From the NCBI GenBank assembly GCA_030692055.1, contig JAUYCY010000095.1, positions 1-46,745 of the forward strand: a stretch of 46,745 bases of DNA, given 5' to 3'. Source of the stretch: Candidatus Omnitrophota bacterium (GTDB lineage Bacteria; Omnitrophota; Koll11; Duberdicusellales; 4484-171). The notes under the pieces were generated by a model. That model worked only from the letters and a program-made list of their open reading frames with translations. It was not told where the DNA came from and did not search any database. Numbering within the stretch: position 1 is the first letter of the stretch; each line of letters begins with the position of its first letter. The position numbers and the translations under genes were made by a program. Below are positions 1 through 46,745 of this stretch, in pieces.

Positions 1-75
1 GTAGCTATAACTCATGGACAAACAACGACTCAGTTCTTCACGTTCGGACAGATTGAATCTTTGGTATTTTTCCAT
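1..75 (-). CDS. IS30-family transposase, N-terminal fragment (cut by window edge)
   Basis: Only the first 25 codons lie in the window. The reverse strand starts ATG at 75 and reads MEKYQRFNLSEREELSRCLS, the usual opening of IS30-family transposases, where a helix-turn-helix follows. A good ribosome binding site (AAAGGAG) lies 8-9 bases upstream, which supports the start. The protein would bind the element's ends and catalyse DDE transposition. The rest lies to the left of the window, so intactness is unknown. The triple repeat at 141-194 just outside its start may be the element's end region. Family assignment rests on a short stretch and is moderate. Confidence 0.6.
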   Translation of the reverse strand, partial: MEKYQRFNLSEREELSRCLSMSYSY

Positions 76-140
76 ATCGCAACTCCTTTTTCCTGCTATT
101 ATACAGGAATAAAGTGTTGCGTTAAGAACTTGAAGCTACT

Positions 141-194
141 CTGTCCCCAGAATTCCCCCATGGTAGCTGTCCCCAGAATTCCGCCCAGAATTCC
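141..194. repeat. Three tandem GAATTC-centred short repeats beside the IS30 fragment
   Basis: TGTCCCCAGAATTCC occurs at about 142-156 and again at 169-182, and a shortened CCCAGAATTCC at 184-194. The inverted partner GGAATTCAGGGGACA (one mismatch) is at 1356-1370, just after the gene at 310-1350. The GGGGACA core also occurs in the inverted repeats of the transposase unit at 1501-2259. They may be IS ends or REP-like targets. Apart from these and the IS30 start, bases 76-309 hold no supported gene. Confidence 0.55.
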
Positions 195-309
195 AAAAGC
201 CATATACAAATACCCGCATTTGTTATATAATTACTTTCGACGTCTACGGTTGTATTAAGCGTCTGGCGATACTCAAGAAAAAACCGCCGACAAAAAATAA
301 GGAGGCATC

Positions 310-1350
310 ATGACAACCAAATATTTCGCGCGCACGATAGCGCTTTTAGTTTCGTTAATGGTCTTGGGATACGGCACATTCGTAGCCGCAGAAACGGATT
401 TCCAGCGAGACCTAAAAGAAGTTGCCAAATATTTAATCCGACAGCTACCAAGCTATGAAAAAGCCGACACGTACATGCGAGAGTTTCAAGAGAACAGAGG
501 CAAGCTAATAAAGGAACAAGGATGGGCACCACTGCTGAAAGACGATGAAAAGTTTCATGAGCTTTACAATGATTACCAGAAGGAAGGCAAAGCGCTTACC
601 GCCATGATGGCCATCATGGCCGAGAGGAATCGCCAGGCGTTTCAGCAGTATGTGACGCAAGAGGCCGCAGCGATTCGGGATAAGAAAGAGGGCAATCAAC
701 TGTTGAGCGCGTTGATATGCGCCGGCGCAGAGACCATTGTTGAAGACCAAAAACACAGGAAAGAATTGGCTTGGGAAACCTTTCACTTCCTTTTATGGCA
801 ACGGTCTCAAGAGGCAACGGCCGCCTCGCAGGAAGCTACAGCGCAACCAACGCCGGCTCAGAGCCAGGTATCAGCATCTGCTGGTTCTACTGCCACTACA
901 GCAACTGCCGCACAACCAGCAGCCTCTACTCTCGCGCCTGCGAGCACAGGGGGGAGCAAATACGCGAAATTTGTCAAACGCATGGACCCCCATCGCGCCC
1001 AGCAGGTATCCGATTCTTTCACCAGGCCGGTCGAGGAGCGCGAACATCCCGGGCTAACGAATACAGGTGGCGGGATAGTGGGCATACCGTACGGCACTAA
1101 GGAGAAACTGCCAGGGGCCACTTCCACTGCGGCAACCGCGGTTTCTTCTGGCGGCGAGCAAGACGCAACAACCCAAGACTTGGCAAGCGGCCTGACCAAC
1201 TCCAGTGGTTCGCTCGATGCCTCTTTGCTCAAAAAAGCCGTGGATGCAATTTGTGCCCAGCAGGGTTTTAAAAACCATGCCTTGGTAACGCAGATCAGAA
1301 CCTGCTCAGAGGAAATCGTAGAAGAACTGCGCCCATCAGAACCGGAGTAA
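310..1350 (+). CDS. Secreted hypothetical protein with Ala/Ser/Thr-rich linker
   Basis: 346 aa. A strong ribosome binding site (AAGGAGG, about 6 bases before ATG 310) and a clear signal peptide (hydrophobic about 8-25, ending VAA-ET) indicate export. Residues 28-165 look helical and charged. About 165-215 is a low-complexity A/T/S/Q linker. About 218-346 is a second folded or semi-ordered part with a C-terminal segment containing two cysteines. No family was recognised. The gene is clearly richer in GC than its neighbours and lies between inverted GAATTC/GGGGACA repeats, so transfer or carriage by a mobile unit is possible. Function unknown. Confidence 0.7.
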   Translation: MTTKYFARTIALLVSLMVLGYGTFVAAETDFQRDLKEVAKYLIRQLPSYEKADTYMREFQENRGKLIKEQGWAPLLKDDEKFHELYNDYQKEGKALTAMMAIMAERNRQAFQQYVTQEAAAIRDKKEGNQLLSALICAGAETIVEDQKHRKELAWETFHFLLWQRSQEATAASQEATAQPTPAQSQVSASAGSTATTATAAQPAASTLAPASTGGSKYAKFVKRMDPHRAQQVSDSFTRPVEEREHPGLTNTGGGIVGIPYGTKEKLPGATSTAATAVSSGGEQDATTQDLASGLTNSSGSLDASLLKKAVDAICAQQGFKNHALVTQIRTCSEEIVEELRPSEPE

Positions 1351-1524
1351 TTCAGGGAATTCAGGGGACACACAACCTAATTATTGAAAGGTATTTCATA
1401 TGTCCGACGATCCACTTGATGAATTTTTAACCAAAGTCATCCCGCTCGCTTCGCTCGGGGATAATTCAACTAGGCTCTTATTGAATACATTAAAAGGGTA
1501 AAAGGGGACAGACACCTTTTCTTG

Positions 1525-1552
1525 TTGACAAACGCCCATCGGGTAATACAAT
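1525..1552 (+). promoter_or_regulatory. Sigma70-type promoter of the Y1 transposase, probably leaderless
   Basis: TTGACA at 1525-1530, a 16-base spacer, then TACAAT at 1547-1552. The gene's ATG begins at 1559, six bases after the -10 box, where transcription would be expected to start. No Shine-Dalgarno sequence is present. This predicts a leaderless transcript. Confidence 0.55.
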
Positions 1553-1558
1553 AAACCC

Positions 1559-2224
1559 ATGCCCAGACAAGCGCGTATAGTTATTCCTCACGCTGCCCAC
1601 CATATAACCCAGCGCGGCAACTACCAACAGAATGTTTTCGATAGAGAGCGCGATTATAAACAATATTGCGAATGGATTAATGAATACGCGCAGGAAATCG
1701 GTCTGGATATTCTTGCCTATTGCTTAATGAAAAACCATGTGCATTTTATCGTTGTTCCTAAGCAAGAAAGCGATTTAGCCGCGGTATTTAAAACAGCGCA
1801 TATGCGTTACGCTCATTACATTAACCGGCAAAGATTAGCGAAAGGGCACCTATGGCAGGGGAGATTCTATTCCTGTATACTTGAAGATACCCACTTATAT
1901 CGGGCAATAAGATATGTTGAAAATAACCCGTTACGGGCTAAAATAGTAAAGTGCGCATGGGATTATGAGTATTCCAGCGCCAAAGACCATGCGAAAGAAA
2001 GAGATAAACCGTTAATAAAACTTACTGAGCATAAAGATATCAAATACGGAAAACAATGGCAAGAATACCTGCGGGAGGACGATTCTCAAATGACCCAGGA
2101 GATTAGGTTAAAGACCAGTCGGGGGTTAGTTATTGGAAGTGATAGGTTTTTAAGTAAACTAGAGAAACTTTTAAACCGTTCGTTAAAATGTTTAAGTCAG
2201 GGGAGGCCAAGAAAAAACGCGTGA
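1559..2224 (+). CDS. REP-associated tyrosine transposase (Y1_Tnp family)
   Basis: 221 aa. The N-terminus (MPRQARIVIP, then HHITQRGNYQQNVF) and the HUH motif KNHVHF (His60, His62) are diagnostic of the TnpA/RAYT Y1 transposase family. The helix containing RYVENNPLRA carries the probable nucleophile Tyr119. These enzymes cut and rejoin single-stranded DNA at REP-type hairpins through a 5'-phosphotyrosine. The frame is intact and full length for the family. It lies between perfect inverted repeats and has its own promoter with a probable leaderless start. The C-terminal region (about 150-221) is basic. Confidence is high for family, moderate for activity. Confidence 0.92.
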   Translation: MPRQARIVIPHAAHHITQRGNYQQNVFDRERDYKQYCEWINEYAQEIGLDILAYCLMKNHVHFIVVPKQESDLAAVFKTAHMRYAHYINRQRLAKGHLWQGRFYSCILEDTHLYRAIRYVENNPLRAKIVKCAWDYEYSSAKDHAKERDKPLIKLTEHKDIKYGKQWQEYLREDDSQMTQEIRLKTSRGLVIGSDRFLSKLEKLLNRSLKCLSQGRPRKNA

Positions 2225-2298
2225 ATGCATAAGAGAGGGAAAAGGTGTCTGTCCCCTTTATCCGTCCCCTTTATCCACCCTTTATCCTAATTTGGAAA

Positions 2299-3213
2299 AT
2301 GTTAGGTAATTCTCTCGAGAAGAATGAGCACCACAGATCCTTTGATGATTTAGTGAATCTGCTAGGATTAACTTTAGCTGGTAGCCACCCATCCCCTTAT
2401 TTAGAGAATATAAAATTTATAAATAATTCTTTTAAATATGAAGAGTTCATCAAGTATTTATTAAAAGCTGGCGATGACGTTTCATTTGTGTCTTTAAATT
2501 ATGACATAATTCTAGACAGTATTCTTCTTGCTCTCGTCGAGATGGATAAGATAGTATCAGATTATACATATTCTTACGCTCATCTTATTAATCTAGAGAG
2601 TGGAGAAGAATGTAGGGCAACTGGTGTTAAATTGTTGAAACCACACGGCTCATTAAATCTATCTTTTTGTCCCCAGTGTAGCCAAATTTATTATTTTCGA
2701 GATAATATATTTACTCCAATTGTACACAAACGGAATATGGCTACTTGTCGCTCTTGCAGTGATGGCGACGAGAAGATACCTGTTAAGCCATTAATAATTC
2801 CACCTTTTTACTCAAAGGGTGAGTTTATTAATAGTGGAGAAAGAGTTGTAGATAGTAATGTAATTGGTGTTTATACTAAGCGAGGAAAAGTAAAGAACTC
2901 CGCTATTTATAAGAGATATAGAAATGCCATAGATGTTTCAATTGTGAGCTTATTTAAGAACGCAGATGAAATTATTATTATTGGGTATTCTTTGCCTCCT
3001 TATGATTATGATTTTAGAACTTTAATGTTACAGGGTTTAATTTTGAATAAGAAAAGAAAAAGTGTGCCTATTAAGATTATTACTATCAAAGATGACAAAG
3101 ATTGTCAACATGAAAGATATCGACATCTAGCGGGTGATATTGATATAATAGGCGAAGAAGGATTTTATAGTTATTTGCAACGATTCCTATCAAAAATTAA
3201 TAGCGAAGAATGA
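2299..3213 (+). CDS. SIR2-like domain protein, 5'-truncated at the RAYT element
   Basis: 304 aa from the internal ATG 2299; the frame is open back to GTG 2245, but that codon lies inside the transposase unit's terminal repeat. Recognisable SIR2-like features are SLNYDIILDS, a KPHGSLNL segment, a four-cysteine zinc ribbon (CPQCS and CRSCS) and a C-terminal IIIIGYSLPPYDYDF. The N-terminal Rossmann glycine motif (GAGAS type) expected in this family is missing, which suggests that insertion of the RAYT unit removed it. SIR2-like proteins bind or cleave NAD+ and several act in antiphage defence; without the N-terminus this copy is probably inactive. It overlaps the next gene by 4 bases. Confidence 0.7.
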   Translation: MLGNSLEKNEHHRSFDDLVNLLGLTLAGSHPSPYLENIKFINNSFKYEEFIKYLLKAGDDVSFVSLNYDIILDSILLALVEMDKIVSDYTYSYAHLINLESGEECRATGVKLLKPHGSLNLSFCPQCSQIYYFRDNIFTPIVHKRNMATCRSCSDGDEKIPVKPLIIPPFYSKGEFINSGERVVDSNVIGVYTKRGKVKNSAIYKRYRNAIDVSIVSLFKNADEIIIIGYSLPPYDYDFRTLMLQGLILNKKRKSVPIKIITIKDDKDCQHERYRHLAGDIDIIGEEGFYSYLQRFLSKINSEE

Positions 3214-3785
3214 GTAAAAAACAATTAATAGTTTGTTTGCTTGTTTTGTCACTTATCCCTTGCTCAGCCTTTATTGCTAAGGTTATTTACGCTGAGGAGC
3301 AACAGCAGGTTGATTGGGATAAGATAGAGAAGGCTTTGTATGAAGAATTGAAGGCAACTAGTGATAAGAGCGATGCTGAAATCCATCAGGCAATAGGCTA
3401 TAGCCTTCTAAGGTCAGAAAATCAGTGGGAGCGTGCCACTGTTCATTTCAAGAAGGCAGTAGGGTTAGACCCGAAGCTGTATTTTTCTTGGTATAATTTA
3501 GGGATGATAAATGCTGACACAGAAGAAGGATATAACTATTTTAAGAAAGCCACAGAAGCCAAGCCGGATTTTCCTTCTTCTTACTACTGGATGGCTTATT
3601 ACAGATGTAGGAATCGAGAAGATAAGAAGGCTATACCGTTATTTCAGAAATATATTGAGGTAGCAAAGGGGGATAAACAAGAAGCTGGCAGGATTGGGGT
3701 AGCCGAAGAAGTATTACAAGATTTACTTGCGGGTAAAGAAGGCAAGTCTCTTAGTATGATGCGTAGACCAAGCGAGGGGGAATGA
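3210..3785 (+). CDS. Secreted TPR-repeat protein
   Basis: 191 aa with an N-terminal signal segment (MSKKQLIVCLLVLSLIPCSA). Two to three TPR-like helical pairs follow at about 50-150, for example WERATVHFKKAVGLDPKLYF, then YYWMAYYRCRNREDKKAIP. TPRs mediate protein-protein contacts, here presumably in the periplasm. The start codon overlaps the SIR2-like stop (ATGA). Its first codons resemble the MNKKQLIVAW leader that recurs twice downstream (3782 and 4077). No specific function is assigned. Confidence 0.75.
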   Translation: MSKKQLIVCLLVLSLIPCSAFIAKVIYAEEQQQVDWDKIEKALYEELKATSDKSDAEIHQAIGYSLLRSENQWERATVHFKKAVGLDPKLYFSWYNLGMINADTEEGYNYFKKATEAKPDFPSSYYWMAYYRCRNREDKKAIPLFQKYIEVAKGDKQEAGRIGVAEEVLQDLLAGKEGKSLSMMRRPSEGE

Positions 3786-3820
3786 ATAAAAAACAATTAA
3801 TAGTTGCTTGGAGGTTATAA
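3782..3820 (+). pseudogene. Isolated copy of a small-membrane-protein gene start
   Basis: ATG 3782 overlaps the previous stop and reads MNKKQLIVAWRL then stop. The first ten codons match the start of the decayed gene at 4077. It looks like the stub of a duplicated small membrane-protein gene, now replaced by the gene at 3820, whose ribosome binding site (GGAGG) lies within the stub. Confidence 0.45.
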
Positions 3821-4080
3821 TGAGCAAGATATTGTTTATGCAATTTTTAGCACTTAGTCTATATACTCTTTTTGTGGGGTTTTGTTTTTGCGATGGGTTT
3901 AATTTGCATATTCTAAGGAAACTCGTTTGGTTTATCCCGTTTCTCCTTATAAGTATGTATGTATTTAAGACTAAAAGCGAATATGATTTATCCCTTATTT
4001 TACCTATTCCAACTCTATTAGCAATTTTACTTTGTAATTATACGAAAAGGAAATCTAAAAGGAAGACCATAGACAAATGA
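3820..4080 (+). CDS. Small membrane protein
   Basis: 86 aa from ATG 3820, chosen because GGAGG lies at 3810-3814, six bases upstream; a TTG at 3808 would overlap that site. Three hydrophobic segments are visible at about 4-23, 33-50 and 57-73, ending in a basic tail (KRKSKRKTIDK). No family was recognised. It sits in a run of small genes joined by four-base ATGA overlaps (3210, 3782, 4077, 4309, 5016), which suggests one transcript. Confidence 0.6.
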   Translation: MSKILFMQFLALSLYTLFVGFCFCDGFNLHILRKLVWFIPFLLISMYVFKTKSEYDLSLILPIPTLLAILLCNYTKRKSKRKTIDK

Positions 4081-4312
4081 ATAAAAAAACAATTGATAGT
4101 TGCTTGGGCTACAACAGCAATTTTGTGTTTTGTAATTCTATCTGCCCCCGAAGAAACATATACGTAATCAACAAGGTTTACTAATCGTTTTTGATACTCC
4201 AGAGCGTTGGACAATACCAGCAATACAGTGGGATTTTGTTTTACAGCGGTCTTTGATTGTTATCCTGATTGGCAGCCTCTTAATCTATACTTTAAGGGAT
4301 AAGAAGAAATGA
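4077..4312 (+). pseudogene. Decayed small membrane protein (MNKKQLIVAW type) with two frameshifts
   Basis: ATG 4077 overlaps the previous stop. Removing one A from the A-run at about 4081-4087 gives MNKKQLIVAWATTAILCFVI, a membrane start. A second shift near 4160-4175 restores a frame running to TGA 4310-4312 whose end reads RSLIVILIGSLLIYTLRDKK. The intact ancestor would be about 75 aa with a TM segment near each end. The downstream gene at 4309 still overlaps its stop codon, so the operon spacing has outlived the frame. Confidence 0.55.
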
Positions 4313-4608
4313 AACCTCAAACAAAGAAAATCATAGCGAGAGAGGGGTTAATCTTGATAGGGGTTATAATTTCAGTTATTTTATTATCAATTTGTTTTAA
4401 ATTTGTTCCACCTGACCGTATGACGTGTGCTGATGCTAATATAGGCGAAGACCCTTCGCTTGGTGGGAGTTACTGTCATAGTTATCATTCTCCTCTCAAT
4501 GAGATTATACCTTTGTTGAAAAATACTTTATTATTTGGCTACCCCATCTATTTGATTATCCGTCTTATCATCTGGGCGGTAAGGACGTTAAAACAAAAGG
4601 AGAGATGA
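4309..4608 (+). CDS. Small two-TM membrane protein
   Basis: 99 aa with hydrophobic segments at about 12-31 and 70-90, a short loop between them containing two cysteines (MTCADAN and SYCHSYH), and a basic C-terminus (RTLKQKER). It overlaps the preceding decayed gene by ATGA and is followed after 3 bases by a lipoprotein gene. No family was recognised; the cysteine pair may lie outside the cytoplasm. Coding status is supported by operon-like spacing. Confidence 0.6.
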   Translation: MKPQTKKIIAREGLILIGVIISVILLSICFKFVPPDRMTCADANIGEDPSLGGSYCHSYHSPLNEIIPLLKNTLLFGYPIYLIIRLIIWAVRTLKQKER

Positions 4609-4611
4609 TAT

Positions 4612-5019
4612 ATGAAAAAACTAATATATATTTTTATTGTGGCGACATTAGTGTGTGGATGCGGAAGTAATAGCAAAGAACGGGGAAGAAAGGAATATGC
4701 TGAATATATAACAGTAGATATGAAAAAAAGTTCATTCACTTATACTCACAGTTTATTTTTTGATTATCTACTGCAAATCTGCCTACGGAACAAAGGAGCC
4801 AAGCCGGTTAAAGGTGTTACTCTTAGGATTAATTATTACGACACTAACCATCGACCACTTAGTTCAGAAGAAGTGCTAAACACTACTTTTAATGAGGATA
4901 TGGGAGGACAGATATTACCACCTAACGGAGAATTAACGGTTACAGTAAATAAACATTTAAATCCGCCCAAAGAGAAGTATATTTATAGCTACACTGTTAC
5001 GGAAGTTGAATTTGAATGA
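4612..5019 (+). CDS. Small lipoprotein
   Basis: 135 aa. The signal peptide MKKLIYIFIVATLVCGCGS ends in a lipobox-like LVCGC, so Cys17 is the likely lipidated residue. The mature part is beta-rich, with VKGVTLRINYYD and a C-terminal YIYSYTVTEVEF resembling the Ig-like fold of FxLYD-type domains; this resemblance is only suggestive. The ribosome binding site (GGAGA) overlaps the end of the previous gene. It is probably anchored in the outer or inner membrane. Function unknown. Confidence 0.65.
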   Translation: MKKLIYIFIVATLVCGCGSNSKERGRKEYAEYITVDMKKSSFTYTHSLFFDYLLQICLRNKGAKPVKGVTLRINYYDTNHRPLSSEEVLNTTFNEDMGGQILPPNGELTVTVNKHLNPPKEKYIYSYTVTEVEFE

Positions 5020-5111
5020 GAAAACTGATAGGCATAAAAGAGCTTTCTGATCAGCTTGGGATTCCTGTAGGCACTATCGGTTATTTTTCTCATCACTTTT
5101 TTTATCAATAA
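5016..5111 (+). pseudogene. Excisionase/MerR-type HTH fragment
   Basis: ATG 5016 overlaps the lipoprotein stop and reads MRKLIGIKELSDQLGIPVGT then IGYFSHHFFYQ and stop. The first 21 residues match the start of HTH_17 (excisionase-family) domains, where a tyrosine/tryptophan wing and recognition helix should follow. The sequence ends where it runs into the 3' end of the oppositely transcribed binding-protein gene (5074-6087), so it looks truncated by a rearrangement. Confidence 0.45.
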
Positions 5112-6087
5112 TCGTTTCCGCACTACGTAGCAGCGCTGGCGAGAAAACAATATTGAGCTTATCAGCCAAAATTAAATTTAATATCAACGACCCTTTTTTA
5201 TTCGACTCAATGGGAATATCACAAGGCTTTGTGCCGTGAAGTATTTTTAGAGCTGCCTCTGCAGCCCAGAGACCGTGTTCTTTTGGCGATTTAGAAATAC
5301 AGATTAAAACATGGTCTTGCATAATATCTGTTGTGACACCGCTAGGAATTTTGATATTTTCTTGTATAAAGCGGATTGCTTTTTTGTCGTCCCAATCAGC
5401 CACTACGCAAGTATCCTGCATGAGCAATATATCAACTTCATCCTGAATCTTTAGGTAATAATTTTTCCATTCCTCAAAGCTATTTATAAAGTAAATTTTA
5501 TCAAATTTTTGGCCTATCTGTTTTTCGTTAACCTGCGCCATGACTCTCTGAACATCTTTATCTGCTGTAAGATACCCAATTCTTTTACCGCGCGCATATT
5601 TCTTTAGATGATTACATAGCGGCTCAACTAAATCGATTTCACGCATGCCTGTAACATTTGTGCCGGGAAACCCGTAGTTTGCCGGGTCGTCATTTAAGCC
5701 GCAAAAGACAAAAGGGATATTACTATTGAGAAAATAAGGGGCAATAACATATTTAGAAACATTATCGTCAGAGCCGATAATTACATCAGGCTTCCATTTT
5801 TCGATAAGGCGCTTCATATCTAAGCCAGCCCGTTGCTTGAACTCCTCAGAATTATTGCGTTTTGTATCTATATAGGCTATTTTTATTTCAACTTCGCCTG
5901 GCGCCTGCGCATTAAAATAATCAACAATCGTATCTGTGATAATATCGCTCCAGGTATAACCTTTATGATATGAGTTAATAAGCAAAAGACGTTTTTTCCC
6001 CCAAGGCCCGGCATCAACATTGGAGCATGTTAAAGATGAAAAGAAAAAATACACAGCACAGCCTATTACTGTAATAACTTTTTTCAT
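5074..6087 (-). CDS. ABC_sub_bind family periplasmic binding protein (copy 1)
   Basis: 337 aa with a signal peptide (hydrophobic about 3-20). The mature domain shows the ABC_sub_bind (TrpX-type) pattern: KRLLLINSYHKGYTWSD, an AYIDTKRNNSEEF segment, KPDVIIGSDD, PFVFCGLNDDP and TNVTGM. It is a clear paralogue of the protein at 6398, which shares NSYH, MDTKNNSSEEF, KPDVLI, VVFCGIN and the C-terminal NLxxAxKLNVVFxPAxL. No permease or ATPase gene lies nearby, while a histidine kinase does. Delivering a ligand signal to that kinase is therefore more likely than transport; this is inference. Ligand unknown. Confidence 0.85.
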   Translation of the reverse strand: MKKVITVIGCAVYFFFSSLTCSNVDAGPWGKKRLLLINSYHKGYTWSDIITDTIVDYFNAQAPGEVEIKIAYIDTKRNNSEEFKQRAGLDMKRLIEKWKPDVIIGSDDNVSKYVIAPYFLNSNIPFVFCGLNDDPANYGFPGTNVTGMREIDLVEPLCNHLKKYARGKRIGYLTADKDVQRVMAQVNEKQIGQKFDKIYFINSFEEWKNYYLKIQDEVDILLMQDTCVVADWDDKKAIRFIQENIKIPSGVTTDIMQDHVLICISKSPKEHGLWAAEAALKILHGTKPCDIPIESNKKGSLILNLILADKLNIVFSPALLRSAETIIDKKSDEKNNR

Positions 6088-6107
6088 ATTTTTTGTGTTA
6101 AATTAAT

Positions 6108-6137
6108 ATTGTAATTCCTTTTCCGCACGGTTGCCAA
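6108..6137 (-). promoter_or_regulatory. Candidate promoter for the divergent binding-protein gene
   Basis: On the reverse strand, TTGGCA (6137-6132), an 18-base spacer and TACAAT (6113-6108) lie about 20 bases before the ATG at 6087. No good Shine-Dalgarno sequence is seen. Moderate match only. Confidence 0.4.
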
Positions 6138-6147
6138 TGGTATTACC

Positions 6148-6203
6148 GTTTACCCCGTTAGAAAGAGTTTTTTTAACGGGACGGGGCTTCCTAACGAGTA
6201 AAC
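6148..6203. repeat. CCCCGTTAG-family palindromic element
   Basis: GTTTACCCCGTTAG (6148-6161) pairs with CTAACGAGTAAAC (6191-6203). An alternative inner hairpin, CCCGTTA with TAACGGG (6174-6180), would compete. The same ACCCCGTTA stem closes elements at 31914-32037 and 33223-33332, so this is one of three members in the window. Confidence 0.55.
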
Positions 6204-6385
6204 CACTTTATACTATCATAAGTTTTCCAGGAAGACAATATCGGCATTAGAATGGAACCAATTTTTAATTCGGATTTATTCATTGTCAAAGAGCGTATCT
6301 GGTTATACAATAACCCCGTATCTGTAGGTTTGGTAAGTTCAACGATTCGTTTAAAATAATCCGGAATGCTTATAGAAACGGGACA
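6191..6385 (-). pseudogene. Possible remnant of an unidentified gene
   Basis: The reverse strand has a frame of about 65 codons with no in-frame start, ending at TAG 6193-6191. It contains protein-like text such as IPDYFKRIVELTKPTDTGLL and ILMPILSSWKTYDSIKWFTR. Its stop lies inside the palindromic element and its upstream end overlaps the start of the binding protein at 6398. It may be the 3' end of a gene otherwise lost. No family assigned; low confidence. Confidence 0.25.
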
Positions 6386-6397
6386 AGAAGGAAAAGA

Positions 6398-7384
6398 ATG
6401 ATAAAAGTTTTTCTGGCAATTATTCTAAGTATATTTCTATCGGCGCCAACAACAGCTAACGCTGACGCGAAACATTACCACGGTAAGAAAATACTCTATG
6501 TAAATTCTTATCATCCGGGCTATTATTGGAGCGATGGTGAGCAGGAAGGCGCAGAAAAAGTTCTGGCTAATACTGGTGTTGAGCTAAAAATCGTATATAT
6601 GGATACGAAGAATAATTCTTCCGAAGAATTTGCTAAACAGGCAGGCCTTAAGGTCAAGAAAACAATCGAAGAATTTAAACCGGACGTTTTAATCACCGCG
6701 GACGACAGTGCGTTTAAGGATACAGTAACGCCCTATTATCGTGACGTGAATTTGCCGGTAGTGTTTTGCGGCATTAATGAAGATATCTCAGCGTACGGCG
6801 CTCCCTACAAAAATACGACTGGCATGATTGAGATTGCGCTTATTGAAAGGATTTACGTATACTTAAGGGCATTCGCACGCGGTGATAGGGTTGGATTTCT
6901 CGGAACCGATTCATTGAGCAATCGCAAGAATGCTGAATATTTTGGGAAAATAATCCCGGGAGGCTTTAGCTGTAAGGAATTTGTAAAAGATTTTGACGCA
7001 TGGAAAGGGAAAGCGCTTCAACTCCAAGAGAAAGTCGACATGCTTATCGTTGATGCTCCCGCTGGAATCCATGGCTGGAATGAAAAAGAGGTTGAACGGT
7101 TTGCTTTAAAAAATATCCGCATCCCCGTAGGGACAGAATCGACTGGTATGATGTGTGTTGCTCTTATCGGAATAGCAAAGATTGCCCAAGAGCATGGAGA
7201 ATATGCGGCCCAGATAGCTTTGCGAATCCTCGATGGGCAAAAACCATCGGATATCCCCGTTATTTTCAGCAAGAAAGGCATGCTGATGTTAAATTTAAAA
7301 ATTGCCGAGAAACTAAACGTGGTATTCACTCCGGCAATGCTTAAGAACGCAAAGGTTATTATCGGTAAAGAAAAGGAAAATTAA
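6398..7384 (+). CDS. ABC_sub_bind family periplasmic binding protein (copy 2)
   Basis: 328 aa with a signal peptide (about 1-22, ending ANADA). It carries the ABC_sub_bind pattern in the same order as copy 1: KKILYVNSYHPGYYWSD, VYMDTKNNSSEEF, KPDVLITADD, VVFCGINED and a C-terminal NLKIAEKLNVVFTPAMLK. AAGGAAAAGA precedes the ATG. It ends only 2 bases before the histidine kinase gene, so the two are almost certainly co-transcribed and probably form a sensor pair. Members of this family bind small molecules such as aromatic amino acids; the ligand here is not predictable. Confidence 0.87.
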   Translation: MIKVFLAIILSIFLSAPTTANADAKHYHGKKILYVNSYHPGYYWSDGEQEGAEKVLANTGVELKIVYMDTKNNSSEEFAKQAGLKVKKTIEEFKPDVLITADDSAFKDTVTPYYRDVNLPVVFCGINEDISAYGAPYKNTTGMIEIALIERIYVYLRAFARGDRVGFLGTDSLSNRKNAEYFGKIIPGGFSCKEFVKDFDAWKGKALQLQEKVDMLIVDAPAGIHGWNEKEVERFALKNIRIPVGTESTGMMCVALIGIAKIAQEHGEYAAQIALRILDGQKPSDIPVIFSKKGMLMLNLKIAEKLNVVFTPAMLKNAKVIIGKEKEN

Positions 7385-7386
7385 TT

Positions 7387-9207
7387 ATGAGTAAGCTTTC
7401 AATTGCACAAAAAATTTTTATCGGTTTTTTTATACTTATCATTCTTTCCGCATCCTTCCTGCTTATTAGTTTACCTTCCTTGACTGAAATAAATATCCTG
7501 TCTTCTAGGGTTATCCCTCTAAGCCGAGAAATGGATACATTGCAGAAATATATTGAGAAGGTGAAACATTTGCAGAATAAAATCGAACTGTATCTCGCGA
7601 TAAGAAGCGAAGAGTCGCACGAAGAGCTTTTTGTAACAGTCAAACAAATGAACGAATTCATCGACAAAGTCAAGCAACAAGAAAGTTTGAGCCCGTTAAA
7701 GGAGGTATCAGAACTCCTCGCAAAATTAAGCAATGCAGCCAATACTTTAGTCGGTTTTATAGACAATCGTGAGTCGGCATACAAAATAAATCTCCAGATT
7801 ATCACAGTGAATAAGCTATTTGAGAAGTTTGAACAGACTCAAGAAGTTTTATCCCGCGCGCGCCTAGAACAATTACAAAAAAATGTTAATTTACAAAAAA
7901 AAGTTGCCAGCGCGTTGCTAGACAGGCTTTTATTTATAGAAGTTTCGATTATTATTTTTGGGTTTTTTGCATCGTTTTTTTTATCAAAATTAATTACCCG
8001 GAACTTATCTAAGCTTCGTAAAGGTACGCAAGAAATAGCATCAGGAAATTTTGAGGCACATATTGACGTGACATCAACAGATGAAATAGGCCAACTTGCT
8101 AATTCTTTTAATGTAATGGCAGAAGAACTTCGAAAGACAACCGTTTCTAAAGAGTACGTCGATAATATTATTCGCAGCATGGCAGAGACTTTAGTTGTAG
8201 TTAATCCAGATTTTGAAATTAGAAATGTAAATAAGGCAACATGCGAGCTTTTGGGATATACAGAGGAGGAGCTTATCAATAAACCGATCAAGACTATTTT
8301 TTCAATCGAAGGAACACTTTTGGGAGAAGTTGAGTTTGAGAATCTTATTAAGGAAGCAAAACTAATGAATTGTGAATTAAATTATTTATCTAAAAACGCT
8401 AAAAAGATTCCAGTTCTTCTCAGCACATCGGTTATGAAAGATAAATATGGAAATACAATTTGTATAATCTTTACCGCCACCGATATTACCGAGCATAAAA
8501 TAGTTCAGGACAAATTAAAGGTGGCTATGGAAGCGAAATCCAAATTCACCTCAATGGTTTCCCATGAACTTCGAACCCCCCTTGCGGCAATAAAAACAGG
8601 CGTAAAGCTTGTTTTAGACGGACTGGCCGGCGGGGTTAACGCGGAGCAAAAAGACTTTCTTACCATTGTGAGAAATAATGTTGACAGATTAGACCGCTTG
8701 ATTAACAATGTTTTAGATTTGCAAAAGTTAGAGTCCGGTAGGGTTGAATTAAATATTAAGGAAAATGACATAAACGAGATTATTGAAGAAATTTATGCTG
8801 CCATGCATCTTTTAGTAGAAGGAAGGGGCCTTAAATTTATTCTACGGCTTGAAAATAATCTTCCCAAGCCACAATTTGATAAAGATGCTATTGCTCAGGT
8901 ATTAACCAATTTGATTAATAACGCGGTTAAGTTTACCGAAGCAGGAGATATTACGGTTAATACTTGGCAAGATGATAAGTTTGTGCATGTCGCAGTGCAA
9001 GATACAGGTTCGGGCATCAAGAACGAAGATATACACAGGCTTTTCCATGCCTTTGAACAGTTAGAGCGTAAAAAAGGCAAAAAGACAGAGGGGACAGGTT
9101 TAGGCCTTGTCATCTGCAAAGAAATTATTGAAAAGCACGGCGGAAGAATATGGGCCGAGTCTGAATTTGGCAAAGGGTCTACTTTTCATTTTACTTTGCC
9201 GCGTTGA
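7387..9207 (+). CDS. Membrane histidine kinase (HAMP-PAS-HisKA-HATPase)
   Basis: 606 aa. TM1 is at about 9-30, a helical periplasmic domain at 31-175, TM2 at about 178-200, a HAMP linker at 201-253 (EIASGNFEAHIDVTSTDEIG), PAS at about 258-375, HisKA with the H box VSHELRTPL (His393), and a HATPase domain with N box NLINNAVKF (about 508-516), G1 DTGSGI (539-544) and G2 GTGLGL (569-574). All kinase motifs are intact. No receiver domain is fused, so phosphate would pass to a separate regulator; the receiver-only protein at 9341 is the nearest candidate. The helical periplasmic domain could contact the binding protein encoded just upstream. Confidence 0.95.
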   Translation: MSKLSIAQKIFIGFFILIILSASFLLISLPSLTEINILSSRVIPLSREMDTLQKYIEKVKHLQNKIELYLAIRSEESHEELFVTVKQMNEFIDKVKQQESLSPLKEVSELLAKLSNAANTLVGFIDNRESAYKINLQIITVNKLFEKFEQTQEVLSRARLEQLQKNVNLQKKVASALLDRLLFIEVSIIIFGFFASFFLSKLITRNLSKLRKGTQEIASGNFEAHIDVTSTDEIGQLANSFNVMAEELRKTTVSKEYVDNIIRSMAETLVVVNPDFEIRNVNKATCELLGYTEEELINKPIKTIFSIEGTLLGEVEFENLIKEAKLMNCELNYLSKNAKKIPVLLSTSVMKDKYGNTICIIFTATDITEHKIVQDKLKVAMEAKSKFTSMVSHELRTPLAAIKTGVKLVLDGLAGGVNAEQKDFLTIVRNNVDRLDRLINNVLDLQKLESGRVELNIKENDINEIIEEIYAAMHLLVEGRGLKFILRLENNLPKPQFDKDAIAQVLTNLINNAVKFTEAGDITVNTWQDDKFVHVAVQDTGSGIKNEDIHRLFHAFEQLERKKGKKTEGTGLGLVICKEIIEKHGGRIWAESEFGKGSTFHFTLPR

Positions 9208-9235
9208 CAGGCTCTGATTACGGTGGTTAAGGTAA

Positions 9236-9267
9236 CGATTACAGTGGTTGTCCAATTACTGCAATCG
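9236..9267 (+). other. Imperfect hairpin between kinase and regulator
   Basis: CGATTACAGTGGTTG and CAATTACTGCAATCG pair at 12 of 15 positions around a 2-base gap. It could slow transcription between the kinase and the receiver gene, but no T-run follows, so a terminator is not supported. Confidence 0.3.
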
Positions 9268-9340
9268 TCATATAATCTGTGCAACTATTATGGCAAACAT
9301 GGGTTTTTAAGTTGAGGTAGTAGATATAATTCTAAAAGAT

Positions 9341-9709
9341 ATGTCAAAAAAGATTTTAATTGTTGAAGACGAACCCGATATCCTTAAAATGCTAGAGTTT
9401 ATCTTGGAAAAGAATGGATTTGAGGTTATTGTTGCAATCGACGGTCCGCAAGCCCTGGATTTATTTAAGCAGCAAAAACCAGACCTTGTCATACTTGATT
9501 GGCTCCTGCCAAGTATGGATGCAGCAGAAATCAGTAGCCGAATGAGAGATATCAGCGGATCAAAGTATACACCGGTAATTCTATTGACTGCCACCGCCGA
9601 AGATATTATAAAAAAAGCAAAGGATTGTGATGCCCAAGCTTATTATTTGAAGCCATTCGATTATGAAGAATTAGTAAAGAAAGTAGAAGAACTTGTAAAA
9701 TTAAATTAA
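9341..9709 (+). CDS. Receiver-only (CheY-like) response regulator
   Basis: 122 aa, a single REC domain: acidic pocket Glu9/Asp10, phosphoacceptor Asp53 in VILDWLLPSMD, Thr83 in ILLTATAE and Lys104 in YYLKPFD. There is no output domain, so it must act by protein interaction or as a phosphorelay shuttle. It lies 133 bases after the histidine kinase, on the same strand, and is its likeliest partner. TATAAT at 9325-9330 ten bases before the ATG and the lack of a Shine-Dalgarno site suggest its own very short-leader transcript, but no -35 box is clear. Confidence 0.92.
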   Translation: MSKKILIVEDEPDILKMLEFILEKNGFEVIVAIDGPQALDLFKQQKPDLVILDWLLPSMDAAEISSRMRDISGSKYTPVILLTATAEDIIKKAKDCDAQAYYLKPFDYEELVKKVEELVKLN

Positions 9710-9754
9710 TATAGTTAATGGATTTTTTATCGATTTTCGCCGTCTCGTAACCTT

Positions 9755-9812
9755 AATGACGGTAATTCCCGTCATTTTCATCCTTTTTTGAAATTTACAT
9801 CTCAAAAAGGAT
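9755..9812 (+). terminator. Double hairpin terminator after the regulator
   Basis: AATGACGG (9755-9762) pairs perfectly with CCGTCATT (9769-9776) and is followed by TTTTCATCCTTTTTT. A second hairpin, ATCCTTTTTTGA with TCTCAAAAAGGAT (about 9780-9812), overlaps it. The pair fits an intrinsic terminator, possibly bidirectional. Confidence 0.65.
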
Positions 9813-9850
9813 ATTCCATAGTATAATGTTACTTAAGGAGGTGGCTTTAA

Positions 9851-10618
9851 ATGAATATGAGTTACAAAATATTTTTGTGCATTCGCGGCGTTAAACCTGA
9901 GCCTTTCCCGCCAAAGGCGGGTCTGCCAAGGTATGATAAAGCGGGGATTAATGGTGCGCCGCTTGGTATTAGCCATACTGAAACCTCGGGCTTTGGTTCG
10001 ACTACGCCCATTCGACTTACTTCGTTCGCTCAGGGCTGTCCTGAGCGTAGTCGAGGGACGCTCACCATTCCTTCGAACCATCCTGAGCATGGTCGAAGGA
10101 TTAGCCCGAGGAGCTGTGGAAGGCTTCATTTTCTTATATTGAATATTTCTTTATTGGTAGGCATTTTTCCTTTGGCAGTATTTCCGGAAGATCTTTGCCA
10201 ATACCTAAGCCAACAGGGTGGGTTAAATTCCAATAAGCCTATCGCGGCCGGAGATTATATTTACCAGCGCAGTATAATTTTTCAGGCTCAGACTCGCAGC
10301 AAACCCGTTTCTATAGAAATTTCTTATACCTACCAAAGTATAGACAGCGATAGTATAACAATAAAATATCAGCGTATTGAGAAAAAGAAATGGGGAGAAG
10401 ATTTCGTAAGTTTTAGAGAACCGGTAGAGGATATTATTGACCTACCATTTAATAAGGATAAACAGGCGACCCTACGAATAAAAGAAGAACCTTTAGGAAA
10501 TTATGTAGTCCAGAATAATATGGGGGGTGTCGTAGAAGGCCTCTGCAGCAACGAACCCGGCATAAATGTACTTCTTTCCATTGATAACGATAAGCGCCTA
10601 ACTGTTAAAAATCAATAA
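9851..10618 (+). CDS. Secreted hypothetical protein with repeat-encoded N-terminal insertion
   Basis: 255 aa. A very strong ribosome binding site (AAGGAGG about 8 bases before ATG 9851) starts the frame. After MNMSYKIFLCI about 80 residues are encoded by nested palindromic repeats (9885-10132). Only then does a hydrophobic export segment appear (FLILNISLLVGIFPLAVF), followed by a mature domain starting near EDLCQYL. The mature part (about 110-255) is beta-rich and contains cysteines. Probably the original signal peptide began near the present start and was split by the repeats; whether the protein is still exported is doubtful. No family recognised. Confidence 0.55.
   Translation: MNMSYKIFLCIRGVKPEPFPPKAGLPRYDKAGINGAPLGISHTETSGFGSTTPIRLTSFAQGCPERSRGTLTIPSNHPEHGRRISPRSCGRLHFLILNISLLVGIFPLAVFPEDLCQYLSQQGGLNSNKPIAAGDYIYQRSIIFQAQTRSKPVSIEISYTYQSIDSDSITIKYQRIEKKKWGEDFVSFREPVEDIIDLPFNKDKQATLRIKEEPLGNYVVQNNMGGVVEGLCSNEPGINVLLSIDNDKRLTVKNQ
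9885..10132 (+). repeat. Nested structured repeats inside a coding region
   Basis: The outer element matches the copy at about 11950-12045 (GGTGCGCCGCTTGGTATTAG, then CATxCTGAAACCTCGGGCTT). Its GGGCTTTAGCCC hairpin loop is split by about 106 bases (9995-10100) rich in TTCGAC/GTCGAA palindromes, whose relative lies at 10665-10769. The order of events is therefore outer element first, inner element second. Confidence 0.7.
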
Positions 10619-10664
10619 GATTAAAAGAAGCTTTCTCAACTTTATGGCAGAAATTTTTCATAAC

Positions 10665-10769
10665 TAATGGTTCGACTGCGCCCATTCGACTCACTTCGTT
10701 CGCTCAGGGCTGTCCTGAGCGCAGTCGAAGGACGCTCACCATTAGCGCTGAGCGAAGTCGAGTGCTAAT
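10665..10769 (+). repeat. TTCGACTGCG palindromic repeat
   Basis: TTCGACTGCG pairs with CGCAGTCGAA, with an inner hairpin GCTCAGG/CCTGAGC. The unit is bounded by AATGG near 10666 and CACCATT near 10737-10743, then a second half reading AGCGCTGAGCGAAGTCGAGT. It is the second copy of the sequence nested in the gene at 9851. Confidence 0.65.
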
Positions 10770-11088
10770 TATAAATCAAGAAGTTATCTCTTGTAACCAT
10801 TTTTTTAAAGTCTTTGTATTAACCGGAAAAATGCGGTTGTCAGGATAAAACTGCCGTAATGATAAGAAACGTTTGTGGTTATGAAAAAACTTTGGCGTAG
10901 CAATTGGTGCGCCGTATTTTTCCTGGTTACCTCGGCGTGACTGCAATTTGCCTGAAATTTCTACCGAAATTTCAGGGTAAATTCCAGCGCCGACCCGTAG
11001 TCCAACAGGACACCCTGCTGGGTTAAGAAAGCTTCTGAAGGTTCTTTCCAATTACACAAAAGGTGGGAGAGAGAACCGTCAAAAGCTA
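10770..11088. other. Gene-poor stretch with a perfect hairpin
   Basis: CCTGAAATTTC (10951-10961) pairs perfectly with GAAATTTCAGG (10966-10976). The reverse strand is open from 11051 to 10776 and ends in protein-like text (FYPDNRIFPVNTKTLKKWLQ). It has no ribosome binding site and is crossed by the hairpin, so at most it is a gene remnant. Nothing else is supported. Confidence 0.4.
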
Positions 11089-11116
11089 TTGACACAATAA
11101 ATAAGGGTGTTATATT
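11089..11116 (+). promoter_or_regulatory. Sigma70-type promoter
   Basis: TTGACA at 11089-11094, a 16-base spacer and TATATT at 11111-11116, followed by GGGGAGG and ATG 11140. This is a strong match with an ordinary leader and ribosome binding site. Confidence 0.7.
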
Positions 11117-11139
11117 AAATATAAAAGGGGAGGTGCACG

Positions 11140-11622
11140 ATGAAAAGCGGTAAAATACTGAATCTATTGGGGCTCGTTTTATTTATTTTAGGTATTATAG
11201 GTTTAGCTGCCAGTTTCTCTTTCACTAAAGAATATAAAGAGAAAATAACATTACTAGAGAAGCAAGGTAATATTGTAAACGGAAAAATTGATGATTTTAG
11301 AATTAGCCGAGATAACTTTCAGGCATCTCTATCATCTATAAAGAGCGATAACGAAACCAACACTACATCGATGAAAGAATTATTATCTAAGGTGGAAGCA
11401 GTTGAAGGAGAGAAAAAAAATATTCTAGCAAAAATAGAAACGCTTACAAAAGATATTCAAGATTTACAAAAACAGTACGCAATCGTTTTGGATGAGCTTA
11501 AAGTAAAGATGGATAATCTTAAAACTTCTATCAGCGCAATGAAGCAAGACGCAAGCGCAAAAGTAGATTTAGGGCAAATTTCTGTCGAGAAGCAAGAGCC
11601 ACTAAAGCAAAGACAGAACTAA
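11140..11622 (+). CDS. Membrane-anchored coiled-coil protein
   Basis: 160 aa: one N-terminal membrane segment (about 8-27, LLGLVLFILGIIGLAASF) followed by a long heptad-rich helix (about 30-140) with the pattern expected of a coiled coil, and a short tail. A strong ribosome binding site and a near-consensus promoter support a well-expressed single gene. The topology suggests a periplasmic or cytoplasmic rod tethered to the inner membrane. No specific family recognised. Confidence 0.75.
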   Translation: MKSGKILNLLGLVLFILGIIGLAASFSFTKEYKEKITLLEKQGNIVNGKIDDFRISRDNFQASLSSIKSDNETNTTSMKELLSKVEAVEGEKKNILAKIETLTKDIQDLQKQYAIVLDELKVKMDNLKTSISAMKQDASAKVDLGQISVEKQEPLKQRQN

Positions 11623-11644
11623 CCGTTAACCCCATCAATAATTA

Positions 11645-12160
11645 AACCCAAGTTTTGCGTTAGCAAAACAGTCCCGACATATCGTCGGGACAATTGGGTT
11701 CAGCGCTTTTTTACAGAATGTTTTTTCCATACTTATTCTTTTAGGTTACGAAAAGGCCTTATTTTCTACTTAAGGCAATGCTGGAACCAATATTTTAAAC
11801 TAACTTTGCTTACGCAAAGATTGGTTACAACCATTGGTTCTGTTTGAAAATACACGCATTTTGCATTAGCTGAAAGTATTTATACATTCACGGCGCTTCC
11901 CGATGATGTCGGGATTTCGCTTATTATCGTATTAAGGTGTTCAAAAATCTGCGGCGTTCATGCCGCGGATTATATGGTGCGCCGCTTGGTATTAGCCATG
12001 CTGAAACCTCGGGCTTTAGCCCGAGGAGCTATGGGAAGGCTTCATTTCCTAAAAAGGCTTGTGACTTTTTCTTACGTTTGTCTTTACGCATATCCTATTA
12101 TGTAACAAAGAATTGCACGATTTCCATAACAACCTAATGTAAGGTCTCGGTTAAAGCACA
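11645..12160. repeat. Composite structured repeat, copy A (with nested element)
   Basis: It starts with a three-way-junction unit: AACCCAA (11645-11651) with TTGGGTT (11694-11700), enclosing GTTTTGC/GCAAAAC and GTCCCGAC/GTCGGGAC hairpins. A block at 11773-11879 (GGCAATGCTGGAACCAATAT, ending near GCATTAG) recurs inverted at 14087-14192. A block at 12060-12160 (TGACTTTTTCTTACG to CCATAACAACCTAATG) recurs at 16654-16760 and 46610-46690. Between them, at about 11890-12045, lies a copy of the element found in the gene at 9851. No gene is supported here. Confidence 0.65.
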
Positions 12161-12164
12161 AAAA

Positions 12165-13097
12165 ATGAAGAGCTTTTTGGTCCGATTGTCAGGCATCTAT
12201 ACGACAGCGGTAGGTGTTGTTGTGATTGTGGTTAGTGTCTGGAAAATTATTAGTTCGGATAAGCTAAGTTATAAGCTTTCTCATGACTCGTTGTTTTTAG
12301 CAGCAGCGATAATTTATATTGTGCTATTAGGTTTTTGGCCTATCCTTACAGGCACGGGGATAATGTTACGCAGAAACTGGGCAAGGTATTCATTATTCGT
12401 AATGTCGGTTTTTGCTCTTTGCGTCGGCCTATCATCCCTTCTGCCTTTAATTTTTGTGCCAAGTTCGGTTATCAATCCTCAAGCAGCGTCTACGCGCACT
12501 GTATTTGAGGCATTTATATCAGTTGTCAATTTCATTTTCTTTATAGGGTTACCCACGGTGTTTCTTATATTGTTTAATAGAAAAGCGGTAAGACAACTGT
12601 TTAAAATAAAAGCCGCCGAGCCTAAAAAATCCGCGCGTCCCCTCGGAATTACATTGATAGCCATATTTACTTTTTTCACCGGAGTATCTTTTGCTATTTT
12701 TCTTTTTGCGCCCACATACGCGAAATTCCCCTTTACTTTTATCGGCACGCTGCTTCTCACGGGAAAATTAGAAAGAATTTACTTTTTGGCGGTGGCGTTA
12801 TTAAGTTTTTATATTTCGCTCGGCTTTTTAAGAATGAAAAAAAATGCGTTATTAGCTTTTATTATTTTTATTGTTAGCAGTATTACTATAGGTGTAATTA
12901 ATACGCTTGTTGTTCCCAAAGTTACCATTTTTGTAAGGTTGCCAAGTATCAATAGTGCGTATAAAGAGATGCCAGAAGTGCTTTATAAATTATCCAGTAT
13001 GATTGTTATACTTATACCTATATCACTTTTGTTCTACGTCCTTTCAAAGAAGCAGTTATTTTTAAAATCGGGTGGTAAAGGTGGTTTCAATAGATAA
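12165..13097 (+). CDS. Polytopic membrane protein with two repeated halves
   Basis: 310 aa with about eight hydrophobic segments, four per half. The halves begin similarly (GIYTTAVGVVVIVV near 10 and GITLIAIFTFFTGVSF near 162), suggesting internal duplication. A basic linker (KAAEPKKSARP) joins them. No catalytic motif or transporter signature was recognised. There is no good ribosome binding site, and the ATG lies directly after a composite repeat. Its 3' end overlaps the K+ channel gene by 26 bases, so the two are probably co-transcribed and may work together. Confidence 0.7.
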   Translation: MKSFLVRLSGIYTTAVGVVVIVVSVWKIISSDKLSYKLSHDSLFLAAAIIYIVLLGFWPILTGTGIMLRRNWARYSLFVMSVFALCVGLSSLLPLIFVPSSVINPQAASTRTVFEAFISVVNFIFFIGLPTVFLILFNRKAVRQLFKIKAAEPKKSARPLGITLIAIFTFFTGVSFAIFLFAPTYAKFPFTFIGTLLLTGKLERIYFLAVALLSFYISLGFLRMKKNALLAFIIFIVSSITIGVINTLVVPKVTIFVRLPSINSAYKEMPEVLYKLSSMIVILIPISLLFYVLSKKQLFLKSGGKGGFNR

Positions 13098-13866
13098 AGA
13101 GCCAAAAGTATTGGAAGAGGAAGCGTATTCTTTTCTTTATCAGGAAAGGTTCGACGAAGCGTTTAATTTATTTAAGAGAGCCGGCGATATCTATAAAAAT
13201 AAAGGCAATCATAAGCAGGCAGCTATTTGTTTGGCGGCTGCCGGAAGTAGTTGGAGCATCAAATCAGGAGAAAAGACATTTTATAATTCCGCTTCTTCGT
13301 ATGAAGAAGCAGCCAAAGAAGCGGAAAGGGCCGGAGATTTTGAATACGCTTCTGTTTTATATAAGTACGCCGTAATCAATTATGAACGAGATATGGAGTT
13401 TATCAATTTCTCGGAATGTTTCTATCGTTCAAAAGAAAGCTATAGAAAATTTCTTACTTACCTTCTCGCTAGTCCCAAGAAAATTCATCGCATAGAAAAG
13501 ACTGAAGAAGAGAAAGGTTTGATGGGCTTTCTAAAACGCATCTTTTCGTGGCTTGCGTTAACTTTCTCTTGGGCTATCTGGGGCCATGGCGAGAGGCCTT
13601 TGCGTACCCTATACGCGGGGGCAATCATAATTATTTTATCGGCATACCTACATACATTTGGGTATCTTTTGTGTAATGGCGTAAGCGCAAGGCCTAATTT
13701 TTTTCAATCATTGTATTTTAGTGTAATAACTTTTTCTACCGTAGGGTATGGCGACATCACACCTCTTGGGTTTAGCAAGATAGTAGCAATGTTTGACGCG
13801 CTATGCGGAATGTTTGTTGTGTCACTTTTTATCATTGGTCTCTCCAGAAAATATCTACGAATTTAA
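13072..13866 (+). CDS. Two-TM potassium channel with N-terminal SNAP/TPR-like domain
   Basis: 264 aa from GTG 13072; another GTG at 13081 is possible. Residues 10-125 are alpha-SNAP/TPR-like helical repeats (AFNLFKRAGDIYKNKGNHKQ, then SSYEEAAKEAERAGDFEYAS). TM1 is at about 180-200. The pore loop carries the K+ selectivity filter TVGYGD (223-228), and TM2 is at about 235-255. This is the Ion_trans_2 pore. Bacterial channels usually gate through C-terminal RCK domains; here the soluble module is N-terminal and the protein ends right after TM2. It overlaps the membrane protein upstream. Confidence 0.85.
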   Translation: MVKVVSIDKEPKVLEEEAYSFLYQERFDEAFNLFKRAGDIYKNKGNHKQAAICLAAAGSSWSIKSGEKTFYNSASSYEEAAKEAERAGDFEYASVLYKYAVINYERDMEFINFSECFYRSKESYRKFLTYLLASPKKIHRIEKTEEEKGLMGFLKRIFSWLALTFSWAIWGHGERPLRTLYAGAIIIILSAYLHTFGYLLCNGVSARPNFFQSLYFSVITFSTVGYGDITPLGFSKIVAMFDALCGMFVVSLFIIGLSRKYLRI

Positions 13867-13902
13867 GAATTTTACTACCCTGCTATTTTTATCTTGCAAA
13901 TT

Positions 13903-13942
13903 CTAGTTCTTTCCCAAGTTTGTTGCAAAAGGAAAGAACTTG
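13903..13942 (+). terminator. AGTTCTTTCC hairpin after the K+ channel
   Basis: CTAGTTCTTTCC (13903-13914) pairs with GGAAAGAACTTG (13931-13942). The same stem occurs at 38020-38056 after the PfkB gene, so it is a recurring 3'-end hairpin. No long T-run follows here. Confidence 0.45.
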
Positions 13943-14086
13943 ATTGCACCGATTTTAAAAAGATTACACAGATTTCGATAGATTTTATATGTATTCGTAA
14001 TCAGTGTAATCGTAAAGTTATTGCTGTACAACAAGTTTTACACATTGCCTGCGTAAGAAAAGGTTACAAAGCTTTTTATGGTAGAG

Positions 14087-14320
14087 AGTAGCTTTTGCTA
14101 ATGCGAAATGCTTATTCTTGTACGAAACCAGTGGTTGTAACCAATCTTTGCTGAAGGCAAAGTTTTTCTTTAATATTGGTTCCAACATTGCCATTGATAG
14201 ATAATAAAATTTTTCACAAAATATAAAAGAACAGGAATGCACAAGAAACCTTTAACAATAAGAGTTGAACCCATAATTTGTCCTTCGGACACTAATGCTT
14301 TCGCAAAAGATGGGTTTAAC
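14087..14320 (-). repeat. Composite structured repeat, copy B (inverted), plus a three-way-junction unit
   Basis: The reverse complement of about 14087-14192 matches 11773-11879 (GGAACCAATAT, CTTTGC/GCAAAG hairpin, GATTGGTTACAACCA). Next to it, GTTGAACCCAT (14264-14274) pairs with ATGGGTTTAAC (14310-14320) around TGTCC/GGACA and CTTT/AAAG hairpins. The gene-free stretch 13867-14400 contains only these repeats and the hairpin at 13903. Confidence 0.6.
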
Positions 14321-14400
14321 GGGAACATATCTGTGCATCTTTTTTAAGCAAGTTATTACATTTTTATCAAAACGTTTTCATAAAAAAATCATTATTTTTA

Positions 14401-14429
14401 TTGCATTTTTTTAGATATAGCAGTATAAT
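14401..14429 (+). promoter_or_regulatory. Sigma70-type promoter, probably leaderless
   Basis: TTGCAT (14401-14406), a 17-base spacer and a perfect TATAAT (14424-14429). The lipoprotein ATG starts at 14436, six bases later, so transcription would begin at or next to the start codon. Confidence 0.65.
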
Positions 14430-14435
14430 TTTAGC

Positions 14436-14612
14436 ATGCATAAAAAATATAATGTTTTGTTTTTTATACTCATAACGTTATGTTTTCTGCAGAGCGGTTG
14501 TGCTCTCTTGGGTCTTCCTTTGCAGTTAGCCGGAACAGCAATAGGGCTTGCAAGCGATGCGTTTGCGCTATACTCGTCGCTACCCTTGCCGCCGCCATGG
14601 CTGTTTTTTTAG
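14436..14612 (+). CDS. Small lipoprotein (58 aa)
   Basis: MHKKYNVLFFILITLCFLQ leads into SGCALLG, a lipobox-like cleavage site with Cys22 as the lipidated residue. The mature peptide is about 37 aa, hydrophobic with a proline-rich end (LPLPPPWLFF). A strong promoter lies directly upstream and no Shine-Dalgarno sequence is present, which fits leaderless translation. It is 17 bases ahead of the receiver-only regulator at 14630 and probably shares its transcript. Function unknown; it may be an entericidin-like small envelope lipoprotein, but the sequence does not show that. Confidence 0.6.
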   Translation: MHKKYNVLFFILITLCFLQSGCALLGLPLQLAGTAIGLASDAFALYSSLPLPPPWLFF

Positions 14613-14629
14613 TAAAGTAGCTTATAGTT

Positions 14630-15010
14630 ATGGCAGATTTGCTCACTAAAAAAATACTTGCCGTAGATGACGAGAAGGAAGTATTGGGATATTTACGTAG
14701 CATGTTGCAGCGCTCTAACTATGAGGTGATTACTGCTACCAGCGGTAAAGAAGCGGTAGTATTAGCTACAGAACATAAGCCAGATCTGATTTTATTAGAT
14801 ATAGTTCTTCCGGACATAGATGGAGGCGATATCGCGTCTCTTCTTTCAAAAAACCCAGTTACTGCAAAAATTCCTATCATATTTTTGACGGGTATTCTTA
14901 AAAAAGAAGAAGAGGTGTTTAGAACAAAAACCGGCAAGCACCTTATTATCGCTAAACCTGTCACTAAAGAAAAATTGCTAGAGACGATAGGAAAAGCCCT
15001 CCAGCGTTAA
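14630..15010 (+). CDS. Receiver-only (CheY-like) response regulator
   Basis: 126 aa REC domain: Asp13/Asp14/Glu15 in AVDDEKE, phosphoacceptor Asp57 in LILLDIVLPDIDG, Thr87 in IIFLTG and Lys109 in IIAKPVTKE. No output domain. It follows the small lipoprotein gene by 17 bases and no kinase is adjacent, so it is an orphan regulator in this window. It is one of three such proteins here (9341, 14630, 16860), a pattern that suggests branched or shared phosphorelay signalling. Confidence 0.92.
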   Translation: MADLLTKKILAVDDEKEVLGYLRSMLQRSNYEVITATSGKEAVVLATEHKPDLILLDIVLPDIDGGDIASLLSKNPVTAKIPIIFLTGILKKEEEVFRTKTGKHLIIAKPVTKEKLLETIGKALQR

Positions 15011-15027
15011 TTCATTTCGATATAGAT

Positions 15028-15091
15028 TTTTTATGGTATAGGAAAGTATACCCTAAAGGGCACAAGTAAAACTTTCCTATACCACTGAAAA
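15028..15091 (-). repeat. 64-bp structured repeat (inverted copy of 46411-46473)
   Basis: GGTATAGGAAAGT pairs with ACTTTCCTATACC, enclosing a small CCCT/AGGG hairpin. The reverse complement matches 46411-46473 almost base for base. It follows the regulator gene and could act as a transcript end in either direction. Confidence 0.7.
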
Positions 15092-15144
15092 TTACTTAAA
15101 AGCTATCGCGAAGCGATTTTCTTGAATTATGACTACGCAAGGCT

Positions 15145-15550
15145 ATGTTTATCGCTGAGACGTACAAAAATAAATTAGTAATTATTTTGGCTATATGCAT
15201 TTTAGGCACAAAGGTTAATTTTTCTTTCGCCGAGCAATCTAGAAAGTATAGCCGTAATAACAATATTGAGGTTGGTGTCGGACAAAGTTTTATGATTATG
15301 CTTGAACCTAATGCGACGACTGGTTTTAAGTGGCAGCTTGCTGATACGTTAGAAAAAAATACATTAGAGCTTGTTGGAACAAAATACATAGCGTCGGAAT
15401 CTAACCTTATCGGCGGCAGGCGGTAAAGAGGAATGGACTTTTAGGGCAGTTGGCAAAGGAAGCGCAACAATTATTTTAAAATATATCCGTCCCTGGGAAG
15501 TCGATAATGCCAATGTGCAGGAGGGGACTTTTAACGTCATAGTGCGTTAA
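15145..15550 (+). pseudogene. Chagasin-type (inhibitor I42) cysteine protease inhibitor, frameshifted
   Basis: The first frame (15145-15426) encodes a signal peptide and NATTGFKWQL, the N-terminal chagasin loop, then ends at TAA after SNLIGGRR. In the next frame, GGKEEWTFRAVGKGSATI and YIRPWEV complete the family's three loops and stop at TAA 15548-15550. One extra G in GGCGGCAGG near 15411-15420 explains the break: without it the middle loop would read GAGGKEEW. Chagasin-type proteins are secreted inhibitors of papain-like proteases. This is either a recent loss or a sequence error. Confidence 0.8.
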
Positions 15551-15643
15551 GAATCAGCGTATTTGATTAGATTAGAGGATTGATACCGGAAGATCGCCGA
15601 GGTAGCAATTAATATAAAAGTTAATAGTTATGTAGAAAACGGT

Positions 15644-16024
15644 ATGAAAAAAATATTATCAATCTCCGGATTAATTTTCATATTTTGTTATTCTTGTTAT
15701 GCCGGAAATATCTTTGTCAAGGGTTGTTATCGTCCAAATAAAACAGTTGGTAAGCCCCGTGCCAACACGGATGCAGATAATATTGTTTCCTGCCGTTCTT
15801 CTCGGGGTAGCCCTATTCAAAAGAAACAACCTCAAAAACTGATAACGGTAGTAACGTATTATGATGAGCCAGACTACGGATTAACCATAATTCGTGACAA
15901 TGACACTAAAGGCGTAGTTTACAGAAATGGCTCTTCGTCCGAGCGTAGGCGTAAATCCAGTATTTCTAAACAGCAAAAAAAAATATCTAATAGCGCCAAA
16001 ACTACATATAATAATGTTAAATGA
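15644..16024 (+). CDS. Small secreted hypothetical protein
   Basis: 126 aa. Signal peptide MKKILSISGLIFIFCYSCYA ends at a likely Ala20-Gly21 cleavage. The mature part begins NIFVKGCYRPNKT, has one further cysteine (VSCRSSRGSP), a short beta-like segment (LITVVTYYDEPDYGLTII) and a basic, Ser/Lys-rich tail. No clear ribosome binding site. No family recognised. The cysteine pair and size suggest a small disulfide-containing periplasmic or extracellular protein; this is inference. Confidence 0.6.
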   Translation: MKKILSISGLIFIFCYSCYAGNIFVKGCYRPNKTVGKPRANTDADNIVSCRSSRGSPIQKKQPQKLITVVTYYDEPDYGLTIIRDNDTKGVVYRNGSSSERRRKSSISKQQKKISNSAKTTYNNVK

Positions 16025-16029
16025 GGCTT

Positions 16030-16164
16030 TAGAAGCGGATTGCCGTGGATTCAAACGCGGAAATAACGCGGAAAATATTCAGCGTAAATCCCCGCCTTGC
16101 CGGCGAGGCAGGCGCGTAGATATCCCCGCCTTGCCGGCGAGGCAGGCGCGTGTATCCGCTTCTA
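16030..16164. repeat. Palindrome-bounded element with tandem 34-bp units
   Basis: TAGAAGCGGAT (16030-16040) and ATCCGCTTCTA (16154-16164) form a perfect 11-bp inverted repeat. Inside are two copies of a unit starting ATCCCCGCCTTGCCGGCGAG (16088-16117 and 16122-16151), each a hairpin (GCCTTGCCGGCGAGGC). It lies between two small secreted-protein genes. Confidence 0.75.
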
Positions 16165-16178
16165 TAATTGGAGGGTAA

Positions 16179-16469
16179 ATGAGTTATCGATTCTTGAAAA
16201 CTTTAATATTTTTTTTACTTCTTTCTTTACCTGCCTACACAGCTGAGATACCCAAAGCGATAAAAGTTCTTGGATTTACAGAAGAAACGCTTATAACCTA
16301 TTACCGCGAAGCCAATGAGGAAATCTTTATCTTCTCAGACAAAGATAACAAAGAACACCTAGGCATTGTAACTTTTGTTTTTAAGGATGGTAAAATAAAA
16401 GAGTGGTATAAAAGTGACGTTCGTCGCAAAAAAGATAAAAAAATGAAACGATGCGAGTACAGGCGATAA
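16179..16469 (+). CDS. Small secreted hypothetical protein
   Basis: 96 aa with ribosome binding site GGAGGG 5 bases before the ATG and signal peptide MSYRFLKTLIFFLLLSLPAY with cleavage near TAE. The mature domain of about 75 aa is predicted alpha/beta (IKVLGFTEETLITYYREANE, then HLGIVTFVFKDGKIKEWYKS) and ends in a very basic tail. No family was recognised. The good start site makes it a real gene. Confidence 0.7.
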   Translation: MSYRFLKTLIFFLLLSLPAYTAEIPKAIKVLGFTEETLITYYREANEEIFIFSDKDNKEHLGIVTFVFKDGKIKEWYKSDVRRKKDKKMKRCEYRR

Positions 16470-16534
16470 TTTTATTGTTGTTAGGTATTTATAAATATAA
16501 GAACTAAGATATACCAAAGCGTTTCCGTGCCTTT

Positions 16535-16760
16535 GAACCCAATCTTTGCGTTAGCAAAGAGCGCCGCAGGCGCTACTATTGGGTCCACCATTGAATTTAA
16601 CTGAGAATATAAGCGTTTCGCATTAGATAAAAGTTTTTCTTTCGTAAAAACCTTTGTAACTTTTTCTTACGTTTAAAGTTATACAAACCTCTTGTTTAAC
16701 AAGAAGTTGCATAGTTTCCATAACAAGCTAATGCACAATTTCGGTTGAACAGTTAAAACG
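16535..16760. repeat. Composite structured repeat, copy C (most compact)
   Basis: It begins with a three-way-junction unit: ACCCAAT (16537-16543) with ATTGGGT (16578-16584), enclosing CTTTGC/GCAAAG and GCGCC/GGCGC hairpins. Then come CTGAGAATATAAGCGTTTCG and GCATTAG (16620-16626) pairing with CTAATGC (16728-16734). About 225 bp long, it appears uninterrupted, unlike copies A (11645) and D (46265). The gene-free stretch 16470-16859 is essentially this element. Confidence 0.7.
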
Positions 16761-16859
16761 TAAAAAAGACAAAAAAGCAAGGGGTGGGGCTGAGCCTTGC
16801 ATTCGTATAGAAGAACTCATAAAAGGAATCGCTTAGCTGCTGTAAAGTTGGAGGAGTAA

Positions 16860-17243
16860 ATGAATAAGAAAAAAGTATTATTGGTTGATGACGAAGTGGA
16901 TTTTTTAACTCTTATGCATAAAATTGTCAGTTCTTGGGGTTATGATGTGTTAACTACTTCTTGCGGCGATGAGGCAATAGAATTTTTAAAAAGAGAAAGA
17001 GTTGACACTATAATAATAGATTATTCTATGCCGGATATTGACGGTATCGAACTTCTAAAAAAAATAAGGGCAAAAAGTTATAGAGTTCCGGCCATAATGT
17101 TTACCGCAAAACCACCGTCGATAAAAACCATGGAAGCAACCAAGGGGCTACATATTGTAGCTTTTATTCCCAAAATAAACCCCTCTGAAGATACCCTGGA
17201 AGATTTAAAAGTTACATTAGATTTGGCTTGCAGAGGGACGTAG
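16860..17243 (+). CDS. Receiver-only (CheY-like) response regulator
   Basis: 127 aa REC domain with GGAGGAG before the ATG. Asp10/Asp11/Glu12, phosphoacceptor Asp54 in TIIIDYSMPDIDG, Thr82 in IMFTAK and Lys105 in FIPKINPSE are present. The usual Lys-Pro is replaced by Lys-Ile, a mild departure that could alter the switch loop. No output domain and no neighbouring kinase. It is the third orphan receiver in the window and stands alone between two repeat-rich regions. Confidence 0.9.
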   Translation: MNKKKVLLVDDEVDFLTLMHKIVSSWGYDVLTTSCGDEAIEFLKRERVDTIIIDYSMPDIDGIELLKKIRAKSYRVPAIMFTAKPPSIKTMEATKGLHIVAFIPKINPSEDTLEDLKVTLDLACRGT

Positions 17244-17362
17244 AATTATTTTACTTGATTCCATGTGTTTCTATATTTTCCTTGAGTCCACCCCTAAACA
17301 GTGATAAAATCTTCCTTAATATAACTTAGGGCTTACAACTTATAGCTTAATCCTTTTTCCTT

Positions 17363-17455
17363 GCGCCCGTAGATTCCCGCCGTTGGCGGGATTTCGCTGG
17401 ATAGTTAAATTTAAGGTGCTCAACAATCGGAACTATCCAATTTCGCTACGGGCGC
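17363..17455 (+). repeat. Three-way-junction unit beginning with the tRNA-Arg 5' end
   Basis: GCGCCCGTAG (17363-17372) pairs perfectly with CTACGGGCGC (17446-17455). Inside are hairpins TCCCGCC/GGCGGGA and GGATAGTT/AACTATCC. The first 12 bases (GCGCCCGTAGAT) are identical to the start of the tRNA-Arg at 17596. The outer stem extends through CCTT/AAGG with a 2-base bulge. Confidence 0.7.
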
Positions 17456-17595
17456 GCAAGGAGAGCGTGAGAGGAAAATATTTCTTCTCACATTACGTAA
17501 GCATCTTTGAAAGGAAAGGAAGTGACAGTCCCGATATTACATTGGGACGTCAGAGAGGGAAAACGTAGTTTTCCCTTTATGAAGAACGAAGTGAT

Positions 17596-17669
17596 GCGCC
17601 CGTAGATCAATTGGATAGATCGTCTGGCTACGGACCAGAAGGTTGCAGGTTCAATTCCTGCCGGGCGCG
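17596..17669 (+). tRNA. tRNA-Arg (anticodon ACG)
   Basis: A complete cloverleaf: acceptor GCGCCCG/CGGGCGC, D stem GATC/GATC, anticodon stem TCTGG/CCAGA with loop CTACGGA giving anticodon ACG, variable AGGTT, T stem GCAGG/CCTGC with loop TTCAATT, and discriminator G. All stems pair perfectly. CCA is not encoded. The A in the wobble position would be edited to inosine, reading CGU, CGC and CGA. Partial copies of both tRNA ends flank the gene. Confidence 0.97.
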
Positions 17670-17734
17670 GTTACATTATATAATACGTAAGGTTTGCTTA
17701 CTTTGAGAAGAGGTTTCTTTTGTCTGGTAGCATT

Positions 17735-18088
17735 CGTTGGAACAAATAATTGCCCTTCGGGCGCTCCGCTTACGCGGAGATTTGTTTCAACTCCTGCCGG
17801 GCGCGGTTACTTTCATCTAGCTAGTAGGCGTATCGGCGTTAAAGTAAACTTAGTTGTGGTGCGTAGGCAACCGTTGGATACGCAAATAGCCCTGCGGGCT
17901 AACTCCGACTACCGTCGGAGTGCGTATACAACTCCTGCCGGGCGCGTGTTCTTTTATTTAGTTTGAAGGCGCTTTAGGTAAAGTAAACGATGCGGCGCAG
18001 AGTAAACAAATCGTTGGATGTGCTAGAAAACCCTCCGGGCTTTAACTCCGCCTTCGGCGGAAAGTACATACAATTCCTGCCGGGCGCG
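17735..18088 (+). repeat. Array of three tRNA-end-bounded, three-way-junction units
   Basis: The tRNA 3' end (CCTGCCGGGCGCG) recurs at about 17793, 17933 and 18076, spaced about 140 bp apart. Before each copy lies the same fold with a different sequence: outer stems GTTGGAACAAAT/ATTTGTTTCAAC (17736-17747/17780-17791), GTTGGATACGCA/TGCGTATACAAC and GTTGGATGTGCT/AGTACATACAAT. These enclose a GCCC-GGGC type hairpin and a CTCCG-CGGAG type hairpin. The changes are compensatory. No protein gene is supported between 17244 and 18640. Confidence 0.75.
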
Positions 18089-18089
18089 C

Positions 18090-18600
18090 CACCCTTCGCT
18101 ATTTTGAAAGTAAGTTCATAGAAGTAAGCTTCGGGTGGCAAGCTACACATGAACCTGCTTTAGTCTCCGAAGCACTGCATCTATGGATATTCTTCGTTGG
18201 TGCGTAGGAGACCAGGCACGGTTCTTTTTGCTTGTTTGAAAATTTTCCGAGTCGACAAGCGTTAATGCTAACTTACCGCAAAAACTCACCCATAATACGG
18301 CAAATTAATCAATCCACACAGCCCTTACATTTCGAAAAAGCTTCTACGTAGTTATTTAAGAAAATTGTGGAAAAAGCTATCAATAAAGCTAAAATAGAGA
18401 GGATGGATAGAACGAAGCTCCCTGTGGCTTGCCACAGGGTATCTTAAAAGCGAAATTGCTTCGAAGCCGAATACCAACTCTGCTTCGCCCTTCAACGCGC
18501 AATCGCTGGTTGGCTTCGTAGCAGTTCTTCTTTCGCCTTCATCCCCGCAGCAAGCTGCGGGGTATTCGGCGAAGAAGAATAAAAGCATCAAGAAGGTTGT
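18090..18600. repeat. Gene-free stretch with further hairpin repeats
   Basis: GCCACCC/GGGTGGC (about 18089-18139) and GTCTCC/GGAGAC with outer GAACC/GGTTC (about 18151-18222) form nested stems. CCCTGTGGC/GCCACAGGG lies near 18421-18439. A unit TTCGCC-TTCAT-CCCCGCAG/CTGCGGGG-TATTC-GGCGAA (about 18532-18572) has a relative at 44610-44655 in which both inner and outer stems differ but still pair. The reverse-strand frame across 18352-18591 is repeat sequence, not a gene. Confidence 0.6.
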
Positions 18601-18640
18601 ATAAATTTTATCACCCCAATAGTCAGAAAAGGAGATGTTT

Positions 18641-21600
18641 ATGAAAATAGTCTATAAATTAATGTTTTTATTTTCATTTTGCTTATTGTTCTTTAATGGA
18701 ATTACCTTTGTTTCCGACATAGAAAAAGCTGATCAGTTATTTGAGAAAGGCACTTTTCAGGAAGCCTTAAAAGTTTATGATTCTTTATTTAAAGATGCTA
18801 CTGACCCTGAAATTAAATGGAAGGCATTTTTTAGAAGTTGCGAGTCTTTAGCGCATCTTTATCGTTATGGCGAATCTGCTCAGAGGTTAATAGATACACC
18901 TCTTCCAACCCAGATGCCCTACCGCGCCCGCGTACTTATTCTCAAAGCAGAAATGTTTAGGAATTTTTTAATGCAGTACTCATACATTCAAAGTCGCGAT
19001 GTAGTTGACGAGGAAGGTAAAAAAGAAATTTTTCGCCTCACTCAGCAGGAAGTAAAGGATGCGATTGAAAAAGCTTACCAGGAACTTTGGGGTTTACGCA
19101 GCGAATTGGTAAAAATAGATATAAAAAATGAAGGGTATTTTTTAGAGATAAAAAATATTGATTTTGGAATGTATCCAACCTTGTTTGATTACTTAACTTT
19201 TAGCTGGACGAATTTTTTAATAGGCGAAGCTTCTCATATAACAGAAAAAACAATCAGTCCAGAAGCGGAGCTGCTTTTAGTAGAAGACTTTAATCAGCCT
19301 TTAAATTTTCACGACACCCCTGCTTTAATTACTGCCCAATTGATGGAAGAAGCCAGCCGCTTCAATCCCCAAAATCGCATAGAGGCATCTGAACGCTGGA
19401 AAATAAGGCGGTTAATAAGTCCTTTAAGGGTGGGTATCTACGAATTTAAAGATAGAAAAACTTATACCAATAAGGCAAAAGAGATTCTTCTTAAATGGAT
19501 GGCGACTTTTAAGACAAAAGAGGCAAAAGCAGAGGCAGGATATGAGGCAGCGGGCATATTAAATAGTAATAACGAATTTTTGGAAGCCGTAAAATTATGC
19601 GAAAAAATAGAGAAAGATTTTTCAGGGACGTATGCCGCTATTCACGCCAAAAGGTTACGCTTACAAATACAAATGCCTCAGCTTACACTTCAAGCAAAAA
19701 CAGTTATGCCTCCAGCCAAAGAAGCCTTTACCATAACCACCAGGAATCTTAAAAAAGTTTATTTTCGTCTTTACCGGATAGACCCTGAAAAGCTTAAAGA
19801 GGAAGCCACCGAGATTTATAAAGAGAAATACAAAGGTAACTATAATCCTTTTCGCGGATGGTCAAATCTTCTTCAACGTCCCGATAAAGATTGGCTCGAA
19901 AGGTATATATCCAAGAACGCGCCCAAAAAAGAATGGAATGTCCAAACCGAAGACAAAAGTGATTATAAAACTCTCACTAAAACAATAGCCCCTCCTGCAA
20001 TAGAAACAGGAATTTATTTGGTCTTAGCGAGCGCAGATAATTCTTTTAAGATAAACAGCTCTCTCATTAAAACTTGTTTCCTTAATGTCACGGACTTAGT
20101 TTTAGTAGGCACAACAGGATTTAGTGAAAAAACTTTAGAAGCTTATTATGATTGCATCGATAAGCAAGGCGAAGGCACAATAAATGATGATGCCTTTCGT
20201 TTTTATGCTTTGAATGCGCAAACAGGCAAACCGGAAAAAGAAGTTGATTTAAAAATTCATATCTCAGAAAGCAATATCGAGAAGGATTATAATATTAATA
20301 CTGACGAGAAGGGCTTTGTTTCCTTGCCGTTCCAAGCTTCAGTTTTTCCATCCGCATATAACTATTATTATGCTGACCCGTTAGCTAAAAAAGGGCAGTC
20401 TTTCTCATATTGGAGTTATAGTTTGAATTTTGGTTATAATGCGCCTAATCCCATCATACTTTTTATAGAGACAGACCGGCCGATTTATCGTCCGGGTCAG
20501 AAGCTTCAGGCAAAAGTAGTGGCAGCCAGAAGAACAGCGCAAGGATTTAAATCTTTATCTAACGATCAAACCGTTCTTTTTTCTGCTCGTGACCCTAATG
20601 GCAAAGAATTCTTTAATGAAGAGGTTAGGCTTAATGAATTCGGCAGCGCGGCCGCGAGTTTCGAAATACCTATGGGAAGGCTTTTAGGTAATTATTATCT
20701 TTATACGAGTTGTAGCGATGGGCGCTTTAAGGGAGAGTCAACTACATATTTTTCCGTAGAGGAATATAAACGTCCTGAGTTTGAAATTGTGCTCCAGTCG
20801 GCTAAAGAGCCTTGGAAGTATACCCACCCAGTTGAAATAAAAGGAACAGTAAAATATTATTTTGGCGGGCCCGTACCCAATGCTCCTATTAAATACCGTA
20901 TTAAACGGCAAGTTTATATTCCTTGGTTTTATCGTTACTGGTTAAGAGAGAATTATGCTGGTGATGGTGCGGAAATTGCCAGTGGCGATGCGAAAACTGA
21001 TAACAATGGAGAGTTTGTCATTCCTTTTACTCCCACAGCGCCGCCTAAGCAGTCCTACCAAGATAAAATCCCTGATATTAGTTCATTTATGGTTGAAGTT
21101 GAAGGTAGAGACGCCGGCGGCAGAACTATCCAGGCACAACAATCTTACAAAGCTGGTAAAAATGCGGTTTATTTTGTTATTGAGCCCAAAAAAGGATTCT
21201 TTTTGGAAAAAGAAAACATCGAAATCGAATCCAAACAGCTCACTATTAATGACACAGCGGCTGAAGGTAAAAGCAACTATGAGGTTTTTCTCTTGGCCAA
21301 TGTGCCTGCTAAGCCTTTGGCGGATGCGCAAAATTTAAGATATTATAGAAATTATTGGACAGAGATACCGCCTTTGGATGTTCAACTCAAAGATGTTCCT
21401 AACGATAAACTTGTGGCCTCAGGAGAAATTGAACACGATAAAAAAGGCAAAGGTTTGATCAAATTAACGTCACTTTCACAAGGGGCATATCGAATTATTC
21501 AGAAAACAAAAGATACGTGGGGTGAAGAGGTAAAACAGGAGAAAATTTTTGTAGTGGCAAAAAACACAAAAGAGGCAGTGCCGGTAAATGCTGCTTCTGT

Positions 21601-24600
21601 AACTCTTGCGGATAAGGATGAATATGAGATAGGAGAGGTGGCAAAATTTATTTTTGGTTCAGGTTTAGCCTCTGGGATATATAATATTGAGCTTTGGGCA
21701 GGAGACTATTTATTGAGCCATCAGTTGATTGAAACTAACCAACCCGTCAGGATGATTGAAATTCCTGTAACCGAAAAAATGAAAGGCGGTTTTACCTTGC
21801 GTTGGTTTGGAATAAAAAACCTCGAAGGTTATTACGGCCAAGCCACAGTTTCTGTTCCTTGGAAAGAGAAAAAACTAAGCCTTAGCTTAGAGCCATTTAA
21901 TAAAGAACTTAAGCCGGGAGAAGAAGCTACGTGGGGCCTTCTGGTTAAAGATAAAAAAGGTTTACCCCAAAAAGCAGAGGTACTTACCTTGATGTATGAC
22001 CGTTCTTTGGAATATTATGTTACTAGAAACAATCCTTGGTTGGACAATCTTTATACTTTACGGCCTACAACATATTCTGGAACAGATTCCGCATTTAATC
22101 CTTATGTCATAGATTTACCAGTTACTGAGGGCTTGCTTGAGAAATTGCTTAGAGAATTTCGTGCGCCAGCAAAAGAGCCGCAACCGCCAGCACTACGCAC
22201 TTGGAGAACTTGGGCAGATTGGTATGGGGAAGGTGGTGCGGTAAATGGCGTGATGAGTTATGATAAAGAGTGTAAGCGCGAAGAAGTGTTGGCTGAAAGT
22301 GCAGTAGCATCAGGCATACAAAATGCAGCAGTTCTTGAAAAGTCTAAAAGCATAGAACAACAGGTTAAGAAAGTAGAAACCAGAAAAGAATTTGCAGATA
22401 CAGCATTTTTTATGCCGCATTTGGTTACTCTTAAAGATGGCCGAGCAAAATTTACTTTTAAAGCTCCAGAACAGCTCACGAGTTGGAAGATAAAGGCTTT
22501 TGCTTTTACCAAGGACATAAAAGAAGGGGTTCTTAGCGAAGAAGCAGTTACTAAGAAAGATTTAATGGTGCGCTTGGATTTGCCGCGTTTCTTTAGAGAA
22601 AAAGACAAAGGCACGATAACTGTTATTGTGCATAATGAGTCAGAAGTGCCCATGGAAGGAGATCTATCTATTGACGTAACTGAAAACGACAAATCTATAA
22701 ATGATACGCTGAAACTGGTTGATAATAAAAAACATTTTAAAGTAGAGCCGCATAATTTACAGAGTTTTAACTGGAGTTTAGAAATCCCTCAAGGTGTGGC
22801 TACCTATAAAGTAAGAGCCACGGCAGTAACTGGAAAACTCTCTGATGCCGAAGAAAGAGAACTACCTATTCTTCCTTCTCGAGAAAGACTTGTTGAGTCA
22901 GCGTTTATTTCACTTTTAGGTAGCGAATCCAAAAAGTTAGAAATCAAGCTCAAGGATGATCCTACCAGAATCAATGAATCCATGGTGCTTGAGGTTAACC
23001 CACAGTTGACCTTAAGTTTATTAAATACCATTCCTTTTTTAGTAAGCTATCCTTATGAATGCGTGGAGCAGGTATTGAATAAATATGTTCCGTTAGCCGT
23101 TATAAATGAGATTTATCAAAAATATCCGAGCATTCAAAAAGCTGTAAGTAAAATCCCTAAACGCACTACTGTAACTCCTGCTTGGGAAAAAGATGATCCT
23201 AAACGCCTTATCACGCTGATGGAAACACCTTGGATTTGGCAGTCGGAAGGCCGGCCTAGTTCTTTTCCGATAATTGACCTTCTTGAGCCGGCAGTTGTTA
23301 AGGCGCAAAAAGATATTACCTTTGATAAATTAAAATCAGCCCAACTTTCTAATGGCGCTTTCCCTTGGTGGCCGGGAGGTAAGCCCGATCCCTATATGAC
23401 ACTTTATGTGCTTTCTGGTTTAGCGGAAGCTCGGCGCTATGGCGTAGATGTGCCAAAAGATATGATTGGGAAAGCCCTGCGTTACGTGAATAGCGAGATC
23501 CCGTTAAGGCTAAAGCCGGAGGAATACGATCTTGCCTTAGTTTCTTATGCTGCCTATGTAGTAACTTCATTTTCACCTAACGAATTTCCCGAGGCTAAAG
23601 CTGGCTATGAAGCAGCAAAGTCTTGGGTAGTGTTTTTAGAAAAACATATTTATGCTTTAACTCCTTTTGGCAAAGCCTACCTTGCTTATACGTATCTACG
23701 TTTAGGCGATCAAAAAAGAGCTAATGAAGTGCTGGATATGGCAATGGATGGGGTAAGAGAGGACTCTATAGCAGGTGTTTACTGGGCACCGGAAAAATAC
23801 TCTTGGGTATGGTATTCAGATACCGTAGAAAAACACGCCTTTTTCTTACGTACACTTCAGGAGCTGCGTCCAGAAGATAAGCGCATTTCCGGAATGGTGC
23901 AGTGGCTTTTGTTTAATCGTAAAGGCAATGTCTGGAAATCTACCAAAGCCTCGGTAGCTGCGGTATATGCCTTGCTTGATTATTTGAATAAGCGAGGAGC
24001 TTTAGAAAGTAATGAAACATTTAAGGTAAACTGGGGCAAAGACAATTACTCTACAGTAGTAAAGCCAGATGATTGGTTGGATAAGCCCTTACGTTGGCAG
24101 GAGACCGGTTTTGAAATAACGCCAGATAAAACCTCTGCAACTATAGAAAAAGAAGGGCCGGGTTTTGCCTTTGCCAGTTTAACGTGGATCTACTCAACCG
24201 ACCAATTGCCAGAGGTGTCTGCGCCTGGAATGTTAAATATAGAACGCGCTTTTTATCGCCGAGTGAAAGAAGGAGACGCATATCATCTTAAGCCAATCAA
24301 ATCAGAAGATATAGTTAAAGTAGGCGACCAAATAGAGGTGCAGCTTAAAATAAATACCCGCAGTCAGTTTGAGTATATGCACCTTAAAGATGTAAAGGCA
24401 GCTGGTTTTGAAACGGAGACACTTTTAAGCGGCTGGAAATACGAGCCTCTTGGGTTTTATGAGGAGCCGCGCGACTCCCTTACGAATTTCTTTATTGACT
24501 GGCTTCCACAAGGTGAATATATCATGAGTTATCGGCTAAGGCCGACTAAGCCGGGTGTTTATCGTGTTGGCGCAGCAACTTTACAATCAATGTATGCTCC

Positions 24601-24649
24601 TGAGATGACTGCGCATAGTTCAGGATTTATTATCAAGGTTGAAGATTAG
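18641..24649 (+). CDS. Bacterial alpha-2-macroglobulin with thioester motif
   Basis: 2002 aa from ATG 18641, six bases after GGAG; the ATG at 18635 would touch that site. A signal peptide without lipobox (about 1-25) is followed by TPR-like helices near 29-60, then macroglobulin domains. The MG2 hallmark ETDRPIYRPGQ is near 609-619, the domain containing FFMPHLVTLKDG near 1255, and the thioester motif CVEQ at 1474-1477 in YPYECVEQ, followed by the helical thioester domain. These periplasmic proteins trap proteases by covalent capture. Bacterial A2M genes are often paired with pbpC, which is absent here. It is followed after 7 bases by the split flavodoxin gene. Confidence 0.95.
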   Translation: MKIVYKLMFLFSFCLLFFNGITFVSDIEKADQLFEKGTFQEALKVYDSLFKDATDPEIKWKAFFRSCESLAHLYRYGESAQRLIDTPLPTQMPYRARVLILKAEMFRNFLMQYSYIQSRDVVDEEGKKEIFRLTQQEVKDAIEKAYQELWGLRSELVKIDIKNEGYFLEIKNIDFGMYPTLFDYLTFSWTNFLIGEASHITEKTISPEAELLLVEDFNQPLNFHDTPALITAQLMEEASRFNPQNRIEASERWKIRRLISPLRVGIYEFKDRKTYTNKAKEILLKWMATFKTKEAKAEAGYEAAGILNSNNEFLEAVKLCEKIEKDFSGTYAAIHAKRLRLQIQMPQLTLQAKTVMPPAKEAFTITTRNLKKVYFRLYRIDPEKLKEEATEIYKEKYKGNYNPFRGWSNLLQRPDKDWLERYISKNAPKKEWNVQTEDKSDYKTLTKTIAPPAIETGIYLVLASADNSFKINSSLIKTCFLNVTDLVLVGTTGFSEKTLEAYYDCIDKQGEGTINDDAFRFYALNAQTGKPEKEVDLKIHISESNIEKDYNINTDEKGFVSLPFQASVFPSAYNYYYADPLAKKGQSFSYWSYSLNFGYNAPNPIILFIETDRPIYRPGQKLQAKVVAARRTAQGFKSLSNDQTVLFSARDPNGKEFFNEEVRLNEFGSAAASFEIPMGRLLGNYYLYTSCSDGRFKGESTTYFSVEEYKRPEFEIVLQSAKEPWKYTHPVEIKGTVKYYFGGPVPNAPIKYRIKRQVYIPWFYRYWLRENYAGDGAEIASGDAKTDNNGEFVIPFTPTAPPKQSYQDKIPDISSFMVEVEGRDAGGRTIQAQQSYKAGKNAVYFVIEPKKGFFLEKENIEIESKQLTINDTAAEGKSNYEVFLLANVPAKPLADAQNLRYYRNYWTEIPPLDVQLKDVPNDKLVASGEIEHDKKGKGLIKLTSLSQGAYRIIQKTKDTWGEEVKQEKIFVVAKNTKEAVPVNAASVTLADKDEYEIGEVAKFIFGSGLASGIYNIELWAGDYLLSHQLIETNQPVRMIEIPVTEKMKGGFTLRWFGIKNLEGYYGQATVSVPWKEKKLSLSLEPFNKELKPGEEATWGLLVKDKKGLPQKAEVLTLMYDRSLEYYVTRNNPWLDNLYTLRPTTYSGTDSAFNPYVIDLPVTEGLLEKLLREFRAPAKEPQPPALRTWRTWADWYGEGGAVNGVMSYDKECKREEVLAESAVASGIQNAAVLEKSKSIEQQVKKVETRKEFADTAFFMPHLVTLKDGRAKFTFKAPEQLTSWKIKAFAFTKDIKEGVLSEEAVTKKDLMVRLDLPRFFREKDKGTITVIVHNESEVPMEGDLSIDVTENDKSINDTLKLVDNKKHFKVEPHNLQSFNWSLEIPQGVATYKVRATAVTGKLSDAEERELPILPSRERLVESAFISLLGSESKKLEIKLKDDPTRINESMVLEVNPQLTLSLLNTIPFLVSYPYECVEQVLNKYVPLAVINEIYQKYPSIQKAVSKIPKRTTVTPAWEKDDPKRLITLMETPWIWQSEGRPSSFPIIDLLEPAVVKAQKDITFDKLKSAQLSNGAFPWWPGGKPDPYMTLYVLSGLAEARRYGVDVPKDMIGKALRYVNSEIPLRLKPEEYDLALVSYAAYVVTSFSPNEFPEAKAGYEAAKSWVVFLEKHIYALTPFGKAYLAYTYLRLGDQKRANEVLDMAMDGVREDSIAGVYWAPEKYSWVWYSDTVEKHAFFLRTLQELRPEDKRISGMVQWLLFNRKGNVWKSTKASVAAVYALLDYLNKRGALESNETFKVNWGKDNYSTVVKPDDWLDKPLRWQETGFEITPDKTSATIEKEGPGFAFASLTWIYSTDQLPEVSAPGMLNIERAFYRRVKEGDAYHLKPIKSEDIVKVGDQIEVQLKINTRSQFEYMHLKDVKAAGFETETLLSGWKYEPLGFYEEPRDSLTNFFIDWLPQGEYIMSYRLRPTKPGVYRVGAATLQSMYAPEMTAHSSGFIIKVED

Positions 24650-24656
24650 GAGGTTC

Positions 24657-24970
24657 ATGATGAAAGCTGTAATCATTTATTATTCCCGGGGCGGGGTAAC
24701 GAAACAAATGGCAGAGATTATCTATAAAGAAATAAGAAGCAGAGATGTAGAGGCGGATATTTTTTCCGTAGAAGAAGTTAAACCAAAACAGCTTCTGGAT
24801 TATGACGGTATTATTATTGGTTCGCCTACTTATTACGGAACACTAGCGGCACAGATAAAGAAGCTTTTAGATGATAGCGTTTCCTTCCATGGTAAACTTG
24901 ACGGTAAGGTAGGTATGGCTTTTTCCTCAGCTGCTAATATTGCCGGAGGCAATGAAACTACGCTTACTTC
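24657..24970 (+). pseudogene. Flavodoxin/WrbA-like protein, 5' part, interrupted by element
   Basis: From ATG 24657, 8-9 bases after AGGAGG. It encodes VIIYYSRGGVTKQMAEII (FMN phosphate loop), IIIGSPTYYGTLAAQIK and GKVGMAFSSAANIAGGNETT, the first two thirds of a short-chain flavodoxin. The native frame stops being flavodoxin-like after TLTS at 24970; the next nine codons before TAG come from the inserted element. The missing third is at 31252-31414. Flavodoxins carry FMN and shuttle electrons or reduce quinones. The gene is probably co-transcribed with the macroglobulin gene. Confidence 0.85.
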
Positions 24971-25179
24971 AACCCCCAATGGTTTTCGATATTCTTAGCT
25001 TTAATATTGAGGAGTCATTAGCTTTTGCTAAATAACCACCCCAAATATCACTCTCAACCATAAACCCCTAAGTAACCCTAAGTCCCATCAATGTACCCTA
25101 TAGTTACTATGATTACTATAACTACTCTTTACTATCTCCTCTCATTATCTCTCCTCTTTCAGAAATTTTAAAAATCTTC

Positions 25180-25210
25180 TTGACAAAGAAATAAAAAGAG
25201 ATAGTATATT
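25180..25210 (+). promoter_or_regulatory. Promoter at the left end of the element
   Basis: TTGACA at 25180-25185, with TAGTAT (25202-25207, 16-base spacer) or TATATT (25205-25210, 19-base spacer) as -10 box. It would transcribe leader copy 1 and the 162-aa protein. The 210 bases before it (24971-25179) hold no gene; they include CCCTAAGTAACCCTAAGT-like and TTACTATGATTACTATAA-like direct repeats that may be recombinase-binding DNA. Confidence 0.55.
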
Positions 25211-25229
25211 CCTACAATTTGGTTTTGGT

Positions 25230-25298
25230 GTAAAGGCAAACGTTTTGATAAACGGTAAATCCTGAGATTTGAAGAAGGTCTCAGGACTTTTTATTTTT
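25230..25298 (+). ncRNA. Structured leader RNA with intrinsic terminator, copy 1
   Basis: GTAAAGGCAAACGTTTTGAT then AAACGGTAAATCC, with a CGTTT/AAACG stem, runs into a terminator: TCCTGAGA (25260-25267) with TCTCAGGA (25279-25286), then CTTTTTATTTTT. The next ATG (25299) follows at once. A second copy is at 25827. The arrangement is that of an attenuator or riboswitch-like leader. No known class was recognised. Confidence 0.5.
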
Positions 25299-25787
25299 AT
25301 GGGCAGAAAATTCGGCTCTGTAGATAGTTACAAAAGAAACAACGAAAATTATCGGGGTAGACTTCTGGGTGCGAAAGACCGCCAAAGGAGAGATGGCTTT
25401 GCTCATTGGTTGATAAACGAAGATGAAAGACTGAAAAAGCTTGAAAGTTCTTTATCTGACCATAGTAAGTTATTTTGGCGAATTGAGTATTTATCCCAGT
25501 TAATTGGGTGGAAAGTTCCGTCTTCCAAAAGATATCGCTTTAGACTTCCTAAGTACTATTACCTGCAAACGTCTATAATAGATGCTTCCTTGCGTCTTGC
25601 TTTTGGCAAGAATTATCTAAGGTATTTAAAAAGGCTGATTGAATTGGGTTACCACGACCCTTTAACTCCAGAGGATATAATAGATATAGGTAAGAATAAC
25701 AAAAGGGCGAGGCTTTTTAAAGAAACAGTTGAAAAAGAGCTGAAAGAGCTAATTCAAAAGCTCAAATGTGAAAAAGCCTCAAATTAG
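25299..25787 (+). CDS. Basic hypothetical protein of the element
   Basis: 162 aa from ATG 25299, just after the leader terminator; a TTG at 25269 lies inside the terminator stem and is unlikely. The protein is strongly basic (MGRKFGSVDSYKRNNENYRG, KDRQRRDGFAHWLINEDERL) and mostly helical, with a C-terminal charged helix. No family was recognised. Position behind a regulated-looking leader at the element's left end, together with its charge, would fit a DNA- or RNA-binding role; that is inference. No ribosome binding site is seen. Confidence 0.55.
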   Translation: MGRKFGSVDSYKRNNENYRGRLLGAKDRQRRDGFAHWLINEDERLKKLESSLSDHSKLFWRIEYLSQLIGWKVPSSKRYRFRLPKYYYLQTSIIDASLRLAFGKNYLRYLKRLIELGYHDPLTPEDIIDIGKNNKRARLFKETVEKELKELIQKLKCEKASN

Positions 25788-25824
25788 AATAATTCTAAAA
25801 AAGCCCCAAAATAGAATAATTTAG
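25771..25824 (+). repeat. Two tandem 27-bp direct repeats
   Basis: AAAAAGCCTCAAATTAGAAT at 25771 recurs as AAAAAGCCCCAAAATAGAAT at 25798, both followed by AATT. The first copy contains the stop codon of the preceding gene. They lie directly before leader copy 2. Confidence 0.6.
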
Positions 25825-25826
25825 CT

Positions 25827-25902
25827 GTAACGGGCAAGCGTTAAAAAACGGTAAATCCCAGCTTACCAAGTGTTATTGGTGGGTTGGGATTTTTTATTTA
25901 TT
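25827..25902 (+). ncRNA. Structured leader RNA with intrinsic terminator, copy 2
   Basis: GTAACGGGCAAGCGTTAAAA then AACGGTAAATCC shares with copy 1 the GGCAANCGTT...AACGGTAAATCC core. The terminator stem differs completely: ATCCCA...TGGGAT enclosing CTTACCA/TTGGTGGG, then TTTTTTATTTATT. Conserved core plus diverged but still paired terminator suggests a functional RNA. The nearest downstream gene start is at 26265. Confidence 0.5.
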
Positions 25903-26150
25903 AGATATAAGAAATGTCAAACGTTTATAATAATGGGTCTGGAAAAAGATTTTTAAGAAACAGATTTGAGAGATATATACTCTAATTAACTCTTCGGAGA
26001 GGGAAACTCTAAAACCTCTAAATCTCTAAACCTCAAATATCTTTTAATAGAGGTTAAAGAGGTAATGGTATATGAAAGTAAAAAGCAATATTTCCTTTAA
26101 AAAAGAGAAATAGACAATGGGACAGTTCTTTTGTGAATTAATGCATATAT

Positions 26151-26228
26151 ACTACCTACCGAAAGGTAGTTTAGCCCCATCTTTTCACCGGGGAGAAGTA
26201 GAGGACTTATCAAACTCTGCTTCTCCCC
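26151..26228 (+). other. Hairpins in the 477-base gap before the resolvase region
   Basis: ACTACC/GGTAGT (26151-26170) and GGGGAGAAG (26190-26198) with CTTCTCCCC (26220-26228), extended by AGAG/CTCT. AT-rich direct words such as CCTCTAAATCTCTAAACCTC surround them (26000-26080). The region could contain resolvase binding sites or transcript-end hairpins; neither is demonstrated. Otherwise 25903-26264 shows nothing. Confidence 0.35.
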
Positions 26229-26264
26229 TTTGTATTCTTAAAGATAAAGAGGAATTTAAGACTT

Positions 26265-26408
26265 ATGTTTAAAACCTTAACTCGAATACCCTTTAAGTTA
26301 CATAACCTCGATACCTCTAGAGTACCAAAGCAGGACGAAAGATATGCAAGGAGAAAGATTAGACAAAGTTCTTTACAGCTTGCAGATAGCATAATAAAAA
26401 TATCCTAA
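26265..26408 (+). CDS. Possible 47-aa basic peptide
   Basis: ATG 26265 opens a 47-codon frame with many basic residues (MFKTLTRIPFKLHNLDTSRV, then RYARRKIRQSSLQLADSI). AGAGGAA lies about 10-13 bases upstream. The stop at 26406-26408 sits at a TATCCT-AAG-AGGATA hairpin. No family recognised; its size makes coding status uncertain. Confidence 0.3.
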   Translation: MFKTLTRIPFKLHNLDTSRVPKQDERYARRKIRQSSLQLADSIIKIS

Positions 26409-26455
26409 GAGGATATAAAGAGTTATCAGACAAGTTATAAGGGGAGGTAAAAGAT

Positions 26456-27064
26456 ATGGAAGAGAAAAAGATTTGTTTTTATAGCCGAGTATCCACAGAC
26501 AGGCAGAACCTCGACAACCAGCTGATATGTTTTCAGACCTATGCTAAGCAGAATAATATCCCCATAGATGATTGCTTAAGCTTTTCAGACATAACGAGTG
26601 GCATCTATTCCAATAGACCTCAGCTTGATGAAATGCGAGAGGCTATTTACAGACAAGAGATAAAGACTTTGATAATTTGGAAATTGGATAGACTAGGCAG
26701 AAGTCTTCGGGACTTGCTTAACTGGTTTGACCTTCTCCAAAAGTACAATATAACTTTTATCAGCTTGACGGATGGTATAGATACGACAACGGCTTCAGGA
26801 AAACTAATGTTTAGTATATTGGGTTCTATTGCAGAATTTGAAAGAAGCTTGCTACAAGAAAGGACTTCTTTGGCAATGGAGAGGCGTAAAGCTCTGGGCT
26901 TAGCTGTGGGACGACCTCTTGGCTGTAAAGACAAAAGAAAGAGAAGAGTCAAAGGGTATATCCAAAGGCACCTGCGGGATACAAAAAAGCGACAGTTATT
27001 GTTTGGGGATAAAATCCCTAATAAATTCACGTCTTTGGTTTCCTTACAGCCAGAGAAAATCTAG
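26456..27064 (+). CDS. Small serine recombinase (resolvase/invertase family)
   Basis: 202 aa with GGGGAGG nine bases before the ATG. The catalytic domain is intact: FYSRVSTDRQN with nucleophile Ser13, KLDRLGRSLRDL, TASGKLMFSILGSIAEFERS and a linking helix ending QERTSLAMERRKALG. After GRPLG the usual HTH_7 DNA-binding end is replaced by a very basic tail (KDKRKRRVKGYIQRHLRDTK). It could resolve or invert sites within the element, or help the large recombinase. It begins the main rightward gene run of the element. Confidence 0.9.
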   Translation: MEEKKICFYSRVSTDRQNLDNQLICFQTYAKQNNIPIDDCLSFSDITSGIYSNRPQLDEMREAIYRQEIKTLIIWKLDRLGRSLRDLLNWFDLLQKYNITFISLTDGIDTTTASGKLMFSILGSIAEFERSLLQERTSLAMERRKALGLAVGRPLGCKDKRKRRVKGYIQRHLRDTKKRQLLFGDKIPNKFTSLVSLQPEKI

Positions 27065-27101
27065 GCTGAATATACGAAACTTATTACGAGGACAAGAGCT
27101 T

Positions 27102-27123
27102 ATATCCTCTTTAAAGAGGATAT
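27102..27123. repeat. Perfect 22-bp palindrome
   Basis: ATATCCTCTTT followed by AAAGAGGATAT (27102-27123), perfectly symmetric. It lies between the resolvase and the 42-aa zinc protein and could be a dimer-binding operator or a resolvase site. Similar AGGATAT words flank the resolvase on its left (26401-26416). Confidence 0.55.
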
Positions 27124-27145
27124 ACCTAGAGGACAAAGGCAAAAG

Positions 27146-27274
27146 ATGAGATGTACCAAATGCAAAAAGATAATCTTAGATGAGGACTATGCTTTAGACT
27201 ATTGTATACATTGTGGCGAGGATATAAAAGAGCTAGAGGTTTCAGACTTAGACAATGAAGAGGTGATTGAATGA
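27146..27274 (+). CDS. Small zinc-ribbon protein (42 aa)
   Basis: MRCTKCKKIILDEDYALDYC followed by IHCG gives two CxxC pairs (Cys3/Cys6 and Cys20/Cys23), the pattern of a minimal zinc ribbon. An acidic tail (IKELEVSDLDNEEVIE) follows. The stop overlaps the next frame by ATGA. It is one of two tiny zinc-ribbon genes in the element. The role is unknown; such proteins often bind nucleic acid or partner proteins. Confidence 0.55.
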   Translation: MRCTKCKKIILDEDYALDYCIHCGEDIKELEVSDLDNEEVIE

Positions 27275-27534
27275 GCAAAAGTCCTGATAGGTCTCCGTAC
27301 CCGATTATTATTGGTGCGAAGTTTTTTATAGTAGACATATTACGCAACGTAAAAAGTATATATGCTCGATTTCGGACGAGCATAGTAATACCTAAAGTCG
27401 AAGCAGGAGAGGGGCGTAATCAATATCTCTTAGTACCTCCTTGGATTTCGCTCTTCTCTTGCTCTTTAAAAAAGGAGAGGCTTAATGATTACAGATGTAG
27501 AACTCACAATTATAGTCAGTACCTTATTAGATAA
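27271..27534 (+). CDS. Hypothetical protein, uncertain
   Basis: 87 aa starting in a four-base overlap with the zinc-ribbon gene (ATGA). The text MSKSPDRSPYPIIIGAKFF then IVDILRNVKSIYARF is not recognisable. The second half overlaps the better supported gene at 27485 in another frame, so the reading beyond about residue 70 is doubtful. The frame may be shorter, decayed or accidental. Confidence 0.3.
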   Translation: MSKSPDRSPYPIIIGAKFFIVDILRNVKSIYARFRTSIVIPKVEAGEGRNQYLLVPPWISLFSCSLKKERLNDYRCRTHNYSQYLIR

Positions 27535-27664
27535 ACTATTGCCAGAAATGAAGAAAGGAATATCCAAAATCATACAACAAGATGTTCTAGAGTTAATTGA
27601 CAAAAGGTTAGAACAGTTGAACTACTGGTATCTGCGTACAGAAAATCACAACACGAGGTTTTAA
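27485..27664 (+). CDS. Small helical hypothetical protein (59 aa)
   Basis: AAAAAGGAGAGG stands 5-6 bases before ATG 27485, one of the best ribosome binding sites in the element. The peptide MITDVELTIIVSTLLDKLLP then KKGISKIIQQDVLELIDKRL is a regular amphipathic helix pattern. Its TAA directly abuts the GTG of the next gene, which suggests translational coupling. No family recognised. Confidence 0.6.
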   Translation: MITDVELTIIVSTLLDKLLPEMKKGISKIIQQDVLELIDKRLEQLNYWYLRTENHNTRF

Positions 27665-27991
27665 GTGGACAATTCCTTACGCAAAGAGATAGAACGGCAA
27701 ATTAAGTTACAGGCAAGGGCAATATACGGAGAACCGAAAGGCAGTACCACAAAGAAATACAGTCAAGTGCCTAATGAAATTCATTTTGAAGTCATAAAAT
27801 TTTGCCAGTCCAAGCGAACTAGATGTACCTGCTGTAATGGGTGTGGCAGTAATTTAAAGAAATACAGTCAACCGTCAAAACTCTACTCCAAAAAGTTTCA
27901 GGAAACTACGGACTATCAAATACGAAAGTTGATGTCCATAGGTTTCAGCAGAGATAGGGCAGTAATGGAATTACTTAAAGAGGAGGCTTAA
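27665..27991 (+). CDS. Cysteine-cluster hypothetical protein
   Basis: 108 aa from GTG 27665, immediately after the previous stop, so coupled translation is likely. The sequence is basic with a compact cysteine cluster (TRCTCCNGCGSN) near 58-66 that could bind a metal. A helical C-terminus follows (YQIRKLMSIGFSRDRAVMEL), which resembles a small UBA-like or HTH helix pair. No family recognised. The next gene's ribosome binding site (GAGGAGG) overlaps its end. Confidence 0.55.
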   Translation: MDNSLRKEIERQIKLQARAIYGEPKGSTTKKYSQVPNEIHFEVIKFCQSKRTRCTCCNGCGSNLKKYSQPSKLYSKKFQETTDYQIRKLMSIGFSRDRAVMELLKEEA

Positions 27992-27993
27992 AG

Positions 27994-28305
27994 GTGGCAA
28001 CGTTACAGCACAAAAGCAATGGCGAGCTTAAAAAGCTCCGCCAAAGATTATCCATTGAAGTCAAGAAAAAAGAAAATTCAGAAAAAGTGGCAAAAAGCTT
28101 ATTGGGAACGATAAGATGTAAAGACACGTCAAGTTGGCAAAACAGGAGGTTTAAGATGTCGATAGGAAATCTAGAAGGCAAAACCAAAGCCGAATTACAG
28201 GAACTCAGAAACGAGCTAATTCTGAAAGGTCGGCTCAGCGCAGACGAGAGCGTTAAAATATTGGCAGAAATCCAAAGACGTATAGACGGTTCTCTTTGGA
28301 CGTAA
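27994..28305 (+). CDS. Hypothetical protein of two similar halves
   Basis: 103 aa from GTG 27994 with GAGGAGG about 8 bases upstream. The halves resemble each other (KSNGELKKLRQRLSIEV near 7-23 and KTKAELQELRNELILKG near 63-79), so the gene arose by duplication. A second strong ribosome binding site (AGGAGG) precedes an in-frame ATG at 28156, which would yield the second half alone (49 aa). The protein is helical and charged. Function unknown. Confidence 0.55.
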   Translation: MATLQHKSNGELKKLRQRLSIEVKKKENSEKVAKSLLGTIRCKDTSSWQNRRFKMSIGNLEGKTKAELQELRNELILKGRLSADESVKILAEIQRRIDGSLWT

Positions 28306-28327
28306 AAAAAAAATCGGAGGTAAAAAA

Positions 28328-28690
28328 ATGGCAGATTTCTTATTAAGAGTTTCAATTCCAGGTCAGGCAAATACTCCTTCAGCAATAGCATTATTGGAAA
28401 GCGTATTACAAAAGAACTTTCCTGGCTGTTCAGTTGAAGTACAGGATGACGCAACAAATTCAGACATACAGGCGTCTGATGATGAAGCAAGAAAAGAGGA
28501 TAAATCTTTAGAAACAATGAGAGACCAAAAAAGAGTCCAGCAATACAATGAACAAATAGGAAGAATGATAGACAAAATCCCTGATGGCGAGCTTCCTAGT
28601 CATTATCAATATGCATCCCCAGACGTTAGATATTTTAAAAAGTACGAGTTGGCAGTTGAAGAGTTATCAAGGAGAGGAGAGCAAATATGA
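28328..28690 (+). CDS. Hypothetical protein of the element
   Basis: 120 aa with CGGAGG seven bases before the ATG. The N-terminal part (MADFLLRVSIPGQANTPSAI, then ALLESVLQKNFPG) looks alpha/beta. An acidic linker follows (DIQASDDEARKEDKS), then a helical C-terminus. It overlaps the next gene by ATGA, so the two are coupled. No family recognised. Confidence 0.6.
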   Translation: MADFLLRVSIPGQANTPSAIALLESVLQKNFPGCSVEVQDDATNSDIQASDDEARKEDKSLETMRDQKRVQQYNEQIGRMIDKIPDGELPSHYQYASPDVRYFKKYELAVEELSRRGEQI

Positions 28691-29133
28691 TTTCAGCCAA
28701 AAAATTAGACTTAGAGAAAATCTCTGTTCTAGAAATTGACAAGAGGTTGGTTGAACTCAGTAAAAAAATCCGAGAAATGAGAGAATTTGTAGAAGAGGAA
28801 AAAAGTTTAAAAGACCTTAAAGAGGCAATTTTTTTACTCCTTGAGTTTAAAGCAAAGGCAAATTCCTCTATCGGGACAGAACAGGGCAGAAGGATTTATC
28901 GGGTCTTGAGCAATTACCCTCTACTGGCAATGAGTAAAAAGTGGCAGGGGGTTTCTCGGCTTGTTTCCGCTTATCAAGCTGATAAAGAATTGGAGTTTTA
29001 CGCTAACGAGGCAGAAGAGTGGCTCAAAGCAAGTGCATGGGGACGAAAAATGGCGGTTGCTCTTGCTCCTTTCCTAAAGGAAGAGAAAATTGACAGCATA
29101 CAGAACAAAGAAGTATCAAGGGTTACAGCATAA
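28687..29133 (+). CDS. Helical hypothetical protein of the element
   Basis: 148 aa, starting in a four-base overlap with the previous gene. It is almost wholly helical, with a charged N-terminal half (KRLVELSKKIREMREFVEEE) and a C-terminal half containing ISRxxxAY-like helices (KKWQGVSRLVSAYQADKELE). No signal peptide or TM segment. No family recognised; the pairing with the upstream gene suggests a shared function. Confidence 0.6.
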   Translation: MISAKKLDLEKISVLEIDKRLVELSKKIREMREFVEEEKSLKDLKEAIFLLLEFKAKANSSIGTEQGRRIYRVLSNYPLLAMSKKWQGVSRLVSAYQADKELEFYANEAEEWLKASAWGRKMAVALAPFLKEEKIDSIQNKEVSRVTA

Positions 29134-29267
29134 CCACAGCAGTCTTGCGTTCTATGATACTTAACCGTATATTTATACTTCTTGATAGTGTTATGGGAAA
29201 TTTCAGTAAGTCCTTTAGTCTCAGTTTAGCAAAAAAAGAGTTTAAAAAATGGGGGTCTTAAGCAGAG

Positions 29268-29429
29268 ATGTATAGCCCGAAAATTCGTGAAGAGTTAATC
29301 TCAAAGCTGTATGTTATTGGCAAGCGTAAAGGCAAATCAATGACTGCAATAGTGGATGAATTCTTGCGAATTGCAATAGAAAAAGAGGAAAGGGAATATA
29401 AGTTTGCGAAAGAACGTTTAAGTAAGTAA
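29268..29429 (+). CDS. Ribbon-helix-helix-like small regulator (53 aa)
   Basis: MYSPKIREELISKLYVIGKR then KGKSMTAIVDEFLRIAIEKE matches the pattern of CopG/Arc-type RHH proteins: a short N-terminal strand, helix A, the turn with GKSMT, and helix B. Such proteins bind DNA as dimers and often repress mobile-element genes. A long hairpin (29434-29470) follows the stop. GGGGG lies upstream but is not an ideal ribosome binding site. It is the likeliest regulator of the recombinase region. Confidence 0.6.
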   Translation: MYSPKIREELISKLYVIGKRKGKSMTAIVDEFLRIAIEKEEREYKFAKERLSK

Positions 29430-29433
29430 AATT

Positions 29434-29470
29434 CTTTACTTCTTTACCTCTAAAGAGGTAAAGAGTAAAG
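29434..29470. repeat. Long hairpin/palindrome before the recombinase genes
   Basis: CTTTACCTCT (29442-29451) pairs with AGAGGTAAAG (29454-29463), and CTTTACT (29434-29440) with AGTAAAG (29464-29470), giving a 17-bp stem with one bulge. It may be an operator for the RHH protein just upstream or a transcript-end hairpin; there is no T-run. Confidence 0.5.
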
Positions 29471-29504
29471 GCTATGAGGTTTGTAAGCGTAAGGAGGGTT
29501 AAAT

Positions 29505-29666
29505 ATAGAAACAGAAAACAAAAAGCTTTACAAAACTTTCCAGTGTGGGATTTGTAAAAGGACTTTGTCTGAAAAGCATTTCAAAAGGTTGCTAGGAATA
29601 TCCGAAACTGTTTTGATTAGGGTTTGTGATGAATGTGATAAGACTTTAGGTAAAAAGGAGGGCTAA
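29505..29666 (+). CDS. Small zinc-ribbon protein with apparent ATA start
   Basis: An open frame of 53 codons encodes two CxxC pairs (QCGICKRTLSEKHF and RVCDECDKTLGK). It ends with TAA directly before the recombinase ATG. The only codon at the right distance from a perfect AGGAGGG (29492-29498) is ATA at 29505; no ATG, GTG or TTG lies between the site and the first cysteines. Either AUA is used, as in a few known genes, or ATG was mutated or misread. Close coupling to the recombinase suggests a role with it. Confidence 0.5.
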   Translation: METENKKLYKTFQCGICKRTLSEKHFKRLLGISETVLIRVCDECDKTLGKKEG

Positions 29667-31259
29667 ATGGGCTATTTGGCTGATTGTATAATTTATCCAA
29701 GAGTAAGTACCCTAAAGCAAAAAGAAGGTTCTAGTCCACAAGAGCAAATAAAATCTGGCATTGAGTATTGCAAAAAGAAAGGTTGGACATACAAGATTGT
29801 TGATGATGATTTAGGCTTTTCGGCAAGTTCACCTCGTCTTGAGGATAGAGCTGGTTTAACAAAAATAGTAGATTGGGCAGAAGATAAGCTATTTAAGTTT
29901 TTCTTTGTTCAGGAATATGATAGATTTACAAGAAATCCAATAGTAGAGGAATTTGTAAAAGTGGTATTTAGGGACAATGGAATAAAGATAATTACTCCGT
30001 TTCAGGAATTTGATTTAGAAAAAGATGAGGATGACTTTCTGAGTGCACTTTTAGGCTTGCTTGCTAAGAGGGAAAATAAACGAAGGATTAGGGGTTTTAA
30101 GGCAGGCAAGAAAGGGTCAAGAGAAAAAGGGTTATATTGTGGTGGAGTATTACCGTTAGGTTATACCACAAATGATGCAGAGAAATATAAAAATTTTATA
30201 GTAAATCCAAAGACAGCACCACTTTATCGTAGGATAGTGGCAGAGTATTTAAAGGGTATTTCGTCTGCTGGTCTTGCAGAGAAGTTCAATAAAGAAGGAA
30301 TTCCATCAGTAAAATCCTCTTGGAAATTTAAAAATTCTCGGGTTGTCAAATGGACAGGTGGGGCAATTAGGGATATTTTGAAAAATAAATTTTATCTTGG
30401 TAAAGTTATAGAAGGCAGGCAAGTCATACCACCGTTAATCTCTCAAGAAGAGTGGCAAAGAGTTCAAAAAAGGCTTGCGGTTTCAGCTAAAAGAACAGGA
30501 CCGTCGGGGACAAAGATTTTTCTATTGAGGGACTTACTTTGGTGTGCTAAATGTGGGGTTAGAATTAAAGGAAGGACTTTTTTTAGCGAGACGAAAAAGA
30601 CTCCAGCCCATTGGATTAGGCAATATTTCTGTTCTGGGCGTATAACCTTTAGGGATTATCGTGGAAGATATGAGGTTTGTAAATTGCCTTTAATAGATAT
30701 GGATAAATTAGATGCTTTAGTTTGGAATAGATTGTCTATGTACCTGCTTAATGTAGACGAGCTAAAAAAAGAGCTTCAAAAGCCATTTGAAAAAGACGAT
30801 ACCCAAAAGATAAAAGAAAGGGTATTAGATTTAGAAGGTGAGCTTAAAAGGTTACAGCAAGGTAGAAATGACGTCTTAGGTATGTTAGGTTCAGGTTATT
30901 GGAGTAAAGACGAAGTAGAGAAAAAGGCTGAAGAAGTAATGGCTACCATATCTGAAAAGGAAATCCAACTATCTCAACTAAAGGATAAAGTAGAAGGTGA
31001 GAAAGAACTAGAGTATTCCTTGCTTAGTCTTAGGGAAATCTCCAAGCAAGTAAAAGATACCTTGTGGAAATTTACCATTGAGCAAAAAAGAGAATTGGTG
31101 CTAAAGACAGTTAAAAAGATAAAAATTGATTTTGCTGAAGAAAATGAGGAAACCTCAATAAGTGGCATAAAAGTTGATATTGCGTTTGAAGTTGATATAA
31201 TGGAGTTGCGTAATCACTTTGAGTTAAAGCAGAGACCACAACTATCCTTTCGATTTTAG
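29667..31259 (+). CDS. Large serine recombinase (integrase)
   Basis: 530 aa. The resolvase domain is at 1-150 with YPRVSTLKQ (nucleophile Ser14), EYDRFTRN, and an RENKRRIRGF linking helix. The Recombinase domain (about 165-270) includes KTAPLYRRIVAEYLKGISSAG and RDILKNKFYLGKV. A zinc ribbon (CAKCG near 293, later cysteines near 325 and 344) and a coiled coil (about 375-450) follow. All parts of a TnpX/phiC31-type integrase are present. It lies at the right edge of the element it presumably integrates, and its last codons run into the attachment site: the stop TAG belongs to the interrupted flavodoxin gene. Confidence 0.95.
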   Translation: MGYLADCIIYPRVSTLKQKEGSSPQEQIKSGIEYCKKKGWTYKIVDDDLGFSASSPRLEDRAGLTKIVDWAEDKLFKFFFVQEYDRFTRNPIVEEFVKVVFRDNGIKIITPFQEFDLEKDEDDFLSALLGLLAKRENKRRIRGFKAGKKGSREKGLYCGGVLPLGYTTNDAEKYKNFIVNPKTAPLYRRIVAEYLKGISSAGLAEKFNKEGIPSVKSSWKFKNSRVVKWTGGAIRDILKNKFYLGKVIEGRQVIPPLISQEEWQRVQKRLAVSAKRTGPSGTKIFLLRDLLWCAKCGVRIKGRTFFSETKKTPAHWIRQYFCSGRITFRDYRGRYEVCKLPLIDMDKLDALVWNRLSMYLLNVDELKKELQKPFEKDDTQKIKERVLDLEGELKRLQQGRNDVLGMLGSGYWSKDEVEKKAEEVMATISEKEIQLSQLKDKVEGEKELEYSLLSLREISKQVKDTLWKFTIEQKRELVLKTVKKIKIDFAEENEETSISGIKVDIAFEVDIMELRNHFELKQRPQLSFRF

Positions 31260-31414
31260 AAGCAATGCTTATACATGGTATGATTATCCAGGGTGACTTC
31301 AAGGGTGATCATTATGGGCCCGTAGCTATCGGTAAAGTTGACAAACGATGCGAGGATAACTGCAGGAGAATGGCGGAAAGGTTCGTGGAACTTTTAGAAA
31401 CGCATAGCGCATAG
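31252..31414 (+). pseudogene. Flavodoxin/WrbA-like protein, 3' part, separated by element
   Basis: From 31253 the flavodoxin frame reads ILEAMLIHGMIIQGDFKGDH, then YGPVAIGKVDKRCEDNCRRM and a helix ending ELLETHSA before TAG 31412-31414. This is the missing C-terminal third of the gene at 24657. Rejoined at TTC, the product is 158 aa, normal for the family. On its own it has no start site. A large imperfect palindrome overlaps its end. Confidence 0.85.
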
Positions 31415-31495
31415 AGCAAAGCGCTAAGCGTAGATATAAAAGAAAAATTCTTTTATTTGGTTTACGCTATGCGCCATGCGCCAAGCGCTTTGCGA
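31400..31495. repeat. Large imperfect palindrome between flavodoxin end and cutA
   Basis: CGCATAGCGCATAGAGCAAAGCGC on the left and its approximate complement near 31466-31494 (TACGCTATGCGCCATGCGCC, then AAGCGCTTTGCG) surround AAAAGAAAAATTCTTTT. It includes the last four codons and stop of the flavodoxin 3' part and may end that transcript. Confidence 0.55.
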
Positions 31496-31509
31496 AACAG
31501 GGGGGATTT

Positions 31510-31836
31510 ATGGCTATAGTAGTACTTGTTACTATTCCTGAAAAAGAAGCAGAAAATTTATCGAAGATGTTAGTGCAGGAAAGAGTGTGTGCTTGCGTCA
31601 ATATTGTCAAAGGTGTTAAATCTTTCTTTTGGTGGGAAGGCAAGATTGACGAAGCCCAGGAGGCAATACTTATCATTAAAACTAAGGATTCGTTATTTGG
31701 CAAGCTAAAGACACTTATTAAAAATAATCATTCTTACAGTGTGCCGGAAATTATTTCGTTTAAGATAGACCAGATAAATCAAGAGTATCTTGAATGGTTA
31801 AATAAGGAAGCAAATGCTACTACATTTTCTACTTGA
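31510..31836 (+). CDS. cutA: Divalent-cation tolerance protein CutA
   Basis: 108 aa, full length for CutA1. Diagnostic text is VLVTIPEKEAENLSKMLVQE, ERVCACVNIVKGVKSFFWWE and AILIIKTKDSLFGKLK. CutA1 forms a very stable cytoplasmic trimer, structurally like PII, linked to copper and other metal tolerance; its exact role is unsettled. GGGGG lies nine bases before the ATG. The last residues (ATTFST) extend slightly past the usual end, next to a repeat region. Confidence 0.95.
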   Translation: MAIVVLVTIPEKEAENLSKMLVQERVCACVNIVKGVKSFFWWEGKIDEAQEAILIIKTKDSLFGKLKTLIKNNHSYSVPEIISFKIDQINQEYLEWLNKEANATTFST

Positions 31837-31849
31837 TGCTTTGACTTCG

Positions 31850-32037
31850 TCCTTCGATAGGTTCAGGACGAATCCCAAGCGTAGCCGAATAGATTCGCTC
31901 AGTATTCCAGTGGTTTACCCCGTTAGAGAAAGCCACCGACGAAGTCGGTGGTGTATATCTAGAAGCCGCGACGGTGGGTTTAATGCCGCCGTTAGCGCAA
32001 CGACCCGTTAGAGGGGACGAAGTTCTCTAACGGGGTT
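31850..32037. repeat. Palindromic repeats, including a 14-bp CCCCGTTAGAGAA-bounded element
   Basis: ACCCCGTTAGAGAA (31917-31930) pairs perfectly with TTCTCTAACGGGGT (32023-32036) and encloses CCACCGAC/GTCGGTGG (31933-31951) plus a second, weaker hairpin: again a three-way junction. To its left, GTCCTTCGATAGGTTCAGGA-like sequence (about 31849-31870) belongs to the TTCGA repeat family seen at 9995 and 10665. No gene is supported between 31837 and 32071. Confidence 0.65.
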
Positions 32038-32071
32038 TACAATATGCTGATTCTATTGATATCAAAATAAA

Positions 32072-32776
32072 ATGTTTTTTGATTTTCTCATTCATTTAGA
32101 AAAAGTTTTTAATTCTTCGCCGCTTTTAGGCTTAGGCGCCAGCTTCATTGCGGGGATACTGGTGAGTTTTTCTCCCTGCATACTGCCTTTAGTTCCCATA
32201 ACCTTAAGTATTGTCGGCGCAACCTCTGTTTCTTCGCGCCTGAGAGGTTTTTCTATTAGCTTAATTTTTGTTTTAGGAGTATCTACTGTATATACTACCC
32301 TAGGGATAATCGCCTCACTTTTAGGGGTATTTTTAAATAAATTTTTTCTTAACCCATTTATTCTTCTTTTTTTAAGTGCCGTATTTATTTTTTTAGGGCT
32401 TTCTCTTTTTGATATTATTAAGCTAAGATTTTTTTCGTTCTCTTACGATTATAGCCCCAAAAAGACTTTACTTTCGATTTTTATCTTAGGCTTAATCAGC
32501 GGATTTGCCCTTATTCCCTGCAATTTTCCGGTTTTAGGCTCAATTCTAAGCTTAATTTCTTTAAAAAAAGATGTTTTATATGGCGCGATTGCGCTTTTTC
32601 TTTTTTCTCTCGGCTATGGCGTAATTTTAATTATTTTAGGGACTTTTACTTCCTTAATCCGCCGATTGCCAAAGACAGGCTTATCGCTTATAATCGCAAG
32701 ACGGTTTCTCGGGGTTATATTGATAAGTATGGGTGTCTATTTCTTTTTAAAATTTATTTTATTAATAATAAGATGA
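32072..32776 (+). CDS. ccdA: Cytochrome c biogenesis/thiol transporter CcdA (DsbD TM domain)
   Basis: 234 aa with six TM segments. The two family cysteines are in SPCILPLVPITLSI (near 37) and ALIPCNFPVLGSI (near 150), on the helices that exchange electrons across the membrane. CcdA takes reducing power from cytoplasmic thioredoxin and passes it to periplasmic thiol proteins. The next gene, overlapping by ATGA, encodes a periplasmic CPYC thioredoxin, its likely acceptor. No Shine-Dalgarno site is seen; the ATG follows a palindromic repeat closely. Confidence 0.92.
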   Translation: MFFDFLIHLEKVFNSSPLLGLGASFIAGILVSFSPCILPLVPITLSIVGATSVSSRLRGFSISLIFVLGVSTVYTTLGIIASLLGVFLNKFFLNPFILLFLSAVFIFLGLSLFDIIKLRFFSFSYDYSPKKTLLSIFILGLISGFALIPCNFPVLGSILSLISLKKDVLYGAIALFLFSLGYGVILIILGTFTSLIRRLPKTGLSLIIARRFLGVILISMGVYFFLKFILLIIR

Positions 32777-33222
32777 AAAAACTTATACTTTTGCCGGTAT
32801 TCTTTCTATGCATTTGTTGCGTTTTCGCCGCACCGGATAAATTTTATAATCTAGACGGGAAGGGGTTTAGCTATCAGGAGATAGTTTTTTCTCCTAAAAC
32901 AGTATTATTCTTTTGGACAAGCCAGTGCCCTTATTGCATTAGATCGTTTAATCATATGAACGAGAACACAAGCCTTTTTGACGGCGTCAATGTTTACTTT
33001 ATCAATTTAGGGGAAGATGGCCGTGTTGTTTCTAGGGTTGCCAAATATTTAAAGTTAAAAGATACTATTGTAGAAAAAATTTTGCTCGACCGCCAAGATT
33101 TTTTTTCCGATGAATTTACTATTATCGGCGTGCCAACATATATATTTTTAAGTAAGGGAAAGGTTATAGCGCGCACCTATTATGTAGATGAAGCGCTTTT
33201 AGGGAGAGTATTTAAAGAATGA
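32773..33222 (+). CDS. Periplasmic thioredoxin-like (TlpA/DsbE-type) protein
   Basis: 149 aa with a signal peptide (about 1-20, ending VFAA). The thioredoxin fold is marked by VLFFWTSQCPYCIRSF (redox pair Cys52/Cys55) and the cis-proline loop IIGVPTYIFL. The CPYC dipeptide is as in glutaredoxins. It overlaps ccdA by four bases, so CcdA very probably reduces it and it in turn reduces periplasmic disulfides, for example in cytochrome c maturation or repair. No cytochrome gene lies nearby, so the final target is unknown. Confidence 0.9.
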   Translation: MKKLILLPVFFLCICCVFAAPDKFYNLDGKGFSYQEIVFSPKTVLFFWTSQCPYCIRSFNHMNENTSLFDGVNVYFINLGEDGRVVSRVAKYLKLKDTIVEKILLDRQDFFSDEFTIIGVPTYIFLSKGKVIARTYYVDEALLGRVFKE

Positions 33223-33332
33223 ACCCCGTTAAACCTTAATATTTTTGAAAAATATGGAAGAATTTTATATAAATGCTGCTAATTATAAAATATTATGTTT
33301 ATCGGGTTACATTAGAGGAGGTCTAACGGGGT
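33223..33332 (+). promoter_or_regulatory. Palindromic leader containing the start site of the NAD-salvage gene
   Basis: ACCCCGTTA (33223-33231) pairs perfectly with TAACGGGGT (33324-33332), which includes the first two bases of the GTG start. Inside lie ATATTTTT/AAAAATAT (33239-33255) and TTAGA-GGAGG-TCTAA, which puts the Shine-Dalgarno sequence in a hairpin loop. The closing stem is that of the repeats at 6148 and 31914. The fold could control translation. Confidence 0.45.
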
Positions 33333-35292
33333 GAATAAAGCCTTACTTTTTGATTTGTATGAATTAACCATGGCGCAGGTATATTATAAGCATAAAAGAA
33401 ATGCTTCTGCCACGTTCGATCTTTTCATTCGTTCTCAAAATAGGCCATTTTATGTCGCGTGCGGTATTGATGATGCGTTGAAATTTATTGCTGAGCTGCG
33501 CTTTACTAAAGAAGATATTGATTATCTTCGCGAACTTACGCTTTTTGAGGATGATTTTCTAGATTACCTGAGAGATTTTAAATTTAAGGGGGAAATTTGG
33601 GCAGTTGAAGAACCAGAAATAATATTTAGCCATGAGCCGATCTTGAGGGTAACCGCAAATATCATAGAAGCACAAATTATTGAAAGCGCTATTCTTAACA
33701 AGATTAACCTTGCCGTTACATTAGCTACAAAAGCAAGCCGTATTGTATTGGCCGCAAGGGGGAAAGGGGTTTATGATTTCTCTTTACGTAGAACCCAAGG
33801 TACAGAAGCCGCGTTAGCTATAGCCAAGTATTCTTATATTGTAGGGGCGAAAGGAACTTCTAATGTTTTAGCGGGGTCTTTATATAAGATACCGGTAACC
33901 GGAACAATGGCGCATTCATATGTGATGAGCTTTGAGAGAGAAGTTGAAAGTTTCGTAAATTTTGCGCAAAGTTTTCCCACCAAAACCATTCTTCTTGTTG
34001 ATACATATGATGTGCATGAGGGTATAAAATCCGCAATAAGAGTAGCGAAGTTTCTAAGGCGAGAAGGGATTGAGCTTTTAGGCATAAGATTAGATAGCGG
34101 TAACTTAGCACAGGATTCTAAGTATGCGCGCAAAGTTTTAGATCATGAGGATTTAATTGATACGGATATTATTGCTTCCGGCAATTTAGATGAGTATAAA
34201 ATAGAGAAGTTAATTGAAGAAAAAGCGCCCATAGACGCCTTTGGCGTAGGAACAAATATGGGTTGTTCTTCGGATATGCCTTTTAGCGATGTTATCTATA
34301 AACTTGTTGAGATAAAGGAAAAAGGCAAAGATTTTGTCCCTACGATGAAATTAAGCGAAGCAAAATCAACCTTGCCGTCAAAGAAGCAAGTATTTAGGGT
34401 GTTCGGCCGGGATGCTAAAATGAAAAAAGATATCATCGTGCTGGATAAAGAAGCCCTAAACGGGAAGAAACTTTTAAGAAAAGTAATGGCAGAAGGTATT
34501 CGTCTGTATAAAGAAAAAGATATTGAAGAAAAAAGAAAAATTTTTATAGAGAAAATAGAAAAATTACCTCTTTGTTTTCATATGGTTAATCCAGCTTTTG
34601 CTTATCCGGTTGAAATTAGCAAGAAACTTTCCGGCGTCGTCAATACTTTAACAACTCAGATAAAGAATAGAATTGCTAAACGAATAGTTTTTTTTATGGA
34701 TATAGATACGCAATATGACTTTCTAGACAAGAGAGGTTCCTTATTTGTTAAAAATTCGTCTAGCGTATTAGAAAATATTAAAAAATTAACTATTTTAGCA
34801 AAGAAAAACGAAATACTTATTGTTTCTTCTCAAGACACCCACACAAAAGATGATCCTGAATTCAAAGAATTTCCCGCTCATTGTATAAAGGGAACGCGCT
34901 ACCATAAAAAGATTAAAGAAACAATGCTTAAACCTTACAAGGTTTTAACATCTAAAAAAGTTTACTCATCCAAAGAATTAAAGAATATTAGTTCCCGTTA
35001 CGCTCAGATAATTTTACAGAAAGATATTATAAACTTTTTTTCTAACCCAAATATACCCAATTTACTAGAGACTATTTTTCCTGAAAAAATATATGTTTAT
35101 GGGGTAGTTACGGAATACTGCATAAAAGAAGCAGTGGAGGGTATTATAAAAAGCGGTTTTCCTGTAGCCGTTGTTGAAGATGCCATACGAGAGATATCGC
35201 AAAAAGAAAAAGATAAACTATTCTCTGCCTGGAGAAAAAGGGGCGTAGAATTTATTACTACCAGAGAGCTTTTAAGGTTACTCAATAAATAG
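33331..35292 (+). CDS. Fused nicotinate phosphoribosyltransferase-nicotinamidase
   Basis: 653 aa from GTG 33331 with GGAGG 9-10 bases upstream. Residues 1-440 are a nicotinate phosphoribosyltransferase: FDLYELTMAQVYYKHKRNAS at the start, the phosphorylated-histidine loop GTMAHSYVM (His195) and FGVGTNMGCSSDMPF. Residues about 450-653 are an isochorismatase-fold nicotinamidase: DIDTQYDF (Asp459), metal-binding SSQDTHTKDD, FPAHCIKGT and nucleophile Cys597 in VVTEYCIKEA. The fusion would turn nicotinamide into nicotinate and then nicotinate mononucleotide, two successive steps of NAD+ salvage (PncA then PncB). All key residues are present. Confidence 0.93.
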   Translation: MNKALLFDLYELTMAQVYYKHKRNASATFDLFIRSQNRPFYVACGIDDALKFIAELRFTKEDIDYLRELTLFEDDFLDYLRDFKFKGEIWAVEEPEIIFSHEPILRVTANIIEAQIIESAILNKINLAVTLATKASRIVLAARGKGVYDFSLRRTQGTEAALAIAKYSYIVGAKGTSNVLAGSLYKIPVTGTMAHSYVMSFEREVESFVNFAQSFPTKTILLVDTYDVHEGIKSAIRVAKFLRREGIELLGIRLDSGNLAQDSKYARKVLDHEDLIDTDIIASGNLDEYKIEKLIEEKAPIDAFGVGTNMGCSSDMPFSDVIYKLVEIKEKGKDFVPTMKLSEAKSTLPSKKQVFRVFGRDAKMKKDIIVLDKEALNGKKLLRKVMAEGIRLYKEKDIEEKRKIFIEKIEKLPLCFHMVNPAFAYPVEISKKLSGVVNTLTTQIKNRIAKRIVFFMDIDTQYDFLDKRGSLFVKNSSSVLENIKKLTILAKKNEILIVSSQDTHTKDDPEFKEFPAHCIKGTRYHKKIKETMLKPYKVLTSKKVYSSKELKNISSRYAQIILQKDIINFFSNPNIPNLLETIFPEKIYVYGVVTEYCIKEAVEGIIKSGFPVAVVEDAIREISQKEKDKLFSAWRKRGVEFITTRELLRLLNK

Positions 35293-35359
35293 ATTATGTG
35301 TTTTGTGCTATCTTAACCTCAATTTCAATTCTAATCTGTATCTCTATCCCCGAAATCCA

Positions 35360-35388
35360 TTGACACCCTTAATTTTTTGTGATAATTT
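35360..35388 (+). promoter_or_regulatory. Candidate promoter of proC, very short leader
   Basis: TTGACA at 35360-35365, then GATAAT (35381-35386, 15-base spacer) or TAATTT (35383-35388, 17-base spacer). The ATG is at 35400, so the leader would be only a few bases and has no Shine-Dalgarno sequence. Confidence 0.5.
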
Positions 35389-35399
35389 AAACCAATTTT

Positions 35400-36242
35400 A
35401 TGAGTAGAAATTTAAAGATTGGCATAATTGGGCTTGGGAATATGGGTTCTGCCATTGCCCAGCAACTGAAAGCAGCCTATGAAATATATGTTTTTGACAA
35501 GGATATTGAAAAAACGAAAAATACCTCAGGCATGGAAGTTGCTGCAAAGATTATGGATTTAGTAAAAGTATCAGACATTATAATATTAGCCGTAAAACCG
35601 CAGAATTTTGAAGCTGTTTTAACCGAAATTAAAGGCGATATAAAAGACAAATTAGTTATTAGCATTGCTGCCGGCATAACCACTGGCTATATAGAAAATT
35701 TTTTAGGTAATTGTAGAGTTATAAGGGCAATGCCGAATCTACTAATAAAGATAGGAAAAGGGCTAACATGGCTATGTAAGGGTAAATTCGCGACAGATAA
35801 CGATTTGACGCTTGCGCAAGATATTTTTAATCGTTTCGGCAAAACCTTAATTTTAGAAGAAAATATGATGCATGAAGCTACGGCGGTCTCGGGAAGCAGT
35901 CTAGGTTTTCATTATGTATTATTAAGCGCTATTAACGAAGACGATTGGGATGATTATACAAAGAATACTTTTATTCCCCGATTGCGCGCGAGCGCAGAAG
36001 CGATTGGGTTTGGTAAACAGCAATCTGAGTTATTAGCAAAATTGATTGGAGAAGGAGATATGGCGTTACTTAAGGAATCAAAAGAGTCGCCAAAAACTTT
36101 ATGCCTGCAAGTTACTTCTAAGGGCGGTACCACAGAGGCAGGATTAAAAAAATTAAAAGGTAATGATAAATTTTTAACAAAAGCAATAAAAGCTGCGCTT
36201 AAAAGGGCAAAAGAATTAGCCAGGATTTATTCCAAAGCCTAA
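35400..36242 (+). CDS. proC: Pyrroline-5-carboxylate reductase
   Basis: 280 aa, normal length. It has an N-terminal NAD(P) fold (IGIIGLGNMGSAIAQQL), VKPQNFEAVL, SIAAGITTGYIE, RAMPNLLIKIGKG, and the C-terminal dimer and active-site helices with TAVSGSSLGF (where many members have SGSGPAY) and LCLQVTSKGGTTEAGL. It catalyses the last step of proline synthesis, pyrroline-5-carboxylate to proline, in the cytoplasm. The altered SGSS loop is a mild departure. It starts a four-gene run (proC, mtnP, PfkB kinase, then ileS after a terminator). Confidence 0.93.
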   Translation: MSRNLKIGIIGLGNMGSAIAQQLKAAYEIYVFDKDIEKTKNTSGMEVAAKIMDLVKVSDIIILAVKPQNFEAVLTEIKGDIKDKLVISIAAGITTGYIENFLGNCRVIRAMPNLLIKIGKGLTWLCKGKFATDNDLTLAQDIFNRFGKTLILEENMMHEATAVSGSSLGFHYVLLSAINEDDWDDYTKNTFIPRLRASAEAIGFGKQQSELLAKLIGEGDMALLKESKESPKTLCLQVTSKGGTTEAGLKKLKGNDKFLTKAIKAALKRAKELARIYSKA

Positions 36243-36262
36243 CTAAATAAAAGGAGAAGAAA

Positions 36263-37123
36263 ATGGAAAAAATTGGCATAATCGGAGGTACTGGCCTTTA
36301 CCAGTTAGAAGGTTTAAAAAAGAAAAAAGAACTATCCGTAGCAACTCCATTCGGTAAGCCCTCCGGAAAATTCATTATTTCTGAATTAGCGGGGCGGGAA
36401 GTCGTATTCTTACCACGCCATGATAAAATTCATAGCATCAATCCTACTTCTATAAATTATCGTGCCAATATTTATGGGATGAAAAAATTGCAAGTCGGTT
36501 GGATTATTTCGGTTACTGCCTGTGGTTCGTTAAAAAAAGACCTCAAACCATTAGATTTTGTGATACCTACGCAATTTGTGGACCGGACTAACCAAGCAAG
36601 GAAACAAACTTTCTTTGACAAAGGCGTAGTCGCTCATATCGGATTTAGCCGTCCCGTATGTGAAGAATTAGCAAAAACTATGCATGCGGCAGCAAGGAAA
36701 TTACCTATTACCACTTATTACGGTGGAACCTATTTAAATATGGAGGGCCCGCAGTTTTCTACTTTAGCCGAATCAAATCTTTACCGCTCTTGGGGTATGG
36801 ATATCATTGGCATGACCAATATGACTGAGGCGCGGCTTGCACGCGAAGCAGAGATTTGTTATGCAACTCTAGCGGCAGTTACTGATTATGATTGTTGGCA
36901 CGAAACCGAAGAAACGGTAAGCATAGATATTATTTTAAATAATTTGCGAAAAAATGTGGATAACGCAAAGCAGATATTAAAAGAGATTATCGTAAGCATG
37001 CCTCGGGAAAGAGGCTGTTTGTGTAAAGATGCTTTAAAATATGCGATTGTTACGGATAAAAAGCAGGTAAGCAAAGAAATAAAGAAGAAATTAGATATTA
37101 TAGCTGGAAAATATTTACGATGA
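36263..37123 (+). CDS. mtnP: S-methyl-5'-thioadenosine phosphorylase
   Basis: 286 aa with AAGGAG before the ATG. Family features are IGIIGGTGLYQLEGL, the phosphate loop around LPRHDKIHSINP, the RANIYG segment, ATLAAVTDYDCWHE and the substrate-binding MEGPQFSTLAESNLYR with IGMTNMTEARLAREAE. The enzyme splits methylthioadenosine with phosphate to adenine and methylthioribose-1-phosphate, removing a by-product of polyamine synthesis. The stop overlaps the PfkB kinase start (ATGA), linking the two in purine or pentose salvage. The related purine nucleoside phosphorylase activity cannot be excluded. Confidence 0.93.
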   Translation: MEKIGIIGGTGLYQLEGLKKKKELSVATPFGKPSGKFIISELAGREVVFLPRHDKIHSINPTSINYRANIYGMKKLQVGWIISVTACGSLKKDLKPLDFVIPTQFVDRTNQARKQTFFDKGVVAHIGFSRPVCEELAKTMHAAARKLPITTYYGGTYLNMEGPQFSTLAESNLYRSWGMDIIGMTNMTEARLAREAEICYATLAAVTDYDCWHETEETVSIDIILNNLRKNVDNAKQILKEIIVSMPRERGCLCKDALKYAIVTDKKQVSKEIKKKLDIIAGKYLR

Positions 37124-38019
37124 GTATTTTGGTTGTTGGTTCGGTTGCATTTGATAATATAAGAACTCCTTTGGGCAAACACCGGGATGTCTTAGGTGGC
37201 TCTGCTACCTATTTCTCGCTTAGCGCTAGCTTTTTTAGCCCCGTAAATTTAGTCGCAGTCGTAGGCAGTGATTTTCCCGATAAGTATCTTAAACTTTTTA
37301 AAGATAAAGGTATCGATTTAGAGGGACTAGTGATTGCCGAAGGCAATACTTTTCGTTGGGAAGGTGAATATGGCTGGGATTTTAATAATGCCAAGACAAT
37401 TTCAACTTGTTTAAACGTATTCGCGACCTTTAACCCAAGGATACCAAAAGAATACAAAAATAGTAAGTATTTATTTTTGGCGAATATTGACCCTCAAATA
37501 CAAGAAGCAGTTTTGCACCAGGTGTTTAGGCCTAAACTGATTGCCTGCGATACGATGAACCATTGGATAACAAGCAAACGGGAACATTTATTAAAATTTT
37601 TAAAAAAAGTAGATCTTTTCTTTTTAAATGATGCCGAGGCGCGGCAACTATCCGGAGAAAATAATCTACTTAAGGCAGCGAAGGCTATATTTAGGTTTGG
37701 CCCAAAAAGAGTTATTGTCAAAAAAGGCGAACACGGAGCTTTATTCTTTTCGCCTAATTCTATTTTTTGTGTACCGGCGTTTTTACTTGAGGAAGTGGTT
37801 GATCCTACCGGGGCAGGCGATACTTTTGCCGGAGGCGTTATGGGGTATTTGGCAAAGGCAGGAAAAATTGATGAGGAAAGCTTACGCAAAGCATTAGTAT
37901 ACGCAAGTGTAATGGCTACTTTTGCCGTCGAAGACTTTGGGCCTTGGAAGTTGGCATCTATCGTTAGAGCCGATATCAACAGAAGATTTAAAGAATTCAG
38001 AAAGATAACTTATTTTTAA
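37120..38019 (+). CDS. PfkB-family sugar/nucleoside kinase
   Basis: 299 aa, overlapping mtnP by four bases. The N-terminal LGGSATYFSLSASFF (substrate lid), the middle FLNDAEARQLSG and the C-terminal signature VDPTGAGDTFAGGVMGYLAK, with catalytic base Asp234, identify the PfkB (ribokinase) family. The substrate is not set by the motifs; the coupling to methylthioadenosine phosphorylase favours a nucleoside or a ribose-type sugar. It acts in the cytoplasm with ATP. A hairpin (38020-38056) begins right after its stop. Confidence 0.9.
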   Translation: MSILVVGSVAFDNIRTPLGKHRDVLGGSATYFSLSASFFSPVNLVAVVGSDFPDKYLKLFKDKGIDLEGLVIAEGNTFRWEGEYGWDFNNAKTISTCLNVFATFNPRIPKEYKNSKYLFLANIDPQIQEAVLHQVFRPKLIACDTMNHWITSKREHLLKFLKKVDLFFLNDAEARQLSGENNLLKAAKAIFRFGPKRVIVKKGEHGALFFSPNSIFCVPAFLLEEVVDPTGAGDTFAGGVMGYLAKAGKIDEESLRKALVYASVMATFAVEDFGPWKLASIVRADINRRFKEFRKITYF

Positions 38020-38056
38020 AGTTCTTTCCTGAATTTTATGCAAGATGGAAAGAACT
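38020..38056 (+). terminator. Hairpin terminator after the PfkB kinase
   Basis: AGTTCTTTCC (38020-38029) pairs perfectly with GGAAAGAACT (38047-38056), followed by CCAGAAGCTTTTTTAAAG. The same stem occurs at 13903-13942. It separates the mtnP-kinase pair from ileS. Confidence 0.55.
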
Positions 38057-38161
38057 CCAGAAGCTTTTTTAAAGTATATCGCTAATTTTCTGTAACTTAT
38101 ACTATTTAAAGACGTTAAAAGAAAAAATTGCACAAAAAATGGGAAAGCTTCATTTTTAATT

Positions 38162-41002
38162 ATGCAAAAACCTAACTATAAAGACACGCTTAATTTACCA
38201 AAGACCGACTTTTCAATGAAAGCGAACCTTGTAAGCTTGGAGCCAAAGATTTTATCGCTTTGGGAAAATTTGGACATCTATCAGGCAATAAGGCAAGCGC
38301 GAAAAGGTAAGGAAAAGTTTATTCTACACGATGGGCCGCCATATGCGAATGGCCTGATACATATCGGCCACGCCCTCAATATGATTCTTAAAGACTTAGT
38401 GATTAAGTATATGGCAATGAAAGGAAAAGATACCCCTTTTATTGTAGGTTGGGATTGCCACGGCCTTCCCGTAGAGCATCAGCTTTTTAAAGAATTAAAA
38501 TTAACTAAGCATGATGTTAATGTAGTTGATTTTCGAAAAAAAGCAAAAGATTTTGCTTTACAATTTGTTGAGTTACAAAGAAAAGATTTCAAGCGCCTGG
38601 GTATAGTGAGCGATTGGAATAACCCGTATTTAACACTTAATCCTGAATACGAATATGCGGTGATAAAGCTTTTGGAATATTTAGTAGAAGATGGCTATGT
38701 TTATCGTGGTAGAAAACCCGTGAATTGGTGTAATAAGTGCGAAACTGCCCTGGCAGAGGCTGAGGTGGAATACGAGAACCATGTTTCACCATCCATATAC
38801 GTTAAATTTAAGGTGAAAGAATTCAAAAATGATGATTTAAAAAAATGGGCGAATAATGATATTTTTAGACTTGGACCACCACAAACACCGCCGCGTAAAC
38901 GAGGGGAAATATATTTTGTGATTTGGACTACTACACCATGGACCTTGATGGCTAATGTAGCAGTTGCGTTGCATCCCAAGGAGAAATATATTGGGTTGTG
39001 GGGACCAGACGGAGACGTTTGGATAGTTGCTAAGAAGCTTAAGTCGCAATTTTTAAAAGCTATAGGAAAAGATGATAAAGATTATGAAGAAAGATTTCCA
39101 AAGTTCGGCTGGGGTGAAGGCATCAATTTCGAGGGCTCTACCTACGAATGTCCTTTTGGCTCGCGGGAAGGAAAAGTGGTGATGGCAGACTATGTTTCTA
39201 TGGAGGACGGTACCGGTTGCGTACATACCGCGCCCGGCCACGGACAAGAGGATTATTTGACCGGAAAAAAATACGGATTGGAAATCGTTATGCCTGTTAA
39301 CGAAAAGGGGAAATTCGACTCTACTGTCGCAGAGTTTTCCGGTATGCAGGTTCATGAGGCTGACAGCAAAATTATCGAAAGTTTAAATAAAAAGAATAGT
39401 TTGCTATATTCAGGAAAAATAGAACATTCTTATCCGCATTGCTGGCGCTGTAGGAGTCCGATAATCACTCGGGCAACGTTTCAGTGGTTTTTAAGCGTTG
39501 ACCATAATTCTTTACGTGAAAAACTTTTAGGAGAAATAGAAAATGTGCATTGGGTTCCGGCTAGCGGGAAAGAACGCATGAGAGGGATGCTGGCGACGCG
39601 CCCGGATTGGTGTCTTTCCCGTCAAAGGCTGTGGGGGATACCTATCCCTGCGATAAAGTGTAAAAATTGTAGCGAAGTAATTTTAGATAAAGAGGTTATT
39701 AAAAAGGTTGCCGAGATTTTTAAGAAAAGCGGTTCAGACGCGTGGTTTACCTACGATGCAAAGGAATTTTTACCCGTAAACTTTCGCTGTTTGAAATGTA
39801 ACGGCAAAGAATTTAGCAAAGAATTTGATATTCTTGATGTTTGGTTTGAATCCGGAGCAAGCTTTTTTGCAGTAGTGAAGAATAATCCGGATTTACAGTT
39901 TCCTGCTGATATGTATTTAGAAGGTAGCGATCAGCATCGCGGTTGGTTTCAAGTTTCTTTAATTCCTTCGGTGGCAAAAGAAAAAATTGCGCCTTTTAAA
40001 ACTATTCTTACTCACGGATTTGTGGTTGACGGCGATGGCAGGAAGATGTCCAAGTCTTTAGGTAATGTCATAGTGCCTCAAGAAATCATCAAACAATACG
40101 GTGCGGAAATTTTAAGATTGTGGACGGCTTATAGTGATTACAGGGAAGATGTCAAATTATCCGAACATATCATAAAGCAATTAGTCGATATATATAGAAA
40201 AGTACGAAATACTATAAAATTTATTTTGGGTAATATAAATGATTTTAACCCCGGTAGAAATAGTCTCGAGGCTACGCAACTCCTTGAAGTTGATAGGTTT
40301 ATGCTTTCAAAAACAATGCTTTTCGCCCAGGAAGTCATGAGTTCTTATGAAGACTATAGTTTTTATAAGGTATGCCAGGAAATCTTTAATTTTTGTAACC
40401 TTGATTTAAGCGCTTTTTATCTTGACATTTTGAAAGATAGACTATATACTTTCTCTCCTAATTCGCGCGAGCGACGCTCTGCGCAATTCGTTCTTTATAA
40501 TATATTAGATGTTCTTTTGAAAACTATCGCGCCTATTCTTTCTTTTACGGCAGAGGAAGCTTATTTGGCCTGGGGTAATTTAAAAAATAAACAGGTATCA
40601 ATTTTTGCCACATCTTTTGATGATACATATCATCCCGAATGGATAAATGAAGCTTATAACGAACGCTGGCAAAAAATATTAGCTCTACGCAGCGAAGTTT
40701 TAAAAGAAATAGAAAAGATTCGTGAAAAAGGAATTATCGGCAGTTCCCTAGAAGTTGAGGTTTCCTTAGAATTTACGGGCGAAGAATATAACTTTTACAG
40801 AAGCTATACCGATATTTTACGGGAAGTGTTTATTGTTTCCGGCGTTTCGATAAAAGAAGGTAATTTTAATATAGGTGTCGAAAAAACAACCGGCAAGAAA
40901 TGCTTACGTTGCTGGAATTATAGACATGACGTTGGCCAAAACAAAGAATTTCCCGAAATGTGTAATAGGTGCGCAAAAGCATTAGGTCAAATGAGACCAT
41001 AA
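38162..41002 (+). CDS. ileS: Isoleucyl-tRNA synthetase
   Basis: 946 aa, class I synthetase with HIGH at 67-70 (ANGLIHIGHALN), KMSKS at 628-632, the editing domain (VIWTTTPWTLMANVAVALHP, DGTGCVHTAPGHG) and a C-terminal zinc finger (KCLRCWNYRHD and CNRCAKAL). It charges tRNA-Ile in the cytoplasm. Just before the editing-domain WTTTPW segment, residues near 239-249 (GPPQTPPRKRGE) look like an inserted, repeat-derived stretch rather than family sequence. No Shine-Dalgarno site precedes the ATG. The end lies 232 bases before the DksA-like gene. Confidence 0.97.
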   Translation: MQKPNYKDTLNLPKTDFSMKANLVSLEPKILSLWENLDIYQAIRQARKGKEKFILHDGPPYANGLIHIGHALNMILKDLVIKYMAMKGKDTPFIVGWDCHGLPVEHQLFKELKLTKHDVNVVDFRKKAKDFALQFVELQRKDFKRLGIVSDWNNPYLTLNPEYEYAVIKLLEYLVEDGYVYRGRKPVNWCNKCETALAEAEVEYENHVSPSIYVKFKVKEFKNDDLKKWANNDIFRLGPPQTPPRKRGEIYFVIWTTTPWTLMANVAVALHPKEKYIGLWGPDGDVWIVAKKLKSQFLKAIGKDDKDYEERFPKFGWGEGINFEGSTYECPFGSREGKVVMADYVSMEDGTGCVHTAPGHGQEDYLTGKKYGLEIVMPVNEKGKFDSTVAEFSGMQVHEADSKIIESLNKKNSLLYSGKIEHSYPHCWRCRSPIITRATFQWFLSVDHNSLREKLLGEIENVHWVPASGKERMRGMLATRPDWCLSRQRLWGIPIPAIKCKNCSEVILDKEVIKKVAEIFKKSGSDAWFTYDAKEFLPVNFRCLKCNGKEFSKEFDILDVWFESGASFFAVVKNNPDLQFPADMYLEGSDQHRGWFQVSLIPSVAKEKIAPFKTILTHGFVVDGDGRKMSKSLGNVIVPQEIIKQYGAEILRLWTAYSDYREDVKLSEHIIKQLVDIYRKVRNTIKFILGNINDFNPGRNSLEATQLLEVDRFMLSKTMLFAQEVMSSYEDYSFYKVCQEIFNFCNLDLSAFYLDILKDRLYTFSPNSRERRSAQFVLYNILDVLLKTIAPILSFTAEEAYLAWGNLKNKQVSIFATSFDDTYHPEWINEAYNERWQKILALRSEVLKEIEKIREKGIIGSSLEVEVSLEFTGEEYNFYRSYTDILREVFIVSGVSIKEGNFNIGVEKTTGKKCLRCWNYRHDVGQNKEFPEMCNRCAKALGQMRP

Positions 41003-41037
41003 TTTAGCAAGAAAAACGCAGCTAAATTATTTGGTCG

Positions 41038-41158
41038 AATTTGACCCCCCACCACTTTTTGTAGATGGTGGGGATAATAAATATTTAGCAATGTTTGGAG
41101 TAGATACGTTTTGCTTTATCTAGCATTTCATTTTCAGAAAGTGGTGGGGGGTTTAATT
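41038..41158. repeat. 121-bp palindrome-bounded element
   Basis: AATTTGACCCCCCACCACTTT-like sequence on the left (41038-41058) pairs with AAAGTGGTGGGGGGTTTAATT on the right (41138-41158), broken only by short mismatches. An inner CACCA/TGGTG alternative exists at the left. It is followed by two further small hairpins (ATAG-GCTTCG-CTAT and AACTTACG/CGTAAGTT) before the next gene. Confidence 0.65.
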
Positions 41159-41234
41159 CATAGACGGCTTCGCCTATAACTTACGTTTCCCAATAGGCTG
41201 CCGTAAGTTATCTACTCATTAAAGGAGGCAATTA

Positions 41235-41627
41235 ATGAAAAAGAAATTGAATAAGCCAGAGTTAGATGCGTATAAAGAAAAACTGATAAATTTTAAAGAA
41301 GAAATTTTAGATAAAATTCGGGAAATTTCCGAAGATACATTAATGAAAACACAGAAAGATATCTCCGGCGATATTTCAGGCTATAGCCTGCATATTGCTG
41401 ATGCTGCGACAGATAACTATGAACGTGATTTTAGTTTAGGGTTAGTTTCTGATGAACGCAAAGTCCTTTTAGATGTTGAAGAAGCCCTGAAACGTATAGA
41501 AGCTAAAACTTATGGTTTTTGTCTTATGTGCGAAAAGCATATTGCTGGTATCCGCCTCAACGCTGTGCCGCATACCAAGTATTGCAAGAAATGCCAAGAG
41601 AAACTAGAGAAGGGAAATAAGATATAG
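41235..41627 (+). CDS. DksA/TraR-family zinc-finger protein
   Basis: 130 aa with AAAGGAGG before the ATG. A long charged helical N-terminal part (LDAYKEKLINFKEEILDKIR) is followed by DxxxDNYERDFSLGL, VEEALKRIEAKTYGFCLMCE and a four-cysteine zinc finger (FCLMCEKHIAG ... YCKKCQEKL). This is the DksA/TraR C4 arrangement. DksA proteins enter the RNA polymerase secondary channel and act with ppGpp; the coiled-coil tip acidic pair is not obvious, so the exact role is uncertain. Its stop overlaps the lspA start codon. Confidence 0.9.
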   Translation: MKKKLNKPELDAYKEKLINFKEEILDKIREISEDTLMKTQKDISGDISGYSLHIADAATDNYERDFSLGLVSDERKVLLDVEEALKRIEAKTYGFCLMCEKHIAGIRLNAVPHTKYCKKCQEKLEKGNKI

Positions 41628-42079
41628 TGTATGGGGTAGTATGTATAATAGCTTTTTTAGTATTTATCACTGATTTTTTCATTAAAAATCATCTCCTCGC
41701 CAATACCGTTTCCTCAACCCCTCTCATAAAAAATATCCTTTATATTACAGTGGTTCTCAATAAAGGCGCTGCCTTTGGAATGCTGGCGGGGCAAACCACA
41801 TTTTTGATTTATGTAGGCATAATCTTTGTTTTATTTTTTTTAATAAGTATTAAGCGAGGCAAAAGAAGAGATTTTTTATTTTTAGTTTCCAGTGGGCTTA
41901 TTCTGGGCGGAGCGCTTTCCAATCTCTACGACCGTATTCTTTTAGGCTACGTGGTTGATTATATTGATATAAGAATATGGCCTGTTTTTAACCTTTCTGA
42001 CTCTTGTATTAGCATAGGAGTTTTTTTATTACTTATTGATTCATTTAAAAAAAATGGAAAAAAGAATAATTGCTCCTGA
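41627..42079 (+). CDS. lspA: Lipoprotein signal peptidase (signal peptidase II)
   Basis: 150 aa from GTG 41627, which shares a base with the preceding TAG stop. Four TM segments and the conserved boxes VVLNKGAAFGML, SNLYDRILLGYVVDYIDI and FNLSDSCISIG are present; the two catalytic aspartates are in VDYID and NLSD. It cleaves the signal peptide of lipidated prolipoproteins in the inner membrane, consistent with the several lipoproteins in this window. Its 3' end overlaps the pseudouridine synthase gene. Confidence 0.93.
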   Translation: MYGVVCIIAFLVFITDFFIKNHLLANTVSSTPLIKNILYITVVLNKGAAFGMLAGQTTFLIYVGIIFVLFFLISIKRGKRRDFLFLVSSGLILGGALSNLYDRILLGYVVDYIDIRIWPVFNLSDSCISIGVFLLLIDSFKKNGKKNNCS

Positions 42080-42947
42080 GGAAGCTAAGGGCGAGCGTCT
42101 CGACAGGTTCTTACAAAAAAGCTTAAGCGCAATTTCGCGCACAAAAGTTCATGCCTTGATTGAAGCGGGAAATATCCTTATAGCCGGCAGTGCGAAAAAA
42201 CCCAGTTATCGCCTCAAGGCAAATGATGATATTTATATAAAGTTTGAGGAAGAAAAAAAAGATTTATTGAAACCATTTGAATTTATAGTTAATATTATAT
42301 ATGAGGATAACGATATAATTATTATAGACAAACCCACTAATTTAGTGGTACATCCTCCTGCAGCTAACATTCACAATACTTTAGTAAACGCCATGCTATA
42401 TATGAAAAAAAATTTATCCAGTATCAATCCTTATAGGTGCGGAATAGTACATCGTTTGGATAAGGAAACGAGTGGAGTTATGGTTTTGGCGAAAAATAAT
42501 CAAAGCCACCTGAATTTAATAGAGCAGTTTAGCGCGAGGAAGGTTAAAAAAGAGTATTTTGCAATTGTGTGGGGAAAAGTAGAAAAAGAGGAAATTACAG
42601 TGGATTTGCCAATGCGTAGAGACGATAAAAATCGCCTAAAAATGAAAGTAAGTTTTATCAAGTCTAAGAAGGCGCGTACAGACGTAGGGGTGAAGGAAAG
42701 GTTAAGAGGTTCAACTTTACTTTTATTGAAGCCATTCACGGGAAGGATGCATCAAATAAGAGTCCACCTTAACTTTTTAGGTTTTCCGATTATTGGCGAT
42801 AAAAAATACGGCATTAAAGACGAATATCCCGAGTTATTTTTACATGCACATAAACTTGGGTTTTATCATCCAAATAAAGGAAACTTTATAGAGTTTATTT
42901 CGCCTATGCCGGAAAGATTTGAGAAGTTTATTGCAGAACATCGTTAG
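42054..42947 (+). CDS. rluD: RluD-family 23S rRNA pseudouridine synthase
   Basis: 297 aa from ATG 42054 (MEKRIIAPEEAKGERLDRFL); an upstream ATG at 42036 is possible. An S4 RNA-binding domain (about 1-75) precedes the catalytic domain with GIVHRLDKETSGVMVLAK, where Asp136 is the catalytic aspartate, and HQIRVHLNFLGFPIIGDKKY. It isomerises uridines in 23S rRNA helix 69 or related positions. It overlaps lspA by 26 bases, the common lspA-rluD arrangement. RluD versus RluC type is not certain. Confidence 0.92.
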   Translation: MEKRIIAPEEAKGERLDRFLQKSLSAISRTKVHALIEAGNILIAGSAKKPSYRLKANDDIYIKFEEEKKDLLKPFEFIVNIIYEDNDIIIIDKPTNLVVHPPAANIHNTLVNAMLYMKKNLSSINPYRCGIVHRLDKETSGVMVLAKNNQSHLNLIEQFSARKVKKEYFAIVWGKVEKEEITVDLPMRRDDKNRLKMKVSFIKSKKARTDVGVKERLRGSTLLLLKPFTGRMHQIRVHLNFLGFPIIGDKKYGIKDEYPELFLHAHKLGFYHPNKGNFIEFISPMPERFEKFIAEHR

Positions 42948-42949
42948 GA

Positions 42950-43103
<154 letters not shown>

Positions 43104-43118
43104 TCATAAATAAAAAAT

Positions 43119-44429
43119 ATGTATAAGATAAAGCCTTTAAGAAGTATAAAAAAAGAAATAATTGTTCCGCCGGATAAATCCATATCTCATCGGGCAGCGA
43201 TTATTGCTTCAATCGCGAAAGGAAAAACTCAAGTAAAACCATTTCTTGTAAGCGATGATACCTTGGCGACGCTAGAATGCATCCAGCGATTAGGTATTAA
43301 CGCAAATCTGAGAAGTGACAATTCACTTACCATAGAAGGTAACGGTTTGTTTTTTCCTGTTAGCGAAAAAATAAATCTTTACGCAAACCAATCGGGAACA
43401 ACACTGCGGATTTTAAGCGGTATTCTTTGTGGGCAAAAGTTTCCGTCTTATTTCGATGCCCATCAGTCTCTGCGTAAAAGGCCTATGAATAGGATCACAC
43501 AGCCGTTGCGTCTTATGGGTGCAGACATAAGCGGCCGAACCACTATTTTTGAGGAATATCCGCCACTTGAAATTAATCCAGTTAAGACGTTGAGAGGTAT
43601 CAAATATAAACTTCCGGTAGCGAGCGCCCAAGTAAAATCAGCAATTATCTTTGTTTCTCTTTACGCTAAAGGTAAAACAGAGATTTACGAGCCGATTTTA
43701 TCTCGCGACCACACTGAAAGAATGCTTACTATTTTTGGGGTAAATTTAAAACGAAGCGGTAAGCGTATTTTATGCCGGCATTCAAAATTATTTGCTCCCA
43801 GAAAAGAGATTTTTATTCCTTCAGATTTTTCTTCTGCAGCGTTTTTTATTATTTTAGGGCTTATCGCAAAAGACACAGAACTTTTGATAAAGAATGTAAA
43901 TATAAATCCAACACGCTGCGGTTTATTAAAAATTTTAAAAAGAATGGGCGCTGATATAAAATTAGTTAATAAGAAAGAACACTTTGAACCCTATGCAGAT
44001 ATTTTGGTAAAAAGCTCAGCCCTTAAAGGCGTAGAAATAGACAGAACCGAGATACCGCTGCTGATTGATGAAATACCTATTCTTTGCGTAGCCGCAAGTT
44101 TTGCAAAAGGTAAAACTACCATGAAAGGCGTAAAGGAGCTTAAAGTTAAGGAGGCAGATCGTATAAATTCTCTCGTACATAATTTAAAGCAGGTAGGTGT
44201 AAACGCTAGCGCTTACCCGGTTCTATATAAGAAAAAGGAAGATTGGCAGATAGAGATAAAGGGTGGAATAAAGAATAAGCGAGCCGATTTTAAGAGTTTT
44301 TCCGACCATCGAACCGCGATGAGTGCGATTATTTTAGGAACGAGTTTAACCGAAGAGAGCACTATTGAGGATATTGACTGTATCAATAAATCTTTTCCGC
44401 AGTTTATATCTTTGATAGAATCGCTATAA
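43119..44429 (+). CDS. aroA: 3-phosphoshikimate 1-carboxyvinyltransferase (EPSP synthase)
   Basis: 436 aa, full length. Diagnostic segments are PPDKSISHRAAIIASIAKGK, NQSGTTLRILSGILCGQ, LRKRPMNRITQPL, a DFSSAAFFIILG helix and the C-terminal LKVKEADRINSLVHNLKQVG and FSDHRTAMSA. All the usual substrate-binding Lys/Ser/Arg residues appear. It joins phosphoenolpyruvate to shikimate-3-phosphate in the pathway to aromatic amino acids. No other shikimate gene is in the window. There is no clear Shine-Dalgarno site. Confidence 0.96.
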   Translation: MYKIKPLRSIKKEIIVPPDKSISHRAAIIASIAKGKTQVKPFLVSDDTLATLECIQRLGINANLRSDNSLTIEGNGLFFPVSEKINLYANQSGTTLRILSGILCGQKFPSYFDAHQSLRKRPMNRITQPLRLMGADISGRTTIFEEYPPLEINPVKTLRGIKYKLPVASAQVKSAIIFVSLYAKGKTEIYEPILSRDHTERMLTIFGVNLKRSGKRILCRHSKLFAPRKEIFIPSDFSSAAFFIILGLIAKDTELLIKNVNINPTRCGLLKILKRMGADIKLVNKKEHFEPYADILVKSSALKGVEIDRTEIPLLIDEIPILCVAASFAKGKTTMKGVKELKVKEADRINSLVHNLKQVGVNASAYPVLYKKKEDWQIEIKGGIKNKRADFKSFSDHRTAMSAIILGTSLTEESTIEDIDCINKSFPQFISLIESL

Positions 44430-44657
44430 ACGCGAATTTACGCTAATCCCTGCCCCGACATAATGTCGGGGTAACGCTAATTATCGCGAATAAATTTGTC
44501 GGCTTCATAAATCAACCAATCTCCGCGGCAAGTGAGCGGAGTATGTTCTATGCTAATATTATCACTGGTTCATTCATTGCCTTGGAATGAGGTCAACTAC
44601 GTTTGCGATTTCGGCTTCATCCCCGTGGCAAACCACGGGGTATTCGCCGAGAGAGAA
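44430..44657. repeat. Palindromic repeats between aroA and the FAH gene
   Basis: ACGCGAATTTACGCTAAT and ACGCTAATTATCGCGAAT (44429-44495) flank CCCCGAC/GTCGGGG. CTCCGC/GCGGAG lies at 44521-44541. The unit CGGC-TTCAT-CCCCGTGG/CCACGGGG-TATTC-GCCG (about 44609-44651) is a sibling of the one at 18532-18572, with compensatory changes in both stems, and supplies the sequence in front of the next gene. Confidence 0.65.
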
Positions 44658-44661
44658 TAAA

Positions 44662-45414
44662 ATGAAAATATTGCGTTTTTGCCATAAAAAAATCATAAGT
44701 TGTGGCATAGTTGAAGACGATTATGTAAGAATAGTTGATGGAAGTCCATTTGGACGAATTAAAGTAACTGCGCAAAAAATCCCCCTCGGTAAAATAAAAT
44801 TTTTGCCACCAGTAAACCCTACCAAAATAATTTTAGTCGGGCTTAATTATAAAGACCACGCAAAAGAACTTAATATGCCTCTGCCGGAAGAGCCGGTGAT
44901 ATTTTTAAAGCCAAGCACTGCGCTCCTGGGTTATAACGAAGCAATAGTTTATCCCAAGGGCGTTAAGCAGCTTGATTACGAAGCGGAATTGGCAGTTATT
45001 ATCGGCAAGGAAGGCAAAAACATTCAAGAGTCGGTTGCCGACAAATATATTTTCGGTTACACCTGTCTTAATGATGTTACCGCTAGGGATTTACAACGCA
45101 AAGATATCCAATGGACAAGGGCAAAATCTTTTGATACGTTTTGCCCCGTAGGGCCGTGGATAGAGACAGAATTAAATCCTTCTAACCTTAAAATAAAATC
45201 CTATTTAAACGGGCAATTGAAGCAAAATTCTTCTTCAAGCAATTTTATTTTTTCTATCAGCTACATTATTTATTTTATATCAAAGATAATGACACTTTTT
45301 CCGGGCGATATCATTTCTACGGGCACTCCTTACGGCGTAGGCCCTATGCAAAAAGGCGACACCGTAGAGGTAGATATTGAAAATATAGGCAGGTTAAAAA
45401 ACTATGTGAGGTAG
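44662..45414 (+). CDS. Fumarylacetoacetate hydrolase family protein
   Basis: 250 aa from ATG 44662; the frame is open further upstream, but that part is the palindromic repeat. The FAH fold is shown by VGLNYKDHAKELNMPLPEEP, IFLKPSTALLGYNEAIVYP, the metal-site glutamates in LDYEAELAVIIG, TCLNDVTARDLQ and GDIISTGTPYGVGP. Members are Mg2+-dependent hydrolases or decarboxylases of 2-oxo acids such as acylpyruvates or oxaloacetate. The substrate cannot be fixed here. GAGAGAAT ahead of the ATG, from the repeat, may serve as ribosome binding site. It is 4 bases from the DUF3108 gene. Confidence 0.9.
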   Translation: MKILRFCHKKIISCGIVEDDYVRIVDGSPFGRIKVTAQKIPLGKIKFLPPVNPTKIILVGLNYKDHAKELNMPLPEEPVIFLKPSTALLGYNEAIVYPKGVKQLDYEAELAVIIGKEGKNIQESVADKYIFGYTCLNDVTARDLQRKDIQWTRAKSFDTFCPVGPWIETELNPSNLKIKSYLNGQLKQNSSSSNFIFSISYIIYFISKIMTLFPGDIISTGTPYGVGPMQKGDTVEVDIENIGRLKNYVR

Positions 45415-45418
45415 ATTT

Positions 45419-46324
45419 ATGCGAAATAAACAAAAATTTAGTCAAAAGAGCTTAGTTAACTATTTCGTAAAGGCATGTGTTTTATTCTTGTTATTGTGTA
45501 TGAGCTCGTGTGCCTATCGGCCAAAAATTACTATTGTGCAGCTACCTCCCGAAGTAGAAAAAATTATAATTACTCCGGAAAAAAATACGATTGTGCCAGG
45601 AGAGAGGCTGTCGTATGCGGTAGATTGGCACGGTATCTATGCCGGCGAAATTATCCTTTTGGTTAAGGAGATCGTTAAATTTAATGACCGTGAATGTTAT
45701 CATATAATAGCACAGGCGCATCCCACTGGTTTATTCCGTATGTTTTATAATGTGAAGTATTTTGTTGAAACTTATATTGATAAAGATTTAAACCGGCCTT
45801 TAAAGTTTTATAAAAAGAAATTGTTCAAGAAGAAAGTAACGGAGGAGACGATAAATTTTGATTATCACCGTAACGTTGCAGTGTGGGAATGCACCGGTAA
45901 AAAGAGTATAGAGATCTCGCTACCCAAAGACGCCCAGGATTTACTTTCCAGTTTATATTATTTTCGCCTGGAAAACCTCACCTTAGGCCAAGAGTATCCA
46001 ATTAATATCGTCTATAACGGAAAAATCTGGGCATTGAACGCGAAGATTGATACTTTACAAATGGTAAAAATGCACCAAGTAGCTAATATTAAAGCATTTG
46101 CGGTGAAATTAAGTTCTAAGCTCTCAGAGTATATTACCGGAGAAGAAAAGATAAAAATATATTTTAGTATGAAATCTAAACATACACCTTTATTTTTTAA
46201 TATTCGTACTAAAGTAGGAAGATTAATGGGTGTATTGAGAGATATGCCAAAAGAAGAAACTAATGAACCCAACCTTTGCGTTAGCAAAGAGCGCCGCAGG
46301 CGCACTCATTGGGTCCACCATTGA
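45419..46324 (+). CDS. DUF3108 lipoprotein with repeat-derived C-terminus
   Basis: 301 aa. The signal peptide (about 16-31) ends in LLCMSSC, so the mature protein starts at a lipidated cysteine. The domain from about 55 to 280 matches DUF3108: LSYAVDWHGIYAGEIILLVK, FYNVKYFVETYIDKD, FYKKKLFKKK, LSSLYYFRLENLTLGQEYPI. DUF3108 proteins are envelope beta-sheet proteins of unknown role, found mainly in Gram-negatives. The last 20 or so residues (NEPNLCVSKERRRRTHWVHH) are encoded by the start of a structured repeat at 46265, so the native stop was lost or displaced. Confidence 0.85.
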   Translation: MRNKQKFSQKSLVNYFVKACVLFLLLCMSSCAYRPKITIVQLPPEVEKIIITPEKNTIVPGERLSYAVDWHGIYAGEIILLVKEIVKFNDRECYHIIAQAHPTGLFRMFYNVKYFVETYIDKDLNRPLKFYKKKLFKKKVTEETINFDYHRNVAVWECTGKKSIEISLPKDAQDLLSSLYYFRLENLTLGQEYPINIVYNGKIWALNAKIDTLQMVKMHQVANIKAFAVKLSSKLSEYITGEEKIKIYFSMKSKHTPLFFNIRTKVGRLMGVLRDMPKEETNEPNLCVSKERRRRTHWVHH

Positions 46325-46690
46325 ATTTGACTGAGAATATAAGCATTTCACAATAGAGAAAACATTTTATTTCGCAAGAAAATTACCTTCGGTAATGACT
46401 ATTTAGGTTATTTTCAGTGGTTAGGAAAGTTTTACTTGTGCCCGTTAGGGTATACTTTCCTATACCATAAAAAGCTTTGTAGTTTTTTCTTGCGGTATAG
46501 GAAAGTATAAAAATGCGTCGTGGTAATGTGGATAGTTCACCTCTGTGTCGAAAGCTACCGCAAGGAAGTTCAAGGTTGTGAGCTTGCCAACTTCGTTGGT
46601 AAGTGAACTTTCTTACCTTGTGAATACATAATAACCTATTATCTCACAAAACATTATCGATTACTATAACAGCCTAATGCAGGTAACGCA
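46265..46690. repeat. Composite structured repeat, copy D (with nested element)
   Basis: Begins with ACCCAA/TTGGGT enclosing CTTTGC/GCAAAG and GCGCC/GGCGC, like 16535, then CTGAGAATATAAGCATTTCA. The block GATTACTATAACAGCCTAATGC (about 46658-46680) is the counterpart of 16710-16734. Between them lie the 63-bp unit at 46411-46473, which is the inverse of 15028-15091, and a hairpin CTTGCCAAC/GTTGGTAAG within AAGTTCA/TGAACTT (about 46567-46613). No gene is supported from 46325 to the window end. Confidence 0.65.
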
Positions 46691-46745
46691 AGCAAAAGTG
46701 TGTAAGTCCTCATAGTGTATCAGCCCCTAGTTGATTAAACTTCTT

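Follow-up and report, generated by a model that had tools for sequence, protein, structure and literature searches.

Integrative elements that use a large serine recombinase (LSR) to disrupt coding genes have been described, and LSRs with defined sites are wanted as genome-engineering tools (PMC10083194). The interrupted genes in a cyanobacterial survey include flv3B and one for an NADPH-dependent FMN reductase, and the interruption elements described there carry a same-orientation recombinase at their beginning (PMC4874684). In the mycobacteriophage BPs, as described in PMC4557955, attP lies within the repressor gene, and this makes an integration-dependent switch. The window analyzed in this study, 46,745 nucleotides of contig JAUYCY010000095.1 from a Candidatus Omnitrophota bacterium, contains a flavodoxin-like gene that is interrupted by a 6,281-bp insert. 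We interpret this insert, with a probability of roughly 0.87, as an integrative mobile element inserted by its own LSR through attP x attB recombination into a conserved stretch of the coding sequence. Except for the two attachment cores, all features described below are on the plus strand.

The two gene parts encode a single flavodoxin-like/FMN-reductase protein, with the N-terminal portion at 24657-24971 and the C-terminal portion at 31238-31411, offset by 6,281 bp. The frame of the N-terminal fragment (24657..24998), recognized by its FMN_red/Flavodoxin domain match and by junction comparison, consists of host DNA up to about 24958-24961 and of element DNA from there to the stop codon after TSTPNGFRYS. 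The C-terminal fragment (31238..31414) begins with TTILSILEAM; in a tblastn search, residues 101-158 of the corrected join map to 31238-31411 with 100% identity, though the query was built from the same flanks and thus locates the pieces without giving independent support. When the halves, which lie at both ends of the insert with the LSR at its right end, are rejoined, the reading frame is kept and a 158-aa protein results, so that the initial annotation of a flavodoxin gene split by a serine-recombinase element of about 6.28 kb, with an in-frame product of this length, is borne out. None of the 63 near-invariant positions is altered in the rejoined protein, whose two rare residues compare with 1 to 12 across 120 homologues. 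Judged by its sequence, neither half has decayed, indicating that the insertion is recent or that excision is ongoing.

The expected uninterrupted gene is found in related Omnitrophota. All 120 listed homologues, among 6,107 matches, are continuous over the junction, the top listed one being 89% identical and named Omnitrophota. The gene halves adjoin in all 14 fetched loci, where the unoccupied gene neighbors cutA (31510..31836 in the window) in nine cases and is followed by a DsbD/CcdA-type membrane protein gene (32072..32776) in eight; both genes are downstream in 8 of the 14. At the order level, 24 of 42 genomes have a match and 23 of these read through the junction, the match in the remaining genome (G389) ending at a contig edge. 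At the phylum level, all listed matches, from 120 of 384 genomes, read through; genes interrupted at another point, or halves too diverged to pass the cutoff, could have escaped both surveys. The other 264 of the 384 Omnitrophota genomes have no match at E <= 1e-20, and in one genome (G025) the gene has decayed, its short match reflecting an internal deletion with a broken frame and not an insertion. On account of this absence and decay, the target gene looks dispensable.

The exact junction differs from the one first proposed, in which homology ended after TLTS and the C-terminal part started at ILEAM. The right end still encodes the host residues TTILS, and the earlier junction is displaced by about 10 bp: the empty site reads GGNETTILSILEAM, which is the family form, and not TLTSILEAM. 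A cut after any of positions 24956-24962 yields GGNETTILSILEAM, a cut after 24963-24965 yields TLLS (a form found in one of the 120 homologues and in loci L071 and L072), and a cut after 24967-24972 yields the TLTS version. Among the 120 listed homologues, TILSILEA occurs in 57, TVLSILEA in 32, and TLTS in none. The trinucleotide TTC (24968-70 and 31249-51) is indeed present at both junctions, as noted initially; as a core, it is rejected on account of the host residues TTILS at the right end and the lack of TLTS among the listed homologues, and its sharing is probably due to chance.

Within the permitted interval, both ends have two dinucleotides in common, AC at 24957-58 and a second AC at 24960-61; the interval 24963-24965 contains none. 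We consider AC at 24957..24958 to be the best candidate for the attL core (alternative 24960-24961), corresponding to 31238..31239 at attR (alternative 31241-31242), given the in-register identity of the two ends and the dyad symmetry of the rebuilt sites. Among five shared dinucleotides, the one at 24957 alone gives a symmetry of 12/25 for both rebuilt attP and attB, a weak, post hoc indication; a score of 12 is reached by 1.5% of random pairs (p about 0.015 each). Position 24973, which is not common to both ends, scores 12 and 10. With one copy of this core included, the integrated element would span 24959..31239.

The LSR gene (29667..31259) encodes 530 aa in the integrated state. Its product contains the Resolvase (4.3e-16), Recombinase (3.5e-15), and Zn_ribbon_recom (7.9e-7) domains of Pfam, matches the phrog_95 integrase over 498 residues (1.3e-78), and resembles in sequence the TP901-1 and A118 integrase structures. 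Alignment with TP901-1 identifies R12, S14, R61, D85, R86, and R89, which we take to be the catalytic residues; the catalytic domains of both the LSR and the small serine recombinase described below are complete, and the LSR is apparently intact. The LSR frame runs through the attachment site, so that its last codons and stop are host DNA. The integrated protein ends in ...RPQLSFRF, whereas that of the rebuilt circular form has 549 aa and ends in ...RPLRLLQPPMVFDILSFNIEESLAFAK, integration thus replacing a 25-residue tail by six host-encoded residues. By our estimate, a 25-codon open tail is compatible with chance. It would be surprising if this arrangement acted as a two-way switch, in which the tail swap alters the stability or directionality of the LSR and excision brings back the flavodoxin together with the long form of the integrase. 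If the swap does affect activity, the element would itself encode a simple means of controlling the directionality of its serine integrase.

The remaining genes of the element are small and colinear, and most are preceded by Shine-Dalgarno-like sequences identified by eye. The first ORF (25299..25787, 162 aa from ATG) matches no family, and its sole match in the protein database is an identical protein, for which a contig of 9,252 bp is listed. It is flanked by two copies of a leader/terminator-like motif: copy 1 (AACGGTAAATCC, 25229..25292), which ends in a terminator-like hairpin, lies directly 5' of its ATG, and copy 2 (25829..25895), with a strong hairpin (z -5.1), lies 3' of the gene. Rfam gave just two sub-threshold matches to microRNA families, and a riboswitch identity of this leader was rejected; a pattern matching both copies was absent from all 42 genomes scanned and had three matches in viral contigs, apparently by chance. 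Next is a 202-aa small serine recombinase with a resolvase/invertase catalytic domain (26456..27064; Pfam Resolvase 4e-40, phrog_125 1.9e-44), followed by a 42-aa ORF with two CxxC motifs (27146..27274), weakly matching the phage family phrog_27132 of unknown function (E 0.0015). Further ORFs encode 59 aa (27485..27664), 108 aa (27665..27991), up to 103 aa (27994..28305, with an inner ATG at 28156 after aggagg and a HEPN_Swt1 match below the cutoff, E 0.0071), 120 aa (28328..28690), and 148 aa (28687..29133). The 53-aa ORF at 29268..29429, weakly similar to Arc-like repressors (E 0.07), is a candidate for a regulator or a directionality factor by its size only.

Searches of element ORFs against Pfam and NCBIfam (8 ORFs), PHROGs (10), and PADLOC (9) revealed no recognizable gene for a relaxase, replication, or cargo, in agreement with the initial annotation; in particular, relaxase/transfer families had no match among the 8 ORFs searched with Pfam and NCBIfam or the 10 searched with PHROGs. 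Apart from families of unknown function, the PHROGs matches are solely to integrase, invertase, transposase, and, weakly, the Arc-like repressor, with none to phage structural or packaging families.

Searches for relatives of the entire element returned none that could corroborate its boundaries. The nearest relative of the LSR, among the 7,998 scored candidates sharing most words, is 46% identical. Viral contigs contain two relatives of the LSR (23%) and one of the small recombinase (37%), no confirmed relative of two of the element ORFs without a family, and no circle junction in either the TTC or the AC-core versions. The first element ORF was not found in five genomes. A 4,690-bp query of element DNA gave one 91-bp match, within the small recombinase gene, which is also the sole matching part in five plasmids; phage records have no DNA similarity to the element. 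In one genome (G154), a relative of the LSR is located where a contig begins and extends into a gap, and the flavodoxin has no match.

We propose that the LSR catalyzed integration of a probably circular intermediate within the conserved stretch GGNETT^ILSILEAM (^, insertion point), with strand exchange likely at the AC core, 24957-58 = 31238-39. The insertion would be recent and would have inactivated a dispensable gene, and the small ORFs may provide accessory functions. The large serine integrase and the empty site in relatives support the initial suggestion of a minimal integrative element. A somewhat doubtful but serious variant is that we observe a phage satellite, or what is left of a larger prophage or conjugative element after the loss of everything but its integrase and small early genes. 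The two serine recombinases, the colinear small genes with their Shine-Dalgarno-like sequences, and the weak Arc-like repressor would fit this origin, while none of the tested ORFs matched a family for virion structure, packaging, relaxase, or replication, and the phage and plasmid searches revealed nothing beyond the small-recombinase gene.

The initial annotation also raised the possibility that excision switches the flavodoxin on, as with developmentally excised elements. The element would then be kept in the gene and leave it in certain conditions or in a fraction of the cells, restoring the flavodoxin in the manner of skin, the nif elements, or the comK prophage. Precise in-frame restoration, undecayed halves with every near-invariant position kept, and complete catalytic domains in both recombinases agree with such a role; however, we regard it as unlikely. 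A second copy interrupted at this point was found neither among the 120 matching of 384 genomes nor in 23 of the 24 matching of 42, hence there is no sign of vertical retention; the LSR scores 70.7 bits on the XisF model, with a cutoff of 375; its placement is opposite to that in the cyanobacterial elements described in PMC4874684; the target is apparently dispensable; and undecayed halves are equally compatible with a recent insertion. Least probable by far is an assembly chimera that placed an unrelated element between gene fragments. The alpha-2-macroglobulin gene upstream has no counterpart in the flavodoxin loci that were fetched, although some of them include little upstream DNA. Against a chimera, the halves of one gene stand at opposite ends, correctly ordered and in frame, and their joining gives the family form; the insert has an LSR at one end; and 8 of 14 loci share the downstream synteny.

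As an integrative mobile element, the insert resembles the LSR elements described in PMC10083194 in having the LSR near one end, a conserved coding site, an empty site in relatives, and a short candidate core common to both ends; unlike them, it is very small, has no recognized cargo, resides in an Omnitrophota host, and encodes an integrase just distantly related to known ones. With the cyanobacterial fdxN/XisF type, as presented in PMC4874684, it shares a redox gene split in frame and an internal serine recombinase, but here the LSR, in the same orientation, is at the end and far below the XisF cutoff, and no recurrence was found in the 384 and 42 genomes searched. As in the account of BPs (PMC4557955), an ORF of the element contains the attachment site and integration alters the C-terminus of an element protein, here the serine integrase instead of the repressor.

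Closer to home, LSR elements adjoin the C-terminal part of dprA in two Omnitrophota genomes (G007 L053 and G341 L052), where, at the right junction, the LSR frame and the host gene likewise overlap. The dprA fragments are supported by Pfam, the C-terminal parts alone being located, and these LSRs are just distantly related to that of the flavodoxin element (E about 1e-43 to 1e-45). In G007, an ORF of 544 aa close to the LSR, taken by eye for a terminase, has no Pfam match and was dropped. Judging from the two cases, an attP placed within the integrase gene may be a recurring layout in Omnitrophota. The locus adds a compact LSR element, with its attP and attB rebuilt, from a phylum that has been little studied. 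The element looks like ordinary mobile DNA of a kind already known, and its new and unusual detail is an LSR frame that crosses the attachment site, so that the integrase acquires a different C-terminal end upon insertion.

The presence of a small integrative element of the large serine recombinase (LSR) type, 6,281 bp long, in a flavodoxin-like gene is well supported. The N-terminal fragment of this gene lies at 24657-24998 and the C-terminal fragment ends at 31414, and the LSR gene (29667-31259) extends into the latter. The best homologue of the split protein is 89% identical. Among the first 120 of 6,107 homologues, some without an organism name, every organism named by the source belongs to Omnitrophota/Omnitrophica, and the products are called NAD(P)H-dependent oxidoreductase, NAD(P)H dehydrogenase (quinone), or flavodoxin family protein.

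The uninterrupted gene expected in related genomes by the initial annotation was indeed found. The junction is continuous in all of the best 120 of the 6,107 homologues, and the two halves are side by side in 14 of 14 fetched loci. The unoccupied gene is next to cutA in nine of these loci, and in eight both cutA and a DsbD/CcdA-type gene are next, as in the window; neither was seen in L002, L005, and L012-L014. At the order level, 24 of 42 genomes match (E <= 1e-10), 23 being continuous through the junction and one (G389) cut off by a contig edge. In a sample of 384 phylum genomes, overlapping the order set, 120 match (E <= 1e-20) at 121 places, all continuous, though in both searches a strongly diverged half-gene could score under the cutoff. 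The target gene is seemingly dispensable. One in-frame stop is present in the gene of G262, one of the 120 matching phylum genomes, and the G025 copy (locus L083, contig C39) is decayed, with an internal deletion and the frame lost; another flavodoxin-like gene precedes this copy by a few hundred bases.

With the two ends compared in register (offset 6,281), the rejoined sequence is GGNETTILSILEAM for cuts after 24956-24962, TLLS after 24963-24965, TLIS after 24966, and TLTS after 24967-24972. The family form among the 120 homologues is TILSILEA (57), TVLSILEA (32), or TLLSILEA (1), TLLS also occurring in the fetched loci L071 and L072, and none of the 120 contains TLTS. Positions 31238-31252 (ACA ACT ATC CTT TCG) are therefore host sequence, and the TTC core with a TLTS join, proposed initially, is rejected. 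Five dinucleotides are common to both ends within 24945-24975, at 24947, 24957, 24960, 24968, and 24969. The AC at 24957 has 12 of 25 complementary positions in both the rebuilt circle site (attP) and the empty site (attB), compared with a mean of 6.5 for random pairs, 1.5% of which reach 12; the other four score at most 8 in both. Dyad symmetry thus favours 24957 as the candidate core, as support rather than proof, because position 24973, where the ends share no dinucleotide, reaches 12 and 10.

The element has a G+C content of 34-38% per kb, similar to its flanks, and the ORFs noted as its parts are all on the + strand. Its LSR carries all three expected domains, is similar to the phrog_95 integrase, and matches the integrase structures of TP901-1 and A118 at the sequence level. 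The NCBIfam models nearest to it are CcrB (72 bits, cutoff 900) and XisF (71 bits, cutoff 375). The nearest relative among the matches listed is 46% identical; a strong match was found in one of 384 Omnitrophota genomes (G154, at a contig start), and all matches in phage and plasmid records are below 60% identity (23-27% among those listed). A small serine recombinase is encoded at 26456-27064, and the remaining ORFs tested have weak matches, the best being phrog_27132 (E 0.0015) and HEPN_Swt1 (E 0.0071). No title in the literature listings concerned this element. Elsewhere in the window there are several repeat families (9951-12079; 16534-16650 / 46264-46380; 15028-15079 / 46422-46473), among them two inverted 52-bp copies that lie 31 kb from each other and are complementary at 98%.

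The first element ORF (25299-25787) begins right behind a terminator-like hairpin, with no ribosome-binding site visible ahead of it. On either side of it lies a leader-like motif (AACGGTAAATCC with a terminator hairpin), at 25229-25292 and 25829-25895, the 3' copy having the stronger hairpin. No Rfam family scored above threshold for this motif, none of the 42 genomes of the order contains it, and its three matches in viral contigs are chance-like. The sole database match of the ORF is an identical protein (2 member sequences, longest contig 9,252 bp), perhaps from a second copy of the element.

When the halves are rejoined, all 63 near-invariant columns of the protein are intact and two residues are rare, compared with 1 to 12 in the 120 homologues; its mean distance to 59 homologues is 0.226, close to the 0.230 of its nearest relative. 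Neither gene half has started to decay, which fits either recent insertion or continued excision. Restoration of split genes through excision of mobile elements is described for other systems (PMC8987985). The evidence stands against a programmed switch, suggested initially, in which excision would restore the flavodoxin-like gene: the broken gene does not recur in the genomes searched; the LSR scores far below the cutoff of XisF, the recombinase of cyanobacterial gene-interrupting elements; and the recombinase is placed differently from those of the cyanobacterial elements described in PMC4874684.

As to the integrative element itself, the reading frame of its LSR runs through the right attachment site, so that host DNA supplies the last residues, QLSFRF, and the stop; once the circle is rebuilt, the frame instead runs on for 25 residues, to a total of 549 aa. 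In two Omnitrophota genomes, at L053 (G007, contig C8) and L052 (G341, contig C16), LSRs adjoin the C-terminal portion of dprA, which Pfam supports, and their frames overlap it as the host gene is overlapped in the window. These LSRs are only distant kin of the window LSR, and the N-terminal parts of dprA and the far element ends were not located at these loci. An attP within an element gene is known from mycobacteriophage BPs (PMC4557955); there the gene encodes the repressor, whereas here it encodes the LSR.
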